The notes beneath the pieces are model-generated. The model did no database searches. It worked only from the letters and a program-made list of their open reading frames with translations, and was not told the DNA's origin. 64,000 bases of DNA, from contig JANQFG010000005.1 of the NCBI GenBank assembly GCA_028277985.1, forward strand, positions 1 to 64,000. The letters are read 5' to 3'. The translations under genes and the position numbers were made by a program. The DNA comes from a bacterium (GTDB lineage: Bacteria > Desulfobacterota > DSWW01). This document shows positions 1 through 64,000 of the stretch, piece after piece; the stretch's first letter is position 1; every line of letters starts with the position of its first letter.

Positions 1-1316
1 CCCCCGCCTTCCTCTACTACTTCCACTCGGGCTACAAGGATGCCTGGGAAAAGAGGGAATGGCACTGCCCCTCCATGAAGCGCGAATTCTCGGAGTACAT
101 GAAGGAGGCCCTCGATGAGGGCTGGTGGGACGGCCTGGTCCTGCCTTACCCGGATCAGGAGCCGAGGACCTATTGCTACTACGCGACGAGCCCGGCACGA
201 AAGAACCGGGGGTGGAACAAGAACATCCTCCCCAGCCTCTGGAAGAAGTACAAACTGGTCTTCGGTTTCGAGACGCGATGGTCCACCACGGCCCTTTACT
301 CGGACTACGTCCTTCCCTGTGCGGGCTTCTACGAGAAGCTCGACACCCGGTTTCCCACGCCTCACGTGCCGTGGCTGACCCTGACCGAGAAAGCGGTCGA
401 ACCGCCGGGAGAGGCGATGGACGAGTGGCGGATCTGCCTCGAGCTCGCAGGCAAGATCGAGGAGGAGGCGAAGCGGCGCGGCAAGACGAAGTTCGTGCTC
501 CGAAAGGGCAGAGAGCTCAACCTGGATGGGCTCAAGAAGTTCCAGTCTCTCGGCGGGTGCAAAGACCTCGAGGACATCATGGAAGACGCCCTCGAGACGA
601 GCGTGGCCCTCGGAAACCTTCCGCGGGGAACCGATCTCGCTAAGATGCGCAAGGAAGGCATCGTACGGTTCGTGGGGCTTTCCATCTTCGACCCCATTAC
701 CATGCACCTTTCCACCGACATCAAGCCGGACGAGCCGATCGTGCCCCTGACCTGGCACACGGGCTCAAAGAAGCTCCCCTACCCCACCTACAACCGGAGA
801 CTCCAGTTCTACATCGACCACCCGTGGTTCCTCGAGGCGGGGGAGCAGATGCCGGTGCACAAGCCCACGCCGAAGATGGGCGGGGACTATCCGCTCACAC
901 TGACGAGCGGGCACCAGCGCTGGAGTGTGCACTCGATCTGGATCACGGACGAGCAACTCCTCAGGACCCATCAGGGCCGGCCCTTCATGTTCATGAACCC
1001 GGAGGACGCCAAGAAGCGCGACATCAAGGACGGGGATCTTGTTCGGGTTCGAAACGACTTCGACGATTTCCAGATCCACGTGAAGATCAGCCCTGCGGCA
1101 AGGCCCGGCAAGGGGACGTCTCCGGGCCAGGTGATCGTCTACCACGCATGGGAGCCCTTCCAGTTCAAGGACTGGAAGAGCTACGACACGGCCATTCCCG
1201 GGATGATCAAGTGGCTGGATCTTGCGGGCGGTTACGGGCACCTGGATTACTACCGGTGGAACTGGTGCATTCAGCCCATCGACCGGGCCGTCTCTGTCGA
1301 GGTTGAGAAGGCGTAG
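1..1316 (+). CDS. Type II DMSO reductase-family molybdopterin oxidoreductase, catalytic subunit (3' part)
   Basis: The reading frame is open to the left edge (codons from base 3 on), so the track's ATG at 75 is internal and only about 438 C-terminal residues are present. The last third has the molybdopterin-dinucleotide-binding beta-barrel fold typical of the family, with YPLTLTSGHQRWSVHS and a closing PGQVIVYHAWEP / LAGGYGHLDYYRWN stretch. This pattern matches the ethylbenzene dehydrogenase / p-cymene dehydrogenase / steroid C25 dehydrogenase / perchlorate reductase alpha-subunit branch. Such enzymes are periplasmic Mo-bisPGD enzymes that hydroxylate hydrocarbons with water or reduce oxyanions; the substrate cannot be read from this fragment. 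The expected [4Fe-4S] beta subunit is not found downstream. It may lie upstream, outside the window. Confidence 0.85.
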   Translation, partial: PAFLYYFHSGYKDAWEKREWHCPSMKREFSEYMKEALDEGWWDGLVLPYPDQEPRTYCYYATSPARKNRGWNKNILPSLWKKYKLVFGFETRWSTTALYSDYVLPCAGFYEKLDTRFPTPHVPWLTLTEKAVEPPGEAMDEWRICLELAGKIEEEAKRRGKTKFVLRKGRELNLDGLKKFQSLGGCKDLEDIMEDALETSVALGNLPRGTDLAKMRKEGIVRFVGLSIFDPITMHLSTDIKPDEPIVPLTWHTGSKKLPYPTYNRRLQFYIDHPWFLEAGEQMPVHKPTPKMGGDYPLTLTSGHQRWSVHSIWITDEQLLRTHQGRPFMFMNPEDAKKRDIKDGDLVRVRNDFDDFQIHVKISPAARPGKGTSPGQVIVYHAWEPFQFKDWKSYDTAIPGMIKWLDLAGGYGHLDYYRWNWCIQPIDRAVSVEVEKA

Positions 1317-1325
1317 GGAATTTCT

Positions 1326-1372
1326 GGAGATTGCGACAAGAGTTGGAGATTGCGAGCGTGAGCGAAGCAACC
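1326..1372. repeat. Direct repeat, left copy
   Basis: A 33-bp sequence beginning GGAGATTGCGACAAGAG (1326-1358) recurs exactly at 1865-1897. The overlapping 28-bp GGAGATTGCGAGCGTGAGCG... (1345-1372) recurs exactly at 1933-1960. The two copies bracket the GIY-YIG gene. Confidence 0.85.
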
Positions 1373-1387
1373 TCCCAGCCCACCAGC

Positions 1388-1687
1388 TCATTCCTCAGCT
1401 ATCTCCGCGTATAGGTCTTGCCATCCGGGGTTCACAGATGCGACAAGTGCCTCCTTCTTTCTCCGTGAACCGGCCTTGAGTTGCATCTCGCGATGGTTCG
1501 CGCTCTCCGGGTCTTCGTACACCTCGTAATAGACCAGCTTGTTCGTCCGATAGTAACTGGAAAATCCCCCTCCAAGCCCTTGCCGGTGCTCGCATACACG
1601 CCTCAACAGGTCATTCGACACACCGGTGTACAGGACCGTATTGTGCCTGTTTGCCATGATGTACAGATAGTACTGTCTGTCTGTCAT
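1388..1687 (-). CDS. Solo GIY-YIG nuclease-domain protein
   Basis: This is a 99-residue protein consisting of a single GIY-YIG domain. YYLYI and LYTG stand for the GIY and YIG strands, LLRRVCEHR carries the conserved catalytic Arg, and HREMQLK carries the metal-binding Glu. Size and layout fit the stand-alone YhbQ/UPF0213-like group. Cellular roles of that group are poorly defined, and this is not a UvrC. The ORF track extends 130 residues upstream to 2077, but that part is low-complexity translation of intergenic repeats, so the ATG at 1687 (MTDRQYY) is chosen. The gene sits alone between direct repeats, which suggests that gene and repeats moved or spread together. Confidence 0.85.
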   Translation of the reverse strand: MTDRQYYLYIMANRHNTVLYTGVSNDLLRRVCEHRQGLGGGFSSYYRTNKLVYYEVYEDPESANHREMQLKAGSRRKKEALVASVNPGWQDLYAEIAEE

Positions 1688-1794
1688 GTCAGTTGCGCGC
1701 GGAAGGTGTGTCGCGATATGCACATTCGCGGGTACCGTGAGGTTCCTTGTACGTTGGGGGAGCAATTCGTGGGCCAATTCGCTTCGAGGCTGGG

Positions 1795-2130
1795 GGGTTG
1801 CTTCGTCGCCTCCGGCGCCTCGCAATATCCTCTGGGGGCGCTCCTTCGCGAGATCAAAACCCAAGGAGATTGCGACAAGAGTTGGAGATTGCGAGCGAAG
1901 CGAAGTCGAAGATTGCGAGCGCAAGCGAAGTCGGAGATTGCGAGCGTGAGCGAAGCAACCCCCAAGCTCACAGGGCCAAGGGGTTTGGGGGTTGCTTCGA
2001 CCCCATTCGGGTCTCGCAATCTTCACTTCGTTCCGACTTCGTCGTCTCCGGCCCCTCACATTCTCCCATGGGGGCACTCCCTCGCAATATCCTACGGGGG
2101 AGAACGACCCGCGGTGCAGAGAGATCCCCG
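1795..2130. repeat. Cluster of degenerate GATTGCGAGCG repeats with a long inverted repeat
   Basis: The stretch upstream of the GIY-YIG gene has many variants of GATTGCGAGCG(T/A)...CGAAGCAACC on one strand and TTGCTTCG...CTCGCAATC on the other. One pair forms a perfect 15-bp inverted repeat, CGAAGCAACCCCCAA (1951-1965) against TTGGGGGTTGCTTCG (1985-1999), able to fold into a hairpin with a 19-nt loop. No convincing gene is seen in 1688-2166. Confidence 0.75.
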
Positions 2131-2166
2131 CCTTCGCGGGGATGACGGCTCGCCGGGATGACGGCG

Positions 2167-3435
2167 CTATTCGGAAACGAAGTCGGCCACGTGGCGGGTG
2201 GGCGAAATCGTCATCACCAGCACGGAGGAAACAAGAAAAGTGCCGATGCAGACCAGAAAGGCGACTTCATAGCTTCCGGTCGTATCGAATATCTTGCCCG
2301 CGCCGGGGATCCCCACCACGATACCGATGGCAAAGCCGCTCATCACGAGGCCCATGAGCTTACTGAAATTGAGCTCGCCGAAACAACGACCCACCAGGAT
2401 GGGCAGCACCACCGCATTACCCGCGATTCCCAGGCCGAAGGGCACGGTATAGAGCCAGAGCAGATTCACATCTCCCGACCCCATCCGGATGAAGACCACC
2501 TCGAGAACACTCGCCCCGACGGCCAACAGGACACCCACGATTGCCAGAATCACGGCCGGGCTGATCCGGTCCGCCATCCAGCCGAAGAGCAGCCGGCCCG
2601 GAATACTGAACAGCACGGTGAATCCCAGGAAGGATGCGGCCTGCTGGGGGGTGAATTTCGCCTCCTGGATCAGAAAGGGCACGAAGTGAAAGTTCATCGC
2701 CGACAACCCGAGCAGTTGCAGGACGTAGGTGGCAAAAACCAGCCAGAACGTCAGCGACGCCACGGCCTGCTTGACGGGCAGGCCGCTCATGCCGCTGATG
2801 GAGTCTTCGTCCGCCGGCTCCCCATCCGGCAATAGCCCCATTTCAGAGGGCCTCGTACGCACGAAGATTGCAATCAACGGGATGACCACCAAAACGGTGA
2901 CCCCAAAGGCAACCAGCCAGGTCTGCCGCCATCCCAGCAACCGGATCAGCCATTCGTTCAGGGGCGGCAACAAGAACCCGCCGCTCCCGATGCCGAGCAT
3001 CATCAACGACATGGCCCGGCCCCTGTACTTGTTGAACCAGTTCGTGATCGCGGTCTGCGACGGAACAAGGGTGGTGCCGGCAACCGCGAAACCGGCCGCG
3101 AACAGCATCGCGTATAGCATCCACAGGGACTGAACAGAGGCATACCCGACCAGGGTCAGGCTGGATAGGATGGCCGAGCCGAGCATCGTCTTCATCACAC
3201 CGAAACGGCCTATGAGAAGACCGATCACCGGCCCGGAGAAGCCGTACACAATGGCCCAAAGCGCAGCCCCGGCCGATACCTGGGTCATGGTCCACCCGAA
3301 CTCTTCTATCAGGGACTGCACGAACACCGGAAAGCAATAGAAGCCCATTCCTCCGGTGTTCAACACGACGAAGTATAGCGCACCCACGATCCACCAGCCG
3401 TAGAAGACACGGGTGTTCGCTCTCCAGTTCGGCAT
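2167..3435 (-). CDS. Major facilitator superfamily transporter (OFA/MCT-like)
   Basis: This is a 422-residue inner-membrane protein with about twelve hydrophobic segments. It begins NTRVFYGWWIVGALYFVVL, a start typical of the oxalate:formate antiporter / monocarboxylate transporter branch (FYGWWIV motif). A central hydrophilic loop (SEMGLLPDGEPADEDS) separates two six-helix halves. It probably exchanges or imports small carboxylates by proton or anion coupling, but the substrate is not deducible. Start: the track begins at 3453, but the ATG at 3435 has GGAGG eight bases upstream and the outer ATG has nothing, so 3435 is preferred. It is transcribed away from the chemotaxis island. Confidence 0.85.
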   Translation of the reverse strand: MPNWRANTRVFYGWWIVGALYFVVLNTGGMGFYCFPVFVQSLIEEFGWTMTQVSAGAALWAIVYGFSGPVIGLLIGRFGVMKTMLGSAILSSLTLVGYASVQSLWMLYAMLFAAGFAVAGTTLVPSQTAITNWFNKYRGRAMSLMMLGIGSGGFLLPPLNEWLIRLLGWRQTWLVAFGVTVLVVIPLIAIFVRTRPSEMGLLPDGEPADEDSISGMSGLPVKQAVASLTFWLVFATYVLQLLGLSAMNFHFVPFLIQEAKFTPQQAASFLGFTVLFSIPGRLLFGWMADRISPAVILAIVGVLLAVGASVLEVVFIRMGSGDVNLLWLYTVPFGLGIAGNAVVLPILVGRCFGELNFSKLMGLVMSGFAIGIVVGIPGAGKIFDTTGSYEVAFLVCIGTFLVSSVLVMTISPTRHVADFVSE

Positions 3436-3582
3436 GCGTTCGACCTCCGACATCGCGTACGGTTCAGGGCAGTTTTAGCTGGGGCACCTCGTTCTCACCA
3501 TTCAGAATGGTCGCTACGTTACCACAATCGATCGCAACATCAAAGCGGGGCAATTTCTTGGTTCTGAAGATCCAGAAGTGCA

Positions 3583-3610
3583 TAAAGATTTGGCTGTCAA
3601 ATGCCGATAA
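3583..3610 (+). promoter_or_regulatory. Sigma-28 (FliA)-like promoter for cheY
   Basis: TAAAGATT (3583-3590) and GCCGATAA (3603-3610) match the flagellar sigma factor consensus TAAAGTTT-N11-GCCGATAA, with a perfect -10 octamer and a spacer one base longer. The start of cheY lies about 95 bases further. The rest of the 3436-3703 gap shows no gene. Confidence 0.6.
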
Positions 3611-3703
3611 ATCTTCTATAGCCATGCACCGTCATTTCCTTGTGCAAACTCCGAAACGAAGACCGAACATGAAGCCGTTTTCCGGTCGACAGGGGAAACA
3701 TCC

Positions 3704-4081
3704 ATGGTCGAACAAGACATGAAAATCCTTGTGGTAGACGATTTCTCCACCATGAGAAGGATTGTCAAGGGCGTCCTGAGTCAGCTGGGGTACAACAACA
3801 TCGAAGAGGCGGAGGACGGCCAAAAGGCCCTGGATATCCTCAAGGCGGGCGGCATCAAGCTCGTCGTCTCCGACTGGAACATGCCCGTCATGGACGGCCT
3901 CACCCTGCTCACCAATGTCCGAGGCGACCCGAACCTGAAGGACACCCCTTTCCTGATGGTGACCGCTGAAGCGGAACAGGAAAAGATCGTAGAGGCGGTG
4001 AAAGCGGGCGTCAACAACTACATCGTCAAGCCCTTCACACCGGATTCCCTGCGCGACAAGATCGATAAGATATTCGGCTAA
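3704..4081 (+). CDS. cheY: CheY-type chemotaxis response regulator
   Basis: This is a 125-residue single-domain receiver. It has the acidic pair (VVDDFSTMRRI), the phosphoacceptor Asp57 in SDWNMPVMDG, Thr/Ala in VTAEAE, and Lys in YIVKPFTP. Sequence and length are close to classical flagellar-motor CheY, including the FSTMRRIV and NNIEEAEDG segments. Phosphorylated by CheA, it would bind the FliM switch. It stands alone, convergent to the che operon, behind its own sigma-28-like promoter. The ATG at 3704 follows AGGGGAAAC; an ATG at 3719 (MKILVVDD) is a possible alternative start. Confidence 0.92.
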   Translation: MVEQDMKILVVDDFSTMRRIVKGVLSQLGYNNIEEAEDGQKALDILKAGGIKLVVSDWNMPVMDGLTLLTNVRGDPNLKDTPFLMVTAEAEQEKIVEAVKAGVNNYIVKPFTPDSLRDKIDKIFG

Positions 4082-4147
4082 CCGTGAAGTGATCTGCTAG
4101 GCGGGAAGACGCGGGCCCTTCTCTCTCTATCCACCCGCGCCTTGAGT

Positions 4148-5699
<1,552 letters not shown>

Positions 5700-6093
5700 C
5701 TCCCAATACCTGCTTCAAGACATCTCGAATCGACTCCGGTTGAAACGGCTTCTTCACATGGGCCTTCGCCCCGAGCCGATATGCCTCGCCTATCGCTTCC
5801 TGGCTCACCTCGGTGGTCACCAGGATCACCGGTGTCTTGCTGCACACTTCGTCCTCACTGAGGTGCTTGAGCATCGTTATTCCGTCCATCACCGGCATGT
5901 GCACATCGAGCAGGATCACGTCCACCCAGTTCTGAGCAAGGGCCTCCAACGCCTCTGCCCCGTTCGCACACTCCAGATAGTCACCCACTTCATAGCCGGA
6001 CAGGGAGACCACCTTTTTGAGGATGGAGCGCATGGTGGCCGAATCGTCTACAATTAGCACCTGCAGTCCCATGGTTCTTCCTCTTTCTTGAAT

Positions 6094-6588
6094 TCAGACA
6101 CCTTCCAACAACGTCTTGACTACCTGTTTTCCGTTTCGAATCCATACCTTCCCGGTACCGATATCCAGAAAGACGGTGCGACTGACCGTCCCTCCGACGT
6201 CCTCCGCATCGATGAGCACGTTGTTCTTCCAAAACATGTTGCGCAGGGCGGTATAATTCCGCTTTCCTATGTTAAATCGGCCGGATTTGTCCAGAATCTG
6301 AGCCCCTCCCACCACGGCGATCCGCGCCCTCTTCTTGTCCAGCCCCAACTCGTAGGCACCCTTGAAAAGCCTCGGGATTCCGGTATCCGCGAACATGGCC
6401 GGCTTGTTCTTCGCCTTGTTCTGGTCGATCGTGGAATCCGGGAGCATGTAGTGCAGCAATCCTCCCACCTTCGCGACCGGGTCGTAGATTGCCAAACCGA
6501 TGCAGCTTCCCAGGGAGTACGTAACCAGGCAGGACTGTCGGTCTGCAGTGACCAACATTTCAGCAATCCCAATCGTATCCTGTTTCAT
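6094..6588 (-). CDS. cheD: Chemoreceptor glutamine deamidase CheD
   Basis: This 164-residue protein has the CheD signature: TYSLGSCIGLAIYDP, with the catalytic Cys in the GSC turn, then GGLLHYMLPDS with the catalytic His, and a Thr within VGGTVSRTVFLDIGTG. CheD deamidates receptor glutamines and in many bacteria docks with CheC-type phosphatases; here a CheX-like protein is encoded two genes downstream. It follows cheA by 87 bases and precedes the CheY-like gene by 21. Confidence 0.93.
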   Translation of the reverse strand: MKQDTIGIAEMLVTADRQSCLVTYSLGSCIGLAIYDPVAKVGGLLHYMLPDSTIDQNKAKNKPAMFADTGIPRLFKGAYELGLDKKRARIAVVGGAQILDKSGRFNIGKRNYTALRNMFWKNNVLIDAEDVGGTVSRTVFLDIGTGKVWIRNGKQVVKTLLEGV

Positions 6589-6675
6589 GCTCTACCGCTG
6601 TCTTCGAATCGAGTGTTTTGTCCGATCTAGGATGAAACCCGGGCCGTTCTCACATCACCTCGCCCGGACTCGAGA

Positions 6676-8910
6676 TCACGCCGCAAGCTGCATGTCCCCT
6701 TTTGAAACACCCTTGAGCTGCAACCGGAATATCCCGTCCAGATCCAGGATCAGGCACACTCGCCCGTCTCCCAGGATCGATCCCCCGGCAACGCCTTCCG
6801 GATGACTCCATCCCTTTCCCAGACTCTTGATCACGACTTCCTGTTTTTCCAGCACTTCATCGACGAGGAGACATCGGTTCTCGCCGTTCATCTCCACCAC
6901 CACCATCAACCCTTCCCAGATCTCGCTCCTTTCGGTCTGCACGGTGAACAACTCGTGCAGCCGAATCACGGGAAGCAGGTTCCCCCGGATCCGAACCATC
7001 TCACCTTTACCCACCAGGGTGAAACAGTCCTCCTCTCGGGGACGTATGGTCTCTCGTATGTTCACGGTAGGCAGCACATATCGCTCTTCGCCTACGCGAA
7101 CGATCATCCCGTCGATGATCGCCAGCGTGATCGGCAGTTTCATAATAAAGGTGCTGCCCTTCCCCGGAACCGACTGAATCTCGATCTTGCCCCGCAAACC
7201 CTCTATGGTCTTCCTCACGATGTCCATACCCACGCCCCGTCCCGAGACGTCCGTCACGGTATCGGCCGTGGAGAAGCCGGCCCGGAAGATGAGCTGATCG
7301 ATCTCGTGGTCGGCGAGCACTTCATCCGGACTGACGATACCTCGTTCGATCGCCTTCTTGAGAATCTTCTCCCTGCTCAGCCCCCGGCCGTCATCCCGGA
7401 TCTCGATGACGACATTTCCACCTTTGTGGTAGGCGTGAAGGGTGATGGTCCCTGTCTCCGACTTCCCCGTCGCTCGCCTCTCTTCGACGGGGTCGATTCC
7501 GTGATCCACCGCGTTGCGCACCAGGTGCACCAGCGGTTCGTAGACGGCATCCACCATGTTCCGATCGATCTCGGTCTCCTCTCCGTGCATCACGAGATTG
7601 ATCGATTTGCCCGACTTGCGAGAGAGATCTCGAACCAGCCGAATCATCTTGCGGAAAGTCTGCTGCAGCGGCACCATCCTCAGACTCATCGTGGTGTTCC
7701 GAAGCTCGGATGTAATTCGAGAAAGCAGCCCAAAGCTCTTGCTGAGCACCCGGTCCTTCATCGATTGGATCCCGGGATGCTGCTGGACGAGCGCCTGTGC
7801 GATGACCAGTTCCCCTACCATATTGACCAGGTCATCCAGCTTCTCCATGTCCACCTTGATCGTGGTCTGGCCCTTAGAGCTGGTCGCCTTGGGTGCAGCA
7901 CCTTTCGGCTTCGAGTTCTGCGCAACCGGCTCCGGTGCCGTCCGAGGTTTCGCAACCTTCTCGCAGACCGGCCCTGACTCCTCTTCTTCCTGCTCCACCA
8001 CCTCGGGGGCTTCTGTTGTCGCGACCGGCTCGGCGGTTTCTGCTGGTTCCGAGGCTTCCTCCGGTTCTGCTTCCGACGCCTCACCGTCTCCCTTCAGCAT
8101 GGCTAGGAAATCTGCAGTCTCGCCGGACAGGTCTTCTGCGGTGCCCCCTTCCAACCTGATCCGCACACTTTCGAGAAGCTTCTTCAAGAGGTCGACCGCT
8201 TCCAGGGTGGCCTCTATCTCCCGCGGGCCTATCTTGATATCACCCTTCCGCGCCTTGTCCAGCAAATCCTCCACGGCGTGGGTGAGCCGGTTGATCAGGT
8301 TCAGATTCAAGAAACCGGACACGCCCTTGATCGTGTGAAAGGGGCGAAAGATCTCGTTCACCACGTCCAGATTCGAGGGATCTTCTTCCAGACTCAGGAT
8401 CTTCACCTCGATCGATTCGAGACTCTCGTCCGCTTCCATCAAGAAGTCGTCATAGAGGTCTCGATCGGCCTCTATCCCCGTCAGGGGTTTGGTCTCTTCG
8501 CCACCGCCAGACTCCTCCTTCGCCTCTTCAACCGCTTCCGGTTCTCCTTCCTGTTGAGAAGTCTCTTCCGATACCTCCTCAGCCTCTATCGGATCCCCGG
8601 AGAGGATTCGCTTCAGGTCCGCTTCGATCTCGACGAGCCGTTCGGGGAAGGAATCGCTGTCAATGATCGATTCGCTCACCTTTGTCTGGATCCCCGACAA
8701 GAGATCCAGCACTGCGGTGTTCTCTTGTGCGAAAGGATCCGACAACAATCCATCGATGATCTTCAACGCTTCCTGAAAACTACTCGGGTCTTCTGCGTCC
8801 ACTAGAACGATTGCGGTGGAAAGCTCCTGCACCGTTTCCTTGAACTCCACTTCTCTCTCTTCTGCAGTCATGTTCGCGTCGATCCTCATGATGATGTTAT
8901 TCTTTTCCAC
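6676..8910 (-). CDS. cheA: Chemotaxis histidine kinase CheA
   Basis: This 744-residue protein has the CheA domain order. There is an N-terminal helical extension of about 140 residues with an acidic tail. The Hpt domain (about 148-255) has phosphorylated His192 in RPFHTIKGVSGFL. A Glu/Pro-rich linker without a clear P2 domain follows. The P3 dimerisation domain starts near TTIKVDMEKLDDLVNMVGELV. The ATPase domain has LVHLVRNAVDHGID, DDGRGL and GRGVGMDIV, and a CheW-like P5 domain lies at the C-terminus. The start given is GTG at 8910, overlapping the HDOD gene by 14 bases; ATGs at 8889 and 8871 are alternatives without a better ribosome site. No cheW gene is visible nearby. Confidence 0.95.
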   Translation of the reverse strand: MEKNNIIMRIDANMTAEEREVEFKETVQELSTAIVLVDAEDPSSFQEALKIIDGLLSDPFAQENTAVLDLLSGIQTKVSESIIDSDSFPERLVEIEADLKRILSGDPIEAEEVSEETSQQEGEPEAVEEAKEESGGGEETKPLTGIEADRDLYDDFLMEADESLESIEVKILSLEEDPSNLDVVNEIFRPFHTIKGVSGFLNLNLINRLTHAVEDLLDKARKGDIKIGPREIEATLEAVDLLKKLLESVRIRLEGGTAEDLSGETADFLAMLKGDGEASEAEPEEASEPAETAEPVATTEAPEVVEQEEEESGPVCEKVAKPRTAPEPVAQNSKPKGAAPKATSSKGQTTIKVDMEKLDDLVNMVGELVIAQALVQQHPGIQSMKDRVLSKSFGLLSRITSELRNTTMSLRMVPLQQTFRKMIRLVRDLSRKSGKSINLVMHGEETEIDRNMVDAVYEPLVHLVRNAVDHGIDPVEERRATGKSETGTITLHAYHKGGNVVIEIRDDGRGLSREKILKKAIERGIVSPDEVLADHEIDQLIFRAGFSTADTVTDVSGRGVGMDIVRKTIEGLRGKIEIQSVPGKGSTFIMKLPITLAIIDGMIVRVGEERYVLPTVNIRETIRPREEDCFTLVGKGEMVRIRGNLLPVIRLHELFTVQTERSEIWEGLMVVVEMNGENRCLLVDEVLEKQEVVIKSLGKGWSHPEGVAGGSILGDGRVCLILDLDGIFRLQLKGVSKGDMQLAA

Positions 8911-9754
8911 CGCCGTTGAACGCGTGCAGCATTTCTTCCACCTCGGCGAGGATCGTGGAAGAAACCAGATCGAGCACGTTGTTGTTCAACGGGAGCCTGG
9001 AGCTGATCTTCACCGATGGCTGATAATTCAGCCCATCCACCTCTGTTCCGGTCCCAGTAGAAATACTCAGAATGTCCGCAACATGTATGAGGTCTACCTC
9101 GAGGGAATCCCCTTCGAAATTCTCGGGCTGATGATGCCAACGAACCACATCGACGATATGAGCCGGGAGGCTCCACTGCTCGAAGAGCAGGGCCCCTACC
9201 TCCGCATGATCGATTCCGAGAACCTCTCTCTCCGCCATTTCGAAGGAGTAGTCTTCCTCGTAGGCCAACTGAATGATCGGGTTCGCATCCACCTCCACGA
9301 ATGTCCCCAGCACGGTCTTTCCGACATCGTGCAGAATCGCCGACGTGAAAGTAGACTTCGGCGCCTTCAATTTCATCGTCTCTGCCAGGCGGTTGGCGGC
9401 CAAGGCCACGGTGATCGAGTGCTTCCACAATGTCCCGGCCTCGACGTCGTATCCCCGGACCGGCTTCTCCGAAACACTGCGCGCGAAAGCGGTCATGGTC
9501 AGCTTGAAGGTGTTCTCGGTGCCGAGCCACATGATCGCATCTTTCACAGTGCTCATGGTCTTCGCGCTTCCGAAGTAGGCCGAGTTCGCGAGGCGCAGCA
9601 CGTTTGCACTGAGACCGGAGTCGAGCTCGATGGCACGTGCCAGGTCCCGGATACTGACTTCCGGATCCTGGTAGAGCGCGATCACCTCCCTCGCAGCGGG
9701 CGGCATCGCGTCTATCTCGCCAACCTTGGAAAGAATCTCGTCTCTTCGGCTCAT
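8897..9754 (-). CDS. HDOD-domain protein
   Basis: This is a 285-residue protein with one HDOD domain (residues 10-210), the relative of HD phosphohydrolases found in signalling loci. The typical start MPPAAREVIALYQDPE and the IRDLARAIELDSGLSANVLRLANSAYFG helix pair are clear. An HD-like pair is partly kept (SAILHDVGKTVLG, GIDHAEVG). HDOD proteins usually act as binding or scaffold parts rather than proven enzymes. It lies between cheR and cheA with an overlap to cheA. The ATG is preceded by GAGGAGAACCTGTA, a good ribosome site. Confidence 0.88.
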   Translation of the reverse strand: MSRRDEILSKVGEIDAMPPAAREVIALYQDPEVSIRDLARAIELDSGLSANVLRLANSAYFGSAKTMSTVKDAIMWLGTENTFKLTMTAFARSVSEKPVRGYDVEAGTLWKHSITVALAANRLAETMKLKAPKSTFTSAILHDVGKTVLGTFVEVDANPIIQLAYEEDYSFEMAEREVLGIDHAEVGALLFEQWSLPAHIVDVVRWHHQPENFEGDSLEVDLIHVADILSISTGTGTEVDGLNYQPSVKISSRLPLNNNVLDLVSSTILAEVEEMLHAFNGGGKE

Positions 9755-9792
9755 TACAGGTTCTCCTCGGTCCCCATCCTCAGGTTGCTGCC

Positions 9793-10596
9793 CTACCGTT
9801 TCAGGTAGATCGACGGTCTGACAACTTCCAGGTGCATGGACAGACCAACCAGGTTTTCCGAATGGCCGACCATCAGGTATCCACCAGGCCGCAAGAGCCT
9901 CGAAATCTCCTCGAGCAGGTTCTTGCGGACCTCCTTGTCAAAATAGATCATCACATTCCGGCAGAAGACCACATCCAAAGGCCCCTTCATGGGAAAGGGG
10001 GGCTTCGACAGGTTGAGCCTCTTGAATACGATCCGGTCCTTGAGGATCGATTTTGCCCTGTAGACGGCGTCCTCTCCCCTGCCTTCTTTGTCGAAGTAGC
10101 GAGCCTTCAGAGCCTTCGGAACCGTCTCCAGACTCCTCTTCTCGTACTGTCCTACCACACATCTTTCCAGCACTCGGGTCGAGATATCGGTGGCAAGGAT
10201 CCTCATGTCCACCTTCGCGTCCTTCACTGCCTCTAGGAACGTCATTGCGATCGTGTACGGCTCCTCTCCGGTCGAAGACGCGGCCGACCAGAAGCGGAAT
10301 CGCCGCTGTCCCTCGGAGGACCACTTGGAGATCACCTCCGAAAAGAAATCGAAATGATCCGGTTCCCGGAAGAAGCTCGTCACGTTGGTGGAAATCACGT
10401 TGAGAAGCTGCACGAGTTCTTCCCCGCTCTTGTCCCTCCGCACGTACTGGAGGTAGGTTCTGCTGTCCGGCATACCGAGGGCACGAAGCCGCTTCGCCAC
10501 CCGGGCGGACACCATCGCCTCCTTGCCTGCCTGCAGAGAGATGCCGCTTCTTTCGTAGATGAGCTCTTTGAAATCTCTGAACGTCGTTTGGTCCAT
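9793..10596 (-). CDS. cheR: Chemotaxis protein methyltransferase CheR
   Basis: This is a 267-residue SAM-dependent methyltransferase. An N-terminal helical CheR domain (FRDFKELIYERSGISL) is followed by the Rossmann domain. Visible motifs are STNVTSFFREPDHF, RFWSAASSTGEEPYTIAM (the SAM loop), ILATDIS, and a final DVVFCRNVMIYFDKE with GGYLMVGHSEN. It methylates receptor glutamates, opposing CheB. It is the first gene of the minus-strand che operon. The track starts at 10647, but ATG 10596 (MDQTTF) has GTGAGGATC upstream and fits family length, so it is preferred. Confidence 0.93.
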   Translation of the reverse strand: MDQTTFRDFKELIYERSGISLQAGKEAMVSARVAKRLRALGMPDSRTYLQYVRRDKSGEELVQLLNVISTNVTSFFREPDHFDFFSEVISKWSSEGQRRFRFWSAASSTGEEPYTIAMTFLEAVKDAKVDMRILATDISTRVLERCVVGQYEKRSLETVPKALKARYFDKEGRGEDAVYRAKSILKDRIVFKRLNLSKPPFPMKGPLDVVFCRNVMIYFDKEVRKNLLEEISRLLRPGGYLMVGHSENLVGLSMHLEVVRPSIYLKR

Positions 10597-10712
10597 GATC
10601 CTCACACAGGTGGAGTGCCCGCGACCCCCCGAAACACCTGAAGCCATGGTGTCGGCGGAGCACTTGTTTCCACTTTTCTCATTGATTTCATACGATTAGT
10701 TTCTGCTACGGT

Positions 10713-10728
10713 ATAAAACGTGTTTTAT
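10713..10728. promoter_or_regulatory. Palindrome in the cheR/VWA divergent region
   Basis: ATAAAACGTGTTTTAT is a 16-bp palindrome broken only at its centre. It lies in the AT-rich 357-base gap between the divergent cheR and VWA genes. It is a possible operator or promoter-overlapping site. No clear -35/-10 pair could be fixed, and nothing else gene-like is seen in the gap. Confidence 0.3.
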
Positions 10729-10953
10729 TATTTGCCGTCTTGTCTCACTCCCGAATCAACCTCGTAACTCCTTATATCGGCTACAGAATTTCTTTCATTA
10801 GTTTTTTCTTTCTTTTCCCGAGAAAAGCGGTAGGAGTTCAACAGTAAAGATGTTTCTCCCAGTCGCCGAAGTTATTATATTGCAGACCCGGTTCGCTTTC
10901 GTTGCTCTTTGCCGGGAGGAATCGACAGCCCCTTTCGACAGACTGGGAGAACC

Positions 10954-12426
10954 GTGAAAAGAACTTGTTTGGCCGCTCTCTTCTGGGCGCTGGGCGCCCT
11001 ATCGAGCCCTTCCTTCGAGGCCATTGCAGCCGAAGGGGGGATGGACATCGTTCTGGCCATCGACACCTCGGGAAGCATGAAGAAGACCGACCCCCACAAT
11101 CTCAGGGCAGAAGCGGCGAAGCTGTTCATCCACCTGCTCGGGCAGAATGACCGTCTCGGGCTGGTCACTTTTGACACGACAAGCCGCGTCCTTTCGGATT
11201 TGAAAGGGGCCAGAGAAGAGCGCTCCTATCTGATCGACCAACTCCGTCACATCAAGTCGGACGGATTGTACACAAACCTCCACGAGGCGATTCGGTGCTC
11301 CGAGGACATCCTGAAGGCCTCTGCCAGAAAGCGCAGGGCCGTGATCGTCATGACGGACGGCAAGATGGATCTTGGAGACCCGGCCAGAGACCGGGAGCTT
11401 GCGCAACGACTGCAGGACAAACGCCTTCCGGCCATGCGTACCGAAGGTATTCGCGTCTTTTCCATCGCTTTCACCGAGTTTTCGGACATACGGTTCTTGA
11501 AGAGGGTCGCCTTCAGCACGGACGGTTTCTTCTATCTGACCCTGAAAGACGAGGATATTCATGTCACCTTCACGGACATATACGATCATATGCTCGCGCC
11601 CGACGCCCTTCCTATTCGGAAGGAGAAATTCTACGTCGACCGTTCGGTGAAGGAACTCGACATCGTCATCACAAAGGAGGATCCTCATACCGGCATCGCC
11701 CTGGAAATGCCGGATCGGCGCATGCTGACTCTGGCAAAACACCCACGCAACGTGCGATGGCATCAATCCAGAGCCTTTGAGATGATCAGCATCGCTGAAC
11801 CCCTGGTCGGGTCCTGGCGAATACAGTACGGCGCGGACAAGGGGAACCGGATCTTCATTCTGACGGATCTCAAGCTCATGACCGCCTTTCCTGACGGGTT
11901 GGTGCCGCCCGACACGGAAGTGAAACTGGAGGTCTGGCTCCACGAGGGCCCTGTGACCTTGGAACGCAAGCCAGTGTCGATAAAAGACGTGAAGATAACC
12001 GCTAAGATCGTTCCCTCGGGTGAAGAGGGCATTGCGATTCCGCTCTACGACGATGGCACGAACGGAGATTTGGAGGCTGGGGACGGCGTCTATGCAGCGA
12101 TGATCAAGCCTACGAGGCGAGGCGAGCACATGCTGCACGTTGGAGCCCACGGGCTCACCTTCGAGAGAGAGAAGAACCTCGCCTTCTATGTCCCGGAGAA
12201 AGAACTCGAGGATACGCTGCCCCCAACCGAAGATTTGCAGCCCCTGAACGAGCACGCATTGCCGGATGTGGAGGCGATGCCCTTACAGGACGGCGCTCCG
12301 GGCACAGATTGGCGGAGCGTGCTTCTAAGGTTTCTTGCGATCAATGCCGTCCTTGCCCTTATCCTGTCTGTCACTCTCATCCTGAGGCGACGAAGAGCCC
12401 AGAGCGGTGAGGCCAAGAAATCATGA
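10954..12426 (+). CDS. VWA-domain protein with signal peptide and C-terminal membrane anchor
   Basis: This is a 490-residue exported protein. The signal peptide (KRTCLAALFWALGALSSPSFEAIAA) leads directly into a von Willebrand A domain with an intact MIDAS: DTSGSMKKTD, Thr in YTNL, and MTDGKMD. A beta-rich middle region includes a DDGTNGDLEAGDGVYAA segment like those in choice-of-anchor or calcium-binding domains. One transmembrane helix near the end is followed by RRRR. Most of the protein should face the periplasm. The track begins at a TTG (10909); the GTG at 10954 directly precedes the signal peptide and follows GGGAGA, so it is preferred. It overlaps the next gene by ATGA. Confidence 0.75.
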   Translation: MKRTCLAALFWALGALSSPSFEAIAAEGGMDIVLAIDTSGSMKKTDPHNLRAEAAKLFIHLLGQNDRLGLVTFDTTSRVLSDLKGAREERSYLIDQLRHIKSDGLYTNLHEAIRCSEDILKASARKRRAVIVMTDGKMDLGDPARDRELAQRLQDKRLPAMRTEGIRVFSIAFTEFSDIRFLKRVAFSTDGFFYLTLKDEDIHVTFTDIYDHMLAPDALPIRKEKFYVDRSVKELDIVITKEDPHTGIALEMPDRRMLTLAKHPRNVRWHQSRAFEMISIAEPLVGSWRIQYGADKGNRIFILTDLKLMTAFPDGLVPPDTEVKLEVWLHEGPVTLERKPVSIKDVKITAKIVPSGEEGIAIPLYDDGTNGDLEAGDGVYAAMIKPTRRGEHMLHVGAHGLTFEREKNLAFYVPEKELEDTLPPTEDLQPLNEHALPDVEAMPLQDGAPGTDWRSVLLRFLAINAVLALILSVTLILRRRRAQSGEAKKS

Positions 12427-13577
12427 CCGTCGATCCCCTCTACATCCTCCTCATGATGGAAGCGATCCTCGTCCTCACGGTTCTTTTGATCCTGGTGATC
12501 CGCCGTGCGAAGGCAGAACCCGTCTCGGCACCTGCTCCGGAACCCGTGTCTGAGCCTGTGCCCGAGCCGGTTCAGGACTCGGATATGATCCGGAGATCCC
12601 TCTTCCTCCGCATGCTGGAAGAGAACATCAAAGATATTCAGAAGAATTCGGGCATTGGGGAGGACGGCGAAGGTGCGGAATCACAGGGCCTGCTCCTCGA
12701 CCAAGTGTACAACCTGAACATGGATCTCCTGAAGAGCCTGAGCGAGGCGCTTCAAAAGGAGGAGACAAACGCGGTCGAGTCCCTGTCTGAATCCCTCACC
12801 GTCAAGTTTCGCGTTTCCGTGAATGACAGGCTTCTCTCCTTCATGCGTGCTCTGGAGGAGCAGCCTCTGTCTTCGCAAGATTTCGACCCAGCCTCACCTG
12901 AGAATCGTCTCGTCACAAGAGAGACGTACGACCGAATACAGAAGAACGTTACCAATGTGGTCAATCTCAACAAGGAGATGAAGGAGCAGATCCTCAACAT
13001 GCAGGGGGAAGAAGCTCTCAGCGAAGAGGGGACCACGAGTCTGACCAAGAACATGGACCTCATGACAGCTTTCATCGGTGATCTGGAAAACTCGAATCGA
13101 GAGCTGGAACTCTGCGTGAACACCCTCGAGAAGGCGAACGACGACCTCTCGAACCAGCTCGCCGAGCTGACGCAGAAGCTGAACCAGAAGGACCCGTCGG
13201 ATGAACCGACAGAACAGAGCGATGAGTCGACAGAGCCGGCGGAACCGGACAAGGAAACGGAAGAACCGGTAGAGGGGAGCGGCACGTCAGCCGAGGCGGT
13301 GGAACAGGCCGAGAAGCCGGAAGCGCCGGTCGATGGTACAGATCAACCGGAAGAGCAGACTGCCCAAGAAGACCAACCGGCAGAAGAGCCGCAGCAGGTC
13401 TCTACACTGGAAGAACAGGTAAAGCAGAACGAGAAAATGGTCGAAGAGATATTCCAGAATGTTCAAGCCGAGAAAGAACAGGAGCAGGACCATCCCTCAG
13501 AAGAACCAGAGAAGCAAAAACCCCCGAGCGAAAATCCAGATAACCAACCTTTAGAAGGGGAAGCAAATGAACGTTGA
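12423..13577 (+). CDS. Membrane-anchored coiled-coil protein with acidic Pro/Glu-rich tail
   Basis: I do not recognise a family for this 384-residue protein. It has an N-terminal transmembrane helix (YILLMMEAILVLTVLLILVIRR), a long helical region with heptad-like spacing (about 55-260), and a C-terminal third rich in Glu, Pro, Gln and Thr (repeated TEQ/SDE/TEPAEP) likely to be disordered. Most of it should be cytoplasmic. It is translationally coupled to the VWA gene (ATGA) and overlaps the following CheX gene by 11 bases. The three therefore probably work together, for example as a membrane-bound signalling partner of CheX; that role is inference. Confidence 0.7.
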   Translation: MTVDPLYILLMMEAILVLTVLLILVIRRAKAEPVSAPAPEPVSEPVPEPVQDSDMIRRSLFLRMLEENIKDIQKNSGIGEDGEGAESQGLLLDQVYNLNMDLLKSLSEALQKEETNAVESLSESLTVKFRVSVNDRLLSFMRALEEQPLSSQDFDPASPENRLVTRETYDRIQKNVTNVVNLNKEMKEQILNMQGEEALSEEGTTSLTKNMDLMTAFIGDLENSNRELELCVNTLEKANDDLSNQLAELTQKLNQKDPSDEPTEQSDESTEPAEPDKETEEPVEGSGTSAEAVEQAEKPEAPVDGTDQPEEQTAQEDQPAEEPQQVSTLEEQVKQNEKMVEEIFQNVQAEKEQEQDHPSEEPEKQKPPSENPDNQPLEGEANER

Positions 13578-14031
13578 GTTCGTCAACCCATTCCTGGAAG
13601 CCGTCATCAACGTCCTGGGCACCATGGCAAGCACCGAAGCTTCACCCAAGCCACCTTTCGTGAAGAGTGACGACCGGGCTATGGGAGACGTGACCGGTGT
13701 GTGTGGAATGGTAGGAGAAAAGGCGAAGGGCTCCCTCGCGATTTCCTTCACGGAGGAAGCGATTCTCTCCATCGCTTCCCGGATGCTCGGAGAAGAAATC
13801 TCAAGCATGGACGAAACCATCGCGGACGTGGTGGGGGAAATCACCAACATAGTGGTCGGAGGCACCAAGAGGGCCCTCGTAGAGCAGGGCTACACCTTTG
13901 ACATGGCCATCCCGAGTACGGTGATCGGCAAGGACCACTCCATTTTTCACAGAACCGACGGTCCCATCATGATCGTGCCCTTCGAGACCGACGCGGGCAA
14001 GTTCTTCGTGGAGGTCTGCTTTGAGAAGTAG
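13567..14031 (+). CDS. cheX: CheX-family CheY-P phosphatase
   Basis: This 154-residue protein closely follows the CheX pattern. An N-terminal helix (EFVNPFLEAVINVLGTM) is followed by a strand/turn GVCGMVGEKAKGSLAISF. The active helix ETIADVVGEITNIVVGGTK holds the family's catalytic Glu-x2-Asn (E-I-T-N), and a C-terminal strand region follows. It removes phosphate from CheY-P. It is the last gene of a three-gene + strand unit with the VWA and coiled-coil proteins and is preceded by AGAAGGGGAAGCAA. The window thus holds two CheX-type proteins of different type. Confidence 0.88.
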   Translation: MNVEFVNPFLEAVINVLGTMASTEASPKPPFVKSDDRAMGDVTGVCGMVGEKAKGSLAISFTEEAILSIASRMLGEEISSMDETIADVVGEITNIVVGGTKRALVEQGYTFDMAIPSTVIGKDHSIFHRTDGPIMIVPFETDAGKFFVEVCFEK

Positions 14032-14071
14032 AGGGCTCCATCAGGAGATGAGGCAATCAACGGCAGAAGCC

Positions 14072-14317
14072 TCAGTTCCAGTGGGGCTCCACCGGTTCGA
14101 GACGAACGGAGAGGTCCTGCTGTTGGACAGGGTGGCCGGGCCCCTCCGTATTGAGCCGATCCTTCTTGAGGGCCGAGATCATCTCCGGTCCGTAGGCGTC
14201 GATCAGGTGCCTTGCCGACACACCGATCAGAAGGCAGACACAGGCGACAACCACCATCCTGACAGCGTGAAATAGCCTGACGGCCCCCCCTATCGCTTTC
14301 TTTCGAAAATCCAGCAT
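14072..14317 (-). CDS. Small membrane protein, unknown
   Basis: This is an 81-residue ORF with one hydrophobic helix (AVRMVVVACVCLLIGVSA) followed by a short hydrophilic tail. I do not recognise it. Support comes from a strong ribosome site, AGGGGGAAGG immediately before the ATG. It is convergent to cheX. It could be a short-lived or accessory membrane peptide, or a chance ORF. Confidence 0.45.
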   Translation of the reverse strand: MLDFRKKAIGGAVRLFHAVRMVVVACVCLLIGVSARHLIDAYGPEMISALKKDRLNTEGPGHPVQQQDLSVRLEPVEPHWN

Positions 14318-14507
14318 CCTTCCCCCTTTTTTCGGTCAGGCCCCGCCTCGGAAAACCGAAAAGTCTCTTTTGAAGCCGTTCAACCCTTATAATCAATATT
14401 ATATTTGGTATTCCACGTGTGTGCAAGGGCCTCCCCATTCGTTATACCTGCCGCCGAAACATCTCGGCAGGAAATAGAACAGGAAGAACGACTCTCTGAA
14501 ACAACTC

Positions 14508-14537
14508 TTGACACGCTCATCCAACAAATCCTATTCT
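14508..14537 (+). promoter_or_regulatory. Candidate sigma-70 promoter for the riboswitch transcript
   Basis: TTGACA (14508-14513), an 18-base spacer and TATTCT (14532-14537) form a plausible promoter about 130 bases before the aptamer. The 14318-14859 gap otherwise holds only the riboswitch. Confidence 0.4.
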
Positions 14538-14670
14538 CAGAATACCGTTGTGGGTTTCATATCTTTTTCTATGATCGTTCCACCACCATCTCTGTCTCCG
14601 CGTTCAACCACCCTCGGTCGTACGCTTCCCAGCAGGCCGCATGCACCACCACAACGGATCGACCCTGGTT

Positions 14671-14785
14671 ACGGCACCCAGAGTAAGGCAAAGCCACACC
14701 AGCCGTGAGGCTGGGCCGGAAAGCCACGGGTCTCGTCGCAATCTCGCCCGCCAGCCGAGACAGCCGGGCTGCCAGCACGTATAGC
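14671..14785 (+). ncRNA. GEMM-I (c-di-GMP-I type) riboswitch
   Basis: The stretch reads ...AAGGCAAAGCC-ACAC-CAGCC(GTGA)GGCTG-GGCCGGAAAGCCACGGGTCTCG...CGAGACAGCCGGGCTGCC. It shows the GEMM-I hallmarks: a conserved GGCAAA-CC segment, a P2 stem capped by a GNRA tetraloop, the AAAGCCACGGG tetraloop-receptor strand, a P3 stem (GTCTCG/CGAGAC) and the closing AGCCGGG-TGCC. By my hand alignment the ligand-reading position is G, which favours c-di-GMP over cGAMP, but this is uncertain. It lies 75 bases before the ORF at 14860 on the same strand. No run of Ts marks a terminator, so control may act on translation. Confidence 0.75.
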
Positions 14786-14859
14786 GCCGGATTTGTGTTC
14801 TGTCTCATCGATTCCAATGGGTCCAAAAAAGTCTCAGGAGGACAGAAAGGAGACGCGAC

Positions 14860-15159
14860 ATGATTATCCTTACGATCTCGTCATTTCCGCCGGAAAGTGC
14901 AAGAGAGATAGGCAAACGCTTCATGGAGAGGGGCTCCCTGCCGGATTACATCAAAATGCGAGGTCCTTATGTCCTGCCTCGTCAGGCAGAGGGCATCCAG
15001 AGCATGACCTTGTACGAGGTCGACCGGCCCACCCGCATGGCGGAAGCCGTTGAGCTCCTCGCCAACGAACAGGCAAAATACTTCGGCACACCGGGGTACA
15101 CGTATTCCATCAACGTGTGTCTCGAAGCGGAAGAGGCGCTGAAGACGATCGGTCTCTAG
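14860..15159 (+). CDS. Unrecognised 99-residue protein under a GEMM riboswitch
   Basis: This is a small soluble protein without a signal peptide or membrane segment. I do not recognise the family. The mixed alpha/beta pattern (MIILTISSF... REIGKRFMERG ... MTLYEV ... EAVELLANEQAKYF ... YSINVCLEAEEAL) is compatible with a small ferredoxin-like or dimeric alpha-beta barrel fold, which is only a guess. The ATG follows AAAGGAGACGCGAC. The upstream riboswitch suggests its level follows the motile/sessile second messenger. It converges on the response regulator gene. Confidence 0.75.
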   Translation: MIILTISSFPPESAREIGKRFMERGSLPDYIKMRGPYVLPRQAEGIQSMTLYEVDRPTRMAEAVELLANEQAKYFGTPGYTYSINVCLEAEEALKTIGL

Positions 15160-15191
15160 AGGGCGGGCCGTCATGGCCGGCACCTGAGGAT

Positions 15192-16589
15192 CTACACGCC
15201 TCGAAGAAATCTCCGGTACTTCTTCAGCCTGTACCGAAACGTGCTCTCCGGAAGGCCGAGAAGCTTTGCTGCGTGAGATTTGTTTCCCTTTGCCTTCAAC
15301 AGGGCGCTCCGGTATTCCGAGGCCAGCTGCTCTTCCACGGCATCCACCAGATCCTCGTCCTCGACTCCCACCATCCTATGCGTCCTGGCCCCATCACGGG
15401 CCAGGGCGAGAAGGGAGGTCGTGAAGTCGTCCGAGGACAGGGTCCTTGCCTTGGTGGAGATCACGGCCCGAGCCAGCACATTCTCAAGTTCTCTGACATT
15501 TCCGGGCCAATCGTGCTCCTCGAGCCTTGCTAGGGCAGAGGGGAGAAGCGTAACGGCCGGTTTGCCGTGTTTCCGGCAGTACTTTTCCAGGAAATAGGAG
15601 ACGAGGATCGGAATGTCCTCCTTCCGCTCGCGGAGGGGCGGAATCCTAATGGGAAGTATGTTCAGACGATAGAACAGGTCCTTACGGAAGGAGCCTTCCG
15701 TGACCGCATCGGAGAGGTCCCTGTTCGCCGCAGCGATGACCCGGGACTCGAGTTCGATCTCCGTGTTGCCACCCACCCTATGAACGGTCTTCTCCTCCAC
15801 GGCGTGAAGAAGCTTGATCTGCAGGTCCACAGGAATCTCGGCCACCTCGTCGAGGAAGACCGTACCCGCACCCGCATACTCGAACTTGCCGAGCTTGAAA
15901 TCCTTTGCCCCGGTAAAAGCGCCCTTCTCATGACCGAAGAGCTCGCTTTCGATGATGGTTCGGGACAATGCTGCGCAGTTCACGTGGACAAAAGGCTCGT
16001 CTCTCCGGTCGCTCCGCTGGTGAATCGCTCTGGCGACGACGCCTTTGCCGGCTCCCGTTTCTCCCGTGATCAGGACGTTCTCATCGATGCTCGCTGCGTA
16101 CAGAATCCCCTTGAAAACCTTCTTCATGGCCCTGGAACTCCCGACGAGGCCCTCGGGCCCGAAGGATTCGCTCCCGTCCGCCTCCAATTCACTCACCTTC
16201 CTCTCCAGGAGGTGCTTGTAGAGCGCACGTTCGACCACGATTGCGAGGACGTCCGGATTCACCGGTTTCAGTAGAAAATCCTCGGCACCGAACCGTATGC
16301 ATTCGATTGCGTCGTCCACCTTGCCTTGCCCGGTCATCACGATGATCTTGTTCCCCTCTCCTGCAACGAGGCACTCCTTGAAGAACTCGACCCCGTCGCG
16401 GACCGCGTATGACGGAGGCAGGGCCAGATCCAGCAGAAGAAGATCCGGCTTGATCCGATTGAGCTTCTCTCTGCCCTCCTCCCTGTCGGGCGCGATATGA
16501 ATCTCATAGCCCGAAGGCTCCAGGAGATCGCGGATCGACTCAGCGAGATACTCTTCGTCCTCGATAATCAAGATTTTCTCGTTTGCCAT
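15192..16589 (-). CDS. Sigma-54-dependent response regulator (NtrC family)
   Basis: This is a 465-residue three-domain activator. The receiver (1-125) has Asp54 in LLLLDLALPPS. The AAA+ domain (about 145-380) has Walker A GETGAGKG, the sigma-54 contact loop GAFTGA, Walker B VFLDEVAEIP and an R-finger region. A Fis-type helix-turn-helix (NKSHAAKLLGLPESTFRYRLKKY) closes the protein. It activates sigma-54 promoters when phosphorylated by its kinase, encoded 48 bases upstream. A ribosome site AAGGAC precedes the ATG. It is the last gene of the minus-strand run that starts with the radical SAM enzyme. Confidence 0.93.
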   Translation of the reverse strand: MANEKILIIEDEEYLAESIRDLLEPSGYEIHIAPDREEGREKLNRIKPDLLLLDLALPPSYAVRDGVEFFKECLVAGEGNKIIVMTGQGKVDDAIECIRFGAEDFLLKPVNPDVLAIVVERALYKHLLERKVSELEADGSESFGPEGLVGSSRAMKKVFKGILYAASIDENVLITGETGAGKGVVARAIHQRSDRRDEPFVHVNCAALSRTIIESELFGHEKGAFTGAKDFKLGKFEYAGAGTVFLDEVAEIPVDLQIKLLHAVEEKTVHRVGGNTEIELESRVIAAANRDLSDAVTEGSFRKDLFYRLNILPIRIPPLRERKEDIPILVSYFLEKYCRKHGKPAVTLLPSALARLEEHDWPGNVRELENVLARAVISTKARTLSSDDFTTSLLALARDGARTHRMVGVEDEDLVDAVEEQLASEYRSALLKAKGNKSHAAKLLGLPESTFRYRLKKYRRFLRGV

Positions 16590-16637
16590 GTCCTTGTCCT
16601 GTAGTGGGTGTTGGCGGACTTTGCGGAACTCCTGGAA

Positions 16638-17903
16638 TCAGGTGTACGTCGGAATCTTGATGCGAAATGTCGTTCCCTTCCCCTGCTGGCTCATGATATC
16701 GATGCTGCCCCTGTGATCCTCGATGATTCTCCGTGTGATCGGCAGACCCAGTCCGGTACCGCGCCCCCTGCGCTTTGTCGTGAAGAAGGGTTCGAAGGCG
16801 CGGGCACGAGCCTCTCTGGACATGCCTACTCCCGTATCCGAAATCTCCACCTGCGCCCAGAACACATTGTAGATCCCAACGCTGATGACCAGCTCTCCGC
16901 AGTAGTCCATCGCTTCGATCGCGTTCCTGATCACATTGATGAAGCCCTGCTGCAGCTGTACGTCGTCTCCCAGAACATTCACGGGATCGTGAGAGTATTC
17001 TTTCGAGACACCGAGATCTTTCCCCCGGGGCCTCTCCAGGCTCTTCATCACGTAGCTTGCCGCCTTATCCACCGTAGCCCGCAGATCGAGAGGGGCGAGA
17101 TCAAGACTCTGTTCCTCGATATAGGAGAGGGTCTGGTCGAACAGGTTCGACAATCGCTCTGTCTGGCCCCGGATGATATCGAGTTCTTCGCTCGGCCCGC
17201 GCTTTCGCAGAAGGGCAACCTCGTTCATGATGATGGCAAGCGGCGTTCTCAGCTCGTGGGTGAGACCGGCAAAGAAAGTGCCCAGATGTACGAGTGTCCT
17301 CTTCTCGCTCAGGACATTGACGACCTGAATGGCGATGAAGCCCCCGACCCAGAGAACGCCCAGGGCCTGAGACAGCCGGATGAGATAGTGAACCGGCTCG
17401 AGATCGCTCCTTCTCCCCACGGCTGCCGGGACCAGCTCGAAGAATTCGAACCAGAAGAGCGCCACATAGGAGAGGGAGCACGCGACCAGGATCCAGAGGA
17501 TCTCTTTACGCGAGAAGAGCCCGCTCGCATAGAGGATCAACAACAGATACAAGCTGGGCAGGAACGAGGATTGGATGCCTCCGAGAAAATGGATGAAGCC
17601 GGTCAGAATGATCACGTCTGTCAGCACCGTCAGGAGGTTGATCCGGTGCTCACGGAGCGGATACCCCCTAACCAGTGCATAATAGGGGACCCAGAGGAAT
17701 ATCTCGACGAAGCACAGACACCTGAGCGCCCAGATGTCGAGCTCCACCCTCGCGATCCCCGTGCCCATGGGCATACCGATGCCGGTGAAGTGAACCGCCT
17801 CGATAACGATCCACAGCAGCGTGACCACGACGGAGCGAAACTCGAAGGAGCGCCGTTTGAACCTCTCCTTCAATGGCCCTTCCACCTCTTGAACGTCCCT
17901 CAT
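16638..17903 (-). CDS. Membrane sensor histidine kinase
   Basis: This is a 421-residue kinase. About six hydrophobic segments lie in residues 25-200, with no recognisable periplasmic sensor domain. The DHp region has phosphorylated His216 in LTHELRTPLAIIMNEV. The HATPase domain has INVIRNAIEAM, DTGVGMS, FEPFFTTKRRGRGTGLGL and a final GKGTTFRIKIP. It is the likely partner of the sigma-54 regulator downstream. It overlaps the MMPL/RND exporter gene by ATGA, with GGAGGAAC before its ATG, so the three form one translational unit. The signal is unknown; a membrane or lipid cue would fit the linkage. Confidence 0.92.
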   Translation of the reverse strand: MRDVQEVEGPLKERFKRRSFEFRSVVVTLLWIVIEAVHFTGIGMPMGTGIARVELDIWALRCLCFVEIFLWVPYYALVRGYPLREHRINLLTVLTDVIILTGFIHFLGGIQSSFLPSLYLLLILYASGLFSRKEILWILVACSLSYVALFWFEFFELVPAAVGRRSDLEPVHYLIRLSQALGVLWVGGFIAIQVVNVLSEKRTLVHLGTFFAGLTHELRTPLAIIMNEVALLRKRGPSEELDIIRGQTERLSNLFDQTLSYIEEQSLDLAPLDLRATVDKAASYVMKSLERPRGKDLGVSKEYSHDPVNVLGDDVQLQQGFINVIRNAIEAMDYCGELVISVGIYNVFWAQVEISDTGVGMSREARARAFEPFFTTKRRGRGTGLGLPITRRIIEDHRGSIDIMSQQGKGTTFRIKIPTYT

Positions 17904-20206
17904 GTTCCTCCGGATCCTTCCCTGCCGAAGGGTTTGAAGGTCATAATCAGAACCGGCAAGAGCAGAAGATCTGCGGCCAGAGCACCGAAGACCGTGAAGC
18001 CGACCAGGGCACCGAAATTCCGTGTTACCTGAAACCCGGAGATCAGGAAGATCAGGAACCCGGCGATGAAGATGATCGAGGTATAGATGAGCGCCTTGCC
18101 GACACTCTCCATGGTGTTGAGAATCGCCTGCCGGTATTCTCCTTCCTGTCGGAATTCGATTCGGAACCGTGCCAGGAAGTGCATCGTGTCGTCCACGGCC
18201 AATCCGAGGGCTATACAGGCGAACGGCGTGGTGAACAGGTTCAGGGGCAACCCCAGGAGCCCCATGACACCGAAGGTGAAGGCCACGGGGAAGAAGTTCG
18301 GTATCATACTCAACAGACCGACCTTGACCGACCGGAAAGAGACGGACACCATCAGGAAGATCAGGAGACCGGCGAGGGGAAGACTCTTCTGCAACCCCGC
18401 GATCAGGGGCTCCTGCAGATTGGTGAGCAGGATGGAGCGTCCTGTCAGGTGTACCTCCCGAGCAGACGGGAACGCCCTCTTCAGATAGGCCCGGGTCTGG
18501 TCGATGACCAGGGACAGAGAGGCAAGATCGCTCGCGTCAAAGATGACGGTCAACACGGTGCTGCGCCGGTCCGGGCCCACGAACTCCTCCAGGAACCCCT
18601 CGTCGTCGGAAAAGGATGCGAGCAGGAGCAACTGCGCCGCAGCCCCCTTCTCCTTCGGCACCTCGAAAGCCCCGGCCCTTTCACCATTGAACTTGAAATT
18701 CAGGTGTTTGATCACATCCACAACCGAGAGCACCCTCCCTATGTGGGGTTGGGACTCCAGAAATTCCTCCAGGTCCTCTAGGCCCCGCAGGACGGATGGA
18801 TCCGTTATCAAATCGGGCTCATCCATCTCGATCGATATGTAGAAAACCCCGGCACCGGCCACATGCTCGTTTACCCACCTCTGGGATTGCTTGAGGGCGC
18901 TCGCCTTGCCGAACCAGTTTTCCGCATCCGTATCCACGTGGAGTTGCCGAGTGCCGGCGTAGGTCACGGCGACAAGGACAATCGAGGCGCCCAGGATGAG
19001 CCCCGGTCTCTGCATATTGACCTTTCCCAGCCTCCTTAGCAGCGGACCGAGCCTTCCGGGTATCGGGTTTTCCTTGGTTCTGAATTCCATCAGGTGGAGA
19101 TGGCGTAGATACGAAAGGAGGATCGGGATCACGACGATGCCGAACACGTATGCGAACCCGATGCCGACCGCCGAATAGACGCCCATCTGCTGGATCGGCA
19201 CGAGGTCGTTGATGACCATGGACCCGAAACCCACCATGGTGGTCAGGCTCGTCAGGAGGCACGGAACCGCGGACAACCGGACCGTGCGCACGATCGCGTC
19301 CCGTCGGCTCACCGCCTTGTAGACGCTATCCTGGTAGTTGGCCAGGATATAGACGCAATCGGAGGTGCCGATCACGAAGATCATGGTCGGGATCAGGATG
19401 GTCACTAGGTTGATCTCCCCTGTGACCAGGGTCAGGAGCCCGATCGTCCAGATCACGCTCAGCAGGACGGCCACAAAGGGGATGACGGTCAGATAGTAGT
19501 TGCGGAACACCAGAAACATGGAGCCGACCACGAGTACCAGCGTGAAAGGCAGGTAGGTGAGCAGGTCGCGGAAAGTCTGTTTCGTGACATAGGCTGCCAC
19601 AGGCGGGCTGCCGGCCATATACAGGCTTCGGCCCGATATCCTAGACTCTTTCTGGAGGATCTCCTCCAACTCGTCGACGAGTTCCTCCCGCGCCTTCCGG
19701 TTCGACATGGATTCGTCGAGCTTGAGGTGAACGGCTCCCACATGGAAGTCCTCGGAGGCCAGGATGCCGAAATAGAGCGGATTCGACCGGATCCGTTTCT
19801 CCAGGGCGTCCCTCTCCTGTCTCGTATCGGGAAACCGCTCGATCAGTTTCACGATCTCGATCGAGTCGCCGTCGCTTCGCACATCCTGCGCGCTCATCAA
19901 TGATATCGCCTTGGCGACATGGGGAGCCTCCTCCAGGACCGACTCCAGCCTCTGGATATACGCCAGGCTCTCCCTGGAGAGGACGTCTTCGGTTTCAAAG
20001 GCCACGACGAGGATCTCGTCGTAACCGAATTGATCGAGGAAGCGCTCGAAGAACTGGAAGTCCCGGTCGCTTTTCAGGGTCAGCTCGTCGAAATCGTCAT
20101 TGATCTTCAGTGAGGGGAGCAGGAAGAGGCAGCCCAGGGTCATGCAACCCACGAGGGAGAGAATCAACGTGCGGTTGCGAATCAGGAACTCGGTATACCC
20201 GGTCAT
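17900..20206 (-). CDS. MMPL/RND-superfamily exporter
   Basis: This is a 768-residue inner-membrane protein with two homologous halves. In each, one transmembrane helix is followed by a large periplasmic domain and five more helices. Motifs include NDDFDELTLKSDRDFQFFERF after the first helix, FVIGTSDCVYILANYQD in the first half and LGLAVDDTMHFLARFRIEF in the second. The layout fits hopanoid- and lipid-exporter-like MMPL proteins rather than HAE-type drug pumps; no adaptor or outer-membrane gene is near. The track start is a GTG at 20218, but ATG 20206 has GGGGGA just upstream and is preferred. A 134-base gap separates it from the protease gene before it. Confidence 0.88.
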   Translation of the reverse strand: MTGYTEFLIRNRTLILSLVGCMTLGCLFLLPSLKINDDFDELTLKSDRDFQFFERFLDQFGYDEILVVAFETEDVLSRESLAYIQRLESVLEEAPHVAKAISLMSAQDVRSDGDSIEIVKLIERFPDTRQERDALEKRIRSNPLYFGILASEDFHVGAVHLKLDESMSNRKAREELVDELEEILQKESRISGRSLYMAGSPPVAAYVTKQTFRDLLTYLPFTLVLVVGSMFLVFRNYYLTVIPFVAVLLSVIWTIGLLTLVTGEINLVTILIPTMIFVIGTSDCVYILANYQDSVYKAVSRRDAIVRTVRLSAVPCLLTSLTTMVGFGSMVINDLVPIQQMGVYSAVGIGFAYVFGIVVIPILLSYLRHLHLMEFRTKENPIPGRLGPLLRRLGKVNMQRPGLILGASIVLVAVTYAGTRQLHVDTDAENWFGKASALKQSQRWVNEHVAGAGVFYISIEMDEPDLITDPSVLRGLEDLEEFLESQPHIGRVLSVVDVIKHLNFKFNGERAGAFEVPKEKGAAAQLLLLASFSDDEGFLEEFVGPDRRSTVLTVIFDASDLASLSLVIDQTRAYLKRAFPSAREVHLTGRSILLTNLQEPLIAGLQKSLPLAGLLIFLMVSVSFRSVKVGLLSMIPNFFPVAFTFGVMGLLGLPLNLFTTPFACIALGLAVDDTMHFLARFRIEFRQEGEYRQAILNTMESVGKALIYTSIIFIAGFLIFLISGFQVTRNFGALVGFTVFGALAADLLLLPVLIMTFKPFGREGSGGT

Positions 20207-20340
20207 CCAATCCCCCACACGATCCGCTCGCTCAGCGGGACACGCTGGTCTTGGAAGTTCGGAACCAGGAGAAGGAGGGCATTCGCGGCCCCAGCATAGG
20301 AATGACGCTCATATTTTGTCAAGCAGAACGAACAGGCGGG

Positions 20341-21030
20341 TCAGGGCGACAGTGGTCTCTGGAGATCCTCCAGCATGCTTCTGACCGACGAAGAGTCCGC
20401 GGAAGGGTGCTCGCTGAGATAGGCGGTTGCAAGCGCCGTTACACGGGCGGCCGCAAAGCTGTTCCCCTTCAGGTTCATTTCCTGCGGAAGGCCGGGGATG
20501 GCCCTGGGCCTCCCATAGGCGCCGAACTCAACCGGCATGTGCGGGTGGTGGACCACCGAGCCTTGCTCGCACGAGGAATTCCAGTAGACCCCGATGACGG
20601 TCCGCAGGCACGCCGGAAGGACATCGTCTTCAGGCCCCCTGGCGGCTGCGACGATCACGATGTCCCGTTCGTCCGCTTCCTTGCAGAGGCGGGCCAGATC
20701 CCCCCTGACACCAGGCTGTTCCGTCCCAAGGCTCAGGTGGATGATCTTCGAGTCGATCCGGATGGCCCTCTCCAGCGCGGCAAGCAGAACCGCGGACGAG
20801 GCGTAGAGCTCTCGGTGAAAGATTTTGAAAGCCTGCAGCCTCGCCGAAGGAGACCGTTCGCGAATGACCCCCGCGATGGCTGTCCCGTGTCCCAGTTCGT
20901 CCTGGTAGTCTTCACTCTCCTCCACCCCTCCCGACTCGCCGAGCAGAAAGGAGCGTCCGCCTTCCACACCCTGCACATGCGAATGCCATGGATTGACGCC
21001 GCTGTCGACTATGGTGACTCGGATTCCCAT
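20341..21030 (-). CDS. Cytosolic subtilisin-like (S8) maturation protease, QhpE-like
   Basis: This is a compact 229-residue S8 protease with no signal peptide or propeptide. The triad is visible: Asp9 in VTIVDSGV, His48 in ELGHGTAIAG and Ser191 in KGNSFAAARV. The oxyanion-hole Asn normally found in an AAGN segment is not evident; the aligned stretch reads VAAARGPED. Size and cytosolic location match QhpE, the serine protease that trims the leader of the QHNDH gamma subunit. It lies 8 bases after the ABC exporter gene and belongs to the radical SAM operon. Its likely job is leader removal from a modified peptide; the substrate is unknown. Confidence 0.8.
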   Translation of the reverse strand: MGIRVTIVDSGVNPWHSHVQGVEGGRSFLLGESGGVEESEDYQDELGHGTAIAGVIRERSPSARLQAFKIFHRELYASSAVLLAALERAIRIDSKIIHLSLGTEQPGVRGDLARLCKEADERDIVIVAAARGPEDDVLPACLRTVIGVYWNSSCEQGSVVHHPHMPVEFGAYGRPRAIPGLPQEMNLKGNSFAAARVTALATAYLSEHPSADSSSVRSMLEDLQRPLSP

Positions 21031-21038
21031 CGATTTGC

Positions 21039-22748
21039 TCAGAGACCGATCGAGTTTTCCGCTGCCTTGTCAAACGGGCCGTCATAAACCAGCCCGCTCG
21101 CGTCCAGGGAAATCAGCTTGTCCGCCCCTTCAATGGCCGAAGCCCGGTGACTGACCACGACCACTGTCGTGTCCCGCATGAGTGCTCGCAGCGTCTGCTT
21201 CAGCCGTTCTTCGATCGACGGGTCCAGAAAAGCAGTGGCCTCGTCGAGGATCAGCACCCGGGGAGAGGTGAGGAGCGACCGTGCGATGCTGATCCTTTGC
21301 TTTTGTCCACCCGAGAGCCGAACGCCACGGTCCCCGACAACGGTCTCGTACCCTTCGGGCAGGGATTCGATAAAATCGTGGATACAAGCCGCCTTCGCCG
21401 CATCCAGAATCTGCTCCCGGGTTGCCCCGGGTTTCGAATATCGTATGTTCTCTAGGATCGTGGTGTGAAAGAGGAAGGTATCCTGGGATACGAGGGCGAT
21501 CTGGCGGCGGAGCCAATCAGGGTCCAGATCGCGCAGGTCGGTTCGGTCCATGGTGATCCTGCCGGAATCCGGGTCAAAGAGCCTCATGATCAGGTGGCAC
21601 ATCGTGGTCTTTCCCACACCGCTCGGGCCTACCACGGCATTAACACTCGCCGGAAGAATCTCAAAGGAGACACCTCGCAGCACCGGCTCTTCGCTCTCGT
21701 ATGCAAACGAAACGTTCTCAAACGTGATGGCGCCGCGGAAAGCTTCCCCTTCCAGAACCTTGGTCCCTCCCTGTTTAAAGGCGGGAGGGATGTCAAGGAT
21801 CTCTCTTACCCGCTGCAGGGCCACTTTGGATGTCTGGAGGCCGAGGTACCCTTCCATCAGGCCCTGCAAGGGACCGAACAGCCGCCCCTGATAGATCGTG
21901 AAGGCGACCAGGCTCCCGATCGTAAGGTTTCCACCGATCACCAGGTAGCCTCCGTAGCCAAAGACCACGATTGTATTGACGATCGAATAAAGGGTGGGGA
22001 CCGACCCGGACCAGGCGCCGAGAATCTGGTACCGCAAGAGCAGCTTGAGCACCCCTGACTGCTTCTCTTCCAGCCTCTCGGTCTCGACCGTTTCCGCGCC
22101 AAAGGCCCGGATCAATGCGATTCCGGTCAGAGACTCATACAGGAAGTGCGCGATGTCCGCGTTGCTCTCCGCCACTTTCCTGGCAAGGTCCAGCAGTCTG
22201 GGTCGGATCGCGCGGAGGATGTACACGGCCAGGGGCAGGAAACCCAGGCTCAGGAGGGCCATGCGCCAGTTGAGCCAGAACAGGATGCCCGCGGTGATCA
22301 CACAGGTAAGGGAATTGAAGAGGAGGTTCGGCACCAGCTCGGTGAGCAGGGACTGGATGTCGGCCATGTCCGAGGCGATCCGGGAGTAGAGGTCTCCGAC
22401 CTTACGCTTGGAGTAAAGGCTCAACGGCACCCGGTGGAGGTGGGCGAAGAGATCCTCCCGCATTCGGAACAGGAGCCGGGCTGAGTATCGCATGTAGATG
22501 TAACCGTTGCCCACACGAATGACGAACCCGATGGCGACCAAGGCGATGACCGCGCCGAGGATCTTGACGAGAAGATCCGGACGATTGCCTATGAGCACCT
22601 TGTCGATCAGGATCTTTGCAAACAGCGGCTGGACCATTCCCAGGGCCGTGCTGACCGCGCTCAGTGAAAAAGAGAGGAGCAGCACCTTCTTGTGGGGTCG
22701 AAGGTACTTTCCAAGGTAGGAGATCTGCTGTCGTGCGTTTTCCCGCAT
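21039..22748 (-). CDS. ABC exporter (fused permease-ATPase), QhpF-like
   Basis: This is a 569-residue half-transporter. A six-helix type I exporter domain (about 20-310) is followed by an ATPase domain with Walker A GPSGVGKTT, Q-loop SQDTF, signature LSGGQKQRIS, Walker B LILDEATAF and the switch His in VVSHRAS. It works as a dimer. It lacks the N-terminal C39 peptidase domain of bacteriocin exporters, consistent with a separate protease encoded next to it. It starts 3 bases after the U32 gene. By context it exports the product of the radical SAM operon to the periplasm. Confidence 0.88.
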   Translation of the reverse strand: MRENARQQISYLGKYLRPHKKVLLLSFSLSAVSTALGMVQPLFAKILIDKVLIGNRPDLLVKILGAVIALVAIGFVIRVGNGYIYMRYSARLLFRMREDLFAHLHRVPLSLYSKRKVGDLYSRIASDMADIQSLLTELVPNLLFNSLTCVITAGILFWLNWRMALLSLGFLPLAVYILRAIRPRLLDLARKVAESNADIAHFLYESLTGIALIRAFGAETVETERLEEKQSGVLKLLLRYQILGAWSGSVPTLYSIVNTIVVFGYGGYLVIGGNLTIGSLVAFTIYQGRLFGPLQGLMEGYLGLQTSKVALQRVREILDIPPAFKQGGTKVLEGEAFRGAITFENVSFAYESEEPVLRGVSFEILPASVNAVVGPSGVGKTTMCHLIMRLFDPDSGRITMDRTDLRDLDPDWLRRQIALVSQDTFLFHTTILENIRYSKPGATREQILDAAKAACIHDFIESLPEGYETVVGDRGVRLSGGQKQRISIARSLLTSPRVLILDEATAFLDPSIEERLKQTLRALMRDTTVVVVSHRASAIEGADKLISLDASGLVYDGPFDKAAENSIGL

Positions 22749-22751
22749 TTC

Positions 22752-23744
22752 TCATGATCCCCGGAAATAGCACATGTAGCCCTTGTCGCAATACTCGGGC
22801 GTATCCCGGAGGGAACGGGCAAAGGAGGCGATCTCGTCGTGGGAGGCGCCTTCCTTCGCCTTGTCCACCACGGCGCGGACGAGTTGCAGGCTCGCCATCT
22901 TACGGACGAAGGAGGCCTCCCGTCCAATAACCTTCACGGACGTCACGCCCCAGTCTCGAAAGTGGCCGAACCAGCAGAGGCTGCAAGGACCGTTCGGCAG
23001 ACCATGGTGCTGGAAGGAGGAGCCGCAGTTGTTCTGGTACCAGAGGTACTCGCGCAACTCCTTCCGGTGCTCTTCGACTTCGTCGGGAGAGATGCCCGCC
23101 CTCCCCTCTCCCTGCACCTCGACCTCCCATTCCGTGAGGCAGAAAGGGCCGCCCAGGACGTGCGTGGTCTGACAGAAGCCCTCTTCAAAATAGCACCCGT
23201 CGTTGACGGCGAAGACCTCGAACTCCATGCCGGTCGGGTTCCTGCTGACGATCCCTTCGATCTCAGAGCCTCTGAGCTGTCTCGGCAGAATGATCCGGTC
23301 GATCCCGAGGCCCGAGTAGAACCAAACCGCCCAGGTGTTGGTGCAGGCGCCCACGCTGCTCAGATGGACGCGGGCCGGCAGCTCCGAGTCGGCCAGAAGC
23401 ATGAGGAAATTGAGATCACTCACGATGAAACCGTCTACCGCGAGCTCGGCGGAGAGCCGCTCGGCCAGCTTGAGCAGGTAGTGCATTCCCCCGTCCGTGT
23501 AGAACGGGGCGTTCAAGGTGATGTAGATCGGAACCCTTGCCGGACGCGCCAGATCGACGACCTCCTGGATCTCCTCCCAGGAAACCAGGTTGGCACCCAC
23601 CGGGCTCCTGCGGTTCATCCACCATCGGCCGCCGAAATGCTCCTCCCACTCAGGCGTAGCCACGCCGCAGTAGAGTTCGTCTGCTCCGAAATGCAAGAGC
23701 ATTTCCACTTCCCGCGGCGAGCTGACCGGTGCGACGATTTTCAT
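22752..23744 (-). CDS. U32-family protein 1 (UbiU/RlhA-like)
   Basis: This 330-residue protein has the U32 'peptidase' barrel: MKIVAPVSSPREVEMLLHFGADELYCGVA at the start, then GFIVSDLNFLMLL and VHLSSVGACTNTWAVWFY. Cysteines near the C-terminal half (GCYFEEGFC, GGPFC, CGSSFQHH, GPCSLCWFG, MCYF) could ligate an Fe-S cluster as in UbiU/UbiV. Well-studied members are O2-independent hydroxylases (UbiUV, RlhA, TrhP), not peptidases. The ATG at 23744 overlaps the upstream gene by ATGA; the 51 upstream residues of the track ORF are rejected. It pairs with the next U32 gene within a radical SAM/protease/exporter operon. Confidence 0.82.
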   Translation of the reverse strand: MKIVAPVSSPREVEMLLHFGADELYCGVATPEWEEHFGGRWWMNRRSPVGANLVSWEEIQEVVDLARPARVPIYITLNAPFYTDGGMHYLLKLAERLSAELAVDGFIVSDLNFLMLLADSELPARVHLSSVGACTNTWAVWFYSGLGIDRIILPRQLRGSEIEGIVSRNPTGMEFEVFAVNDGCYFEEGFCQTTHVLGGPFCLTEWEVEVQGEGRAGISPDEVEEHRKELREYLWYQNNCGSSFQHHGLPNGPCSLCWFGHFRDWGVTSVKVIGREASFVRKMASLQLVRAVVDKAKEGASHDEIASFARSLRDTPEYCDKGYMCYFRGS

Positions 23745-24640
23745 GAGACTCCTATGGCCAGGCCTTGATAGACGCAGCGAACTTCTCGGCCCTTGGTCCA
23801 TGTAAGAAAAGAGGACAGCAGGGAGGCAGGGTACCGGTAGAAGATCGCGTTGCCTTCCTGCAGGAGTTTCAAATTGCTCTTCGCGTCGGTTAGACACAAG
23901 GAAGCATCACGACAGGATCTACCGCATGTGTCAGCAAGAGAGAATTTGGTCGCCGGACTCCGTTCGAAGGAGGCAAGCCAGCAAACCCTGCCCATGGAGA
24001 CGTACCCGAACGGAACGTAGACCGAAGTAGCCAACCCGTGCGGCACATTCCACCTGGGGGCTCCGTGGGGAAGCAGGTCCCGCTCGAAACGGCTCACGTG
24101 GAGACGAACCATCTCACCCTGGAATCGGGGCGAATCAAAGGTGGAACGGTTCAGCAGGGCTTCAGCCTCCTCGGACATACGCGCGAAGGCAGCTGGGTCC
24201 GGCAGTCGCGGATCCTTGAATCCCTTGTTCAGCAGTCTCCCGAGCGAGAGACGCAGGGACGGATGCCTTGCTCTCAGGAGTTGAAGTGTGCCCCAGTCAT
24301 TCACCACGACTTCGGCCTCGAGTCGTTGATCATCCAGACGATCGAACAGGGGCGCGCACATCTCCAGGCCTTCATCCGTAGCCGGGGGCGTAAGAAGAGT
24401 GACCGCCCACGAACGGGCCTCCGCCAGCCGGGTAAAGGCATCCAGTGTCTCGACATCCACCAGCCGATGCAGACAGAACTCGTCCCCCACGTAAACGCGT
24501 CGGCATGCGTCCATCAAGGATGTGCTCTGGAGTGTCTCCCCGAGGGACTCTCCCGGGAACAACTCTGTCCATTGCCCGTCGAACGCATCGATGGATTCCA
24601 TCTGAGACGGTTCTCTGAGGTGGACTGCCAGCTCTACCAT
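23741..24640 (-). CDS. U32-family-like protein 2 (UbiV-like)
   Basis: This 299-residue protein is translationally coupled to U32 protein 1. It resembles the smaller UbiV-type partner in size and in its cysteine pattern toward the C-terminus (GRVCWLASF...ADTCGRSCRDASLCL). Segments such as VEVETLDAFTRLAEAR and VVNDWGTLQLLRARHPSLRLSLGRLLNK are typical of the family (V-N-D-W-G motif followed by L-x-L-G-R-L-L). The track ORF starts at 24799; ATG 24640 with AAGGA six bases upstream is preferred. It probably forms a heterodimer with protein 1; the substrate is unknown. Confidence 0.72.
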   Translation of the reverse strand: MVELAVHLREPSQMESIDAFDGQWTELFPGESLGETLQSTSLMDACRRVYVGDEFCLHRLVDVETLDAFTRLAEARSWAVTLLTPPATDEGLEMCAPLFDRLDDQRLEAEVVVNDWGTLQLLRARHPSLRLSLGRLLNKGFKDPRLPDPAAFARMSEEAEALLNRSTFDSPRFQGEMVRLHVSRFERDLLPHGAPRWNVPHGLATSVYVPFGYVSMGRVCWLASFERSPATKFSLADTCGRSCRDASLCLTDAKSNLKLLQEGNAIFYRYPASLLSSFLTWTKGREVRCVYQGLAIGVS

Positions 24641-24686
24641 GGGAATCCTTGTCCCGTCCTCTTGCCGAGTCTTTCGACCCGGTCCA

Positions 24687-26114
24687 TTACCCAGGGTGGC
24701 CTCTTGATGCGCAGAGCATCTCGAGCACATCCGGGCTCGTTGCCGCGAGGCGGCAGTAAACGTCCAGGCCGATCTCACCCCAGCGTCTGATCCAATCACA
24801 GTAGTGGAGATTCGGCTTCAAGTGACTTCCCTCCCGAACGCAGGCCTCGTGGTAACAACCGCCCGTACAGATCGTGCGGGCCCAACAGCTCCGGCACTCT
24901 TCCTTGTTGCTGATTTCCGCATCCCTGCGAAACCTGCTCAGCTTCTCGGTGTCGAATCCGTTGAAGATGTCGCCCATGCAGAACGTCTCTTCGCCGGTGA
25001 ATCGCTGGCAGAGAAAGAGCTTTCCTTCCGGGTCCGCAGAGAAGAGGCCCAGGCCGGCGCCGCAGGGGTAGTTCATCAGCTCGCCCTGGTGGAGAGCCAC
25101 AAGGATCTCGATCAAGTTGGAAAAACCGAAGAACCTCTCCTCCTGGACCGCCTCGAGGAAACGTTCCGAGAGATTCCGGAATACCTTGAGCAGCTCGTCC
25201 ATCTGTTGCTCACTGAGCCGGTACTCCGGATGACCCGTCGTGACCGGCGCAAAGCCCACTTCCACGAACCCGAGCCCAAGCAGGTGATCCAGGGTTTCGG
25301 GCACCCTCTCCGGCTCGTCCACTACCGTCACCCTGGCGGCGACCGGGCGCTTCCGGGAACGGTCGATCAGGTGCTGCACTCTTGGGAGGATCACCCCGTA
25401 GGAGGGGCGATCATCATGAAACCTGCGGTATCGATCGTGAAGCTCAGGGGATCCGTCCAGACTGACCGTGATCGACACATCCTGCTTCTGGAGAAAGTCG
25501 ACGATCTCCGGCGTTAACAGGGTCCCATTGGTAGTGATTGCGAAGCTAATACGCTTGCCCGAGGCGGCTGCTTCCGTGCGAGCATACCCCGCAATTTCTT
25601 TGATGATCTCGAAATTGAGCAGAGGCTCGCCCCCGAAGAAGACGAGCACCAGATCTTGCAGCCCACCCGATCTCTCGAACAGAAAATCGACCGCCCGGAA
25701 CGCTACTTCCCGGCTCATCTTCCGAGGGGGTTGGGCCCGCTCTCCCTTCTCGGCGTGATAGCAGTAGCTGCACTGCAGGTTGCAGGCCTCGGCCACGTGC
25801 AGGATGAGCGTCTTGAGCGGAATGTCCGTGGGCGGAGTGAAGCCTTGCGGTCCGGAAGCCCGGGGGTCTATAGCAGGGAGGACTGCCCGGCGCTTCAGCA
25901 GGGCGTCAAAGAGTTCCTCACCCTCATCGTGGGGCATGCCGTGCAGAGAGGCGAGCGCCTCTTCGCGGGTGAACTCCTGCCCGGAGTCCCACTCCCTCAG
26001 CAGGGCGATGGTCTCCGGATCCGCCTCGAAGACCGCCTTGTCCGCGACCAGGAAGAGGAAGTCCCGCCCATCCGATTCGACCCTTCTGTATTCTGCCACC
26101 CGATATTTCTTCAT
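24687..26114 (-). CDS. QhpD-like radical SAM/SPASM peptide maturase
   Basis: This is a 475-residue enzyme, the length typical of QhpD. Residues 1-85 form a PqqD-like winged-helix (RiPP recognition) domain (FLVADKAVFEADPETIALLREW). The radical SAM core carries Cys111, Cys115 and Cys118 (CNLQCSYCYHAEK), GGEPLLN and SLDGSPELHD. A C-terminal SPASM region has many cysteines (YPCGAG, LFLCQRF, EECRSCWARTICTGGCYHEAC, HYCDW) for auxiliary Fe-S clusters. QhpD makes Cys-to-Asp/Glu thioether bonds in the QHNDH gamma subunit. It is the first gene of the operon. The track start at 26231 is rejected for ATG 26114. No candidate substrate peptide is found beside it. Confidence 0.85.
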   Translation of the reverse strand: MKKYRVAEYRRVESDGRDFLFLVADKAVFEADPETIALLREWDSGQEFTREEALASLHGMPHDEGEELFDALLKRRAVLPAIDPRASGPQGFTPPTDIPLKTLILHVAEACNLQCSYCYHAEKGERAQPPRKMSREVAFRAVDFLFERSGGLQDLVLVFFGGEPLLNFEIIKEIAGYARTEAAASGKRISFAITTNGTLLTPEIVDFLQKQDVSITVSLDGSPELHDRYRRFHDDRPSYGVILPRVQHLIDRSRKRPVAARVTVVDEPERVPETLDHLLGLGFVEVGFAPVTTGHPEYRLSEQQMDELLKVFRNLSERFLEAVQEERFFGFSNLIEILVALHQGELMNYPCGAGLGLFSADPEGKLFLCQRFTGEETFCMGDIFNGFDTEKLSRFRRDAEISNKEECRSCWARTICTGGCYHEACVREGSHLKPNLHYCDWIRRWGEIGLDVYCRLAATSPDVLEMLCASRGHPG

Positions 26115-26273
26115 TCCTAGGAGGTTTCCACATGCGCACCCAATTTTCAAATCACCCACATCCCACCCTCCCCTCCCCCACCCCTCCTTGGGGTCGGACC
26201 AAGCCAAGTGCGCCAATACCAAACGAAACATGTCCGAGAAGCCCCCAGAATAGACGTTAGAGGCGGCGCTCAG

Positions 26274-26328
26274 CTTGGTCCGACCCCGCTCACGAGCTGC
26301 AACTTGGTCCGACCCCGCTCACGAGCTG
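26274..26328. repeat. Tandem copies of the CTTGGTCCGACCCCG element
   Basis: Two identical 26-bp copies of CTTGGTCCGACCCCGCTCACGAGCTG start at 26274 and 26303 (period 29). An inverted copy of the core (GGGGTCGGACCAAGC) lies at 26190-26204. The 26115-26446 gap between divergent genes holds these and no gene. Confidence 0.85.
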
Positions 26329-26446
26329 AATATAACGATTGAATGAAATTAAGAATATTTGTATTGACATAACGACGGTAACCTAACTAATCTGGGCCTC
26401 GGTTGACGGCGTCCCACCCTTCGCCCAGAACCCAGGAGGCCCGGTC

Positions 26447-27895
26447 ATGAAACCCTTTTCTTGTCGCGCGCTCTTCATCCTGCTCGTTTCCTCAACCATC
26501 ATCGTGTCTTTCGCAACGTTATCCTACTCCCAGCACATAACCAGCCAACTGACCGACAACGATCAAGCCGACCAAGGTCCCCGCATCGGCAATAACGGGT
26601 ATGCGGTCTGGTTCGGATCGGACGGCTCCGACGATGAAATCTTCCTTTACGACGGAACGAGCACGACCCAGATCACGGACAACGATGTGGACGACCAGGA
26701 CCCGGACGTGAATGGCAGCGGCCTCGTGGTCTGGTCCGGGTGGGACGGCTCCGACAACGAGATCTTCCTTTTCAACGGAACGGACACGACCCAGCTCACG
26801 GATAACGACCTGGACGACGGGGGCCCGCAGATCAACGCCACCGGGTACGTGGTCTGGTCCGGGTCGGACGGTTCAGGCGATGAGGTCTTCCTCTACGACG
26901 GTGCGACCACGACCCAGCTCACCACCAACCACCATGATGACCTGGCTCCTGGAATCAACGGCAGCGGGCATGTGGTCTGGTTCCAGTACGACGGGGCCGG
27001 TGATGAGATCTTCCTCCACGACGGTGCAACTACGACACAGCTCACGAATCGGATCTATGATGACACGGCACCCCGAATAGGCGACGGCGGGCATGTAGTC
27101 TGGCAGGGATATGACGGAACGGATTTCGAGATCTTCCTTTTCGACGGCGCCACCACGATACAGCTCACGGACAACACCTACTACGACCTGGACCCACAGG
27201 TGAACGGCGCAGGGCAAGTGGTCTGGTCCGGATTCGACGGAACCGACCACGAGATCTTTCTCTTTGATGGGACGACCACGACCCAGCTCACGATCAATGG
27301 GCATTACGACATGTTCCCGCAGATCAACGATGACGGCCACGCGACATGGCAAGGATTCGACGGAGCCGACTATGAGATCTACTTCTACGACGGAACGCGC
27401 ACAACCCGTTTTACCAACAACGCCAACGCCGATTATTACCCCCGCATCAATGAAGACGACGAGGTAATCTGGCAAACAGACGACGGAGCCGACTGGGAAA
27501 TCTTCCTCGCGGAACCGTGCACCGACGCCGACGGGGACGGCCGCTATCTGGAAACCGGCTGCCCCGAGCCGCTCGACTGCAATGACGCAAACGAGTACAT
27601 CTTTCCCATGAACCCGAACAACATCTATTGCGATTGTGCGGGGGCCAACCCCCAGGGGACGGCGGAAGTGTGCGACGAGGGCGCCGACGAGGACTGTGAC
27701 GGCCTGAGGGATTGCGCGGATCCGGACTGCGCAGCCGATCCGGTGTGCAACCCTCCGTCTTTCTGCGCGGGCACATCGGAAGCTTCAGTTTCGGGAACAA
27801 CAGGGACGCGAGGTCTTTGGGACCTTGCTGCACTCACGGCCCTTCTCATGCTTCCCGTTTACCTGGTTCTCAGATTTGCTATGCACCGCAGATGA
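26447..27895 (+). CDS. Exported eight-repeat beta-propeller protein with MopE motif and C-terminal anchor
   Basis: This is a 482-residue secreted or surface protein. The signal peptide (CRALFILLVSSTIIVSFATLSYS) is followed by eight tandem units of 41 residues built on the pattern D..P.IN..G.VVW.G.DG.D.EIFL.DG..TTQLT.N, as in TolB/PD40-like propellers. A MopE-type metal-binding motif follows (DADGDGRYLETGCPEPLDCND... EVCDEGADEDCDG). A Cys-rich linker leads to a C-terminal hydrophobic helix with LMLP and a HRR end. Ligand and partner are unknown. A TTGACA (26364) lies upstream; the -10 is unclear. The last 62 bases of the gene are part of an 84-bp duplication found again at 29544. Confidence 0.78.
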   Translation: MKPFSCRALFILLVSSTIIVSFATLSYSQHITSQLTDNDQADQGPRIGNNGYAVWFGSDGSDDEIFLYDGTSTTQITDNDVDDQDPDVNGSGLVVWSGWDGSDNEIFLFNGTDTTQLTDNDLDDGGPQINATGYVVWSGSDGSGDEVFLYDGATTTQLTTNHHDDLAPGINGSGHVVWFQYDGAGDEIFLHDGATTTQLTNRIYDDTAPRIGDGGHVVWQGYDGTDFEIFLFDGATTIQLTDNTYYDLDPQVNGAGQVVWSGFDGTDHEIFLFDGTTTTQLTINGHYDMFPQINDDGHATWQGFDGADYEIYFYDGTRTTRFTNNANADYYPRINEDDEVIWQTDDGADWEIFLAEPCTDADGDGRYLETGCPEPLDCNDANEYIFPMNPNNIYCDCAGANPQGTAEVCDEGADEDCDGLRDCADPDCAADPVCNPPSFCAGTSEASVSGTTGTRGLWDLAALTALLMLPVYLVLRFAMHRR

Positions 27896-27917
27896 GCGTG
27901 GGGAGGGATGCGGCAAG
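27834..27917. repeat. 84-bp duplicated segment, copy 1
   Basis: Bases 27834-27917 (TCACGGCCCTTCTCATGCTT...GGCAAG) recur at 29544-29627 with one mismatch (27877 T, 29587 C). Copy 1 includes the end of the propeller gene. Confidence 0.9.
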
Positions 27918-27923
27918 GAGAGT

Positions 27924-27938
27924 GGGGTCGGACCAGGC
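27924..27938. repeat. GGGGTCGGACCA element (inverted copy)
   Basis: GGGGTCGGACCAGGC is the reverse complement of the dispersed GGTCCGACCCC core, directly after the duplicated segment. The rest of 27939-28098 shows no gene. Confidence 0.7.
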
Positions 27939-28098
27939 TAACCGCCCGAATACTATGTAGAACCGTGTCAGAGAGAAACGAAAATACCCCTTAGAAGCAA
28001 TCCCGACTCGGGGCTGCCGAGCGAAGCATCCGTCTAGATTGGAACGTCCGCTCGTCTCCAGAAAAGAAGGATGCAGAAGACAAGGAACCGGCCGTTCC

Positions 28099-28368
28099 CT
28101 AAGTGGATCTCTCTCTTCCAAGAAACACGTTGTAGAGAAAGGCGAAGATTAAGCCGCTGACGGCACCGTCCACAAAGGCGTACACCGTCCCTACGATCAG
28201 ATCGCCGAAGGCGCCCGAAGCCTGATACCCCGGATACACGGAAGCGAAGACCTGGAGGAAATCCGTGCCGTACCCTGATACCGCCAGGTTTCCGATGCCG
28301 GTCAGGAATATGGCCAATGCCCCGAAGCTACCCACCGTCAACATGAACGCTTTCAGGTTGAGTCTCAT
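28099..28368 (-). CDS. Small holin-annotated family membrane protein
   Basis: This 89-residue protein has two to three hydrophobic segments and a glycine-rich hairpin ending VGTVYAFVDGAVSGLIFAFLYNVF. The pattern matches the small bacterial family often labelled 'bacteriophage holin', though members usually sit outside prophages and their role is unproven. No phage genes are near here. The track ORF starts at 28608, but ATG 28368 is preceded by a perfect AAGGAGGAAACG ribosome site and the extra 80 residues do not look like protein. A sigma-70 promoter is seen upstream. Confidence 0.78.
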   Translation of the reverse strand: MRLNLKAFMLTVGSFGALAIFLTGIGNLAVSGYGTDFLQVFASVYPGYQASGAFGDLIVGTVYAFVDGAVSGLIFAFLYNVFLGRERST

Positions 28369-28433
28369 CGTTTCCTCCTTTTGGGTTCTTTCAAGCCGAT
28401 TTGAGCGCGCCCCTATACAGCGGCATGGTCTGT

Positions 28434-28463
28434 AATGTAGAAACGGCAAATGCGTACTGTCAA
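28434..28463 (-). promoter_or_regulatory. Sigma-70-like promoter of the holin-like gene
   Basis: On the minus strand TTGACA (28463-28458), an 18-base spacer and TACATT (28439-28434) precede the ATG at 28368 by about 65 bases. Confidence 0.5.
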
Positions 28464-28601
28464 GAATTTCTTTGAGTACTGCTTGAAGATGGTTGGAGCA
28501 AACTGTCTGCCAAATATTCTCCACATTCAAGCACCTGAATAAGAGCCATCCTTGACCATAGAATCCGGGTTGTAGTGAGATAAACCAGCCTCTAAGGGCG
28601 A

Positions 28602-28618
28602 TTGGCACCCCATTTGCT
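28602..28618 (+). promoter_or_regulatory. Sigma-54-like promoter before the RAYT gene
   Basis: TTGGCACCCCATTTGCT matches the -24/-12 consensus TTGGCACG-N4-TTGCW. The GG and GC dinucleotides are separated by exactly 10 bases. The transposase ATG lies 59 bases downstream. Confidence 0.5.
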
Positions 28619-28676
28619 GCTGCACAGTGAACCCTAGACTCTACTTGTTCGGATTTCGTCCACGGACTGAAATACC

Positions 28677-29432
28677 ATGCCTCGCGCTCTTAGACATTAT
28701 CTTCCTGGCTATCTCTGGCACCTTACTCACCGCTGCCACGAGAATTCGTATCTACTCAACTACGACACCGATCGTAAACGATACCTCTACTGGCTTTTTC
28801 AGGCCAGGAAACGTTACGGCCTTTGTGTCCTAAACTACATGATCACCTCGAACCACGTGCATCTTCTTGTCAAGGACACTGGCGATGGGGTCATTTCCCG
28901 TTCAATGCAACTCGTCGCGGGGAGAGTTGCACAGGCATTCAACTCGAGACGGGGCAGAAGCGGCGCCTTTTGGCAAGACCGCTATCATGCAACCGCCGTT
29001 GAAGATAACCACCACTTCGTCCATGCTGTGATCTATGTTGACTTGAATATGGTGCGGGCCGGGGTTGTCTCTCACCCCGATCAATGGCCATTCTGTGGAT
29101 ATCACGAGTTGATAACCAGGAGACAAAGATATTCAATCGTCAACCGCGGGGAGTTGATGCGAGTGTTGGACATCAGCAATGAGCCGGCTCTGGTGGCAAT
29201 GAGACGGAATTGGATTGATGACGCACTCGACAAAGGTCCACCCTGCCGTGAGGAAAAATGGACACATAGCCTGGCTGTGGGTGGACCGGCGTTCCTGGAA
29301 ACGATGAAGAAAGAATTAGGACCCAGAGCCCGGGGCAGACAGATACAGTTCGACGATCGGGTGGCAGCAGGTATGATCAAGGAGAACTGCGGTGTTTACA
29401 GTCAATCCGCGGGCGGAAAAAATGGCCTCTAA
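28677..29432 (+). mobile_element. REP-associated tyrosine transposase (RAYT, IS200-like Y1 family)
   Basis: This 251-residue protein has the Y1 transposase fold. It starts MPRALRHYLPGYLWHLTHRC, typical of RAYTs. The HUH motif is NHVHLLV (His60/His62), and a YVDLNMVRAG segment carries the region of the catalytic tyrosine. RAYTs cut and move single-stranded REP/BIME elements rather than themselves. The gene is complete and in frame. The surrounding intergenic DNA is rich in GGTCCGACCC elements and an 84-bp duplication, which are candidates for its substrates. No IS200-type TnpB partner is present. Confidence 0.85.
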
Positions 29433-29480
29433 GCGATGACATCCACCTCCCAGAGCCCTGCTTCCTAATGCAATCAAATA

Positions 29481-29540
29481 CATAGCTTGGTCCGACCCGG
29501 TTTTCGCAACCCGGGTTTCGCATAGCTTGGTCCGACCCGG
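29481..29540. repeat. Paired CATAGCTTGGTCCGACCCGG elements
   Basis: The 20-mer CATAGCTTGGTCCGACCCGG occurs at 29481-29500 and 29521-29540 (period 40), separated by CCGGGTTTCG-type arms. It is downstream of the RAYT gene. Confidence 0.85.
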
Positions 29541-29543
29541 GTT

Positions 29544-29627
29544 TCACGGCCCTTCTCATGCTTCCCGTTTACCTGGTTCTCAGATTCGCTATGCACCGCA
29601 GATGAGCGTGGGGAGGGATGCGGCAAG
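29544..29627. repeat. 84-bp duplicated segment, copy 2
   Basis: This is a near-identical copy of 27834-27917 that carries the orphaned 3' end of the propeller gene. It sits directly after a CTTGGTCCGACCCGG element. No gene is seen in 29433-29916. Confidence 0.9.
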
Positions 29628-29717
29628 TATGGGTCCTGCCCTTCCCTCAGCGGAGGTTTCTCTTCCAAGAATTATTTTTGGCATCTCTAGGTTCTGTTTC
29701 CCGTTTGGAATCCAACA

Positions 29718-29738
29718 CATAGCTCGGTCCGACCCGGG
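29718..29738. repeat. CATAGCTCGGTCCGACCCGGG element
   Basis: This is a further copy of the dispersed element with one base changed (CTCGG for CTTGG). Confidence 0.75.
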
Positions 29739-29786
29739 TTTTTCCGACTTTCTTGATCAGATATTTGATGTGATTCGTTTTTGTCC

Positions 29787-29816
29787 TTGACGCCCCATTA
29801 CATTTTTCGTTATCCT
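29787..29816 (+). promoter_or_regulatory. Sigma-70-like promoter of the giant protein gene
   Basis: TTGACG (29787-29792), an 18-base spacer and TATCCT (29811-29816) lie 100 bases before the ATG at 29917. Confidence 0.4.
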
Positions 29817-29916
29817 GTTCTCACCTTTAAAATGACAGTAGATTAGCGTACGTCGTGCCTTTGCCCGCCCTCTCAAGAGGGGAATTCCCGACTGTCTTGG
29901 ATTTCATGCGATTCTT

Positions 29917-32900
29917 ATGAATAACAAGAGATCACCGTGGCTCATCGCCCTGACCGTCTGCCTCGGACTGCTCATCCATTCGACGTCCGCCGGCGCTCTC
30001 GACATATCCATAACCGACACGGGATTTCAGCCCGCCTCCGTCACAATCCTTGCGGGTGAGGGAGTCCACTGGACGAATGACTCCGGTGACACCCAAACCG
30101 TCACTGCCGACGGCGGCCTGTTCGATTCCGGCCCCCTGCAACCCGGAGCCGGTTTCAGCGTGGCCCTCGCAATTCCCGGAGTACACACCTACCGCTCATC
30201 TTCGAATCCGGATTTCGAAGCCAGGTTCCACGTCGTTCTCGAGGAGCTTTCGGCAGATGACGACGCGCTGGCAAACGACCACATACCCGACATCACCTTT
30301 CCCCTTCAACTCGCTGACGATATGTCCCCGCACCCCGATTGGGGCTTCCTCACGTCCAGAACCCGCATCTTGCTCGGTTTTACGGATACGGCAACGGTGA
30401 CCCAGGCGAACGCCGCCCTCCAAGCAGCAACTGTGGCAATCATAGGTGGTCTGCCTGAGGTCGACATTCTCCTCGTAGCGGCCCAGGACACGCCGGACTT
30501 CTCTGGCCTCACAGCTGCACTCGACACCCTTCGCGCGGATCCGGCGGTAGATTTCGCTGCCATTTCTTCTGAGATGGAACTCCAAGAGCTTCCCAGGCCC
30601 GCGGACGAAACCACCGGCAAACCACCGTACAACTGGACATGGGCAAGGACGGAAACCGCAAGCGGCGATCCGCTGGGCGACACCGGCAACTGGAACCTGG
30701 AGGCCTCGCGGCTACCTCAAGCCTGGAACCTCCGGGAAACCATCCAGAGAAGGGGTCACGTCGAATCTACACGCACAGCCGTCGTTGACAGCGGATTCGA
30801 ACCACATGAAGACATGATTGGAACACGCTCTGAACACGTGCTGTGCAAACCTACACCGGATGGTCCCAAGTGCACGACGAGCGAGCCGGGTGATCACGGC
30901 CAACTCGTTACAGGTATCATCGCGGCGGTCTACGACAATGACTCTGTCGAAGAGGGGCGCTCCCTTGGGTTGAGTGGTGTCAACCCTGTCGCACGCGTAT
31001 CTGCTCTCGAATACGGATTCGAAGGCGGCACGGATGCCTTCGCGGATCTTCTCGAAATCATCAAGCTGGTGGCAGAGGAACTCTCCGACATCAAGGTTGT
31101 TAATCTCAGTGTCAAGCATTCTGTTCCTCATGCCGTCCCGGGCGATCAACCCTGGTGGGACAGCCAGGGCGTGTTTCCGGTCTGCGGTCCGGGTGACAAT
31201 GACGACAACACAGCAGGGGCCAATGATTTCTGTACCCCGAACAACGACGACGATTGGCTGGAGGAAATGGCGAATCTCGGGAAGGCCACCCGAAATATCG
31301 CAGAGTATGCTTCTCAGAAGGGCATCATAATCGTCCAGGCCGCCGGCAACGACAGTGGTCAAACCACACCAGGGCTCCCTAAATCCACTTTTTGTCTCGG
31401 CAGCGGCGTGAATGTTGAGGGCTGCACCTTTGAGAGATTGAAGGCGGTCAACGTCGCGGAATTCGCCTGGGCATCCGAGAACTGGGTCAATCCTGCCATT
31501 GCCAACCCTATCATCATCGTAGAAGCCATTGGAATCGACCTGGGCCGCTCGGTTTACTCCAATATTGAGGGCGACGTATCAGCACCCGCCGACGACCTGG
31601 TCAAATTAGCCCTGGATAACCTTTATGCCCAAAAGGGGGCAGGCGGCACATCCTCGGCCACGCCCCATGTCGCGGGCCTTGTCGGATACATGTCCGCCTT
31701 CGACCCCTCTCTCACCATAGATCAGATCAAAGACCATTTGCTTGGATGGGCACGGGCCGACACGACAGATGGAGCCGAATCGCGTATCGACGCCTTCGCT
31801 ACCATGCTCTCGCTTCCTGGAGCTGCCAAGGCCCTTGTGGACGTAAACGACATGTCCAAGGACGGCAACCGGCGCGTAGTCCTGGGCCCCCCGGACCCGG
31901 ACAATCTGGGTGGAGTCGAGTTGGGTCTCGATATGACCTCGAGCAGCGACATCGACCCCAGCACGGGCACGTGGTACCGCACGCACCCTGACGGCATAAT
32001 TGACATGCGTGACTTCCGCCGCTTCCGCGATGTGAGGCTTCAGCTTTGCGAGAAGCTCCCTCCGGGCACAGGAGAGTGCATCGACATTGCCGATTCCGCT
32101 GATATTCAACTCAACGGTCCCCCCGACCATCCAAAGAAGGACTTGAACTTCGATCGATGCGTCAACCAGGGTTCCAGCGACCCCGACTGCCCCACCTCGG
32201 AGAACGTATTCCCAAGGTTCGACTTCAATGGCGACGGCGTGTTCTCGCGTTCTGACCTTGCCACGGTCCCTCTCAAACCGGATGGCAGCCCAGCGGACGA
32301 CAAGCTCGACGAGACCCTGATGACAGACCTGGAAGTCCTCATGAGCCAATGGGACCCGGATCTCGAAAAAACCGAGGGCTACGCAGCCTCCGACCTGCCC
32401 GGCTTGCTGCTCTCGGCAGATCTGGAAATCCACGCTCAGGACTTGTTCGGTGAGGGTGCGGGCGACGTGACGGTCACGATCATTCGTCCGGACACGAACA
32501 CGGCTCTGCCTACACGCACGATTCCTGTCGGGGATTTCATCGTCTACACCGTTCCGGCAGACGTCTACCTCGAGATTAACGCCTCGGCCATGGTTGGAAG
32601 CGAGCTGATCGAGGCAGCTCCGTATATACTCTCAGTTCGTCCGGGAGTCGATGTTCGATTTGAATTGTGCAGACGAAATCTCAACCTTATCGCCAGCCCC
32701 GCAACCCTGCTGGCCGACGGTGCTGCCGAATCCTCAATTGCCCTTACTCTCCAGCCCTGCCCAACAGACTCTCTCGAGGATGCCGTAGTCACCTTTACGC
32801 AAACTCCCGGCGGACCTAACCACGGCTCTCTCCAGTACTCGACGGTCGGTCTGGATCCGGACGGAACCGCCACCAACGTCTTCACTGCCGGCACCGAAGT

Positions 32901-35900
32901 GGCGGATTACGAGATCACTGCAGTGGCGACCCTCAAGAACGGCAAACAAGTGCAGGGCACGGTCAGTCTGAAGACCACGAATCCGGTCAAGATATTCTAC
33001 AACTGGCAGCAGACCATCCTGAACTTCAGCGAAGAGGGTTCCAGTCGCTGGCCCCCCATGGATCCGACAGACCCAGCGCAAGACATCCGGTGCGGCAAAG
33101 CGACCATTCGGGGCACGGTGTTCGACCCCTTGACACCACCCCACGACCCGGTGGAAGGAGCAATCGTTGAGGTGCTCGGCGTTGATGGAACGCGTGCGGC
33201 TACCAACGCCGACGGCTTCTTCCTCATCGACGATGTCGGTTTGGGCGCGAACAACTCACCCATCCAGGTAACCGTCCGTGCAACAACACCCGACTTCACG
33301 GTAGACAAGACCGTGACGGTATTCTGCGATGCATCCCTCCTGGTCGAATTCGGTCAACCGCCATCAGCCCCGGCAAGATTAGAGGGCAGTGTTCTCGATG
33401 CGACGGGCGCCCCGTTGGCGGGCGTGTTCATCGGTAGCGACTTCGGCGGCTCCACGACTACCAACCTCTCGGGGAATTATGCCCTGGAAGATGTGCCGAC
33501 CAGCCCGAACGGGGTCCAACGCACCTGGAACGTGACCGCCAGAGCATCGGGCCTCATGCCGAATCGTCAAGCCGTTTCTGTATGGGAAGGCTCGGTCGAT
33601 GAGCTTGACTTCCAGCTGGGCATTGGCGATTGCGATGACTTCGTCATTCACGAATTCCAACTCACCCAGGATCGCCTGCACAGCGAATTCGGCGATCTTG
33701 TTGAAGGCGGGAACATCACCAAGTTCAGGGTGTATCAAGACGGGACCGAAATCGCCACCTATGGAATGGAAGGCACACTACCACCCCCTGTCGAGATTGT
33801 GCCCGCCGGCACAATCGGATGGGAGGAATGTGTCAACGATTTCAAGTTTGATGCCTTTCCCACCTCGGACGCCTTTCCCGGCTTTCCTCCCCCGCATCTG
33901 ACGCTGAAGCGGCAAGGTAGCCTGGAGCAGGCGGGCAGCGCCATGCTTCTCGACGAATTCGTGACAGACTCCATGGTATCAGGGACGTTTGATTGGCAGA
34001 ACAGCGGCTCGCAAGCACCTGCTGACGGCGCGATGCCCACTCAGCAGTTCGCAGGCACCGTTGCCATGGCCATTCCCTTTGATCAGCTCGAACGCTACCA
34101 GGACCACGCGCTCCCGTCGACTGTCTTCATGGATACTGTCCCGGAAGGACTGCGACTTCACGGCTTGAAGGAGATCGCAGAACTTGAGTACCCATACGAG
34201 TCAAGCTGGACATTCACCGAAGCCTTTATGGAAGGGATGCCTCCATTCGTTACACCCTTCACGCACTACAGCATAGGCTTCGGTGACGTCCCCGACAGCT
34301 CGGGCGCGATGAAGGCCGGCACGCATCAATCCGAGCTGATGTTTATTCCGCGGGGGGACGGTTCAGCGCTGAAGTTTTCCGGCGATGTCTCCCAACCTGT
34401 GACATTCAAACCGGATGGCGCGGGCGGCTACGAAAAATACGAATACTGTGAGGTGGTCGACCGGCAATACACCTCAAGCCATGAGTACTTCACTGCCCTC
34501 GATATTGTTCAAGATGGGATCCATAGCACGCGGCTCTGGAGGCGCAACTCGACCTACTACGGTGTATCCAATAACGATCTCTACGTTTTCACCTCTTCAA
34601 GCTCCAGTAAATCGTGGCAACATGAGTATCCCATGCCGGTTGGCCCGGGCAACTCGAAAATCCGCTATGCCTTTGTTGCGATTCCGTACACCGATGAAGC
34701 CGAATTGGAGGCACTCATACTAAGCGGCCTTTTGGATCCCCCTTCTTGTGAAGAAACTCCATCCCTGGAGGCGCTGTTTGACGCAACCCCCAACCCTGCC
34801 GACGAAGGGTCCCTCGTCTCCTTCACCGACCAGTCCTTGAGTCCTGGAAACTCCATCGTCTCCTGGGATTGGGACCTCGGTAACGGCGATACCAGCGTCG
34901 AGCAAGATCCCGCAACCTTCTACAATGACAACGGTACATATCAAGTCGATCTGACAGTCGTAGACGCCACGGGCGCCATCAGTGTCGCCTCCATGGACGT
35001 GACGGTCACCAATCTTCCGCCTGAGGGCCAGGTGGGCGATGCCTTCGCCAATGAAGGCGAAACGGTGGACATCACCGTGCTCCTGGCCGACCCCGGAGAA
35101 GACGACCGACAGGCCCTCGCTTTTCGTCTGGAGTCAACCAATTCCGCCTTTCCAGTGATAGAAGACACCCGGGCCGCTGGAATCCACACATTCTCTATCG
35201 GTGGCCTGCCCGCGGGCGACTATCCGCTTACCCTGACGGTCACGGACAAGGACGGCGCCAGCGATACCGACAGCGGCCTGGTTCAGATTCTCGGCTCCGG
35301 CACACCTCCACCACCGCCGCCGCCACCGCCACCGCCGACCCCGACCTGCGATCCCTCGATCAGCCTGGACGGAGAGGAAAAGGCCTTCCTGGACCTCTTG
35401 AATGCCTATCGTGCACAGAAGGGGCTCCCCCCCGTGGAAGCATCCCCTGGTCTTACGAAGGCGGCTGTTCGTCATGCGTCGGACATGGCGGCCAACGACT
35501 TCCTCGATCACATGGGCTCCGACGGCAGCACGCCGGAACAACGGGCCCAGGAGGAGGGATACCCCTCGAACAATGTCAGCGAGAACGTGGCTTCCGGCCT
35601 GCCCGACGGCAACACTCTGCTATTCGCGTTCATGGCTTCCGCAGGTCATGATCAGGTCATGCTCGATCCCCTGTGGAACGCCGTCGGTATTGCTCGCGAA
35701 CAGGGGGCCGACTGGTACTGGACCGTCGACTTCGGGGAGACACTCGATTGCCCATTGGCTAGGGCTTTGCCTGGTGAAAGCCCGGCTTCTCTATACGCCT
35801 CTGCGGCGGCTCGCGATTGGGATCATTTCGTATCCAACCCTCCTGCCATTCCCGAGAACGTACGGGTTCTGCAGTATGGGGGTGGGGATGATCCGCCGTC

Positions 35901-38900
35901 TGTCTTGTACCCGCCTGTTGCCGCCTTCGTGATCTCTGACGCAAGCCCCATGGAAGCAGAGACCTTAACCTTTACGAATGCATCTCGAGACGCCTCCGGA
36001 AGCCTGGTCTCCGCCATCCTGAACGTGGGTGACGGGAGTGACCCGGTTCTCCTCGGCCCCGGCGCGAACCATGACCACACCTACAACACGGATGGAAATC
36101 TCAATGTCAGTGTCACGGCGACTACCACGTATGGGGATACACTCACGGTAACGCGCCCCGTTTTCGTAGAAGCAGCCGAGGAACCTCCTCCACCTCCCGG
36201 GGATTTCAACGTCCTCATTTCACCATCTAGCCAAACATTTGCGCCTGGAAGCGGCTCGAACTTCGTTGTCACTGTTACAGCCATCAACGACTTTTCTGCT
36301 CCCGTCACCTTGAGCGTGGCGGCTCTTCCCTATGGAATCACCGCCCAATTCTCTCCGCCTACTCTTACGCCTTCGGCCTCCTCGTCCCTTCTCGTGACGG
36401 CGACCGATGACGCGGACACGGGAGACTTCGACCTCAACGTGACGGCCACGGGTGGCGGCATCACTCACACAACGAGCAGCTCGGTCTCGGTCGAATTCGG
36501 ACTGATCCCGATCTGCACAGGCACACTGGAAGGTGTGGTCACCGATACGGTTACGGGCAATCCCATCGCCAACGCCAGGGTCTCCAAGTCATATACAGGA
36601 AGCCCTCTCGATATATTCGCCGACAGCAACGGCCATTACACCATGACCGGCCTCCCGCTCGGCGTCAACAACTCCCCCCAAACGACCTCGCTCTGGGGAC
36701 TGGCAGATGGATATTGGTATGCCAACGGGTTAGGCACGGCCGCCTGCGGAGAAGTGAACACCCTGGACATCCAACTGGTTCCTATGAAATACGGAACGAT
36801 CAGCGGTTTTGTCCGGGTAGGCACACCCGATCCGAACGACCTGACCGAGAATCGCTCCGTAACGCCCACGGACGTGCCGATTGAAGGCGCCACGGTTTCC
36901 CTCAACAACAACACTGTCTTTTCAACCGACGCCGCGGGCTTCTACGGAGGCGGGTCCATTCAATTGGGCTACAACAACGAGCCGGTGGTCTATTCTCCCT
37001 CGGTTGCAGCCGACGGTTACTGGCACCCGGCGGGTTGGAATCCCGTAACGATCGAGGCGGACAAGAACACGGTGGCAGACTTCGTCCTGGTTCCCAAATG
37101 CACCGGCACCATATCCGGAAAGCTGATATTCGGCGACACGGGCCAACCCATAGCCAACGCCACGCTAAGGGCCACCCGCACCGTATGGGACTACAAATTC
37201 TACGATACCGTCACCAATGCAAACGGCGAGTTCTCTTTTGCCGACATCGAGCTGAGCTACAACAACGCAAGCGCTTCGTACACCATCACACTCCAATACC
37301 CTTATCTCTCGGAATACGCACCTCTTGAGGTCTACGTCCTACTGGAACGTTGCGGCGATCATCTCATCGAGGACCTGTCCCTGCAAGCGCGTGTATCGAA
37401 CTACGGCGCACTTGAGGGACATGTCACCGATATCGAGACGGGCGATCCCGTGGCCGACGCTCGGGTGGCTTTTCGGAGCTACAACCCAAATGTTTACAGA
37501 TCGGACCAGGCCGACACCGACGGTGCATACAGGATAGAGACCATCTTCCTTGGTTATGACGACCAGACCTCCAACACCGGCTCCGCCACCGCCAGCCACA
37601 ATGATTTCTGGAGCAGTTCCTCGCCTCCGATCACCGTGAACAGCGGGGAGACCTCAACAGCGGACTTTGAGCTGCTGCGAAAGAAGTTCGGTTACGTTGC
37701 CGGAACGGTTCGCAACGCAGCGACGCAGGAACCTATTGCCGGTGCCACCTTTACCTTTATCGCGGCCGAGCCCTCCCAGGAGGACGGCTCATACCAGAGC
37801 GGCCCGATCAGCCTGAATACAGGAAACACCCCAAGGCAAGTAGGTGTCCGGGCTTCTGCAGACGGCTACTGGGACAAGTTCGTACAGACAACCGTGAGCG
37901 CCGACCAGACGACGACCGTCGACATCGACATGATAGAGGTCTGCCAGAGCGCAACCATTGTAGGCTTTGTGTACGATGCCTCGACCCAGGAGCCTATCGA
38001 GGGAGCGGCCATCAGTATTACCCCATCGAGCGGGATCGGCTGGAAGTACACGGACCAGGACGGCAACTTCATCGTCGAGGACATTACGGTAGGGACCGAC
38101 AACTCACCCCTTGATGTAACTGTCTCGGTTTATGCTACAGGCTATTATTCTCAGAGCAAGACGGTGACGATATTCTGCGGCGCCACGATTACCGCAGAGT
38201 TCGGCCATCCCTCCACCGACACCGGGACCATTGAGGGAACGGTCACCAATCTGGACACGGGCCAGCCCATGGGCGGCGTCTTCATCGGCAGTGGGTTCGG
38301 GGGTTCCGCGACCACGGACTCCCAGGGATACTACATCCTGCCCGATGCCCCGCTGAGCGCCGGCAACACAGACCGTGACTGGCAGGTCACTGCCATCCCG
38401 GATAGCTTCCCGCCCCTCAGCCAGACCGTAACCGTGCAGGCGAACACGACGGTTACCCTCGATTTCGAGTTCGGCGGGTCGGCGAACCAATCCCCGGACC
38501 TGGACCCGGTCGGAGATCAGGTGATAGCCGAAGGGGAGACTCTCGATGTCGCCATATTCGCGGACGACCCGGACGGAGACACGATCACGCTCTGGGCCGC
38601 AGGGCTGCCTGCCTTTGCGGACTTCACGGACCATGGCGGCGGCCTGGGAACGCTGACCCTGGCCCCAGCCTTTGGCGACATGGGTGAGTATCCCGTTGTG
38701 GAGATCTTCGCCTCTGACGGGGACCTCTCTGATAAGGAAACCTTCACGATCTCCGTCCTGGAGGGGAACCAGCCTCCTGTAGCTGTGGCGGGAGGTCCGT
38801 ATACAGCGAATGAAGGCGATACGATCACCCTGGACGGGTCCGGCTCCTCCGATCCCGCTGATGACAGCCTCAGCTACCACTGGCAATTCGAATCCGAGAG

Positions 38901-40674
38901 CTTCTTCGATGTGATCGTCGAGATATCCTCGGACGATGATCTCAACGGGACTGCCCTTCTCACTGTGGAAGATCCCGGAGGACTGACCGACGCCGATACG
39001 GCGATGGTGATTTTCAACAACGTGCCTCCCGGGGTGGCCGCGGGCCCGGACGCAACGGTAGCGGTAGGAGAGAGCTTCACCGGTGCGGGGAATTTCTCAG
39101 ACCCCGGCAATGACACCTGGACGGCCACGGTGGATTATGGTGACGGGGCGGGTCCTGAGCCCTTGGGCCTCCATCCGAACAAGTCACTTGATCTGGAACA
39201 CATCTACGTGAACCCAGGGACCTATCCTGTGGTGGTGTGCGTGGCCGACGACGATGGAGGAGTGGGATGCGACAGCCTGTCCGTGACGGTGCCGATACCC
39301 AACCGGCCACCCGTGCTGCAGCCGATAGGCAACCTCTTCCTCGAAGAGGGCGACATACTGGATATCGCGGTATCGGCCACAGACCCGGACGGCGACACCC
39401 TCACCCTCTGGGCAACCGGCCTGCCCGCCTTTGCCGGCTTCACGGACAATGGTGACGGTACGGGTTTCTTTAGCCTGGCTCCTGTGCATTCAGATGCCGG
39501 TGACCATCCCGGCATAGAGGTCGTGGTATCGGACGGAGCCCTGACGGACAGTGAAACCATCAGCATCATGGTGATCGGATGGAATCAGCCGCCCGTAGCG
39601 GACGCGGGTGTGGACCGGAACGTGGAGACCGCCACAGAGGTCACACTGGACGGTAGCAATTCCTTCGACCCGGACGGGGATATGATCACCTACGACTGGG
39701 GGATCGAGTGGAGTCTGGAAGGAGTGCCCGCAGGCAGCGCCCTGACAGACGGGCAGATCCAGGAGAGGACGACTCCTGTCCCATCCTTTATTCCGGACGT
39801 GGACGGCATCTATGACTTCAGGCTGGTTGTGAATGACGGCCAGGCAGACAGCGAGCCTGATTTCGTTCGGATCACGGCCGCCACCCCGAACATCCCGCCC
39901 AACGCCCATGCGGGCCCCGATCAGTCGGGGTTTGTTGGTGAGCAGGTGCTGCTGGATGGGAGCGGCAGCGATGACCCTGACAGTGGTCCGGAGCCTTTGA
40001 GCTACACGTGGACATTCGTGCAGCTGCCCACAGAAAGCAGCCTGGAGAATACCGACATCGCCGGTGCGAACCAGGCTCAGGCGAGCTTTGTGCCCGATGT
40101 GGGAGGCACCTACGTGCTGGCTCTGCAGGTCTTTGATGGCGAGGACGGCGGTGAGGACGACGTGACGATCACTGTCTCGGTGCCCAATGTGGCCCCGAAT
40201 GCGAATGCGGGCGAGGATCAGGAAGTCGGACTTGGCGAAGAGGTCATCCTCGACGGCACCGCCAGTGACGATCCGGACAATGCGCCCGAGGCACTGGCCT
40301 TCACCTGGCGTTTCGTCTCGGTCGCCGACGGCAGTTCCCTGACCAACAGCGATCTCATGGACGTAGATACTCCGGTCCCACACTTCACGCCGGATGTGGC
40401 GGGCACCTATGTGCTGGAACTCGAGGTCAGCGACGGTGAGATGAATGATTTCGACAATGTGATGGTCACCTGCGAGGGCCCACCCGAGCCGCTGCTATGC
40501 GATTTGGACGGCTCGGCTGACGTCGACCTGTATGACATAGGCATCCTCCTCGGCTACAGGAATCAGCAGGCCGACGCCTGTCTTGAATGCGATATAGATG
40601 GGGACGGCATGATTACCGTTCTGGATGCCAGGAGGTGCGTGCTCGAGTGCACCCGACCGCGGTGTGTGCCCTAG
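29917..40674 (+). CDS. Giant secreted multidomain protein: cupredoxin, subtilisin, CAP, PKD/Ig repeats, dockerin-like end
   Basis: This is a 3585-residue exported protein (signal peptide 1-27). Domains in order, with rough positions: a plastocyanin-like domain (28-107); an S8 protease (about 250-640) with Asp near 291 (VVDSGFEPHED), His near 327 (DHGQLVTG) and Ser near 579 (GGTSSATPHVAG); an EF-hand-like segment near 768; an invasin-type Ig domain (920-1010); two carboxypeptidase-regulatory-like domains (1065-1230); a PKD domain (1618-1700); a Pro11 linker (about 1800); a CAP/SCP domain (1822-1950); seven further carboxypeptidase-regulatory-like domains (2200-2850); seven PKD/cadherin-like domains (2857-3520); and a dockerin-like EF-hand pair (DLDGSADVDLYDIG, DIDGDGMITVLDA) ending at 3585. 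It is probably surface-attached and adhesive or proteolytic. No clear ribosome site is visible. Confidence 0.85.
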   Translation: MNNKRSPWLIALTVCLGLLIHSTSAGALDISITDTGFQPASVTILAGEGVHWTNDSGDTQTVTADGGLFDSGPLQPGAGFSVALAIPGVHTYRSSSNPDFEARFHVVLEELSADDDALANDHIPDITFPLQLADDMSPHPDWGFLTSRTRILLGFTDTATVTQANAALQAATVAIIGGLPEVDILLVAAQDTPDFSGLTAALDTLRADPAVDFAAISSEMELQELPRPADETTGKPPYNWTWARTETASGDPLGDTGNWNLEASRLPQAWNLRETIQRRGHVESTRTAVVDSGFEPHEDMIGTRSEHVLCKPTPDGPKCTTSEPGDHGQLVTGIIAAVYDNDSVEEGRSLGLSGVNPVARVSALEYGFEGGTDAFADLLEIIKLVAEELSDIKVVNLSVKHSVPHAVPGDQPWWDSQGVFPVCGPGDNDDNTAGANDFCTPNNDDDWLEEMANLGKATRNIAEYASQKGIIIVQAAGNDSGQTTPGLPKSTFCLGSGVNVEGCTFERLKAVNVAEFAWASENWVNPAIANPIIIVEAIGIDLGRSVYSNIEGDVSAPADDLVKLALDNLYAQKGAGGTSSATPHVAGLVGYMSAFDPSLTIDQIKDHLLGWARADTTDGAESRIDAFATMLSLPGAAKALVDVNDMSKDGNRRVVLGPPDPDNLGGVELGLDMTSSSDIDPSTGTWYRTHPDGIIDMRDFRRFRDVRLQLCEKLPPGTGECIDIADSADIQLNGPPDHPKKDLNFDRCVNQGSSDPDCPTSENVFPRFDFNGDGVFSRSDLATVPLKPDGSPADDKLDETLMTDLEVLMSQWDPDLEKTEGYAASDLPGLLLSADLEIHAQDLFGEGAGDVTVTIIRPDTNTALPTRTIPVGDFIVYTVPADVYLEINASAMVGSELIEAAPYILSVRPGVDVRFELCRRNLNLIASPATLLADGAAESSIALTLQPCPTDSLEDAVVTFTQTPGGPNHGSLQYSTVGLDPDGTATNVFTAGTEVADYEITAVATLKNGKQVQGTVSLKTTNPVKIFYNWQQTILNFSEEGSSRWPPMDPTDPAQDIRCGKATIRGTVFDPLTPPHDPVEGAIVEVLGVDGTRAATNADGFFLIDDVGLGANNSPIQVTVRATTPDFTVDKTVTVFCDASLLVEFGQPPSAPARLEGSVLDATGAPLAGVFIGSDFGGSTTTNLSGNYALEDVPTSPNGVQRTWNVTARASGLMPNRQAVSVWEGSVDELDFQLGIGDCDDFVIHEFQLTQDRLHSEFGDLVEGGNITKFRVYQDGTEIATYGMEGTLPPPVEIVPAGTIGWEECVNDFKFDAFPTSDAFPGFPPPHLTLKRQGSLEQAGSAMLLDEFVTDSMVSGTFDWQNSGSQAPADGAMPTQQFAGTVAMAIPFDQLERYQDHALPSTVFMDTVPEGLRLHGLKEIAELEYPYESSWTFTEAFMEGMPPFVTPFTHYSIGFGDVPDSSGAMKAGTHQSELMFIPRGDGSALKFSGDVSQPVTFKPDGAGGYEKYEYCEVVDRQYTSSHEYFTALDIVQDGIHSTRLWRRNSTYYGVSNNDLYVFTSSSSSKSWQHEYPMPVGPGNSKIRYAFVAIPYTDEAELEALILSGLLDPPSCEETPSLEALFDATPNPADEGSLVSFTDQSLSPGNSIVSWDWDLGNGDTSVEQDPATFYNDNGTYQVDLTVVDATGAISVASMDVTVTNLPPEGQVGDAFANEGETVDITVLLADPGEDDRQALAFRLESTNSAFPVIEDTRAAGIHTFSIGGLPAGDYPLTLTVTDKDGASDTDSGLVQILGSGTPPPPPPPPPPPTPTCDPSISLDGEEKAFLDLLNAYRAQKGLPPVEASPGLTKAAVRHASDMAANDFLDHMGSDGSTPEQRAQEEGYPSNNVSENVASGLPDGNTLLFAFMASAGHDQVMLDPLWNAVGIAREQGADWYWTVDFGETLDCPLARALPGESPASLYASAAARDWDHFVSNPPAIPENVRVLQYGGGDDPPSVLYPPVAAFVISDASPMEAETLTFTNASRDASGSLVSAILNVGDGSDPVLLGPGANHDHTYNTDGNLNVSVTATTTYGDTLTVTRPVFVEAAEEPPPPPGDFNVLISPSSQTFAPGSGSNFVVTVTAINDFSAPVTLSVAALPYGITAQFSPPTLTPSASSSLLVTATDDADTGDFDLNVTATGGGITHTTSSSVSVEFGLIPICTGTLEGVVTDTVTGNPIANARVSKSYTGSPLDIFADSNGHYTMTGLPLGVNNSPQTTSLWGLADGYWYANGLGTAACGEVNTLDIQLVPMKYGTISGFVRVGTPDPNDLTENRSVTPTDVPIEGATVSLNNNTVFSTDAAGFYGGGSIQLGYNNEPVVYSPSVAADGYWHPAGWNPVTIEADKNTVADFVLVPKCTGTISGKLIFGDTGQPIANATLRATRTVWDYKFYDTVTNANGEFSFADIELSYNNASASYTITLQYPYLSEYAPLEVYVLLERCGDHLIEDLSLQARVSNYGALEGHVTDIETGDPVADARVAFRSYNPNVYRSDQADTDGAYRIETIFLGYDDQTSNTGSATASHNDFWSSSSPPITVNSGETSTADFELLRKKFGYVAGTVRNAATQEPIAGATFTFIAAEPSQEDGSYQSGPISLNTGNTPRQVGVRASADGYWDKFVQTTVSADQTTTVDIDMIEVCQSATIVGFVYDASTQEPIEGAAISITPSSGIGWKYTDQDGNFIVEDITVGTDNSPLDVTVSVYATGYYSQSKTVTIFCGATITAEFGHPSTDTGTIEGTVTNLDTGQPMGGVFIGSGFGGSATTDSQGYYILPDAPLSAGNTDRDWQVTAIPDSFPPLSQTVTVQANTTVTLDFEFGGSANQSPDLDPVGDQVIAEGETLDVAIFADDPDGDTITLWAAGLPAFADFTDHGGGLGTLTLAPAFGDMGEYPVVEIFASDGDLSDKETFTISVLEGNQPPVAVAGGPYTANEGDTITLDGSGSSDPADDSLSYHWQFESESFFDVIVEISSDDDLNGTALLTVEDPGGLTDADTAMVIFNNVPPGVAAGPDATVAVGESFTGAGNFSDPGNDTWTATVDYGDGAGPEPLGLHPNKSLDLEHIYVNPGTYPVVVCVADDDGGVGCDSLSVTVPIPNRPPVLQPIGNLFLEEGDILDIAVSATDPDGDTLTLWATGLPAFAGFTDNGDGTGFFSLAPVHSDAGDHPGIEVVVSDGALTDSETISIMVIGWNQPPVADAGVDRNVETATEVTLDGSNSFDPDGDMITYDWGIEWSLEGVPAGSALTDGQIQERTTPVPSFIPDVDGIYDFRLVVNDGQADSEPDFVRITAATPNIPPNAHAGPDQSGFVGEQVLLDGSGSDDPDSGPEPLSYTWTFVQLPTESSLENTDIAGANQAQASFVPDVGGTYVLALQVFDGEDGGEDDVTITVSVPNVAPNANAGEDQEVGLGEEVILDGTASDDPDNAPEALAFTWRFVSVADGSSLTNSDLMDVDTPVPHFTPDVAGTYVLELEVSDGEMNDFDNVMVTCEGPPEPLLCDLDGSADVDLYDIGILLGYRNQQADACLECDIDGDGMITVLDARRCVLECTRPRCVP

Positions 40675-41613
40675 CAGTCTGGGCCCTTGCTTACAGTCAA
40701 TTCTGGAGCACCTCAGGCGGCCTCTAAGTACCTCTCTTCCCCTGTCTGAGCTTCCATTTCTCATAGAAATAGCACATATAGCTTGGTCCGACCCCGATCC
40801 TCAAATAGCACTCACAGCCTGGTCCGACCCCGCTCCCAGCACCCATCCCCCCAAAACCAGCATGGCCCTAAACTCAAGCTCCTTGGACGGTGGCATGACT
40901 TTGTTAGCGTTGGAGGCTGCGCGCTCTCCGAAACGGATGATCATGTATTGCCCTCGCCCTTCTGGAGGACGAGGTGAAGCCTGGAGCACGTCTGGCTGTC
41001 GTGCCGAACGCAACAATGCAGTACTACTCGGACACCTAGGCGTCTATCTTCTAGATGACCGTCTATCTTGTTCACAAATTGTGTAGGAAGTGTCTTCTCT
41101 TCATTATGCTAAATATAATTGAACGGTTGAGAGGGAGGTTCCGTCCATTCCCCAGCTTGGCCACACTTCGCTGTACACGATCTTTACAGCTGCTTCCACC
41201 CCCGCGTGCTACCAAACACCCCAGCCGTTCTCTCGAGGTCCCATCTTCTAACGAATTTCCTCATTCAAATCTAGAAGCTTAAAGCTATTTCTCGGAGACA
41301 GGACTTCACCTTTCTAGAGCCGGGCACGATTCTTGAATTGGAAATCGCCCCCGAAGGGGTACAGGAATCCTGCTCCACAATCCGCGGGACCACTCGAAAG
41401 AATTAGCGTCACGTCCCCGATAAGGCCTCGGATTTCTCTACCTCCGGATGGGGAGTCGACGGGCGGGCACTCTCTCTTCTCTGCCTTCGCAGTCGTCAGC
41501 ATTCTCTACTCATTGTTCATGCCGTTTTCGCGGGCTAGGCCGTCCGAGGACACGCACACGAGAGAGGCTGTAGTGGTCTACATGTTCAGAGAATCCAAAA
41601 GAAGGGGTAAAGA
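40675..41613. other. Gene-poor stretch with dispersed elements
   Basis: Two GGTCCGACCCC elements lie near its start (ATAGCTTGGTCCGACCCCG at 40778-40796 and CCTGGTCCGACCCCG at 40818-40832). The remaining ~780 bases are of mixed composition with only short ORFs; none has a ribosome site plus a plausible protein. The ORF at 41333-41620 has a hydrophobic patch but no family resemblance. This may be decayed coding DNA. Confidence 0.6.
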
Positions 41614-41706
41614 ATGCTGAGAAAGTCGATGCTTGCATTGAGTACCGGGCTGTGCTGCCTGATTGCGGGGGAAGCTTACTACAAACAAGAAGCAGGGAAT
41701 TGCTAG
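41614..41706 (+). CDS. Very short signal-peptide-like ORF (possible remnant)
   Basis: A 30-codon ORF, MLRKSMLALSTGLCCLIAG..., follows AAGGGGTAAAGA. It looks like the signal peptide of a lost secreted protein, or a small peptide. It is 49 bases before the next secreted protein gene. Confidence 0.25.
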   Translation: MLRKSMLALSTGLCCLIAGEAYYKQEAGNC

Positions 41707-41755
41707 ATCAATGGTGACTTAGCCGAATTGGATCTTCTCAAACAAGGGGGAAATC

Positions 41756-42553
41756 ATGAAAAAGTATTTGTGCCTTGCATTTTCTTTGTTCTTCTGTGGA
41801 TCGGTTCATGCTGACATTCTCTTAGAGGATGACTTCAATGATAATGTCATTGACACGAGCAAATGGTATTATCAGGGGAACAGGGTTGTAGAAGAAGAAG
41901 GGATAATCAAGGTTGAAAACACTGTAATAGACGAACCTGGGAATCTCTATGCGGAGGTGGCTATCCTCAATACTATCGAGCCAATTACCATCGAAAGAAG
42001 GGTTAAAGCTCATTACGCAAATGACAAATTCTCAGCTGGCTTGACAATCAGCCCCCTCGAAGCCCCTGAAAAAGCCATTAGTGTTCGATATATACACTTC
42101 TCTTATGACTGCACACGCGACGGATTCTATTTGTTCAGAGATGGAGGGTATTATGCCTGTGGGCATGAAGATAGAATGAGCGACAGAATAGCGCCTGTTT
42201 GGGATGAATGGTTTAATGAGAAAATCATTTATGACCCTGTTAGCGGATTGCTGAGCTATTTCATAAATGATCTTCTTCAAATGGAATACGATGTTGGGTC
42301 TTTGCCTGGAAACGTAACCGAATTAGTCTTCAGATTCAATTCTTGGGGTTGGTATACCGGACATTATCAGTATCTTGATGATGTAGAGGTTTCACAAGAT
42401 CCGGTTATACCTCCATGTGCTGGATCTGTAGTGGCATCGACGTATCAAACCAGTCCAGTTTATAGCTCTTCGGAGTTAACAAAGCATCTGGCTTACTTCC
42501 TTCTTCCGATAGGTGCGGTCCTCGGACTGGCGGTCTGGCGCAGGAAGAGATGA
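41756..42553 (+). CDS. Secreted LamG/concanavalin-like protein with C-terminal anchor
   Basis: This is a 265-residue exported protein. A signal peptide (KKYLCLAFSLFFCGSVHA) is followed by a beta-sandwich-like domain beginning ILLEDDFNDNVIDTSKWYYQG, the usual start of LamG/concanavalin-type sugar- or protein-binding domains in surface proteins. One cysteine pair is in YDCTRDGFYLFRDGGYYACG. It ends with a helix containing FLLPIGAVLGLAVW and RRKR. The ATG follows AAGGGGGAAATC. The gene is clearly AT-richer than its neighbours, suggesting later acquisition. Binding partner unknown. Confidence 0.7.
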   Translation: MKKYLCLAFSLFFCGSVHADILLEDDFNDNVIDTSKWYYQGNRVVEEEGIIKVENTVIDEPGNLYAEVAILNTIEPITIERRVKAHYANDKFSAGLTISPLEAPEKAISVRYIHFSYDCTRDGFYLFRDGGYYACGHEDRMSDRIAPVWDEWFNEKIIYDPVSGLLSYFINDLLQMEYDVGSLPGNVTELVFRFNSWGWYTGHYQYLDDVEVSQDPVIPPCAGSVVASTYQTSPVYSSSELTKHLAYFLLPIGAVLGLAVWRRKR

Positions 42554-42755
42554 GATTGTAAGTCAACTCTGAAGATTCGTGGGGCGGCATGCGTGTTGAG
42601 TGTCGCCCTTTTTGGGTTAGCCTTCGAATTGAAACCATCCAGCACTTGGCTTGGGCGCAGAAAACGCTTTTGAGCGCCTCCGGCAAATCCAGAATAGATA
42701 TAGCTCTCCTTGATTTCCGGTTCCAGGCCCGTCTATTCGAGGTAGGCGGTCTTCA

Positions 42756-45700
42756 CTATTCGCTTCGCTTCGTCTTTGTGTTCCCTATACTCGGCAGGTC
42801 AGCTAGTAGCTCCCTCACCTTGTCCGGCTCGATCAGCGTCCCTAGCCGCTCGAAGATCTCCAGAGCCTTGGTCAGGTACTCCCGGGCCTGCTCCATGTTC
42901 CCTTTCCGCTTGTGGTAGCGGCCCATGCCTGAGTAGGCGAGGGCCACCTCGTTTTCGGCTCTGATTTCTCGGAAGACGGAGACGGCTTGTTTGAAGAGGG
43001 ATGGTGCACCTTCGGGGTTGGTCTCGAGGGCGATCTCGCCGAGGAGGCGGTGAGACCAGCCTATTACATACCTGGACCCGATGCCCTCTGACTTTTCCAG
43101 AATTTCCAAGGTCGTCTGTTTAGCCTTCTTGGTGAGCCCTCTCAGAAAATACCCTTCGGCGAGTAAGGGTAGCCACCCGAGCTCGGCTATCACAATGCCG
43201 GCCAATCGGCCTATTTGGGTGACCTCCTCGAGCAGCTCGACTCCTTTTTCCGAGTGGCCGGATCTACACCATGCCCATCCAAGAACCGCCTGTGCCGCCA
43301 CCTGATCGAACGGGGTCGGTGCGACCCGGCCGGCCATGGTCGCGTATTCGATCGCCTGTTCCGTATCGCCTCTGTGCGTACAGGCATACGCAAGGGCCCA
43401 TGCTGCGTAAGAAACCAGACTGTGGTCCGCTACCTCCTGAGCAACCTCAAGTGCCGCTTGACCCGCCTGATTCGCATCCTTCCAACGACCAAGATGTGCG
43501 TAGGCCCACGCTGCAAAGGATAGGGTCCACGAATATGTATTGGCGTCAAAGCGCTCCTCCATGATGCTGAGGACCTCATCTTTGTTGGCCAGAGCCCGAT
43601 CGTAGTCACCCCTCAATAAAAGGCTTAACTGCAGCGTCATGTACGTGTGGGCTGCATTTTCGGTGTCACCCGCTTCCACGCAGTATTCAGCGGCTCTGGT
43701 CGAGGTCTCGATGCTCTGATCCACGTATCCGAGAAGGAACCTGCACCACGCCAATCGAGAATAGAAGGCTCCCATCAACCGGGTAATGCCCAATGCGGCT
43801 GCCGAGGGTTCATACTTCATCAAGCAAGCATAGTACTCGGGGATCTTCAAGAGAAGGTGCATCAGTATCCACTGGTTTGCCAATAGTGAGATCCTTCTTT
43901 CGCAATGCTCCGGGGTCGGAGGAAGTGCATCCAGCAGTTTCATCGCTTCCTCGTAATAAGCCTTTGCATTCTCCAGTGCATACGCCTTGGTCGCCTTCTG
44001 GTTCGCCAGATCGAGATACTCCACGGCCTTCTCTCTGTTTTCACTCCGCACATAGTGGTAGGCCAACAGCTCGTAGTACTCCTCAAGTCTTTCGGCATAG
44101 AGATCTTCCATCGCTCTGCCTATTCGTTCGTGTATATCCTTCCGCCGCTTGAGGAGGAGACTGTTGTATGCCACCTCCTGCGTCAGGGCGTGCTTGAAGA
44201 TGTACTCCAGTTCAGGGAGTAGCTGCTTCTCATAGATGAACTCCAAGCCTTGAAGATCGAGGAGGGAGCCCCTCAGGTCTTCGCTCATACCCACGATCGA
44301 CAACAGTATGCGGTACGCAAACTCCCGTCCTATGACAGAGGCGACCTGGATGATTTGTTTCAAGTTGTCCGCAATCCGGTCCATTCGGCCCGCTATGATA
44401 CCTTGAATCGTATCCGGGACATCGATCTCGTTTGATTTTCGGGCCAGAACGTACTTGTCGTCCTTGCGCCGGATGGAGCCGTTCTCCACAAGGCTGTGGG
44501 TCAGTTCCTCTACGAAGAGGGGATTGCCTCCGGCTCTGCCGAGAACGAGCCCGGCGATCTCAGGGGCCATGTCACCGCCTTCAAGGATCGCCTGTACCAG
44601 TTCTGCACTTGTCTGAGCGGATAGCTGGTCAAGAGCGATCCTCCCATTCTGGGACTTGCTTCCCCACATGTGGGTGTACTCGGGGCGGTGGAGCAGGATG
44701 AGCAGGATTCTGGCATCCGGAAGGAAGCCGATCAGATAGTCGAGAAACTCGTCAGAGGTCCTGTCAATCCAGTGGAGATCCTCCACGGCCAGGATCAAGG
44801 GTTTCCGTTGGCTCTCGCGGACGAGAATGTCTCGTATGGTCTCGAATGCCTTCTCCCTGCGCTGTTGAGGAACAAGTCGGGGGTATCTCTCGTCCTCCAC
44901 CTTCAGGGACAAAACCTCATGGAGGGCAGGAGGGACGACTTCTGCCTCCTCGTCCAGTTGGAGCAGTCTATCCCTTACTTTCTCCTTGATCGTCGCCTCT
45001 CGATCCTCTTCCTCCACCTCGAAATACACCTTCAGAACATCCAGAATGGGCAAATACGGCATCGAACCGCCGTAGTGGAAGCACCGACCCTCGAGGTACG
45101 AATACTTGCCTTCGGGGAGGATTCCCCTCAGTTCGAGCAGGAGCCTTGATTTCCCGACCCCTGCCTCGCCCACCACCTCGATAACCTCGCCCGAGCCCGA
45201 TGCAACCCTCCGGAAAGCCTGCTTGAGCGTTTCAAGCTCCTCTTCTCGACCTACAAACCTTGTGAGCCCCTTCGCCGCCGCCGCCTCGAACCGAGTCTCG
45301 ACCTTGCCGGGTCGGATCAGTTCGTGTGCTTCCTGCGGCTCCTCCTTGCCCTGGAGTTCGATCTTGCCGATGGAGGCGAACTCGAAGAAGTCCATCGCCA
45401 GCCGATGGGTATGACCGGATACAAGCACCGATCCGGGATTCGACATATCCTGCATCCGGTGGGCCAGGTTCGTGGTATCTCCCAATGCCGTATAGTCCAT
45501 GCGAAGGTCATCGCCGATGCTTCCCACAATGACCGGGCCGGAGTTCAGCCCCATCCGCAGGGCGAACTCCGCTCCATGCTGCCCCTTGATCTTCTCCCCA
45601 TACACCTCGATTGCCTTCAGGATAGACAGGGCCGCGTGGCAACCCCGCCGCGCATGGTCCTCGTGGGCAACGGGAGCACCGAACAGTGCCATCACGCCGT

Positions 45701-46115
45701 CACCCGTGAACTGATTGATTGTCCCTTCGTAACGATGAATCTCGCCCATCAGGATCCTGAAAAACCCATCCATGATCTGGTGGACTTCCTCAGGGTCGAG
45801 CTTCTCGGAGATGGAGGTGTAGTTAGCCACGTCGGCAAAAAGGACCGTTACCAGTTTCCTCTCGCCTTCAATGGAGCTACGGGTCGTGAGGATCTTGTCG
45901 GCCAGATACCGGGGCGTGTATGCCCTGGGCCGGGAGTAGTCGATGGGAGAAGGTTCGTCAGACTCTCTAAGATCCGAGCCGCAGTTGTCGCAAAACTTCG
46001 CTGTGGAGGGCAATACCCTGCCGCAGTCTGGGCACGGGGTCTCTAACTTGGCCCCGCATTCCATGCAGAATCCGGCGTCCGCCTTGTTTTCAAACCGGCA
46101 CTCGGGGCAGTACAT
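42756..46115 (-). CDS. Class III nucleotidyl cyclase-AAA ATPase-TPR signalling protein
   Basis: This is a 1119-residue soluble protein. Two zinc ribbons occupy residues 1-50 (CPECRFENKADAGFCMECG, CPDC...FCDNCG). A class III cyclase domain (about 80-260) has metal Asp in LFADVANYTSISEK, a second in TGDGVMALFG and DYTALGDTTNLAHRM. An AAA/NB-ARC-like ATPase (about 285-620) has Walker A GEAGVGKSRLLLEL and Walker B LILAVEDLHWID. A long TPR-like helical C-terminus completes it. It resembles LuxR/MalT-like STAND ATPases fused to adenylate cyclase. It probably makes cAMP in response to an unknown ligand sensed by the STAND/TPR part. Confidence 0.88.
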   Translation of the reverse strand: MYCPECRFENKADAGFCMECGAKLETPCPDCGRVLPSTAKFCDNCGSDLRESDEPSPIDYSRPRAYTPRYLADKILTTRSSIEGERKLVTVLFADVANYTSISEKLDPEEVHQIMDGFFRILMGEIHRYEGTINQFTGDGVMALFGAPVAHEDHARRGCHAALSILKAIEVYGEKIKGQHGAEFALRMGLNSGPVIVGSIGDDLRMDYTALGDTTNLAHRMQDMSNPGSVLVSGHTHRLAMDFFEFASIGKIELQGKEEPQEAHELIRPGKVETRFEAAAAKGLTRFVGREEELETLKQAFRRVASGSGEVIEVVGEAGVGKSRLLLELRGILPEGKYSYLEGRCFHYGGSMPYLPILDVLKVYFEVEEEDREATIKEKVRDRLLQLDEEAEVVPPALHEVLSLKVEDERYPRLVPQQRREKAFETIRDILVRESQRKPLILAVEDLHWIDRTSDEFLDYLIGFLPDARILLILLHRPEYTHMWGSKSQNGRIALDQLSAQTSAELVQAILEGGDMAPEIAGLVLGRAGGNPLFVEELTHSLVENGSIRRKDDKYVLARKSNEIDVPDTIQGIIAGRMDRIADNLKQIIQVASVIGREFAYRILLSIVGMSEDLRGSLLDLQGLEFIYEKQLLPELEYIFKHALTQEVAYNSLLLKRRKDIHERIGRAMEDLYAERLEEYYELLAYHYVRSENREKAVEYLDLANQKATKAYALENAKAYYEEAMKLLDALPPTPEHCERRISLLANQWILMHLLLKIPEYYACLMKYEPSAAALGITRLMGAFYSRLAWCRFLLGYVDQSIETSTRAAEYCVEAGDTENAAHTYMTLQLSLLLRGDYDRALANKDEVLSIMEERFDANTYSWTLSFAAWAYAHLGRWKDANQAGQAALEVAQEVADHSLVSYAAWALAYACTHRGDTEQAIEYATMAGRVAPTPFDQVAAQAVLGWAWCRSGHSEKGVELLEEVTQIGRLAGIVIAELGWLPLLAEGYFLRGLTKKAKQTTLEILEKSEGIGSRYVIGWSHRLLGEIALETNPEGAPSLFKQAVSVFREIRAENEVALAYSGMGRYHKRKGNMEQAREYLTKALEIFERLGTLIEPDKVRELLADLPSIGNTKTKRSE

Positions 46116-46207
46116 CCAAACACTCCCCCCCGGAGGCAGAAGGTTCCGATTCAGAGAAAGGACAGATGGTTCCTTTCAAGGATTTCTTCGGGCAGATTCG
46201 AAAAATG

Positions 46208-46242
46208 AAAAAGGACCCAACGCTGTCCGCTGGGCCCTTTTC
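46208..46242 (-). terminator. Terminator after tRNA-fMet
   Basis: On the minus strand a GGGCCCAGC...GCGTTGGGTCC hairpin is flanked by A and T runs (AAAAGGG / CCTTTTT), just past the tRNA 3' end. Confidence 0.7.
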
Positions 46243-46247
46243 TAATC

Positions 46248-46324
<77 letters not shown>

Positions 46325-46351
46325 ACAATATGGAACAATCTAACCATCGTA

Positions 46352-47113
46352 TTATCGCTTCTTACCTTTGTCAACCCCTGCAACCGAGGCCTGCAGTTTC
46401 TGCACTTCATCAGGCCTCAGCCTTCGATACCCGCCCTTGGGAAGCCCCTCCAAGGCCAGAGGCCCGAGGGCAACCCTCTTCAGCTTGACTACCTGGTAGC
46501 GGAACCGCTCGAGCATCTTCTTGACCTGCCGGTTCCTCCCCTCGTGCAGGGTCATGCGGAGCCAGCAGTTGCGGTCCCCCCTCTTCAGAAAGGAGACCCC
46601 TGCCGGAGCGGTCTTCCTTCCGTCCAGAACCACCCCGCTCCGGAGGCGGTCGATCACCTTCTTGTCCGGAACGCCCCTGACCTTGACGTGATAGACCTTC
46701 CTGACCTTGTACCGGGGATGAATGACCCGGTTGGCGAGTTCGCCGTCATTCGTGCACAAGAGAAGCCCCTCGGCGTCAAAATCCAATCGTCCAACGGGGT
46801 ACGGCTTACCCTTGATACCGGAGAGCAGGTCCCCCACGCAGGGCCGTCCACGAGGGTCCTCCATGGTGCAGAGCATGTTCCTAGGCTTGTGAAGAAGGAA
46901 GTAGACTGGAGCTGCGGGTTTGACCCGTTTGCCGTCCACCCTGACCGAATCTTTGGCCGGATCCACACAAGTTCCCGGCTCCCGCACGGCCTTGCCGTTC
47001 AGGGTTACGCGGCCCTCCCGGATCAATTCCTCGGCGTGCCGACGGGAGGCGGTCCCGGACCGGGCCAAGAAGCGGGCAAGCCTCTCCTCAGAGGGGCTCG
47101 GGTCAGTCTTCAT
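46352..47113 (-). CDS. rluB: 23S rRNA pseudouridine synthase, RluB type
   Basis: This is a 253-residue enzyme. An N-terminal S4 RNA-binding domain (ERLARFLARSGTASRRHAEELIREGRVTLNG) precedes the RsuA/RluB-type catalytic domain, with the active Asp in PVGRLDFDAEGLLL and the motif MTLHEGRNRQVKKML. It likely converts U2605-equivalent uridine in 23S rRNA. It overlaps scpB by 11 bases, a placement common in bacteria (scpA-scpB-rluB). The C-terminal KGKKR tail is basic. Confidence 0.92.
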   Translation of the reverse strand: MKTDPSPSEERLARFLARSGTASRRHAEELIREGRVTLNGKAVREPGTCVDPAKDSVRVDGKRVKPAAPVYFLLHKPRNMLCTMEDPRGRPCVGDLLSGIKGKPYPVGRLDFDAEGLLLCTNDGELANRVIHPRYKVRKVYHVKVRGVPDKKVIDRLRSGVVLDGRKTAPAGVSFLKRGDRNCWLRMTLHEGRNRQVKKMLERFRYQVVKLKRVALGPLALEGLPKGGYRRLRPDEVQKLQASVAGVDKGKKR

Positions 47114-48509
47114 CAGGGTTGCCCCCCTCCCCCGGCTTCTTGAACGCCTCGTCCCCTTCCTCCGGTACTGTCTGGTCCGATTCCACTGTTTGGACCGACT
47201 CCACTGCTTGGTCCGACCCCACCGCTTGGTCCGACCCCGTCATCTGGTCCGCCCCCTCTTCCCCCTCTTCCAGCTCTTCGTAAAGCTCCAGGCGGGTCCG
47301 AGTGCTCTTCAGGATTTCGTCCAGTTCTCCCGTGGTGATTTCTTCCTCGTCCAGCGGTTCTTCATCGTCCGACCACTCGTCTTCGTCGCCGGAGACTTCT
47401 TCGTCCTCGTCGTCGTCCTCGTATTCTTCCTCTTCTTCCTGCTCGCCCTCGGCGGACTCGGTTTCCTCGGGCACTTCTGTGCCCGCCTCCTCCGACGCTG
47501 CAGCCTCCTCCCCCACCACTCCTACCACCTCCCCCTCTTCGCCCTGAGCATCCGGCTGGTCCGACCCCTCGGCCTCCTCCTGGCTCGTATCGACCATATC
47601 CTTGATTTCCCTCAGGGTCGGCAAGTCCTTGAGGCTGTTGAGACCGAACAGCTCAAGAAAATCCTGTGTGGTGCCATACAGGATCGGCCTGCCCGGGACC
47701 TCTTTTCTCCCCAGGATGCGAAGCAGCCGTCTCTCAAGGAGGGTGCCCAGAACAGCGCCGCTGTCCACGCCCCGGATCTGTTCCGCCTCGGCCCTCGTAA
47801 CGGGCTGGCGATAGGCCACGATCGCGAGCGTCTCGAGGGCTGCCCGGCTCAGACGCGCGAACTTCTGTTGCCGAAGCCGCCCGAGCCACGGGGCAAACTC
47901 GGACCGGGTACGGAACTCGTACCCGTGCGCCACCTGAACGATCTCAAGTGCCCCTTCCCTCTGCTGGTACTCCTGCTCCAGCTCGCCCAGGATCTCTTTG
48001 AGCTTCTTCTTCGGGCAATCCGGCAGCACGGCACACATCCTGTCCAGCGAGATCGGCTGCTCCGATACGAAAATCAGCGCCTCCAGGATCGGTTTCAACT
48101 TGCTCCCGTCCGCACTGGGCCGGCCTCTCGTCTTCTGCGGCTTGGGCTCCGGTTCAACCTCTTGATCAGAGCCCTCCGATTCCACCTCTTCGTCAGGGCT
48201 CTCCGGTTCAACCTCCTGGTCAGAGACCTCCGATTCAAGCTCTTCATCGGCTCCGTCATGCTCGGCAGCATCGTCGAGGCCAACCGCTTCAGCCCCGTCG
48301 ACAGAGTCGTCCAGATTGACCGCCTCGTCCGGGCCGGCAGGTTCAGCCGTCTCTTCGGAACCGGCTCCCTGCTCGGCATCCTCTTCAGGCTCGGGAGGCG
48401 ATTCCTCTTGCTCCGGCCTCAAGCCGACCTCCAGGGACTCGTCCACGGCGTCTTCCGGCTCGTGCGTTTCGCTTGAAAGATCGTTCTCGTTCTTTTCGTC
48501 AGGATTCAC
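47103..48509 (-). CDS. scpB: Segregation and condensation protein ScpB with long acidic extensions
   Basis: This 468-residue protein is more than twice the usual ScpB length. The winged-helix core (about 128-300) is normal: KPILEALIFVSEQPISLD, ARLSRAALETLAIVAYRQPVTRAEAEQIRGVDS and GRPILYGTTQDFLELFGL. An acidic N-terminal extension of ~125 residues and an acidic ~165-residue tail flank it. The tail contains repeats of SDQAV/SDQTV, and similar SDQEVEPE units occur in the N-terminal part. The tail repeats are encoded by copies of the dispersed CTTGGTCCGAC element. It works with ScpA and SMC in chromosome organisation. Confidence 0.92.
   Translation of the reverse strand: MNPDEKNENDLSSETHEPEDAVDESLEVGLRPEQEESPPEPEEDAEQGAGSEETAEPAGPDEAVNLDDSVDGAEAVGLDDAAEHDGADEELESEVSDQEVEPESPDEEVESEGSDQEVEPEPKPQKTRGRPSADGSKLKPILEALIFVSEQPISLDRMCAVLPDCPKKKLKEILGELEQEYQQREGALEIVQVAHGYEFRTRSEFAPWLGRLRQQKFARLSRAALETLAIVAYRQPVTRAEAEQIRGVDSGAVLGTLLERRLLRILGRKEVPGRPILYGTTQDFLELFGLNSLKDLPTLREIKDMVDTSQEEAEGSDQPDAQGEEGEVVGVVGEEAAASEEAGTEVPEETESAEGEQEEEEEYEDDDEDEEVSGDEDEWSDDEEPLDEEEITTGELDEILKSTRTRLELYEELEEGEEGADQMTGSDQAVGSDQAVESVQTVESDQTVPEEGDEAFKKPGEGGNPDED
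47170..47255. repeat. Dispersed GGTCCGACCCC elements inside scpB (tail)
   Basis: About five units with 18-bp spacing, such as CTGCTTGGTCCGACCCC (47204-47220) and CCGCTTGGTCCGACCCCG (47222-47239), lie in frame in the scpB tail. Another core copy, CTGGTCCGACCCC, is at 47556-47568. Confidence 0.8.
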
Positions 48510-49269
48510 GGCTTTGCAGGGTCTCCTTCAGTTTTTCTTTCTGCTCTTCCCCACCGGACAAGGCCCTCACCTGTACGGCACCAAAGGCCTCGAACTGATA
48601 GGCCCGAATCAGGCGCAGACGAACCAGCTCCAGGATCGACAGGAAGGTGACGATGATCCCCTCACGGGAGGGCGCTCCATCGAAGAGCTCCTCAAAGGCC
48701 ATCGACTCCTTCTCCGTAATAAGGTCCAGGACTTCTACGATACGGTCCACCAGACGGATGCGCTCCGGAATGACCTCGTGAAGGGTATCCTTCGGGGCCT
48801 GCTCGATGACCTTCTGGAACGCGTCCAACAGATCGAACAGGCTCGCCTTCAGGATGGGCGGCTCTTCCTCGATTTCCAAACCGTCTGTACCTAGATGGAC
48901 CTTGAACACGTCCCGGTTGAGCAACTCCCTCTCCCCGAGGGCCTGCCCGACCTCCTTGTAGCGCTGATACTCGATGAGCCGCAGGCGCAGGGACTCCAGG
49001 GATTCGAATTCATCCTCCTCGTCATCCTCCGCCTCTGCCGGCGAAGGCAGGAGCATCTTGGACTTGTGATAGGCCAGGGTGGCAGCCATGACGAGGAAGT
49101 CGCCCACGCCGTCCAGGTTGAGCGACTCCATGACGCTCACATATTCGAGATACTTGTTCGCGATCTCTGCAACAGGGATGTTGTAGATGTCGAGCTCGTT
49201 CTTGCGTATCAAGTGCAGCAAGAGGTCGAGAGGACCTTCAAAGTCCTGAACTTTCACCTGGTAGGCCAT
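48499..49269 (-). CDS. scpA: Segregation and condensation protein ScpA
   Basis: This is a 256-residue kleisin. The N-terminal SMC-neck-binding part (YQVKVQDFEGPLDLLLHLIRKNELDIYNIPVAEIANKYLEYV) is canonical. The middle is acidic (EAEDDEEDEFESLESL), and the C-terminal winged helix (VTFLSILELVRLRLIRAYQFEAFGAVQV) binds the SMC cap. It bridges SMC heads with ScpB. It overlaps scpB by 11 bases and follows the M50 gene by 25. Confidence 0.93.
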   Translation of the reverse strand: MAYQVKVQDFEGPLDLLLHLIRKNELDIYNIPVAEIANKYLEYVSVMESLNLDGVGDFLVMAATLAYHKSKMLLPSPAEAEDDEEDEFESLESLRLRLIEYQRYKEVGQALGERELLNRDVFKVHLGTDGLEIEEEPPILKASLFDLLDAFQKVIEQAPKDTLHEVIPERIRLVDRIVEVLDLITEKESMAFEELFDGAPSREGIIVTFLSILELVRLRLIRAYQFEAFGAVQVRALSGGEEQKEKLKETLQSRES

Positions 49270-49294
49270 GGACTCTCTTTTTCTCGGATTCCGT

Positions 49295-49948
49295 CTACAT
49301 CCCCAGCAGGGTCCTCGTCAGCAACGACATCAATCGCCAGATATGGCTCATCAGGCCGAAGGGATTGAGGAAGATCAAACCGACCACGAGGAACATGCCG
49401 TAGGGCTCGACACGACTGACCAGGATGGCCTGCTCCCTCGGAAGGAGCCCCACGAGGATCCGGCCCCCGTCAAGGGGTGGTATGGGTATAAGGTTGAACA
49501 CGGCGAGCAGCACGTTGATGGCAACGCTGAACTCGGCCATGCCTTTGAAGAACCCGAGAAACATGTAGGTCGACGGCGGAAGCACCGAGGCGATCATCAG
49601 GACCAACTGATAGAAGATGCCGCTCACGGCAGCCAGTGCCAGATTCGTGAGAGGCCCGGCTGCTGCAACCCAGACCATGTCCTGCTTTGGGTTCCGGAGG
49701 CGGAAGAAGTTCACCGGCACCGGCTTCGCCCAGCCGAAAAGGAAAGATGCATTGGTCAGGAAGAGTACCGCCGGGATGAGCACCGACCCAACCGGGTCAA
49801 TATGGACCAAGGGGTTCAAGGTCAGGCGGCCCTGCAGCTTTGCGGTCGGATCGCCCAGCCGGTAGGCCGCGTATCCGTGCATCGCCTCGTGGAAGGTGAT
49901 CGCCAGAAGCAGGGGCGGCACCACAATCGCCAATTTCTGTAAATCCAT
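49295..49948 (-). CDS. Site-2 protease family (M50) membrane metalloprotease
   Basis: This 217-residue protein has about five transmembrane segments. The zinc motif is HEAMH (His20, Glu21, His24) in ITFHEAMHGYAAYRLGDPTAK, and the second metal motif is FNLIPIPPLDGGRIL near residue 155. It belongs to the small S2P group without PDZ domain commonly placed before scpA in delta-proteobacterial genomes. Substrate unknown. Confidence 0.9.
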   Translation of the reverse strand: MDLQKLAIVVPPLLLAITFHEAMHGYAAYRLGDPTAKLQGRLTLNPLVHIDPVGSVLIPAVLFLTNASFLFGWAKPVPVNFFRLRNPKQDMVWVAAAGPLTNLALAAVSGIFYQLVLMIASVLPPSTYMFLGFFKGMAEFSVAINVLLAVFNLIPIPPLDGGRILVGLLPREQAILVSRVEPYGMFLVVGLIFLNPFGLMSHIWRLMSLLTRTLLGM

Positions 49949-50036
49949 GTGAAGAAGATTCCTTCAAATACGCCCGTATGGGTTCAAACTCTGTGAAAGA
50001 CCCTCCAGAACCTGTAGCAGATGGTCTCGAGTCTTG

Positions 50037-52706
50037 TCAACGAGACCCGGGGACCCCTTCCTCAGAGGGAAAGTGGCGCATGATCCACTCTTTCTCTGTA
50101 GTTCGATCCGTCACGTGGCCGTTGAGTTTCGCATCCATCACCTTTTCGAGGATTTCCTTGTACCTGGGGCCGGGCTTGTACCCCATCTCCTGCAGATCCG
50201 CGCCCGTCACGGAGACCGTCACGGAACGAAGCTTGGTGATGTACAGAGAAACCGCTTTCCGGGTCTTTTCCCGGGAAGTCTTGGTCATCAGGTAGAGCAG
50301 GACCTCGATCGGCAGGGGATGGAGCCACCGGTAGACCTGGCCCGGTTTCAGATCCCTGCCGCCGACGGCCATCTTCTTGAGCACCTTTTCACCCTCTGCC
50401 TTCGCACCCAGGATCCCGGTCAGCCGCTTGCCCACTACGGCGAGCCGTTTCCGGACCTCCTCGGTGGCCTGGTCGTCCAGGAGCGCAAGCAGGCAGAGAA
50501 GGTTGAACAGCCACTCCTCCCACGGAATGTCCAGGTAGAGGAGGCGGAACCAGGAAGACACCTGCCCGGCGTTTTCCAGGATCGCCCGGAGCCGTTTGTT
50601 GAGCACCAGGTCCGGGTGGATCACGCGCAGGAGGTCGAGTTCCTGCATTCTCTCCAGGATTTCTCTGGCCCTGGGCTCATGGAGAATCAGTTTGAGCTCT
50701 CCCATGAGCCTTCTGCCGTCGAGCTGTTCGGGCAGGCCGAGCTGGATCGCGCTCTGCATGAGCGTGCGCGTCTGGTGCCCGAGCGTGAATTCGAACCGCT
50801 CGGAAAATCGCAGGGCCCGGTAGATCCGGGTCGGGTCTTCGACAAAGCTCAGGTTCTGGATAACACGAACCACCTTGTCCTTGATATCCTTCTCACCGCC
50901 GAAGAAGTCCACCAGCTCGCCGAACCGTTCCGGGTCGAGCCGGACCGCCAGTGTATTCATCGTGAAATCCCTGCGGAAGAGATCGAGCTTGAGCGAGCTC
51001 CATTCCACGTTCGGCAGGGATGCGGGCTTGTCGTAATACTCGAGCCGGGCGGTGGCCACATCGATCCGGAATCCATCCGGGAAGATGACCCGAGCGGTGC
51101 CGAAGCGCTCGTGGCTTCGTTTGCGCGCCTTGTACCGGTCGCACAGCTTCTGGGCAAACAGAAGGCCATCTCCCTCGACAACGATATCGATGTCGAGATT
51201 GTCCCTTCGCAGCAGGCAATCGCGGACCACGCCACCGACCAGGTACGCGTGAATCCCGATCGACTCGGCGATCTCCCCAAACTCCCTGAGCATCTGAAAG
51301 GCCTGCGCAGGGATCCTTTCGCGCATCAGCCGCGCCACCCGCCTCTCCCGGCCCGGGACAGCCTCATCCTCAGCCGACGGATCCCTGTGCGGGGCGGGCA
51401 GAGATCTCGCGATGCTGCGCAGCATGTCCGTACGGGAGAGAAGGCCCGAGAGCTTGTCCCCCTCCAGCACCGGGATGAAGCGCTGGCCGCCCTTCAGAAG
51501 CACGTCCTGGGCTTTACGCAAGGGGTCCTCCGGGGACAGGGTGACAAAATCGGTGCTCATCACCTCGCTGACCTTTTGTTCCTTGAGCCCGTGGTAGGCA
51601 GCTTTTTCTACGATCTGTCTCGTGAGAATCCCGCGAACCGTCTCTCCCTCCAGGATGGGCAGGCTGTTGATGTTGTACCGGTTGAGGATCTCGGCTGCCT
51701 CCAGGATCGTTTGGTCCACGGTCATGGCCTTCACCGGATAGCTCATGTGATCTCGAACCTTCTCCTTCTCATCCTTTGGCTCGAGATGCTGGTTCAGAAG
51801 CACGAGCAACCGCTCCCGGACCTGGAAAAGGGTCAGATCCTTGACCGTGGCCGAGGCTGCCGTGGGGTGTCCGCCCCCTCCGAACTCCCGGGCAAGCGCC
51901 CCCACATCGACCTCGGAAATCCGGCTTCTCGCCACGAAGAAGATGCGGTTCTCCATGCGGGCGAGCACGAAGAGCACGTTCAGGTTCTCCATGTCCTTGA
52001 GCTTGTGCACAAGGACGGCCAGGTCTCCCACGTACCCGTCGGCGCTCGCCTCGGCGATGTTGACGTCCACCCCGCGCACGGCGAAAACCTTGCGGGTCTG
52101 AATCAGCTCGTTCAGGATCGCGACCTGCTCCTGGGTAAGCTCGGGTGTGATCAGGTTCGAGACCGCGTTCAGGTCTGCCCCGCACTCGAGCAGATGGGCC
52201 GCCGCTTTCAGATCGTTTACGGTGGTGGAGGAGAAGGTCAGGGATCCGGTATCCTCGTAGATCCCGAGCATGAGGATCGTGGCCTCTTCCGGCGTGAGTG
52301 CGATCGATCGCTCCTGGAGCAGCTCCACCATCAGGGTGACACTGGCGCCATACGGCTTGTAGACCTCCACATCGCCCATTATGTCGCGGTCCGTGGGCGG
52401 ATGATGATCGTAAACATGGACCTCCACGTCCGGATCGTCCACGACCTGCTGGAACCGGCCGATTCGGTCCCATTGACGGATGTCCACAAGGATGAGCCGG
52501 GTGACGCTCGCCAGGTCGATCCTCTTGAGCTTCTCGAAAGGCACCGTGTAGAGCACGCTCTCCAGAAAGAATCGCCGGAGGCTCTTCTCCTGGGAGCCGG
52601 GAAAGACCAGCACCGCTTCCGGGTATAGCTTCTTTGCGGCGATCATGGATCCCAGGGAATCGAAGTCCGCGTTGATATGTGTGGTGATTACTTCCATATC
52701 GGTCAT
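50037..52706 (-). CDS. CBS-DHH-type tRNA nucleotidyltransferase
   Basis: This is an 889-residue fusion. A DHH/DHHA1 phosphoesterase (1-300) has HINADFDSLGSM, VYDHHPPTDRD and FGGGGHPTAASA. Two CBS domains (about 320-440) follow. A class II poly(A) polymerase/CCA-type nucleotidyltransferase (from about 475) has YLVGGVVRDCLLRR and the metal-binding DIDIV, then head/neck helices. Such enzymes are A-adding or CCA-adding tRNA nucleotidyltransferases in bacteria with split activities. The ORF track extends to 53489, but the ATG at 52706 overlaps xerD by ATGA and matches the DHH start, so it is chosen. Confidence 0.92.
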   Translation of the reverse strand: MTDMEVITTHINADFDSLGSMIAAKKLYPEAVLVFPGSQEKSLRRFFLESVLYTVPFEKLKRIDLASVTRLILVDIRQWDRIGRFQQVVDDPDVEVHVYDHHPPTDRDIMGDVEVYKPYGASVTLMVELLQERSIALTPEEATILMLGIYEDTGSLTFSSTTVNDLKAAAHLLECGADLNAVSNLITPELTQEQVAILNELIQTRKVFAVRGVDVNIAEASADGYVGDLAVLVHKLKDMENLNVLFVLARMENRIFFVARSRISEVDVGALAREFGGGGHPTAASATVKDLTLFQVRERLLVLLNQHLEPKDEKEKVRDHMSYPVKAMTVDQTILEAAEILNRYNINSLPILEGETVRGILTRQIVEKAAYHGLKEQKVSEVMSTDFVTLSPEDPLRKAQDVLLKGGQRFIPVLEGDKLSGLLSRTDMLRSIARSLPAPHRDPSAEDEAVPGRERRVARLMRERIPAQAFQMLREFGEIAESIGIHAYLVGGVVRDCLLRRDNLDIDIVVEGDGLLFAQKLCDRYKARKRSHERFGTARVIFPDGFRIDVATARLEYYDKPASLPNVEWSSLKLDLFRRDFTMNTLAVRLDPERFGELVDFFGGEKDIKDKVVRVIQNLSFVEDPTRIYRALRFSERFEFTLGHQTRTLMQSAIQLGLPEQLDGRRLMGELKLILHEPRAREILERMQELDLLRVIHPDLVLNKRLRAILENAGQVSSWFRLLYLDIPWEEWLFNLLCLLALLDDQATEEVRKRLAVVGKRLTGILGAKAEGEKVLKKMAVGGRDLKPGQVYRWLHPLPIEVLLYLMTKTSREKTRKAVSLYITKLRSVTVSVTGADLQEMGYKPGPRYKEILEKVMDAKLNGHVTDRTTEKEWIMRHFPSEEGVPGSR

Positions 52707-53614
52707 TTCGCTCGCGGATGGTGACGTTGATAGATCTGTTTCAGCTTCTCCCGATTCAGATGCGTATAGATCTGCGTGGTCGAGATGCTCGCATGTCCGA
52801 GCATGAGCTGTACCGATCGTAGGTCCGCCCCCCGCTCCAACAGGTGCGTGGCAAAAGAGTGTCGGAGAACATGGGGGGTGACGGGCGAAGAGATGCCTGC
52901 CTGCAATGCATATTGGTGAAGGAGCTTCCAGAAACCCTGCCGGCTCAGACCTCGGCCGGACCGGTTCAGGAACACATGGGAGACCCTCCTGGATTTTGCC
53001 AGACCGGGACGGACGCTCGTCAGGTACTCCTTGAGCGTTTCCAGGGCCACCTCTCCGACCGGCACGAGCCGCTCCTTCTTGCCCTTGCCGTAGGCCACCA
53101 CGTAGCCCACCTCCAGGTTCAGATCCTTGAGCGTCAATGCCAACAACTCCGACACCCGGAGGCCCGTGGCGTAGAGAAGCTCGAGCATCGCCTGATTCCT
53201 GAGCCCGAGCGGCTCGGCCGGGTCGGGCTGTGCCAGGAGGCGGTCCACCTCGTCGAGCGTGAGGTCCTTCGGCAGGGGGGTCCCCAGACGCGGGACATCG
53301 AGCAACGCTGTGGGATCCTCCTTCATGTAGCCTTCCTTCTGGAGAAAACGATACAGGCCCCGTAGACTGCTCACCTTTCGCCGGATCGACCGGGCCGACA
53401 TACCCCCCTGTTTCTTCCCAAGGATGTAGAAGCGCAGATCCTCTTCCTGTACGTTTCGCAGAGGCCTCTTGAGGGTGTTCTCGACCCACAGAAGATACTC
53501 GGTCAGATCCCTGCTGTACGCTTCCAGAGTGTTCCGTGCGAGGCCTCTCTCCACGCGCAGGTGATCCAGGTAGGCGTCTACGAGCCTGTTGACCTTATCC
53601 GAATCTTTGGACAA
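52703..53614 (-). CDS. xerD: Tyrosine recombinase XerD
   Basis: This is a 303-residue recombinase. A SAM-like core-binding N-terminus (VDAYLDHLRVERGLARNTLEAYSRDL) is followed by the catalytic domain with Arg in ATGLRVSELLAL, Lys in YGKGKKERLVPV, HVLRHSFATHLLERGADL, LGHASISTTQIYTHL (nucleophile Tyr). It resolves chromosome dimers at dif with its partner. It follows mutS by 6 bases and overlaps the tRNA nucleotidyltransferase gene. Confidence 0.93.
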   Translation of the reverse strand: MSKDSDKVNRLVDAYLDHLRVERGLARNTLEAYSRDLTEYLLWVENTLKRPLRNVQEEDLRFYILGKKQGGMSARSIRRKVSSLRGLYRFLQKEGYMKEDPTALLDVPRLGTPLPKDLTLDEVDRLLAQPDPAEPLGLRNQAMLELLYATGLRVSELLALTLKDLNLEVGYVVAYGKGKKERLVPVGEVALETLKEYLTSVRPGLAKSRRVSHVFLNRSGRGLSRQGFWKLLHQYALQAGISSPVTPHVLRHSFATHLLERGADLRSVQLMLGHASISTTQIYTHLNREKLKQIYQRHHPRAK

Positions 53615-53620
53615 GACGCT

Positions 53621-56248
53621 TCATCCTTTTTTGAGGAGCCGCTCCTGAAGCTCCTGCAGTTTGTTCAACGCCTCCAGGGGCGTCATCTCCGGAAGATTCA
53701 ACCCGAGGATGTCCTCTTCGATCGGATGGGCAGCAGGAAACAGGGACGGCTGCTTCTCCTCGGGCTGCCGGCGCATCCTGCGGGAAGGGGCCAGCCGGGG
53801 CTCACCCTCCTCGTCCCACTGGCCCGACTCCAGGTTCTCGAGGATCTCCCTCGCTCTTTGGATGACGTTCGCGGGCACACCGGCCAGCCGTGCTACCTGG
53901 ATTCCGTAGCTGTGGCTCGAGGATCCCTCCGTGACCTTCCGCAGAAAGAGGATGTTTTCTCCCCATTCCTTGACCGACACGTGGCAGTTCTTGATGGTCG
54001 GATAGAGGCCCGCCAGCTCGGCCAGCTCGTGATAGTGGGTGGCAAAGAGGGTCCGGGCATTCACCTGGTGATCGATGAACTCGGCAATGGCCCAGGCAAT
54101 GCTGACCCCGTCGAAGGTGGATGTACCCCGCCCGACCTCGTCGAGAAGGATCAGGCTTCTAGGCGTTGCCTTTTCCAGAATATGGGCCGCCTCTTTCATC
54201 TCGACCATGAAGGTGGACTGCCCCCGAACCAGGTTGTCCATTGCGCCCACGCGTGTGAAGATCCTGTCCACGAGGCCCACCCTTGCAGAGGCGGCCGGCA
54301 CGAAGCTGCCCATCTGGGCCATCAGCACGATCAGGGCGAGCTGCCGCATGTAGGTCGATTTTCCAGCCATGTTCGGTCCGGTAATGATGACCATCCGGTT
54401 GTTCTTCCCGTCCATGTAGGTGTCGTTCGGGACGAACCGCTCCTCGAGAGACATCTGCTCGATGACCGGGTGCCTGCCCTCCCACACGACGAGCTCGTCC
54501 GTCATGGAGATCTCGGGCCGCGTGTAGTTGTTCCGAACCGCCACCTCGGCCAGGCAGGCGAGGACGTCCAGCTCGGCGATTGACTGCGCGGTCGTCCGGA
54601 CCCTGAGGGACTGCTCCGCGACCCGGTTGCGGACCTCCTGAAAGAGGTCATACTCGAGGTTCTGCGCACGGTCCTCGGCCCCGACCACCTTCTGTTCGTA
54701 CTCTTTCAGGGCAGGGGTGGTGAAGCGCTCGGCATTGGCCAGGGTCTGCTTCCGATCATAGTCCTCGGGCACGGACGCCAGGTTCGCCTTGGTGACCTCG
54801 ATGTAGTAGCCGAAGACCTTGTTGTAGCGGACCTTGAGAGAGCCTATCCCGGTTCTCTCACGCTCACCCGCCTCCAGAGCCGCAATCCATCTCTTTCCGT
54901 CCCTGGATGCGGATCTCAGTTCGTCCAGCTCCGCGTTGTAGCCTTCCCGGAAGATCCCTCCCTCCCGGACAGTCATGGGAGGCTCATCCTGAAGGGCGCG
55001 GTCCAGGAGGCCTGCCACATCCTCCATCGGATCGATGTGCCGGGCAATATCCTGCAGGGATTCGGCACTCAGGCCGGCAAGACGACCCAGGATCTTCGGC
55101 ACCCTGGCCAGGGACTCGCGTAGGCTGACCAGGTCCCGCGGGTTGGCAATACCGAGACTGATCCTGCTGTTCAGCCGCTCCACGTCCTGGACCTCCTTCA
55201 GGGTGTCCCGAAGGGCGGCCCTCTCGATCTCGCGTCCGGCAAGCTCTTCGACAGCGTCCAGCCTTCTCTGGATTCTCGAGGCCTGTAGAAGCGGGTATTG
55301 AACCCAACGCCTGAGAAGCCTTGCACCCATGGCCGTCTGGGTCGCGTCCAGGACCCCCAGGAGGCTGTTCTTCTTCGAGCGATCCATCCAGGTCTGCACG
55401 ATCTCGAGGTTTCGAAGGGCCGAATCGTCGAGGATCATATAATCCTGGATCTCGTACGGCGTGATCCCGTGAAGATGGCCGGGTAGCTGCTTCTGCGTCT
55501 CCTGGAGGTAGACGAGCAGAGCCCCTGCCGCTGAGAGGGCCTTTTGGAACCCGTCCGAGATCATCTGCTGGATACGCTCCGCTCCGAACTGCCGCTCGAC
55601 AATGGCGCATGCAGAATCGAACGCGAAGAACGCAGGAGCCCGGGGATTCCAGAGGGGTGGCTTCCTGCCCGCATAGATCGGCTCGAAGATCTTCCCCCGA
55701 TCCAGGTTCTCAGGGAGAAGGACTTCCCGGGCGTCGATCCTGAGAATCTCGTCCTCGACTGTGGAAAACGCATCGGTTTCTGCGATCCGAAAATCGCCGG
55801 TGGAGATATCCACGTAAGCCAGGCCGTATCGGCTTCCCTCCGCCGGGTCCGGGGGGGCAAGGGCGAGTAGGAAGTTGTTGTGGTCCGCTTCGAGGTTCTC
55901 GGCTTCGAGCACCAACCCTGGGGTGACCACCCTGGTGACTTCCCGCCGAACGATCCCCTTGGCCTGGCGCGGGTCCTCCACCTGGTCGCAAATCGCCACT
56001 TTGTATCCCTTGGCAATCAGCCTGGAAATGTACCCTGAGGCCGCATGGTACGGAACACCGCAGAGGGGGACCTTGTCAGGTGAGTTCTTGTTTCGGCTCG
56101 TCAGGGTCAGGTCGAGCTCCCGGGAGGCGATCTCTGCGTCCTCGAAGAACATTTCATAGAAGTCACCGAGCCTGAAAAATAAAATAGAATCAGGGTATTG
56201 CCCCTTGATCTGCAAGTACTGCCTCATCATCGGTGTCTGCTCGTTCAC
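53621..56248 (-). CDS. mutS: DNA mismatch repair protein MutS
   Basis: This is an 875-residue MutS1. The mismatch-binding domain has the Phe-x-Glu wedge in RLGDFYEMFFEDA. Connector, lever and clamp domains are followed by the ATPase with Walker A GPNMAGKSTYM and Walker B LILLDEVGRGTSTFDG. The tail (MTPLEALNKLQELQERL) fits the dimer/tetramer region. It is the first gene of the housekeeping run mutS-xerD-cca-M50-scpA-scpB-rluB. Confidence 0.96.
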   Translation of the reverse strand: MNEQTPMMRQYLQIKGQYPDSILFFRLGDFYEMFFEDAEIASRELDLTLTSRNKNSPDKVPLCGVPYHAASGYISRLIAKGYKVAICDQVEDPRQAKGIVRREVTRVVTPGLVLEAENLEADHNNFLLALAPPDPAEGSRYGLAYVDISTGDFRIAETDAFSTVEDEILRIDAREVLLPENLDRGKIFEPIYAGRKPPLWNPRAPAFFAFDSACAIVERQFGAERIQQMISDGFQKALSAAGALLVYLQETQKQLPGHLHGITPYEIQDYMILDDSALRNLEIVQTWMDRSKKNSLLGVLDATQTAMGARLLRRWVQYPLLQASRIQRRLDAVEELAGREIERAALRDTLKEVQDVERLNSRISLGIANPRDLVSLRESLARVPKILGRLAGLSAESLQDIARHIDPMEDVAGLLDRALQDEPPMTVREGGIFREGYNAELDELRSASRDGKRWIAALEAGERERTGIGSLKVRYNKVFGYYIEVTKANLASVPEDYDRKQTLANAERFTTPALKEYEQKVVGAEDRAQNLEYDLFQEVRNRVAEQSLRVRTTAQSIAELDVLACLAEVAVRNNYTRPEISMTDELVVWEGRHPVIEQMSLEERFVPNDTYMDGKNNRMVIITGPNMAGKSTYMRQLALIVLMAQMGSFVPAASARVGLVDRIFTRVGAMDNLVRGQSTFMVEMKEAAHILEKATPRSLILLDEVGRGTSTFDGVSIAWAIAEFIDHQVNARTLFATHYHELAELAGLYPTIKNCHVSVKEWGENILFLRKVTEGSSSHSYGIQVARLAGVPANVIQRAREILENLESGQWDEEGEPRLAPSRRMRRQPEEKQPSLFPAAHPIEEDILGLNLPEMTPLEALNKLQELQERLLKKG

Positions 56249-56386
56249 CAGCGGGCCCCTGTAGCCTTTCTACGCGCCTGTTGCATGCCTGATACTAGTC
56301 TTCTACCTCATTTCACGTGATGCTTTCAACACAAAGAGCAAACAACCCTGAACCAAATAAAAATGAAAAAATCCGGCACCACGGGT

Positions 56387-56467
56387 TGACACGTCGCGTC
56401 AAGTGGTTATTTTGTTCTTGACACACAGCGTCATGAAGAGTAGGATAAGAAATAACGCACCGTGTCA
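56387..56467. promoter_or_regulatory. Three near-identical 15-bp operators around a promoter
   Basis: TGACACGTCGCGTCA (56387-56401), TGACACACAGCGTCA (56419-56433) and, inverted, TAACGCACCGTGTCA (56453-56467) share the dyad TGACRC-N3-GYGTCA. Their starts are spaced 32 and 34 bp apart, about three helical turns. The middle copy overlaps the -35 of a sigma-70-like promoter. The pattern suits cooperative binding by a dimeric repressor. Confidence 0.65.
56418..56446 (+). promoter_or_regulatory. Sigma-70-like promoter of the small membrane peptide
   Basis: TTGACA (56418-56423), a 17-base spacer and TAGGAT (56441-56446) form the promoter. A second TTGACA at 56386 with ATTTTG 17 bases on may be a weaker alternative. 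The rest of 56249-56522 holds only the operators. Confidence 0.55.
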
Positions 56468-56522
56468 TCAGTAAATCACGCTGCACTACATAAGGGGCCG
56501 GAGCCCCGGAAAGGAGGCTGTC

Positions 56523-56729
56523 ATGAACGCGAACACACACGCACAGAGGCATGGTTTCCACGGATTCCAAGTAGATTGGAAACAGCTGCGCACCTGGAAA
56601 GGCAAGAGCCTGACCAAAGAGAAATGGGCCGAGATCGCGCTGTTCGCATCGACAGCGACCGTACTCGGTTACGTCATCTGGTGGGCTGCGAAGGCGGCGC
56701 AGAGCTACACGGTCCTGGGTCTCGGCTAG
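56523..56729 (+). CDS. 68-residue single-helix membrane peptide
   Basis: I do not recognise this small protein. A hydrophilic His/Lys/Trp-containing N-terminal half (HGFHGFQVDWKQLRTWKGKSLTKEKW) leads into one transmembrane helix (IALFASTATVLGYVIWWAA) and a short tail. A strong GAAAGGAGGCTGTC ribosome site, a good promoter with triple operator and a strong hairpin after the stop all support a real, regulated gene. A role as a small regulator or subunit of a membrane complex is only a guess. Confidence 0.7.
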   Translation: MNANTHAQRHGFHGFQVDWKQLRTWKGKSLTKEKWAEIALFASTATVLGYVIWWAAKAAQSYTVLGLG

Positions 56730-56779
56730 ACCCGGGCCTTTCGCCCTTCTCCCATCGGGATCTGCTGCAGCGCAGACAA

Positions 56780-56808
56780 GGGCGGTACCCTCCGCGAGGG
56801 TGCCGCCC
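56780..56808 (+). terminator. Strong hairpin after the small membrane peptide gene
   Basis: GGGCGGTACCCTC-CGC-GAGGGTGCCGCCC pairs 13 bp with one G-T wobble. It is followed by TCTACGG rather than a long T run, so it may be an imperfect terminator. Confidence 0.55.
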
Positions 56809-56959
56809 TCTACGGATTCCATCCTCTCCCTTCCCTTTCCGCACCCCAAGCATCCCACGCACTTCTCGCGGGTTGGTATCCAACATCTTTTCACATCAAA
56901 CGTCTTTTCACATCATATGACTAAGTGTTAGAATGGCGCCTGCCATCCGCGAGGAAACC

Positions 56960-58099
56960 ATGAAGGACAAGATCGTTCCCTCTCCCATCCAAGTCCCGGA
57001 CAGCGCTCTCGACGACCTAAAGCAGCGGCTGGCCGCTACCCGTTGGCCGGACGAGGAGACGCCAAAGGACTGGTCACAAGGGATCCCCCTCGCCTATATG
57101 CAAGAAGTCGTCGAGTACTGGGCATCGGAGTATGACTGGCGGCGATGCGAAGAGAAGGTGAACCGGTTCGATCCTTCAAAGACGGAACTGGACGGGCTCG
57201 GGATCCATTTCCTGCACGTTCGCTCGTCTCGAGAAGACGCGCTGCCCCTTGTGATGACCCACGGCTGGCCCGGGTCGATCATCGAGTTCTTGAAGGTGAT
57301 CGAGCCCCTGGTCGATCCGGAGGGCCACGGAGGCGACGGAGCGGATGCCTTCCACGTGGTTTGCCCTACCCTGCCCGGTTTCGGTTTCTCCGACAAGCCG
57401 GCTGAAACAGGCTGGCAGGTTCAACGTATCGCTCGCGCATGGACCGAATTGATGGCGCGGCTCGGCTACGAAAGGTACGTGGCACAGGGTGGCGACTGGG
57501 GCTCCTTTGTTACGTGCGAGATCGCCCTGGCCGATCCTGAGCACTGTGCAGGGATTCACACCAACATGCCCATCGTATGGCCCGACCCGGAGACCATGAC
57601 CAACCTGGAGCCGAGCGAGCAGGCTGCTCTCGAGGCGCTCCAGCATTACCAGGACTGGGAATCCGGGTATGCGAAGCAGCAGAGCACCCGCCCGCAGACC
57701 CTGGGCTACGGCCTTGCGGATTCTCCTGCCGGGCAGGCCGCCTGGATCCTCGAGAAGTTCTGGGCCTGGACCGACAGCGACGGTCATCCGGAGAACGTGC
57801 TCACCCGTGACGAGCTTCTCGACAACGTCATGTTCTACTGGCTCCCCGGCACCGGGGCCTCCTCGGCACGGATTTACTGGGAGAGTCTGAACAAGATCGG
57901 GTTCGACCCGATTCACATTCCCGCAGGTATCAGCATCTTCCCCAGGGAGATCTTCGGCTGCTCCCGGCGCTGGGCCGAGAAGAGGTTCACCCGCCTGGTC
58001 CATTGGAACAAACCGGCCAAGGGGGGCCACTTCGCCGCCTTCGAACAGCCGGCCGCCTTTGTCGACGAATTGAGGACGTGTTTCCGCCACATGCGCTGA
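56960..58099 (+). CDS. Epoxide hydrolase (EHN-type alpha/beta hydrolase)
   Basis: This 379-residue protein has the epoxide hydrolase N-terminal domain (about 1-110; SALDDLKQRLAATRWPDE, DWRRCEEKVNRF) before an alpha/beta hydrolase core. Visible are the oxyanion loop HGWPGSIIEF, the nucleophile Asp in QGGDWGSFVT, and the late His in KGGHFAAFEQP. It probably hydrolyses epoxides of hydrophobic compounds in the cytosol. The track's ATG at 56933 has no ribosome site; ATG 56960 with GAGGAAACC is preferred. Two CTTTTCACATCA repeats (56887, 56904) lie just upstream. Confidence 0.9.
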   Translation: MKDKIVPSPIQVPDSALDDLKQRLAATRWPDEETPKDWSQGIPLAYMQEVVEYWASEYDWRRCEEKVNRFDPSKTELDGLGIHFLHVRSSREDALPLVMTHGWPGSIIEFLKVIEPLVDPEGHGGDGADAFHVVCPTLPGFGFSDKPAETGWQVQRIARAWTELMARLGYERYVAQGGDWGSFVTCEIALADPEHCAGIHTNMPIVWPDPETMTNLEPSEQAALEALQHYQDWESGYAKQQSTRPQTLGYGLADSPAGQAAWILEKFWAWTDSDGHPENVLTRDELLDNVMFYWLPGTGASSARIYWESLNKIGFDPIHIPAGISIFPREIFGCSRRWAEKRFTRLVHWNKPAKGGHFAAFEQPAAFVDELRTCFRHMR

Positions 58100-58126
58100 C
58101 CCTACACAAAGAGATAGGAGAAGGAC

Positions 58127-59185
58127 ATGAGCATCAAGAAGACGAGCATCCTCACTCTTGCCTGCCTGGTTCTTTTATTCCCAGCAATCGCCCCGGCTCA
58201 AATCGACCTCGTTGCCCCACCCGACGGTGCCGCGGTTTCTTCTCCCCCTACGTTCGAATGGACCACCGGCGACTACGATTTCTTTGTCTTCTATTCCATT
58301 TTCAATTACACAGGGTTCGGATACCATCCGATCCTGCTTGGATGGTACCCGATCACCTCCCTGGAGATACCTACGGATTGGTGGGACATGGTTGCAGTAG
58401 ACATCCCCTCCGTCTGGCTGGTCCTCGGATACGATATTGACACCTCCACCTTCGGAGTTGCGCCGTTTCGGACATTCACCAAGGTGGAGTCCGATATGTC
58501 CGAGATTCCCGGAGGTTGTTATTCCATGGGCGCGGATAGCCCCGACTGCAACCTTATTGACGAGTGTCCTGTGCATACGGTGTGCATCACCGCCTTCGAG
58601 ATGGACAGGTACGAAGTGACGAATTCCGAGTACGCGGAATGCGTGGCGGCGGGTTCCTGCACGGCGCCACAGCACACGCGTAGTTCAACACGGCTCTATT
58701 ATTATGGGCAGACCGCCTATGACAACTACCCCGTGCTCTATGTGAACTGGCAGCAAGCCGTGGATTACTGCGCGTGGGAGGGGAAACGGCTGCCCACGGA
58801 GGGGGAATGGGAGTACGCGGCCCGAGGCGGGCTGTCGGGAGCCACATATCCCTGGGGGAACTCGATCAGCGGTTCGGACGCGAACTACCTGAACTCGGGC
58901 GATCCGGAGGACAACGACACGAACGAGGTCGGAAGCTATCCTGCCAACGGGTACGGCCTCTACGACGTAGCCGGTAATGTCTACGAGTGGGTGTACGACC
59001 TGTATGACAACCTCTACTACAACTACAGTCCCAGAGACGATCCGACAGGTCCTGCGACAGGGGACTCGCGGGTCCAGCGCGGAGGGTCCTGGGGCCACTC
59101 CACCGGCAACCAAAGGGTGGCCAACCGCCACTACCGATTGCCCGTCAGTGTGGCCAACGACGTCGGGTTCCGCTGTGCCCGGTAG
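58127..59185 (+). CDS. Exported FGE-sulfatase-fold (SUMF1) protein
   Basis: This is a 352-residue protein with a signal peptide (TSILTLACLVLLFPAIAPAQ). An Ig-like region (20-120) is followed by a formylglycine-generating-enzyme fold from about residue 125: GGCYSMGAD, FEMDRYEVTNSEYAECV, GKRLPTEGEWEYAARGG, GLYDVAGNVYEWV and RGGSWGHSTGNQRVANRHY. The two copper-binding cysteines that true FGEs carry after RGGS are absent, so it is unlikely to be a sulfatase activator. Such proteins are often ligand-binding or modifying enzymes of unknown target. It follows the epoxide hydrolase gene by 27 bases. Confidence 0.85.
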   Translation: MSIKKTSILTLACLVLLFPAIAPAQIDLVAPPDGAAVSSPPTFEWTTGDYDFFVFYSIFNYTGFGYHPILLGWYPITSLEIPTDWWDMVAVDIPSVWLVLGYDIDTSTFGVAPFRTFTKVESDMSEIPGGCYSMGADSPDCNLIDECPVHTVCITAFEMDRYEVTNSEYAECVAAGSCTAPQHTRSSTRLYYYGQTAYDNYPVLYVNWQQAVDYCAWEGKRLPTEGEWEYAARGGLSGATYPWGNSISGSDANYLNSGDPEDNDTNEVGSYPANGYGLYDVAGNVYEWVYDLYDNLYYNYSPRDDPTGPATGDSRVQRGGSWGHSTGNQRVANRHYRLPVSVANDVGFRCAR

Positions 59186-59322
59186 GTAGAGGGGTCGGCA
59201 GGATCGGAACCACAAGGGCCTGCCTCCCACAAACGCGGGCATTGAATCATTCGACGGATGCGCGCCATCCAACTCTTAGCCGGATCTCTGATAAAACAAT
59301 CATAGATTGTGAGGAGGATCCC

Positions 59323-60078
59323 ATGCTGAGAGAAGATCGATTTGCGATTCGGTTGGCGATCATGTCCCTGGCTTGGGTGCTCTTCTTCGGGGCCCAGGCC
59401 TGCAATCTCTGCATGGACTCGGACGGGGACGGTTTTGGAGATCCCGCGTCCCCGTTCTGTGCGAATGCCGCGCTCGACTGTGACGACGACGATCCTGCCC
59501 GCAACCCCGGGGCGGCAGAAGGACCCTTTGGGGATGCGACATGCGCGGACGGCATCGATAACAACTGCAATCTCCTGGCAGATATCGATGAGCCGCAGTG
59601 CGACGAAGACGACCTGGACATGACTCCACAGGACTTCGCCTGCATCCTGGATTGGAGCCAGATTCCGGAACCTCCCCCAGGCGTCTCCTACTACTTCACC
59701 AATCTGAAGGGCTTCCTGCCCGAGGCGACTCAGGTCGCCGGCTCTCCTACCGGCGGAGTCTTCCCGCCGGGAACCATCATTCAGATCCTGCCGGACGAGG
59801 CGATGGTGAAGCGGGCCCCGGGATGGAGCCCGGGCAGCGGCGACTGGGAGTTCTTCCGACTGCAGGTTAGCGCCGGAGGCACGCAGATCATTGAGAGGGG
59901 CGTCAACATCAAGAACCCGATCCATCCGGCACCGTGCATCACGTGTCACGCACAGGCCTTACCCCAGTGGGACTTCACGTGCGGAGACAGCGGCCAACAT
60001 GGATGCGACCCGCTGCCCCCCTTCATCACAGACGAGTTGATACTGAGTCTGCAGGAGGGGGATCCACGCTGCCAGTGA
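59323..60078 (+). CDS. Exported MopE-motif / cytochrome P460-like haem protein
   Basis: This is a 251-residue exported protein. A signal peptide (RLAIMSLAWVLFFGAQAC, possibly a lipoprotein) is followed by a MopE-type metal motif (DSDGDGFGDPASPFC, LDCDDDDPARNP, DGIDNNCN). A cytochrome P460-like domain ends in CITCHAQALPQWDFTCG, a C-x2-CH c-type haem site. P460 proteins oxidise hydroxylamine or NO or act as redox proteins; the role here is unknown. The track's start at 59242 is rejected for ATG 59323, which follows GAGGAGGATCCC. Confidence 0.78.
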   Translation: MLREDRFAIRLAIMSLAWVLFFGAQACNLCMDSDGDGFGDPASPFCANAALDCDDDDPARNPGAAEGPFGDATCADGIDNNCNLLADIDEPQCDEDDLDMTPQDFACILDWSQIPEPPPGVSYYFTNLKGFLPEATQVAGSPTGGVFPPGTIIQILPDEAMVKRAPGWSPGSGDWEFFRLQVSAGGTQIIERGVNIKNPIHPAPCITCHAQALPQWDFTCGDSGQHGCDPLPPFITDELILSLQEGDPRCQ

Positions 60079-60124
60079 CTCCGTGAGACGAGCTTCTCTC
60101 CCGCCGAGTCGAGTGGTCGAGTGG

Positions 60125-60142
60125 GGTCAGGCCTGACCCCGG
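60125..60142. repeat. Perfect palindrome GGGGTCAGGCCTGACCCC
   Basis: This 18-bp perfect inverted repeat lies between convergent genes. It resembles, but is not the same as, the GGGGTCGGACC element. Confidence 0.75.
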
Positions 60143-60152
60143 AATCCGAAAG

Positions 60153-61127
60153 CTAGCTGGATGCGTTGGCCGAGATCGCCTGCGCCCGCCTTTTGCGCTC
60201 TGAACTGAGGGCATACCACGTCTTACCCACGGCCTCGATCGCCTGGGGCACAGGAATCGGGACCCGGTTCTTCACCGCCCATCGGCCGTAGCATTGGGGC
60301 ATTTGGCCCGTCTTTCGCGAAGGGTCCATTGTCACATCCTCGACGATGAGACCCTCCTCGTTGCCCATCTGGGCCTTGACGGTGCCATCCGAATCACAGA
60401 TGGTCGAGAGCCCCGGGAAGGCGGAATCCTGCTGCAGGAAGGGCAGTCCAGGCACCGATGTCTGCCACGGGCCGCTCTTGTTGATCATGACCGCCGGAAC
60501 ACCGAGAACCCGGGCATAGTGAGGGGCAAGCTCCTTGAGACCGCGGTCGAAGTCTGCCGCGTTCTTCTTGGAGACCAGGACGCTGGTCGAAGGGGTTGGA
60601 GCCGAGTGGGGCATGAGGAGCAGGTCCACCGAGTGCTGGCACATCATGCTCGGAATGTAGGCGAGTTGGTTCTCGTAACAGATGCCGATCCCGACCTTTC
60701 CGAAGTCGGTGTCCAGGACATGAGAGCCGGCATCCCCCTTCACGAAGAAAGCCTCGAACAGCGCCGAGGTCTGCTTCCTCACGCGTCCGGCTTCCCGGCC
60801 GTCCGGCCCGGTGAGCACGAAGGTGTTGAAGAAGTGTTCCCCCTCCGCCTCGAGGAAGCTCGTCCCGAGCCAGACGCCGAGCCTCTTCGCATTCTCACGC
60901 AACCACAAGACGGTCGGACCCTCCTTGCCCTCCGCCCCTTCCCATATGGCAGGCGTGTAGATGTACCCTGTCGGCATGAATTCGGGCAGGATGATCAGCG
61001 TGGCCCCCTCTTCCGCCGCCTGGTCTACAAAGCGGGTGGCCCGCTCCAGATTCGCCTCTACCCGACCGTTCTCCGATTCCATCTGCACCGCGGCAATCCT
61101 AAGGGTCCTGGCTTCGGGTTGAGCCAT
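60153..61127 (-). CDS. Carbon-nitrogen hydrolase (nitrilase superfamily)
   Basis: This is a 324-residue hydrolase. The catalytic Glu is in LIILPEFMPTGYI, the Lys in RVRKQTSALFE and the Cys in VGIGICYENQLAY. It likely cleaves an amide or nitrile C-N bond in the cytosol; the substrate group cannot be fixed. The track start at 61232 is rejected: ATG 61127 follows a full AAGGAGGATCGAA ribosome site. It is about 107 bases after the acyl-CoA synthetase gene and may share its transcript. Confidence 0.88.
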   Translation of the reverse strand: MAQPEARTLRIAAVQMESENGRVEANLERATRFVDQAAEEGATLIILPEFMPTGYIYTPAIWEGAEGKEGPTVLWLRENAKRLGVWLGTSFLEAEGEHFFNTFVLTGPDGREAGRVRKQTSALFEAFFVKGDAGSHVLDTDFGKVGIGICYENQLAYIPSMMCQHSVDLLLMPHSAPTPSTSVLVSKKNAADFDRGLKELAPHYARVLGVPAVMINKSGPWQTSVPGLPFLQQDSAFPGLSTICDSDGTVKAQMGNEEGLIVEDVTMDPSRKTGQMPQCYGRWAVKNRVPIPVPQAIEAVGKTWYALSSERKRRAQAISANASS

Positions 61128-61233
61128 TTCGATCCTCCTTCCGGTATTCAACTCTCTGTAGCTGGCTCCGCTCGCAATCTCCATCAGGCGACCCCTTGCC
61201 TCCGTTTTGACCTTTGACCTTCTACCTTTCACC

Positions 61234-62754
61234 TCAAGGTATATATTGGGCCTTCAACTCCTTCTTCAGGATCTTGCCCGTGGCCGTGCGAGGCAGTTCT
61301 TCCGTGAGAACGACCTTCTTGGGCACCTTGTACTTGGCAAGCTTCTCTTTGCAGAATTCGATCAGGCGAGCCTCGTCGACCTCCTTCCCCGGCTTCGGGA
61401 CCACGATAGCCATTCCGACTTCCCCCCACTTCTCGTCTGGAATCCCGATCACACCGACATCAGCCACCTGCTCGAAGCCCATGATCGCGTCCTCGACCTC
61501 GGCCGGGTAAACGTTCTCCCCGCCGCTGATGTACATGTCCTTCTTGCGGTCGATCAAATACAGATACCCCTCTTCATCGAAGTAGCCCATGTCGCCCGTG
61601 TGGAGCCAGCCGTCCACGATCGTTTCGGCGGTCGCTTCCGGCCTCCTCCAGTACTCCCGGATCACGTTCGGGCCCTTCACGACGACTTCCCCGGTCTTGC
61701 CCGTCGGCAGGGCGTTACCCTCCATGTCCTCGATCCGGATGTCCAGGTGGAAGACCGGCTTGCCGCACGAGCCGAGCTTGCGCAGCGCATCCTGGGTGCG
61801 AAGGACCGTGATGGCCGGGGCCGTCTCGGTCATCCCGTATCCCTGGCTGAAGGTAATCCCCTTCTTCATGTAGGTCTCGATCAGCGGCCGCGGGCAAGGC
61901 GAACCGCCCGCCAGGAAGAAACGCAGGCTGGAGAGGTCTGCGGTCTCGAACTCGGGCACCTGGGTCATGAACAGGAACATGACCGGGATGCCGAACATGA
62001 TGGTCGCTCTTTCATCCTCGATGAGCCGGAAGATGCCCGAAGGGTCGAAGAACCTCTGGATCACCATCTTGCAGCCCAGATACATGCTCGGGATGGCGGA
62101 CACCCCCAATCCACCCACGTGAAACATGGGGGCACAGACGATTTGCACGTCTTCGCTGCTCATGGAGTAAACACCCACGGAGTTGATACAGTTCCACTGG
62201 ATGTTGCCCTGGAGGACGACAGCCCCCTTGGGTCTGCCCGTGGTCCCGGAGGTGTACATGATGAACTCGGCATCGTCCAACGTGACTTCGGCGTCCGGCT
62301 GCGGCTCATCCTCGGACCGATTGGCGACCCACGCCTCGTATATCGGGTCGGCCTCGGCCCCTCCTTCCAACTCGCAGATGAACTGCTTCACGCTCGGCAC
62401 CTTTCCCCGCAGCTCGTCCACCAGGGGCAAGAACTCGGGCGAGTAGACGACCATCACAGGTTCGGCATCGTTGATGATGAATTCGAGTTCGGGTCCTGCC
62501 AGCCGGAAGTTGAGCGGAACCATGGTCGCGCCGAGCTTGCAGAGTGATTGCAGGATCTCCAGAAACACATGGCTGTTCGCCATCAGGACGGCCACTCGAT
62601 CGCCTTTTCTGACCCCCGCTTCCTGAAAGGCATGGGCCAGGCGGTTCACCCGGATGTTGAATTCATACTTGGTAAGCTCCAGATCGCCGTACTTGACACA
62701 CGGCTCCTGCGGGTAACGCTCGGCCCATCTTGTCGACCATTCTCCTGTATTCAT
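61234..62754 (-). CDS. Acyl-CoA synthetase (AMP-forming, FadD-like)
   Basis: This is a 506-residue ANL-family ligase. The P-loop is MYTSGTTGRPKG, A5 YGMTETAP, A7/A8 GWLHTGDMGYFDEEGYLYLIDRKKDMYISGGENVYP, and the adenylation Lys is in LPRTATGKILKKEL. It activates a fatty or aromatic acid to its CoA thioester; the substrate is not predictable. GAGGGAGACAG precedes the ATG. Confidence 0.92.
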   Translation of the reverse strand: MNTGEWSTRWAERYPQEPCVKYGDLELTKYEFNIRVNRLAHAFQEAGVRKGDRVAVLMANSHVFLEILQSLCKLGATMVPLNFRLAGPELEFIINDAEPVMVVYSPEFLPLVDELRGKVPSVKQFICELEGGAEADPIYEAWVANRSEDEPQPDAEVTLDDAEFIMYTSGTTGRPKGAVVLQGNIQWNCINSVGVYSMSSEDVQIVCAPMFHVGGLGVSAIPSMYLGCKMVIQRFFDPSGIFRLIEDERATIMFGIPVMFLFMTQVPEFETADLSSLRFFLAGGSPCPRPLIETYMKKGITFSQGYGMTETAPAITVLRTQDALRKLGSCGKPVFHLDIRIEDMEGNALPTGKTGEVVVKGPNVIREYWRRPEATAETIVDGWLHTGDMGYFDEEGYLYLIDRKKDMYISGGENVYPAEVEDAIMGFEQVADVGVIGIPDEKWGEVGMAIVVPKPGKEVDEARLIEFCKEKLAKYKVPKKVVLTEELPRTATGKILKKELKAQYIP

Positions 62755-62831
62755 CTGTCTCCCTCCTCTTTCGGCTTCGCTCCTTGTCGTCGGACTACCA
62801 TAGCCGACTTTCCGGAAAATGCAAAAAGGAG

Positions 62832-62865
62832 AAAAAAAAGGGCCATATCCCGAAAGATATGGCCC
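62832..62865 (-). terminator. Rho-independent terminator of the MopE-type gene
   Basis: A perfect 10-bp stem GGGCCATATC/GATATGGCCC with a 6-nt loop is followed on the minus strand by eight Ts. It lies 29 bases past the stop of the gene at 62894. Confidence 0.92.
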
Positions 62866-62893
62866 AGAGGGGGGGAGGCTTCGGCCCGAAAGC

Positions 62894-63661
62894 CTACTTC
62901 CTCCTTCTTACGGCCTTTAGGCATAGAATGACGCCGACGGGCAGCAGCAGGGCAGCCGTCAGGTTCTTCCAGCCAGCCCCTGTCGCCGATCGCGTCACGG
63001 TCATGGAAGCCTCTGCTGCGGTCCCGGGCGTCCAGAGGACGGATCCGAAACAGAACTCATCGTCCTTGTCCGTGAGACCGTCGCAATCGTTGTCCCTTCC
63101 GTCCGCACACGTCGGCGTGGCCGGCGGTCCTTCCACGACACCCGGATTCACTTCCGGATTGATATCGTCACAGTCCTGAAGCGGATAAGGACAATTCTCG
63201 CTCGCCTCTGCCCCGAACCCATCCTGGTCGTTGTCCACGCATGGCACACACCCGGGATCCTCCAGGTCGGAGGCCCCATCACAGTCGTTGTCCGCAAGGT
63301 CTTCGCACGTGAGATCGCCGTCCGGTCCCTCCTCCGCATCCGGGTGGACATCCGGATCCGAATCGTCACAATCAGACCCTCCGCATAGGTCGCTCACGTA
63401 GGTGTCTTGGTCTTCATCCATCGGATCACCACCGCACTGCCCATCCAGACAGGTGTCGTCCATGGTGCATTCGTCCAGGTCGTCGCAGGTCGTCCCGTTG
63501 GTGGTAGAGAAATCGTTCACACAGATGCTCTGCTCGCAGGTGTCGATCGTGCAAGGGTTGTCGTCGTCGCAATCTTCGTTGACCGAACATGCAAATGCCC
63601 GGGCAGGGGACAAGCCGAGAACCAATAGAGAGAATGCCGCCACAATGATCGTCTTCTTCAT
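62894..63661 (-). CDS. Exported Cys-rich MopE-type protein with C-terminal anchor
   Basis: This is a 255-residue exported protein. The signal peptide (KKTIIVAAFSLLVLGLSPARAFA) is followed by EGF-like Cys-rich units (CDDDNPCTIDTC..., CDDLDECTMDDTC). Two MopE-type calcium/metal motifs follow (DQDTYVSDLCGGSDCDDSDPD..., DNDQDGFGAEASENC...DCDD). A C-terminal helix containing LLLPVGVILCL and KAVRRRK ends it. The track start at 63730 is rejected for ATG 63661 with GAGGAAGCGAC. It is probably surface-bound; function unknown. Confidence 0.8.
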   Translation of the reverse strand: MKKTIIVAAFSLLVLGLSPARAFACSVNEDCDDDNPCTIDTCEQSICVNDFSTTNGTTCDDLDECTMDDTCLDGQCGGDPMDEDQDTYVSDLCGGSDCDDSDPDVHPDAEEGPDGDLTCEDLADNDCDGASDLEDPGCVPCVDNDQDGFGAEASENCPYPLQDCDDINPEVNPGVVEGPPATPTCADGRDNDCDGLTDKDDEFCFGSVLWTPGTAAEASMTVTRSATGAGWKNLTAALLLPVGVILCLKAVRRRK

Positions 63662-63888
63662 GTCGCTTCCTCTTACGGGACGTGTGAGCGATCGGATATT
63701 CGAACCGTTGCGGCATATTCTAAAATACATGCTAATGTTATTTCAAGAAGAAAGTGATGACTGTTAGACAATTGTTTTGAATAATTGAGGGTTCATAATA
63801 ATCAACCAATACTTTAGTATTTCTTTCTAACAAATCAATTTAGAATAGATAATTGTACAGGAAATCTCGGGGAATGCGTAAGAAATGA

Positions 63889-63926
63889 GAAAAGGGGTTA
63901 ACCTTTTCGGCTAACCCCTTCTTTTT
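63889..63926 (-). terminator. Terminator after tRNA-Arg
   Basis: On the minus strand AAGGGGTTAGCC-GAAAA-GGTTAACCCCTT is followed by TTC. It lies just past the tRNA 3' end. The AT-rich 63662-63888 stretch shows no gene. Confidence 0.75.
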
Positions 63927-63928
63927 GA

Positions 63929-64000
63929 TGGAGGGCGATGCGCGATTCGAACGCGCGACCTTTGGTTCCGGAGACCAACGCTCTATCCCCTGAGCTAATC
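63929..64000 (-). tRNA. tRNA-Arg (CCG), partial
   Basis: The tRNA runs off the right edge; only the 5' acceptor strand is missing. Read on the minus strand: GATTAGCTCAGGGGATAGAGC (D arm), TTGGTCTCCGGAACCAA (anticodon CCG), GCGCGTTCGAATCGCGC (T arm), then ATCGCCC, T and encoded CCA. Confidence 0.9.

What the first reader, a model, noticed from the sequence alone, without database searches (positions are those of the whole stretch)
14671..15159. GEMM riboswitch controlling an unrecognised 99-residue protein
The aptamer has the GNRA-capped P2, the AAAGCCACGGG receptor strand and closing AGCCGGG. It lies directly before a small soluble protein of no family known to me, beside a chemotaxis island. 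The protein is a candidate new effector of c-di-GMP signalling.
Basis: partly seen in the sequence, partly recalled or inferred. Interest (0 to 1): 0.6.

Follow-up and report, generated by a model that had tools for sequence, protein, structure and literature searches.

The report
c-di-GMP riboswitch before uncharacterised small protein
A real cyclic-di-GMP-type riboswitch sits in front of a small uncharacterised soluble protein in an environmental deltaproteobacterium; the switch is an ordinary relative of known ones, and the only slightly odd point is that its sister copies all control secreted proteins.

Summary
Rfam finds a full-length c-di-GMP-I-clan aptamer at 14684-14777 (+) and a genuine 99-codon gene at 14860-15159 behind it; the next gene is convergent, so this is the only gene the switch can serve. 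Rfam's label 'c-di-GMP-I-GGC' is misleading here: the residue that names that variant (G at the A47 position) is A, and the pocket is G20/A47/C92, the canonical c-di-GMP triad. The base pair beside it is flipped to C21-G46, as in the Geobacter cGAMP riboswitch, but so are 20 of 34 copies sampled in the phylum. No GacA-type cGAMP synthase was found in the genome, so c-di-GMP is the likeliest ligand. The 99-aa protein belongs to no Pfam or NCBIfam family, is predicted as a ferredoxin-like domain, and has 36-52% identical relatives in scattered Desulfobacterota, none with a riboswitch. The 10 other copies in the genus all precede secreted proteins. So the gene is a target of c-di-GMP control in this organism; 'new effector of c-di-GMP signalling' is not supported. 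No terminator lies between aptamer and gene, so control is probably at translation; its direction (ON slightly favoured) is unresolved. A new member of a known kind.

The parts
14508..14537 (+). putative sigma-70-type promoter TTGACA-18-TATTCT about 150 nt upstream of the aptamer
   Evidence: pattern scan, 10 of 12 consensus positions; 2 sites found in the 1.26 kb region against 0.3 expected; consensus match only
14684..14777 (+). c-di-GMP-I-type (GEMM-I) riboswitch aptamer; key residues by Vc2 numbering: G20=14693, C21=14694, G46=14719, A47=14720, C92=14772
   Evidence: RF03167 65.8 bits, RF01051 57.3 bits; residues read off the Rfam alignment
14699..14714 (+). P2 hairpin CCAGCC-GUGA-GGCUGG with GNRA tetraloop
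   Evidence: Rfam alignment, sequence
14729..14734 (+). 5' strand of P3 (GGUCUC), could alternatively pair with the GAGAC of the ribosome-binding site
   Evidence: sequence; inference
14757..14763 (+). 3' strand of P3 (GAGACAG), complementary to CUGUCUC at 14800-14806
   Evidence: sequence; linker-aptamer duplex matched by 47 of 1000 linker shuffles, post hoc
14778..14859 (+). expression platform: no intrinsic terminator; CUGUCUC 14800-14806; Shine-Dalgarno GGAG 14849-14852 inside GGAGAC
   Evidence: no terminator-like site in 14040-15300; folds not better than shuffles
14860..15159 (+). [quoted passage not shown]
   Evidence: homologues, AlphaFold2 pLDDT 90.4, no Pfam/NCBIfam

Best explanation
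A c-di-GMP-I (GEMM-I) riboswitch in the 5' leader of a single-gene transcript makes production of a 99-residue ferredoxin-fold protein depend on c-di-GMP. Ligand binds in the three-way junction (G20, A47, C92) and stabilises the P1/P3 helices. With no terminator in the leader, the result is most likely passed on to the ribosome-binding site (GGAGAC), which carries the same GAGAC as the 3' strand of P3 and so can be held by the GUCUC strand when P3 is not formed; ligand would then free the site (ON). Shown by computation: the aptamer, its pocket residues, the gene, its isolation from other genes, the lack of a terminator. Inferred: c-di-GMP as ligand, translational control, the ON direction (about 0.5, against about 0.33 for OFF). 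The protein is an output of c-di-GMP control in this organism, not shown to be a c-di-GMP receptor.
For: RF03167 65.8 bits and RF01051 57.3 bits. Pocket G20/A47/C92 read from the Rfam alignment and tabulated for 34 copies. Those positions are the conserved c-di-GMP-recognising ones (PMC3764141). 18 GGDEF matches in the genome; none has Ser or Thr at the position where cGAMP-making Hypr enzymes have it, and the canonical ones keep Asp (rule from PMC6456294). Next gene is convergent (15192-16589 -), so the 99-aa gene is the sole target. Eight relatives, two of them in this genome, carry terminators built from the 3' strand of the aptamer, the ON arrangement; the window copy has none. Three of five terminator-less copies in the genus have GAGAC in the ribosome-binding site, against 16 of 194 SD-bearing starts in this genome's sequence.
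Against: The flipped C21-G46 pair matches the C15-G40 pair of the Geobacter cGAMP riboswitch (PMC6274999), and changes low in P2 are reported to alter c-di-GMP/cGAMP selectivity (PMC9262584), so ligand selectivity is not certain. The leader folds no better than shuffles (z 0.13 and -0.20), and the Shine-Dalgarno is equally hidden (25% unpaired) with and without the aptamer enforced. The GUCUC-GAGAC swap is only 5 base pairs. The alternative GAGACAG-CUGUCUC pairing would argue for OFF.
Confidence: 0.72

Rival explanations
1. The aptamer senses 3',3'-cGAMP, or both cGAMP and c-di-GMP, like the GEMM-Ib riboswitches of Geobacter.
For: C21-G46 at the base of P2 as in the Geobacter cGAMP riboswitch C15-G40; one copy elsewhere in the phylum (L058, G043) has A20 together with C-G; position 20 is described as a selectivity factor rather than a hard filter (PMC9262584).
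Against: Position 20 is G here and in every copy of the genus, while cGAMP recognition goes with A there; no GGDEF domain with Ser/Thr at the Hypr position was found.
Confidence: 0.2
2. It is an OFF switch: with ligand bound, P3 keeps GAGACAG busy and CUGUCUC (14800-14806) is free to hide the ribosome-binding site; without ligand GAGACAG and CUGUCUC pair and the site opens.
For: Linker-aptamer duplex -21.2 kcal/mol, matched by 47 of 1000 shuffles; the minimum-energy fold of the growing transcript takes this hairpin at 124 to 154 nt; the fold of the leader without the aptamer hides the start region.
Against: The linker to Shine-Dalgarno pairing is no better than chance (595 of 1000 shuffles); site accessibility does not change between states in the computed ensembles; the relatives with recognisable terminators are ON-type.
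Confidence: 0.33
3. A relic: the aptamer is a duplicate of one that served a secreted-protein gene, and the 99-aa gene landed behind it by chance, without working regulation.
For: The window aptamer is closest to the C291 copy (74 of 96 positions, similarity running 10 nt past the aptamer), which serves a secreted Cys-rich protein; no other member of the protein family has a riboswitch; the protein is patchy (9-10 of 395 genomes).
Against: The aptamer keeps every pocket residue and full helices; spacing to the gene is short, with a good Shine-Dalgarno.
Confidence: 0.15
4. The aptamer is a true member of the c-di-GMP-I-GGC variant with an altered ligand, as Rfam's label says.
For: Highest clan score is RF03167, above its gathering score.
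Against: The model consensus has G at position 37 (A47 of Vc2); the window copy and all 34 tabulated copies have A there.
Confidence: 0.04

Closest known systems
c-di-GMP-I (GEMM-I) riboswitch, RF01051; Vc2 of Vibrio cholerae
   Same: Three-helix aptamer, GNRA-capped P2, pocket G20/A47/C92, A48, A49; scores above the family threshold.
   Different: P2 base pair 21-46 is C-G instead of G-C; no ligand test done.
c-di-GMP-I-GGC, RF03167
   Same: Best-scoring Rfam model, above gathering score.
   Different: Lacks the G at position 47 after which the variant is named (the meaning of the name is my reading of the model consensus; the founding paper was not available).
3',3'-cGAMP riboswitch of Geobacter (GEMM-Ib, PDB 4YAZ)
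   Same: C-G pair at the base of P2 (C15-G40 there), A47 and C92 equivalents; ON-type terminators in relatives of the window copy as in Geobacter pilM.
   Different: G instead of A at position 20; no Hypr GGDEF found in the genome.
Small ferredoxin-fold (dimeric alpha/beta barrel) proteins: DUF3303 (PF11746), GYD (PF08734), SCO4226-like (PF14026), Dabb (PF07876)
   Same: [quoted passage not shown] homologues of the 99-aa protein often sit beside such genes.
   Different: No sequence match of the 99-aa protein itself to any of these families; Foldseek gives no E below 1e-3.

Membership tests
c-di-GMP-I riboswitch (RF01051) | Covariance score above gathering threshold | tested here: met
   57.3 bits against 35
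c-di-GMP-I riboswitch (RF01051) | Pocket residues G20, A47, C92 | tested here: met
   14693 G, 14720 A, 14772 C
c-di-GMP-I riboswitch (RF01051) | GNRA tetraloop on P2 | tested here: met
   GUGA 14705-14708
c-di-GMP-I riboswitch (RF01051) | Binds c-di-GMP and alters expression | not testable with these tools
   needs in-line probing and reporter assay
c-di-GMP-I-GGC (RF03167) | Covariance score above gathering threshold | tested here: met
   65.8 bits against 59
c-di-GMP-I-GGC (RF03167) | G at the position of A47 | tested here: not met
   A at 14720; model consensus G at position 37; 0 of 34 copies have G
GEMM-Ib cGAMP riboswitch | A at position 20 | tested here: not met
   G at 14693
GEMM-Ib cGAMP riboswitch | C-G pair at the base of P2 | tested here: met
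   C14694-G14719; C15-G40 in the Geobacter RNA; common in the phylum, so not diagnostic alone
GEMM-Ib cGAMP riboswitch | Hypr GGDEF (Ser/Thr at the base-recognition position) in the genome | tested here: not met
   none of 18 GGDEF matches has Ser/Thr there; genome 95.7% complete, so absence is not proof
Known protein families (Pfam, NCBIfam) | HMM score above cut-off for the 99-aa protein | tested here: not met
   no Pfam hit, one NCBIfam chance hit at E 0.24
[quoted passage not shown]
   AlphaFold2 model, pLDDT 90.4, strands and helices in that order
Ferredoxin-like / dimeric alpha-beta barrel fold | Significant structural match to a solved member | tested here: inconclusive
   TM about 0.5 with IsdG and monooxygenase-like chains, no E below 1e-3

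The most novel reading that the evidence does not exclude
The deltaproteobacterial aptamers with G20 plus a cGAMP-type C21-G46 pair have a selectivity of their own (for example dual c-di-GMP/cGAMP), and in this organism that signal controls a previously undescribed family of cytosolic ferredoxin-fold proteins as well as its secreted-protein regulon.
Probability: 0.2. Interest if true: 0.45.

Novelty: new member of a known kind. Interest (0 to 1): 0.27.

Why it matters
It adds one uncharacterised protein family to the outputs of a c-di-GMP riboswitch and shows that the Rfam name c-di-GMP-I-GGC is given to aptamers that lack the residue the name stands for, which could mislead ligand predictions across Desulfobacterota. 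A natural aptamer group that combines a c-di-GMP residue (G20) with the P2 pair of cGAMP riboswitches is a ready test set for what sets cyclic-dinucleotide selectivity.

Tried and rejected
Rfam label GGC: rejected by residue 47. cGAMP as first choice of ligand: position 20 is G and no Hypr GGDEF was found. Linkage of the protein family to riboswitches in general: none in the homologous loci. Single-protein search of genome contigs found nothing, and the first four-member alignment had no searchable stretch; a closer alignment worked. Solved structures by sequence: none. Thermodynamic proof of a switch: folds no better than shuffles, site accessibility the same in both states, so the direction is left open. 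The papers founding the variant classes (Weinberg 2017, Kellenberger 2015) are not held. The weak second RF01051 match at 15220-15304 on the - strand (19 bits, E about 1) lies in the sigma-54 regulator gene and is taken as chance.

Full report
What is there. The window's only riboswitch is at 14684-14777 on the + strand. It matches RF03167 (c-di-GMP-I-GGC) over its full length with 65.8 bits (gathering 59) and the general c-di-GMP-I model RF01051 with 57.3 bits (gathering 35). The ORF at 14860-15159 begins 82 nt after the aptamer with the Shine-Dalgarno AAAGGAG. The next gene downstream (15192-16589, a sigma-54 response regulator) is convergent and the upstream gene is CheX (13567-14031), so the riboswitch can serve only this gene. 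A promoter-like site TTGACA-18-TATTCT lies at 14508-14537.

Which kind of aptamer. By the Rfam alignment and Vc2 numbering, the window copy has G20, A47 and C92. The RF03167 consensus has G at the position of A47; the window copy has A, and so have all 34 copies read from the phylum sample. The RF03167 score therefore reflects overall similarity of this deltaproteobacterial lineage, not the variant pocket. G20, C92, A47 and A48 are described as the key conserved positions for c-di-GMP (PMC3764141). The pair next to the ligand is C21-G46 instead of G21-C46 in 20 of the 34 copies (18 with G20, one with A20, one with U20), the other 14 being G-C, with no broken pair in the set. The Geobacter cGAMP riboswitch has C15-G40 at the same place (PMC6274999), and point changes low in P2 are said to affect selectivity (PMC9262584). 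All eleven copies of the genus have G20 with C21-G46. The genome has 18 GGDEF matches; none has Ser or Thr at the position that marks cGAMP-making Hypr enzymes (rule in PMC6456294). c-di-GMP is therefore the likeliest ligand, with mixed selectivity not excluded.

The regulon around it. The same genome holds seven copies above the RF03167 threshold. Four stand in a row on contig C35, each before a paralogous secreted protein of about 314-318 aa; one on C291 precedes a 343-aa secreted Cys-rich protein, one on C261 a 442-aa secreted protein. The other two species of the genus add four copies, all before proteins with an N-terminal signal-like segment. A simple hydropathy measure gives 2.5-3.3 for the first segment of all ten other genus targets and 1.1 for the window's protein: the window copy is the only one of the genus before a non-secreted protein. 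Its nearest aptamer relative is the C291 copy (74 of 96 positions), so it probably arose by duplication within this regulon (inference).

How it may act. Eight relatives have a terminator whose 5' arm is the 3' strand of the aptamer, which makes them ON switches (L006, L007, L041, L045, L052, L054, L058, L066). The window copy has no terminator, so translation is the likelier level. Two strand exchanges are possible. In the first, GUCUC of P3 (14730-14734) pairs with the GAGAC of the ribosome-binding site (14850-14854) when P3 is open, an ON switch; GAGAC occurs in the ribosome-binding site of 3 of 5 terminator-less genus copies and in 16 of 194 SD-bearing starts of this genome's sequence, a post hoc comparison. 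In the second, GAGACAG of P3 pairs with CUGUCUC (14800-14806), an OFF switch; that pairing is matched by 47 of 1000 shuffles, but the linker to SD pairing is at chance. The leader as a whole does not fold better than shuffles and the SD is 25% unpaired in both states. I lean to translational ON, about 0.5.

The protein. No Pfam or NCBIfam family, no solved relative by sequence. Relatives exist in 9-10 of 395 sampled genomes of the phylum and in 13 named loci of Deltaproteobacteria/Desulfobacterota MAGs, 36-52% identical. Invariant positions include P10, P28, G35-P36, G45, P78-G79, Y82, A93 and G98. None of these loci carries a c-di-GMP riboswitch near the gene. Several sit next to other small ferredoxin-fold genes: a DUF3303-like one, SCO4226-like, GYD, Dabb. 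[quoted passage not shown] Foldseek finds only general fold similarity (IsdG and monooxygenase-like chains TM about 0.5, PII-like chains lower; no E below 1e-3). Function is not known; a dimeric alpha/beta-barrel binding or enzyme domain is the best guess (inference).

Verdict. The claim of a new c-di-GMP effector is not supported: regulation by a riboswitch makes the protein an output, and the link is a single case.

Noticed in passing
L037 (G000:C35 44000-63900), about 10986-18231: Tandem array of five paralogous secreted Cys-rich proteins of about 313-318 aa with no Pfam family (two tested); the first four each have their own GEMM-I aptamer, the fifth has none visible. Repeated gene-plus-riboswitch units may deserve a look of their own.
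   Followed up: partly
L004 / L111 / L053 (G000:C291, G001:C212, G002:C291): Riboswitch-controlled secreted protein rich in Cys and DxDxDG-like repeats, found in all three species of the genus.
   Followed up: partly
L080, L085, L086 upstream of the 99-aa homologue: A conserved stretch of about 100 nt (CATGAAAAGG..TATTATCGGAAAGTGCCGATATTTAGGCTTCCACGG..) precedes three homologues; no Rfam match; may be a small ORF or an unrelated leader element.
   Followed up: no
L079, L084, L085, L086, L088: Homologues of the 99-aa protein cluster with other small ferredoxin-fold proteins (DUF3303-like, SCO4226-like, GYD), suggesting a functional module of unknown role.
   Followed up: partly
L058 (G043:C355:3483-3563): A copy with A20 plus C21-G46, by those residues a candidate cGAMP riboswitch.
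   Followed up: no
window 6676-14031: A CheA-like protein, an HDOD protein, a CheR-like protein, a VWA protein and CheX form the chemotaxis neighbourhood upstream of the riboswitch.
   Followed up: no
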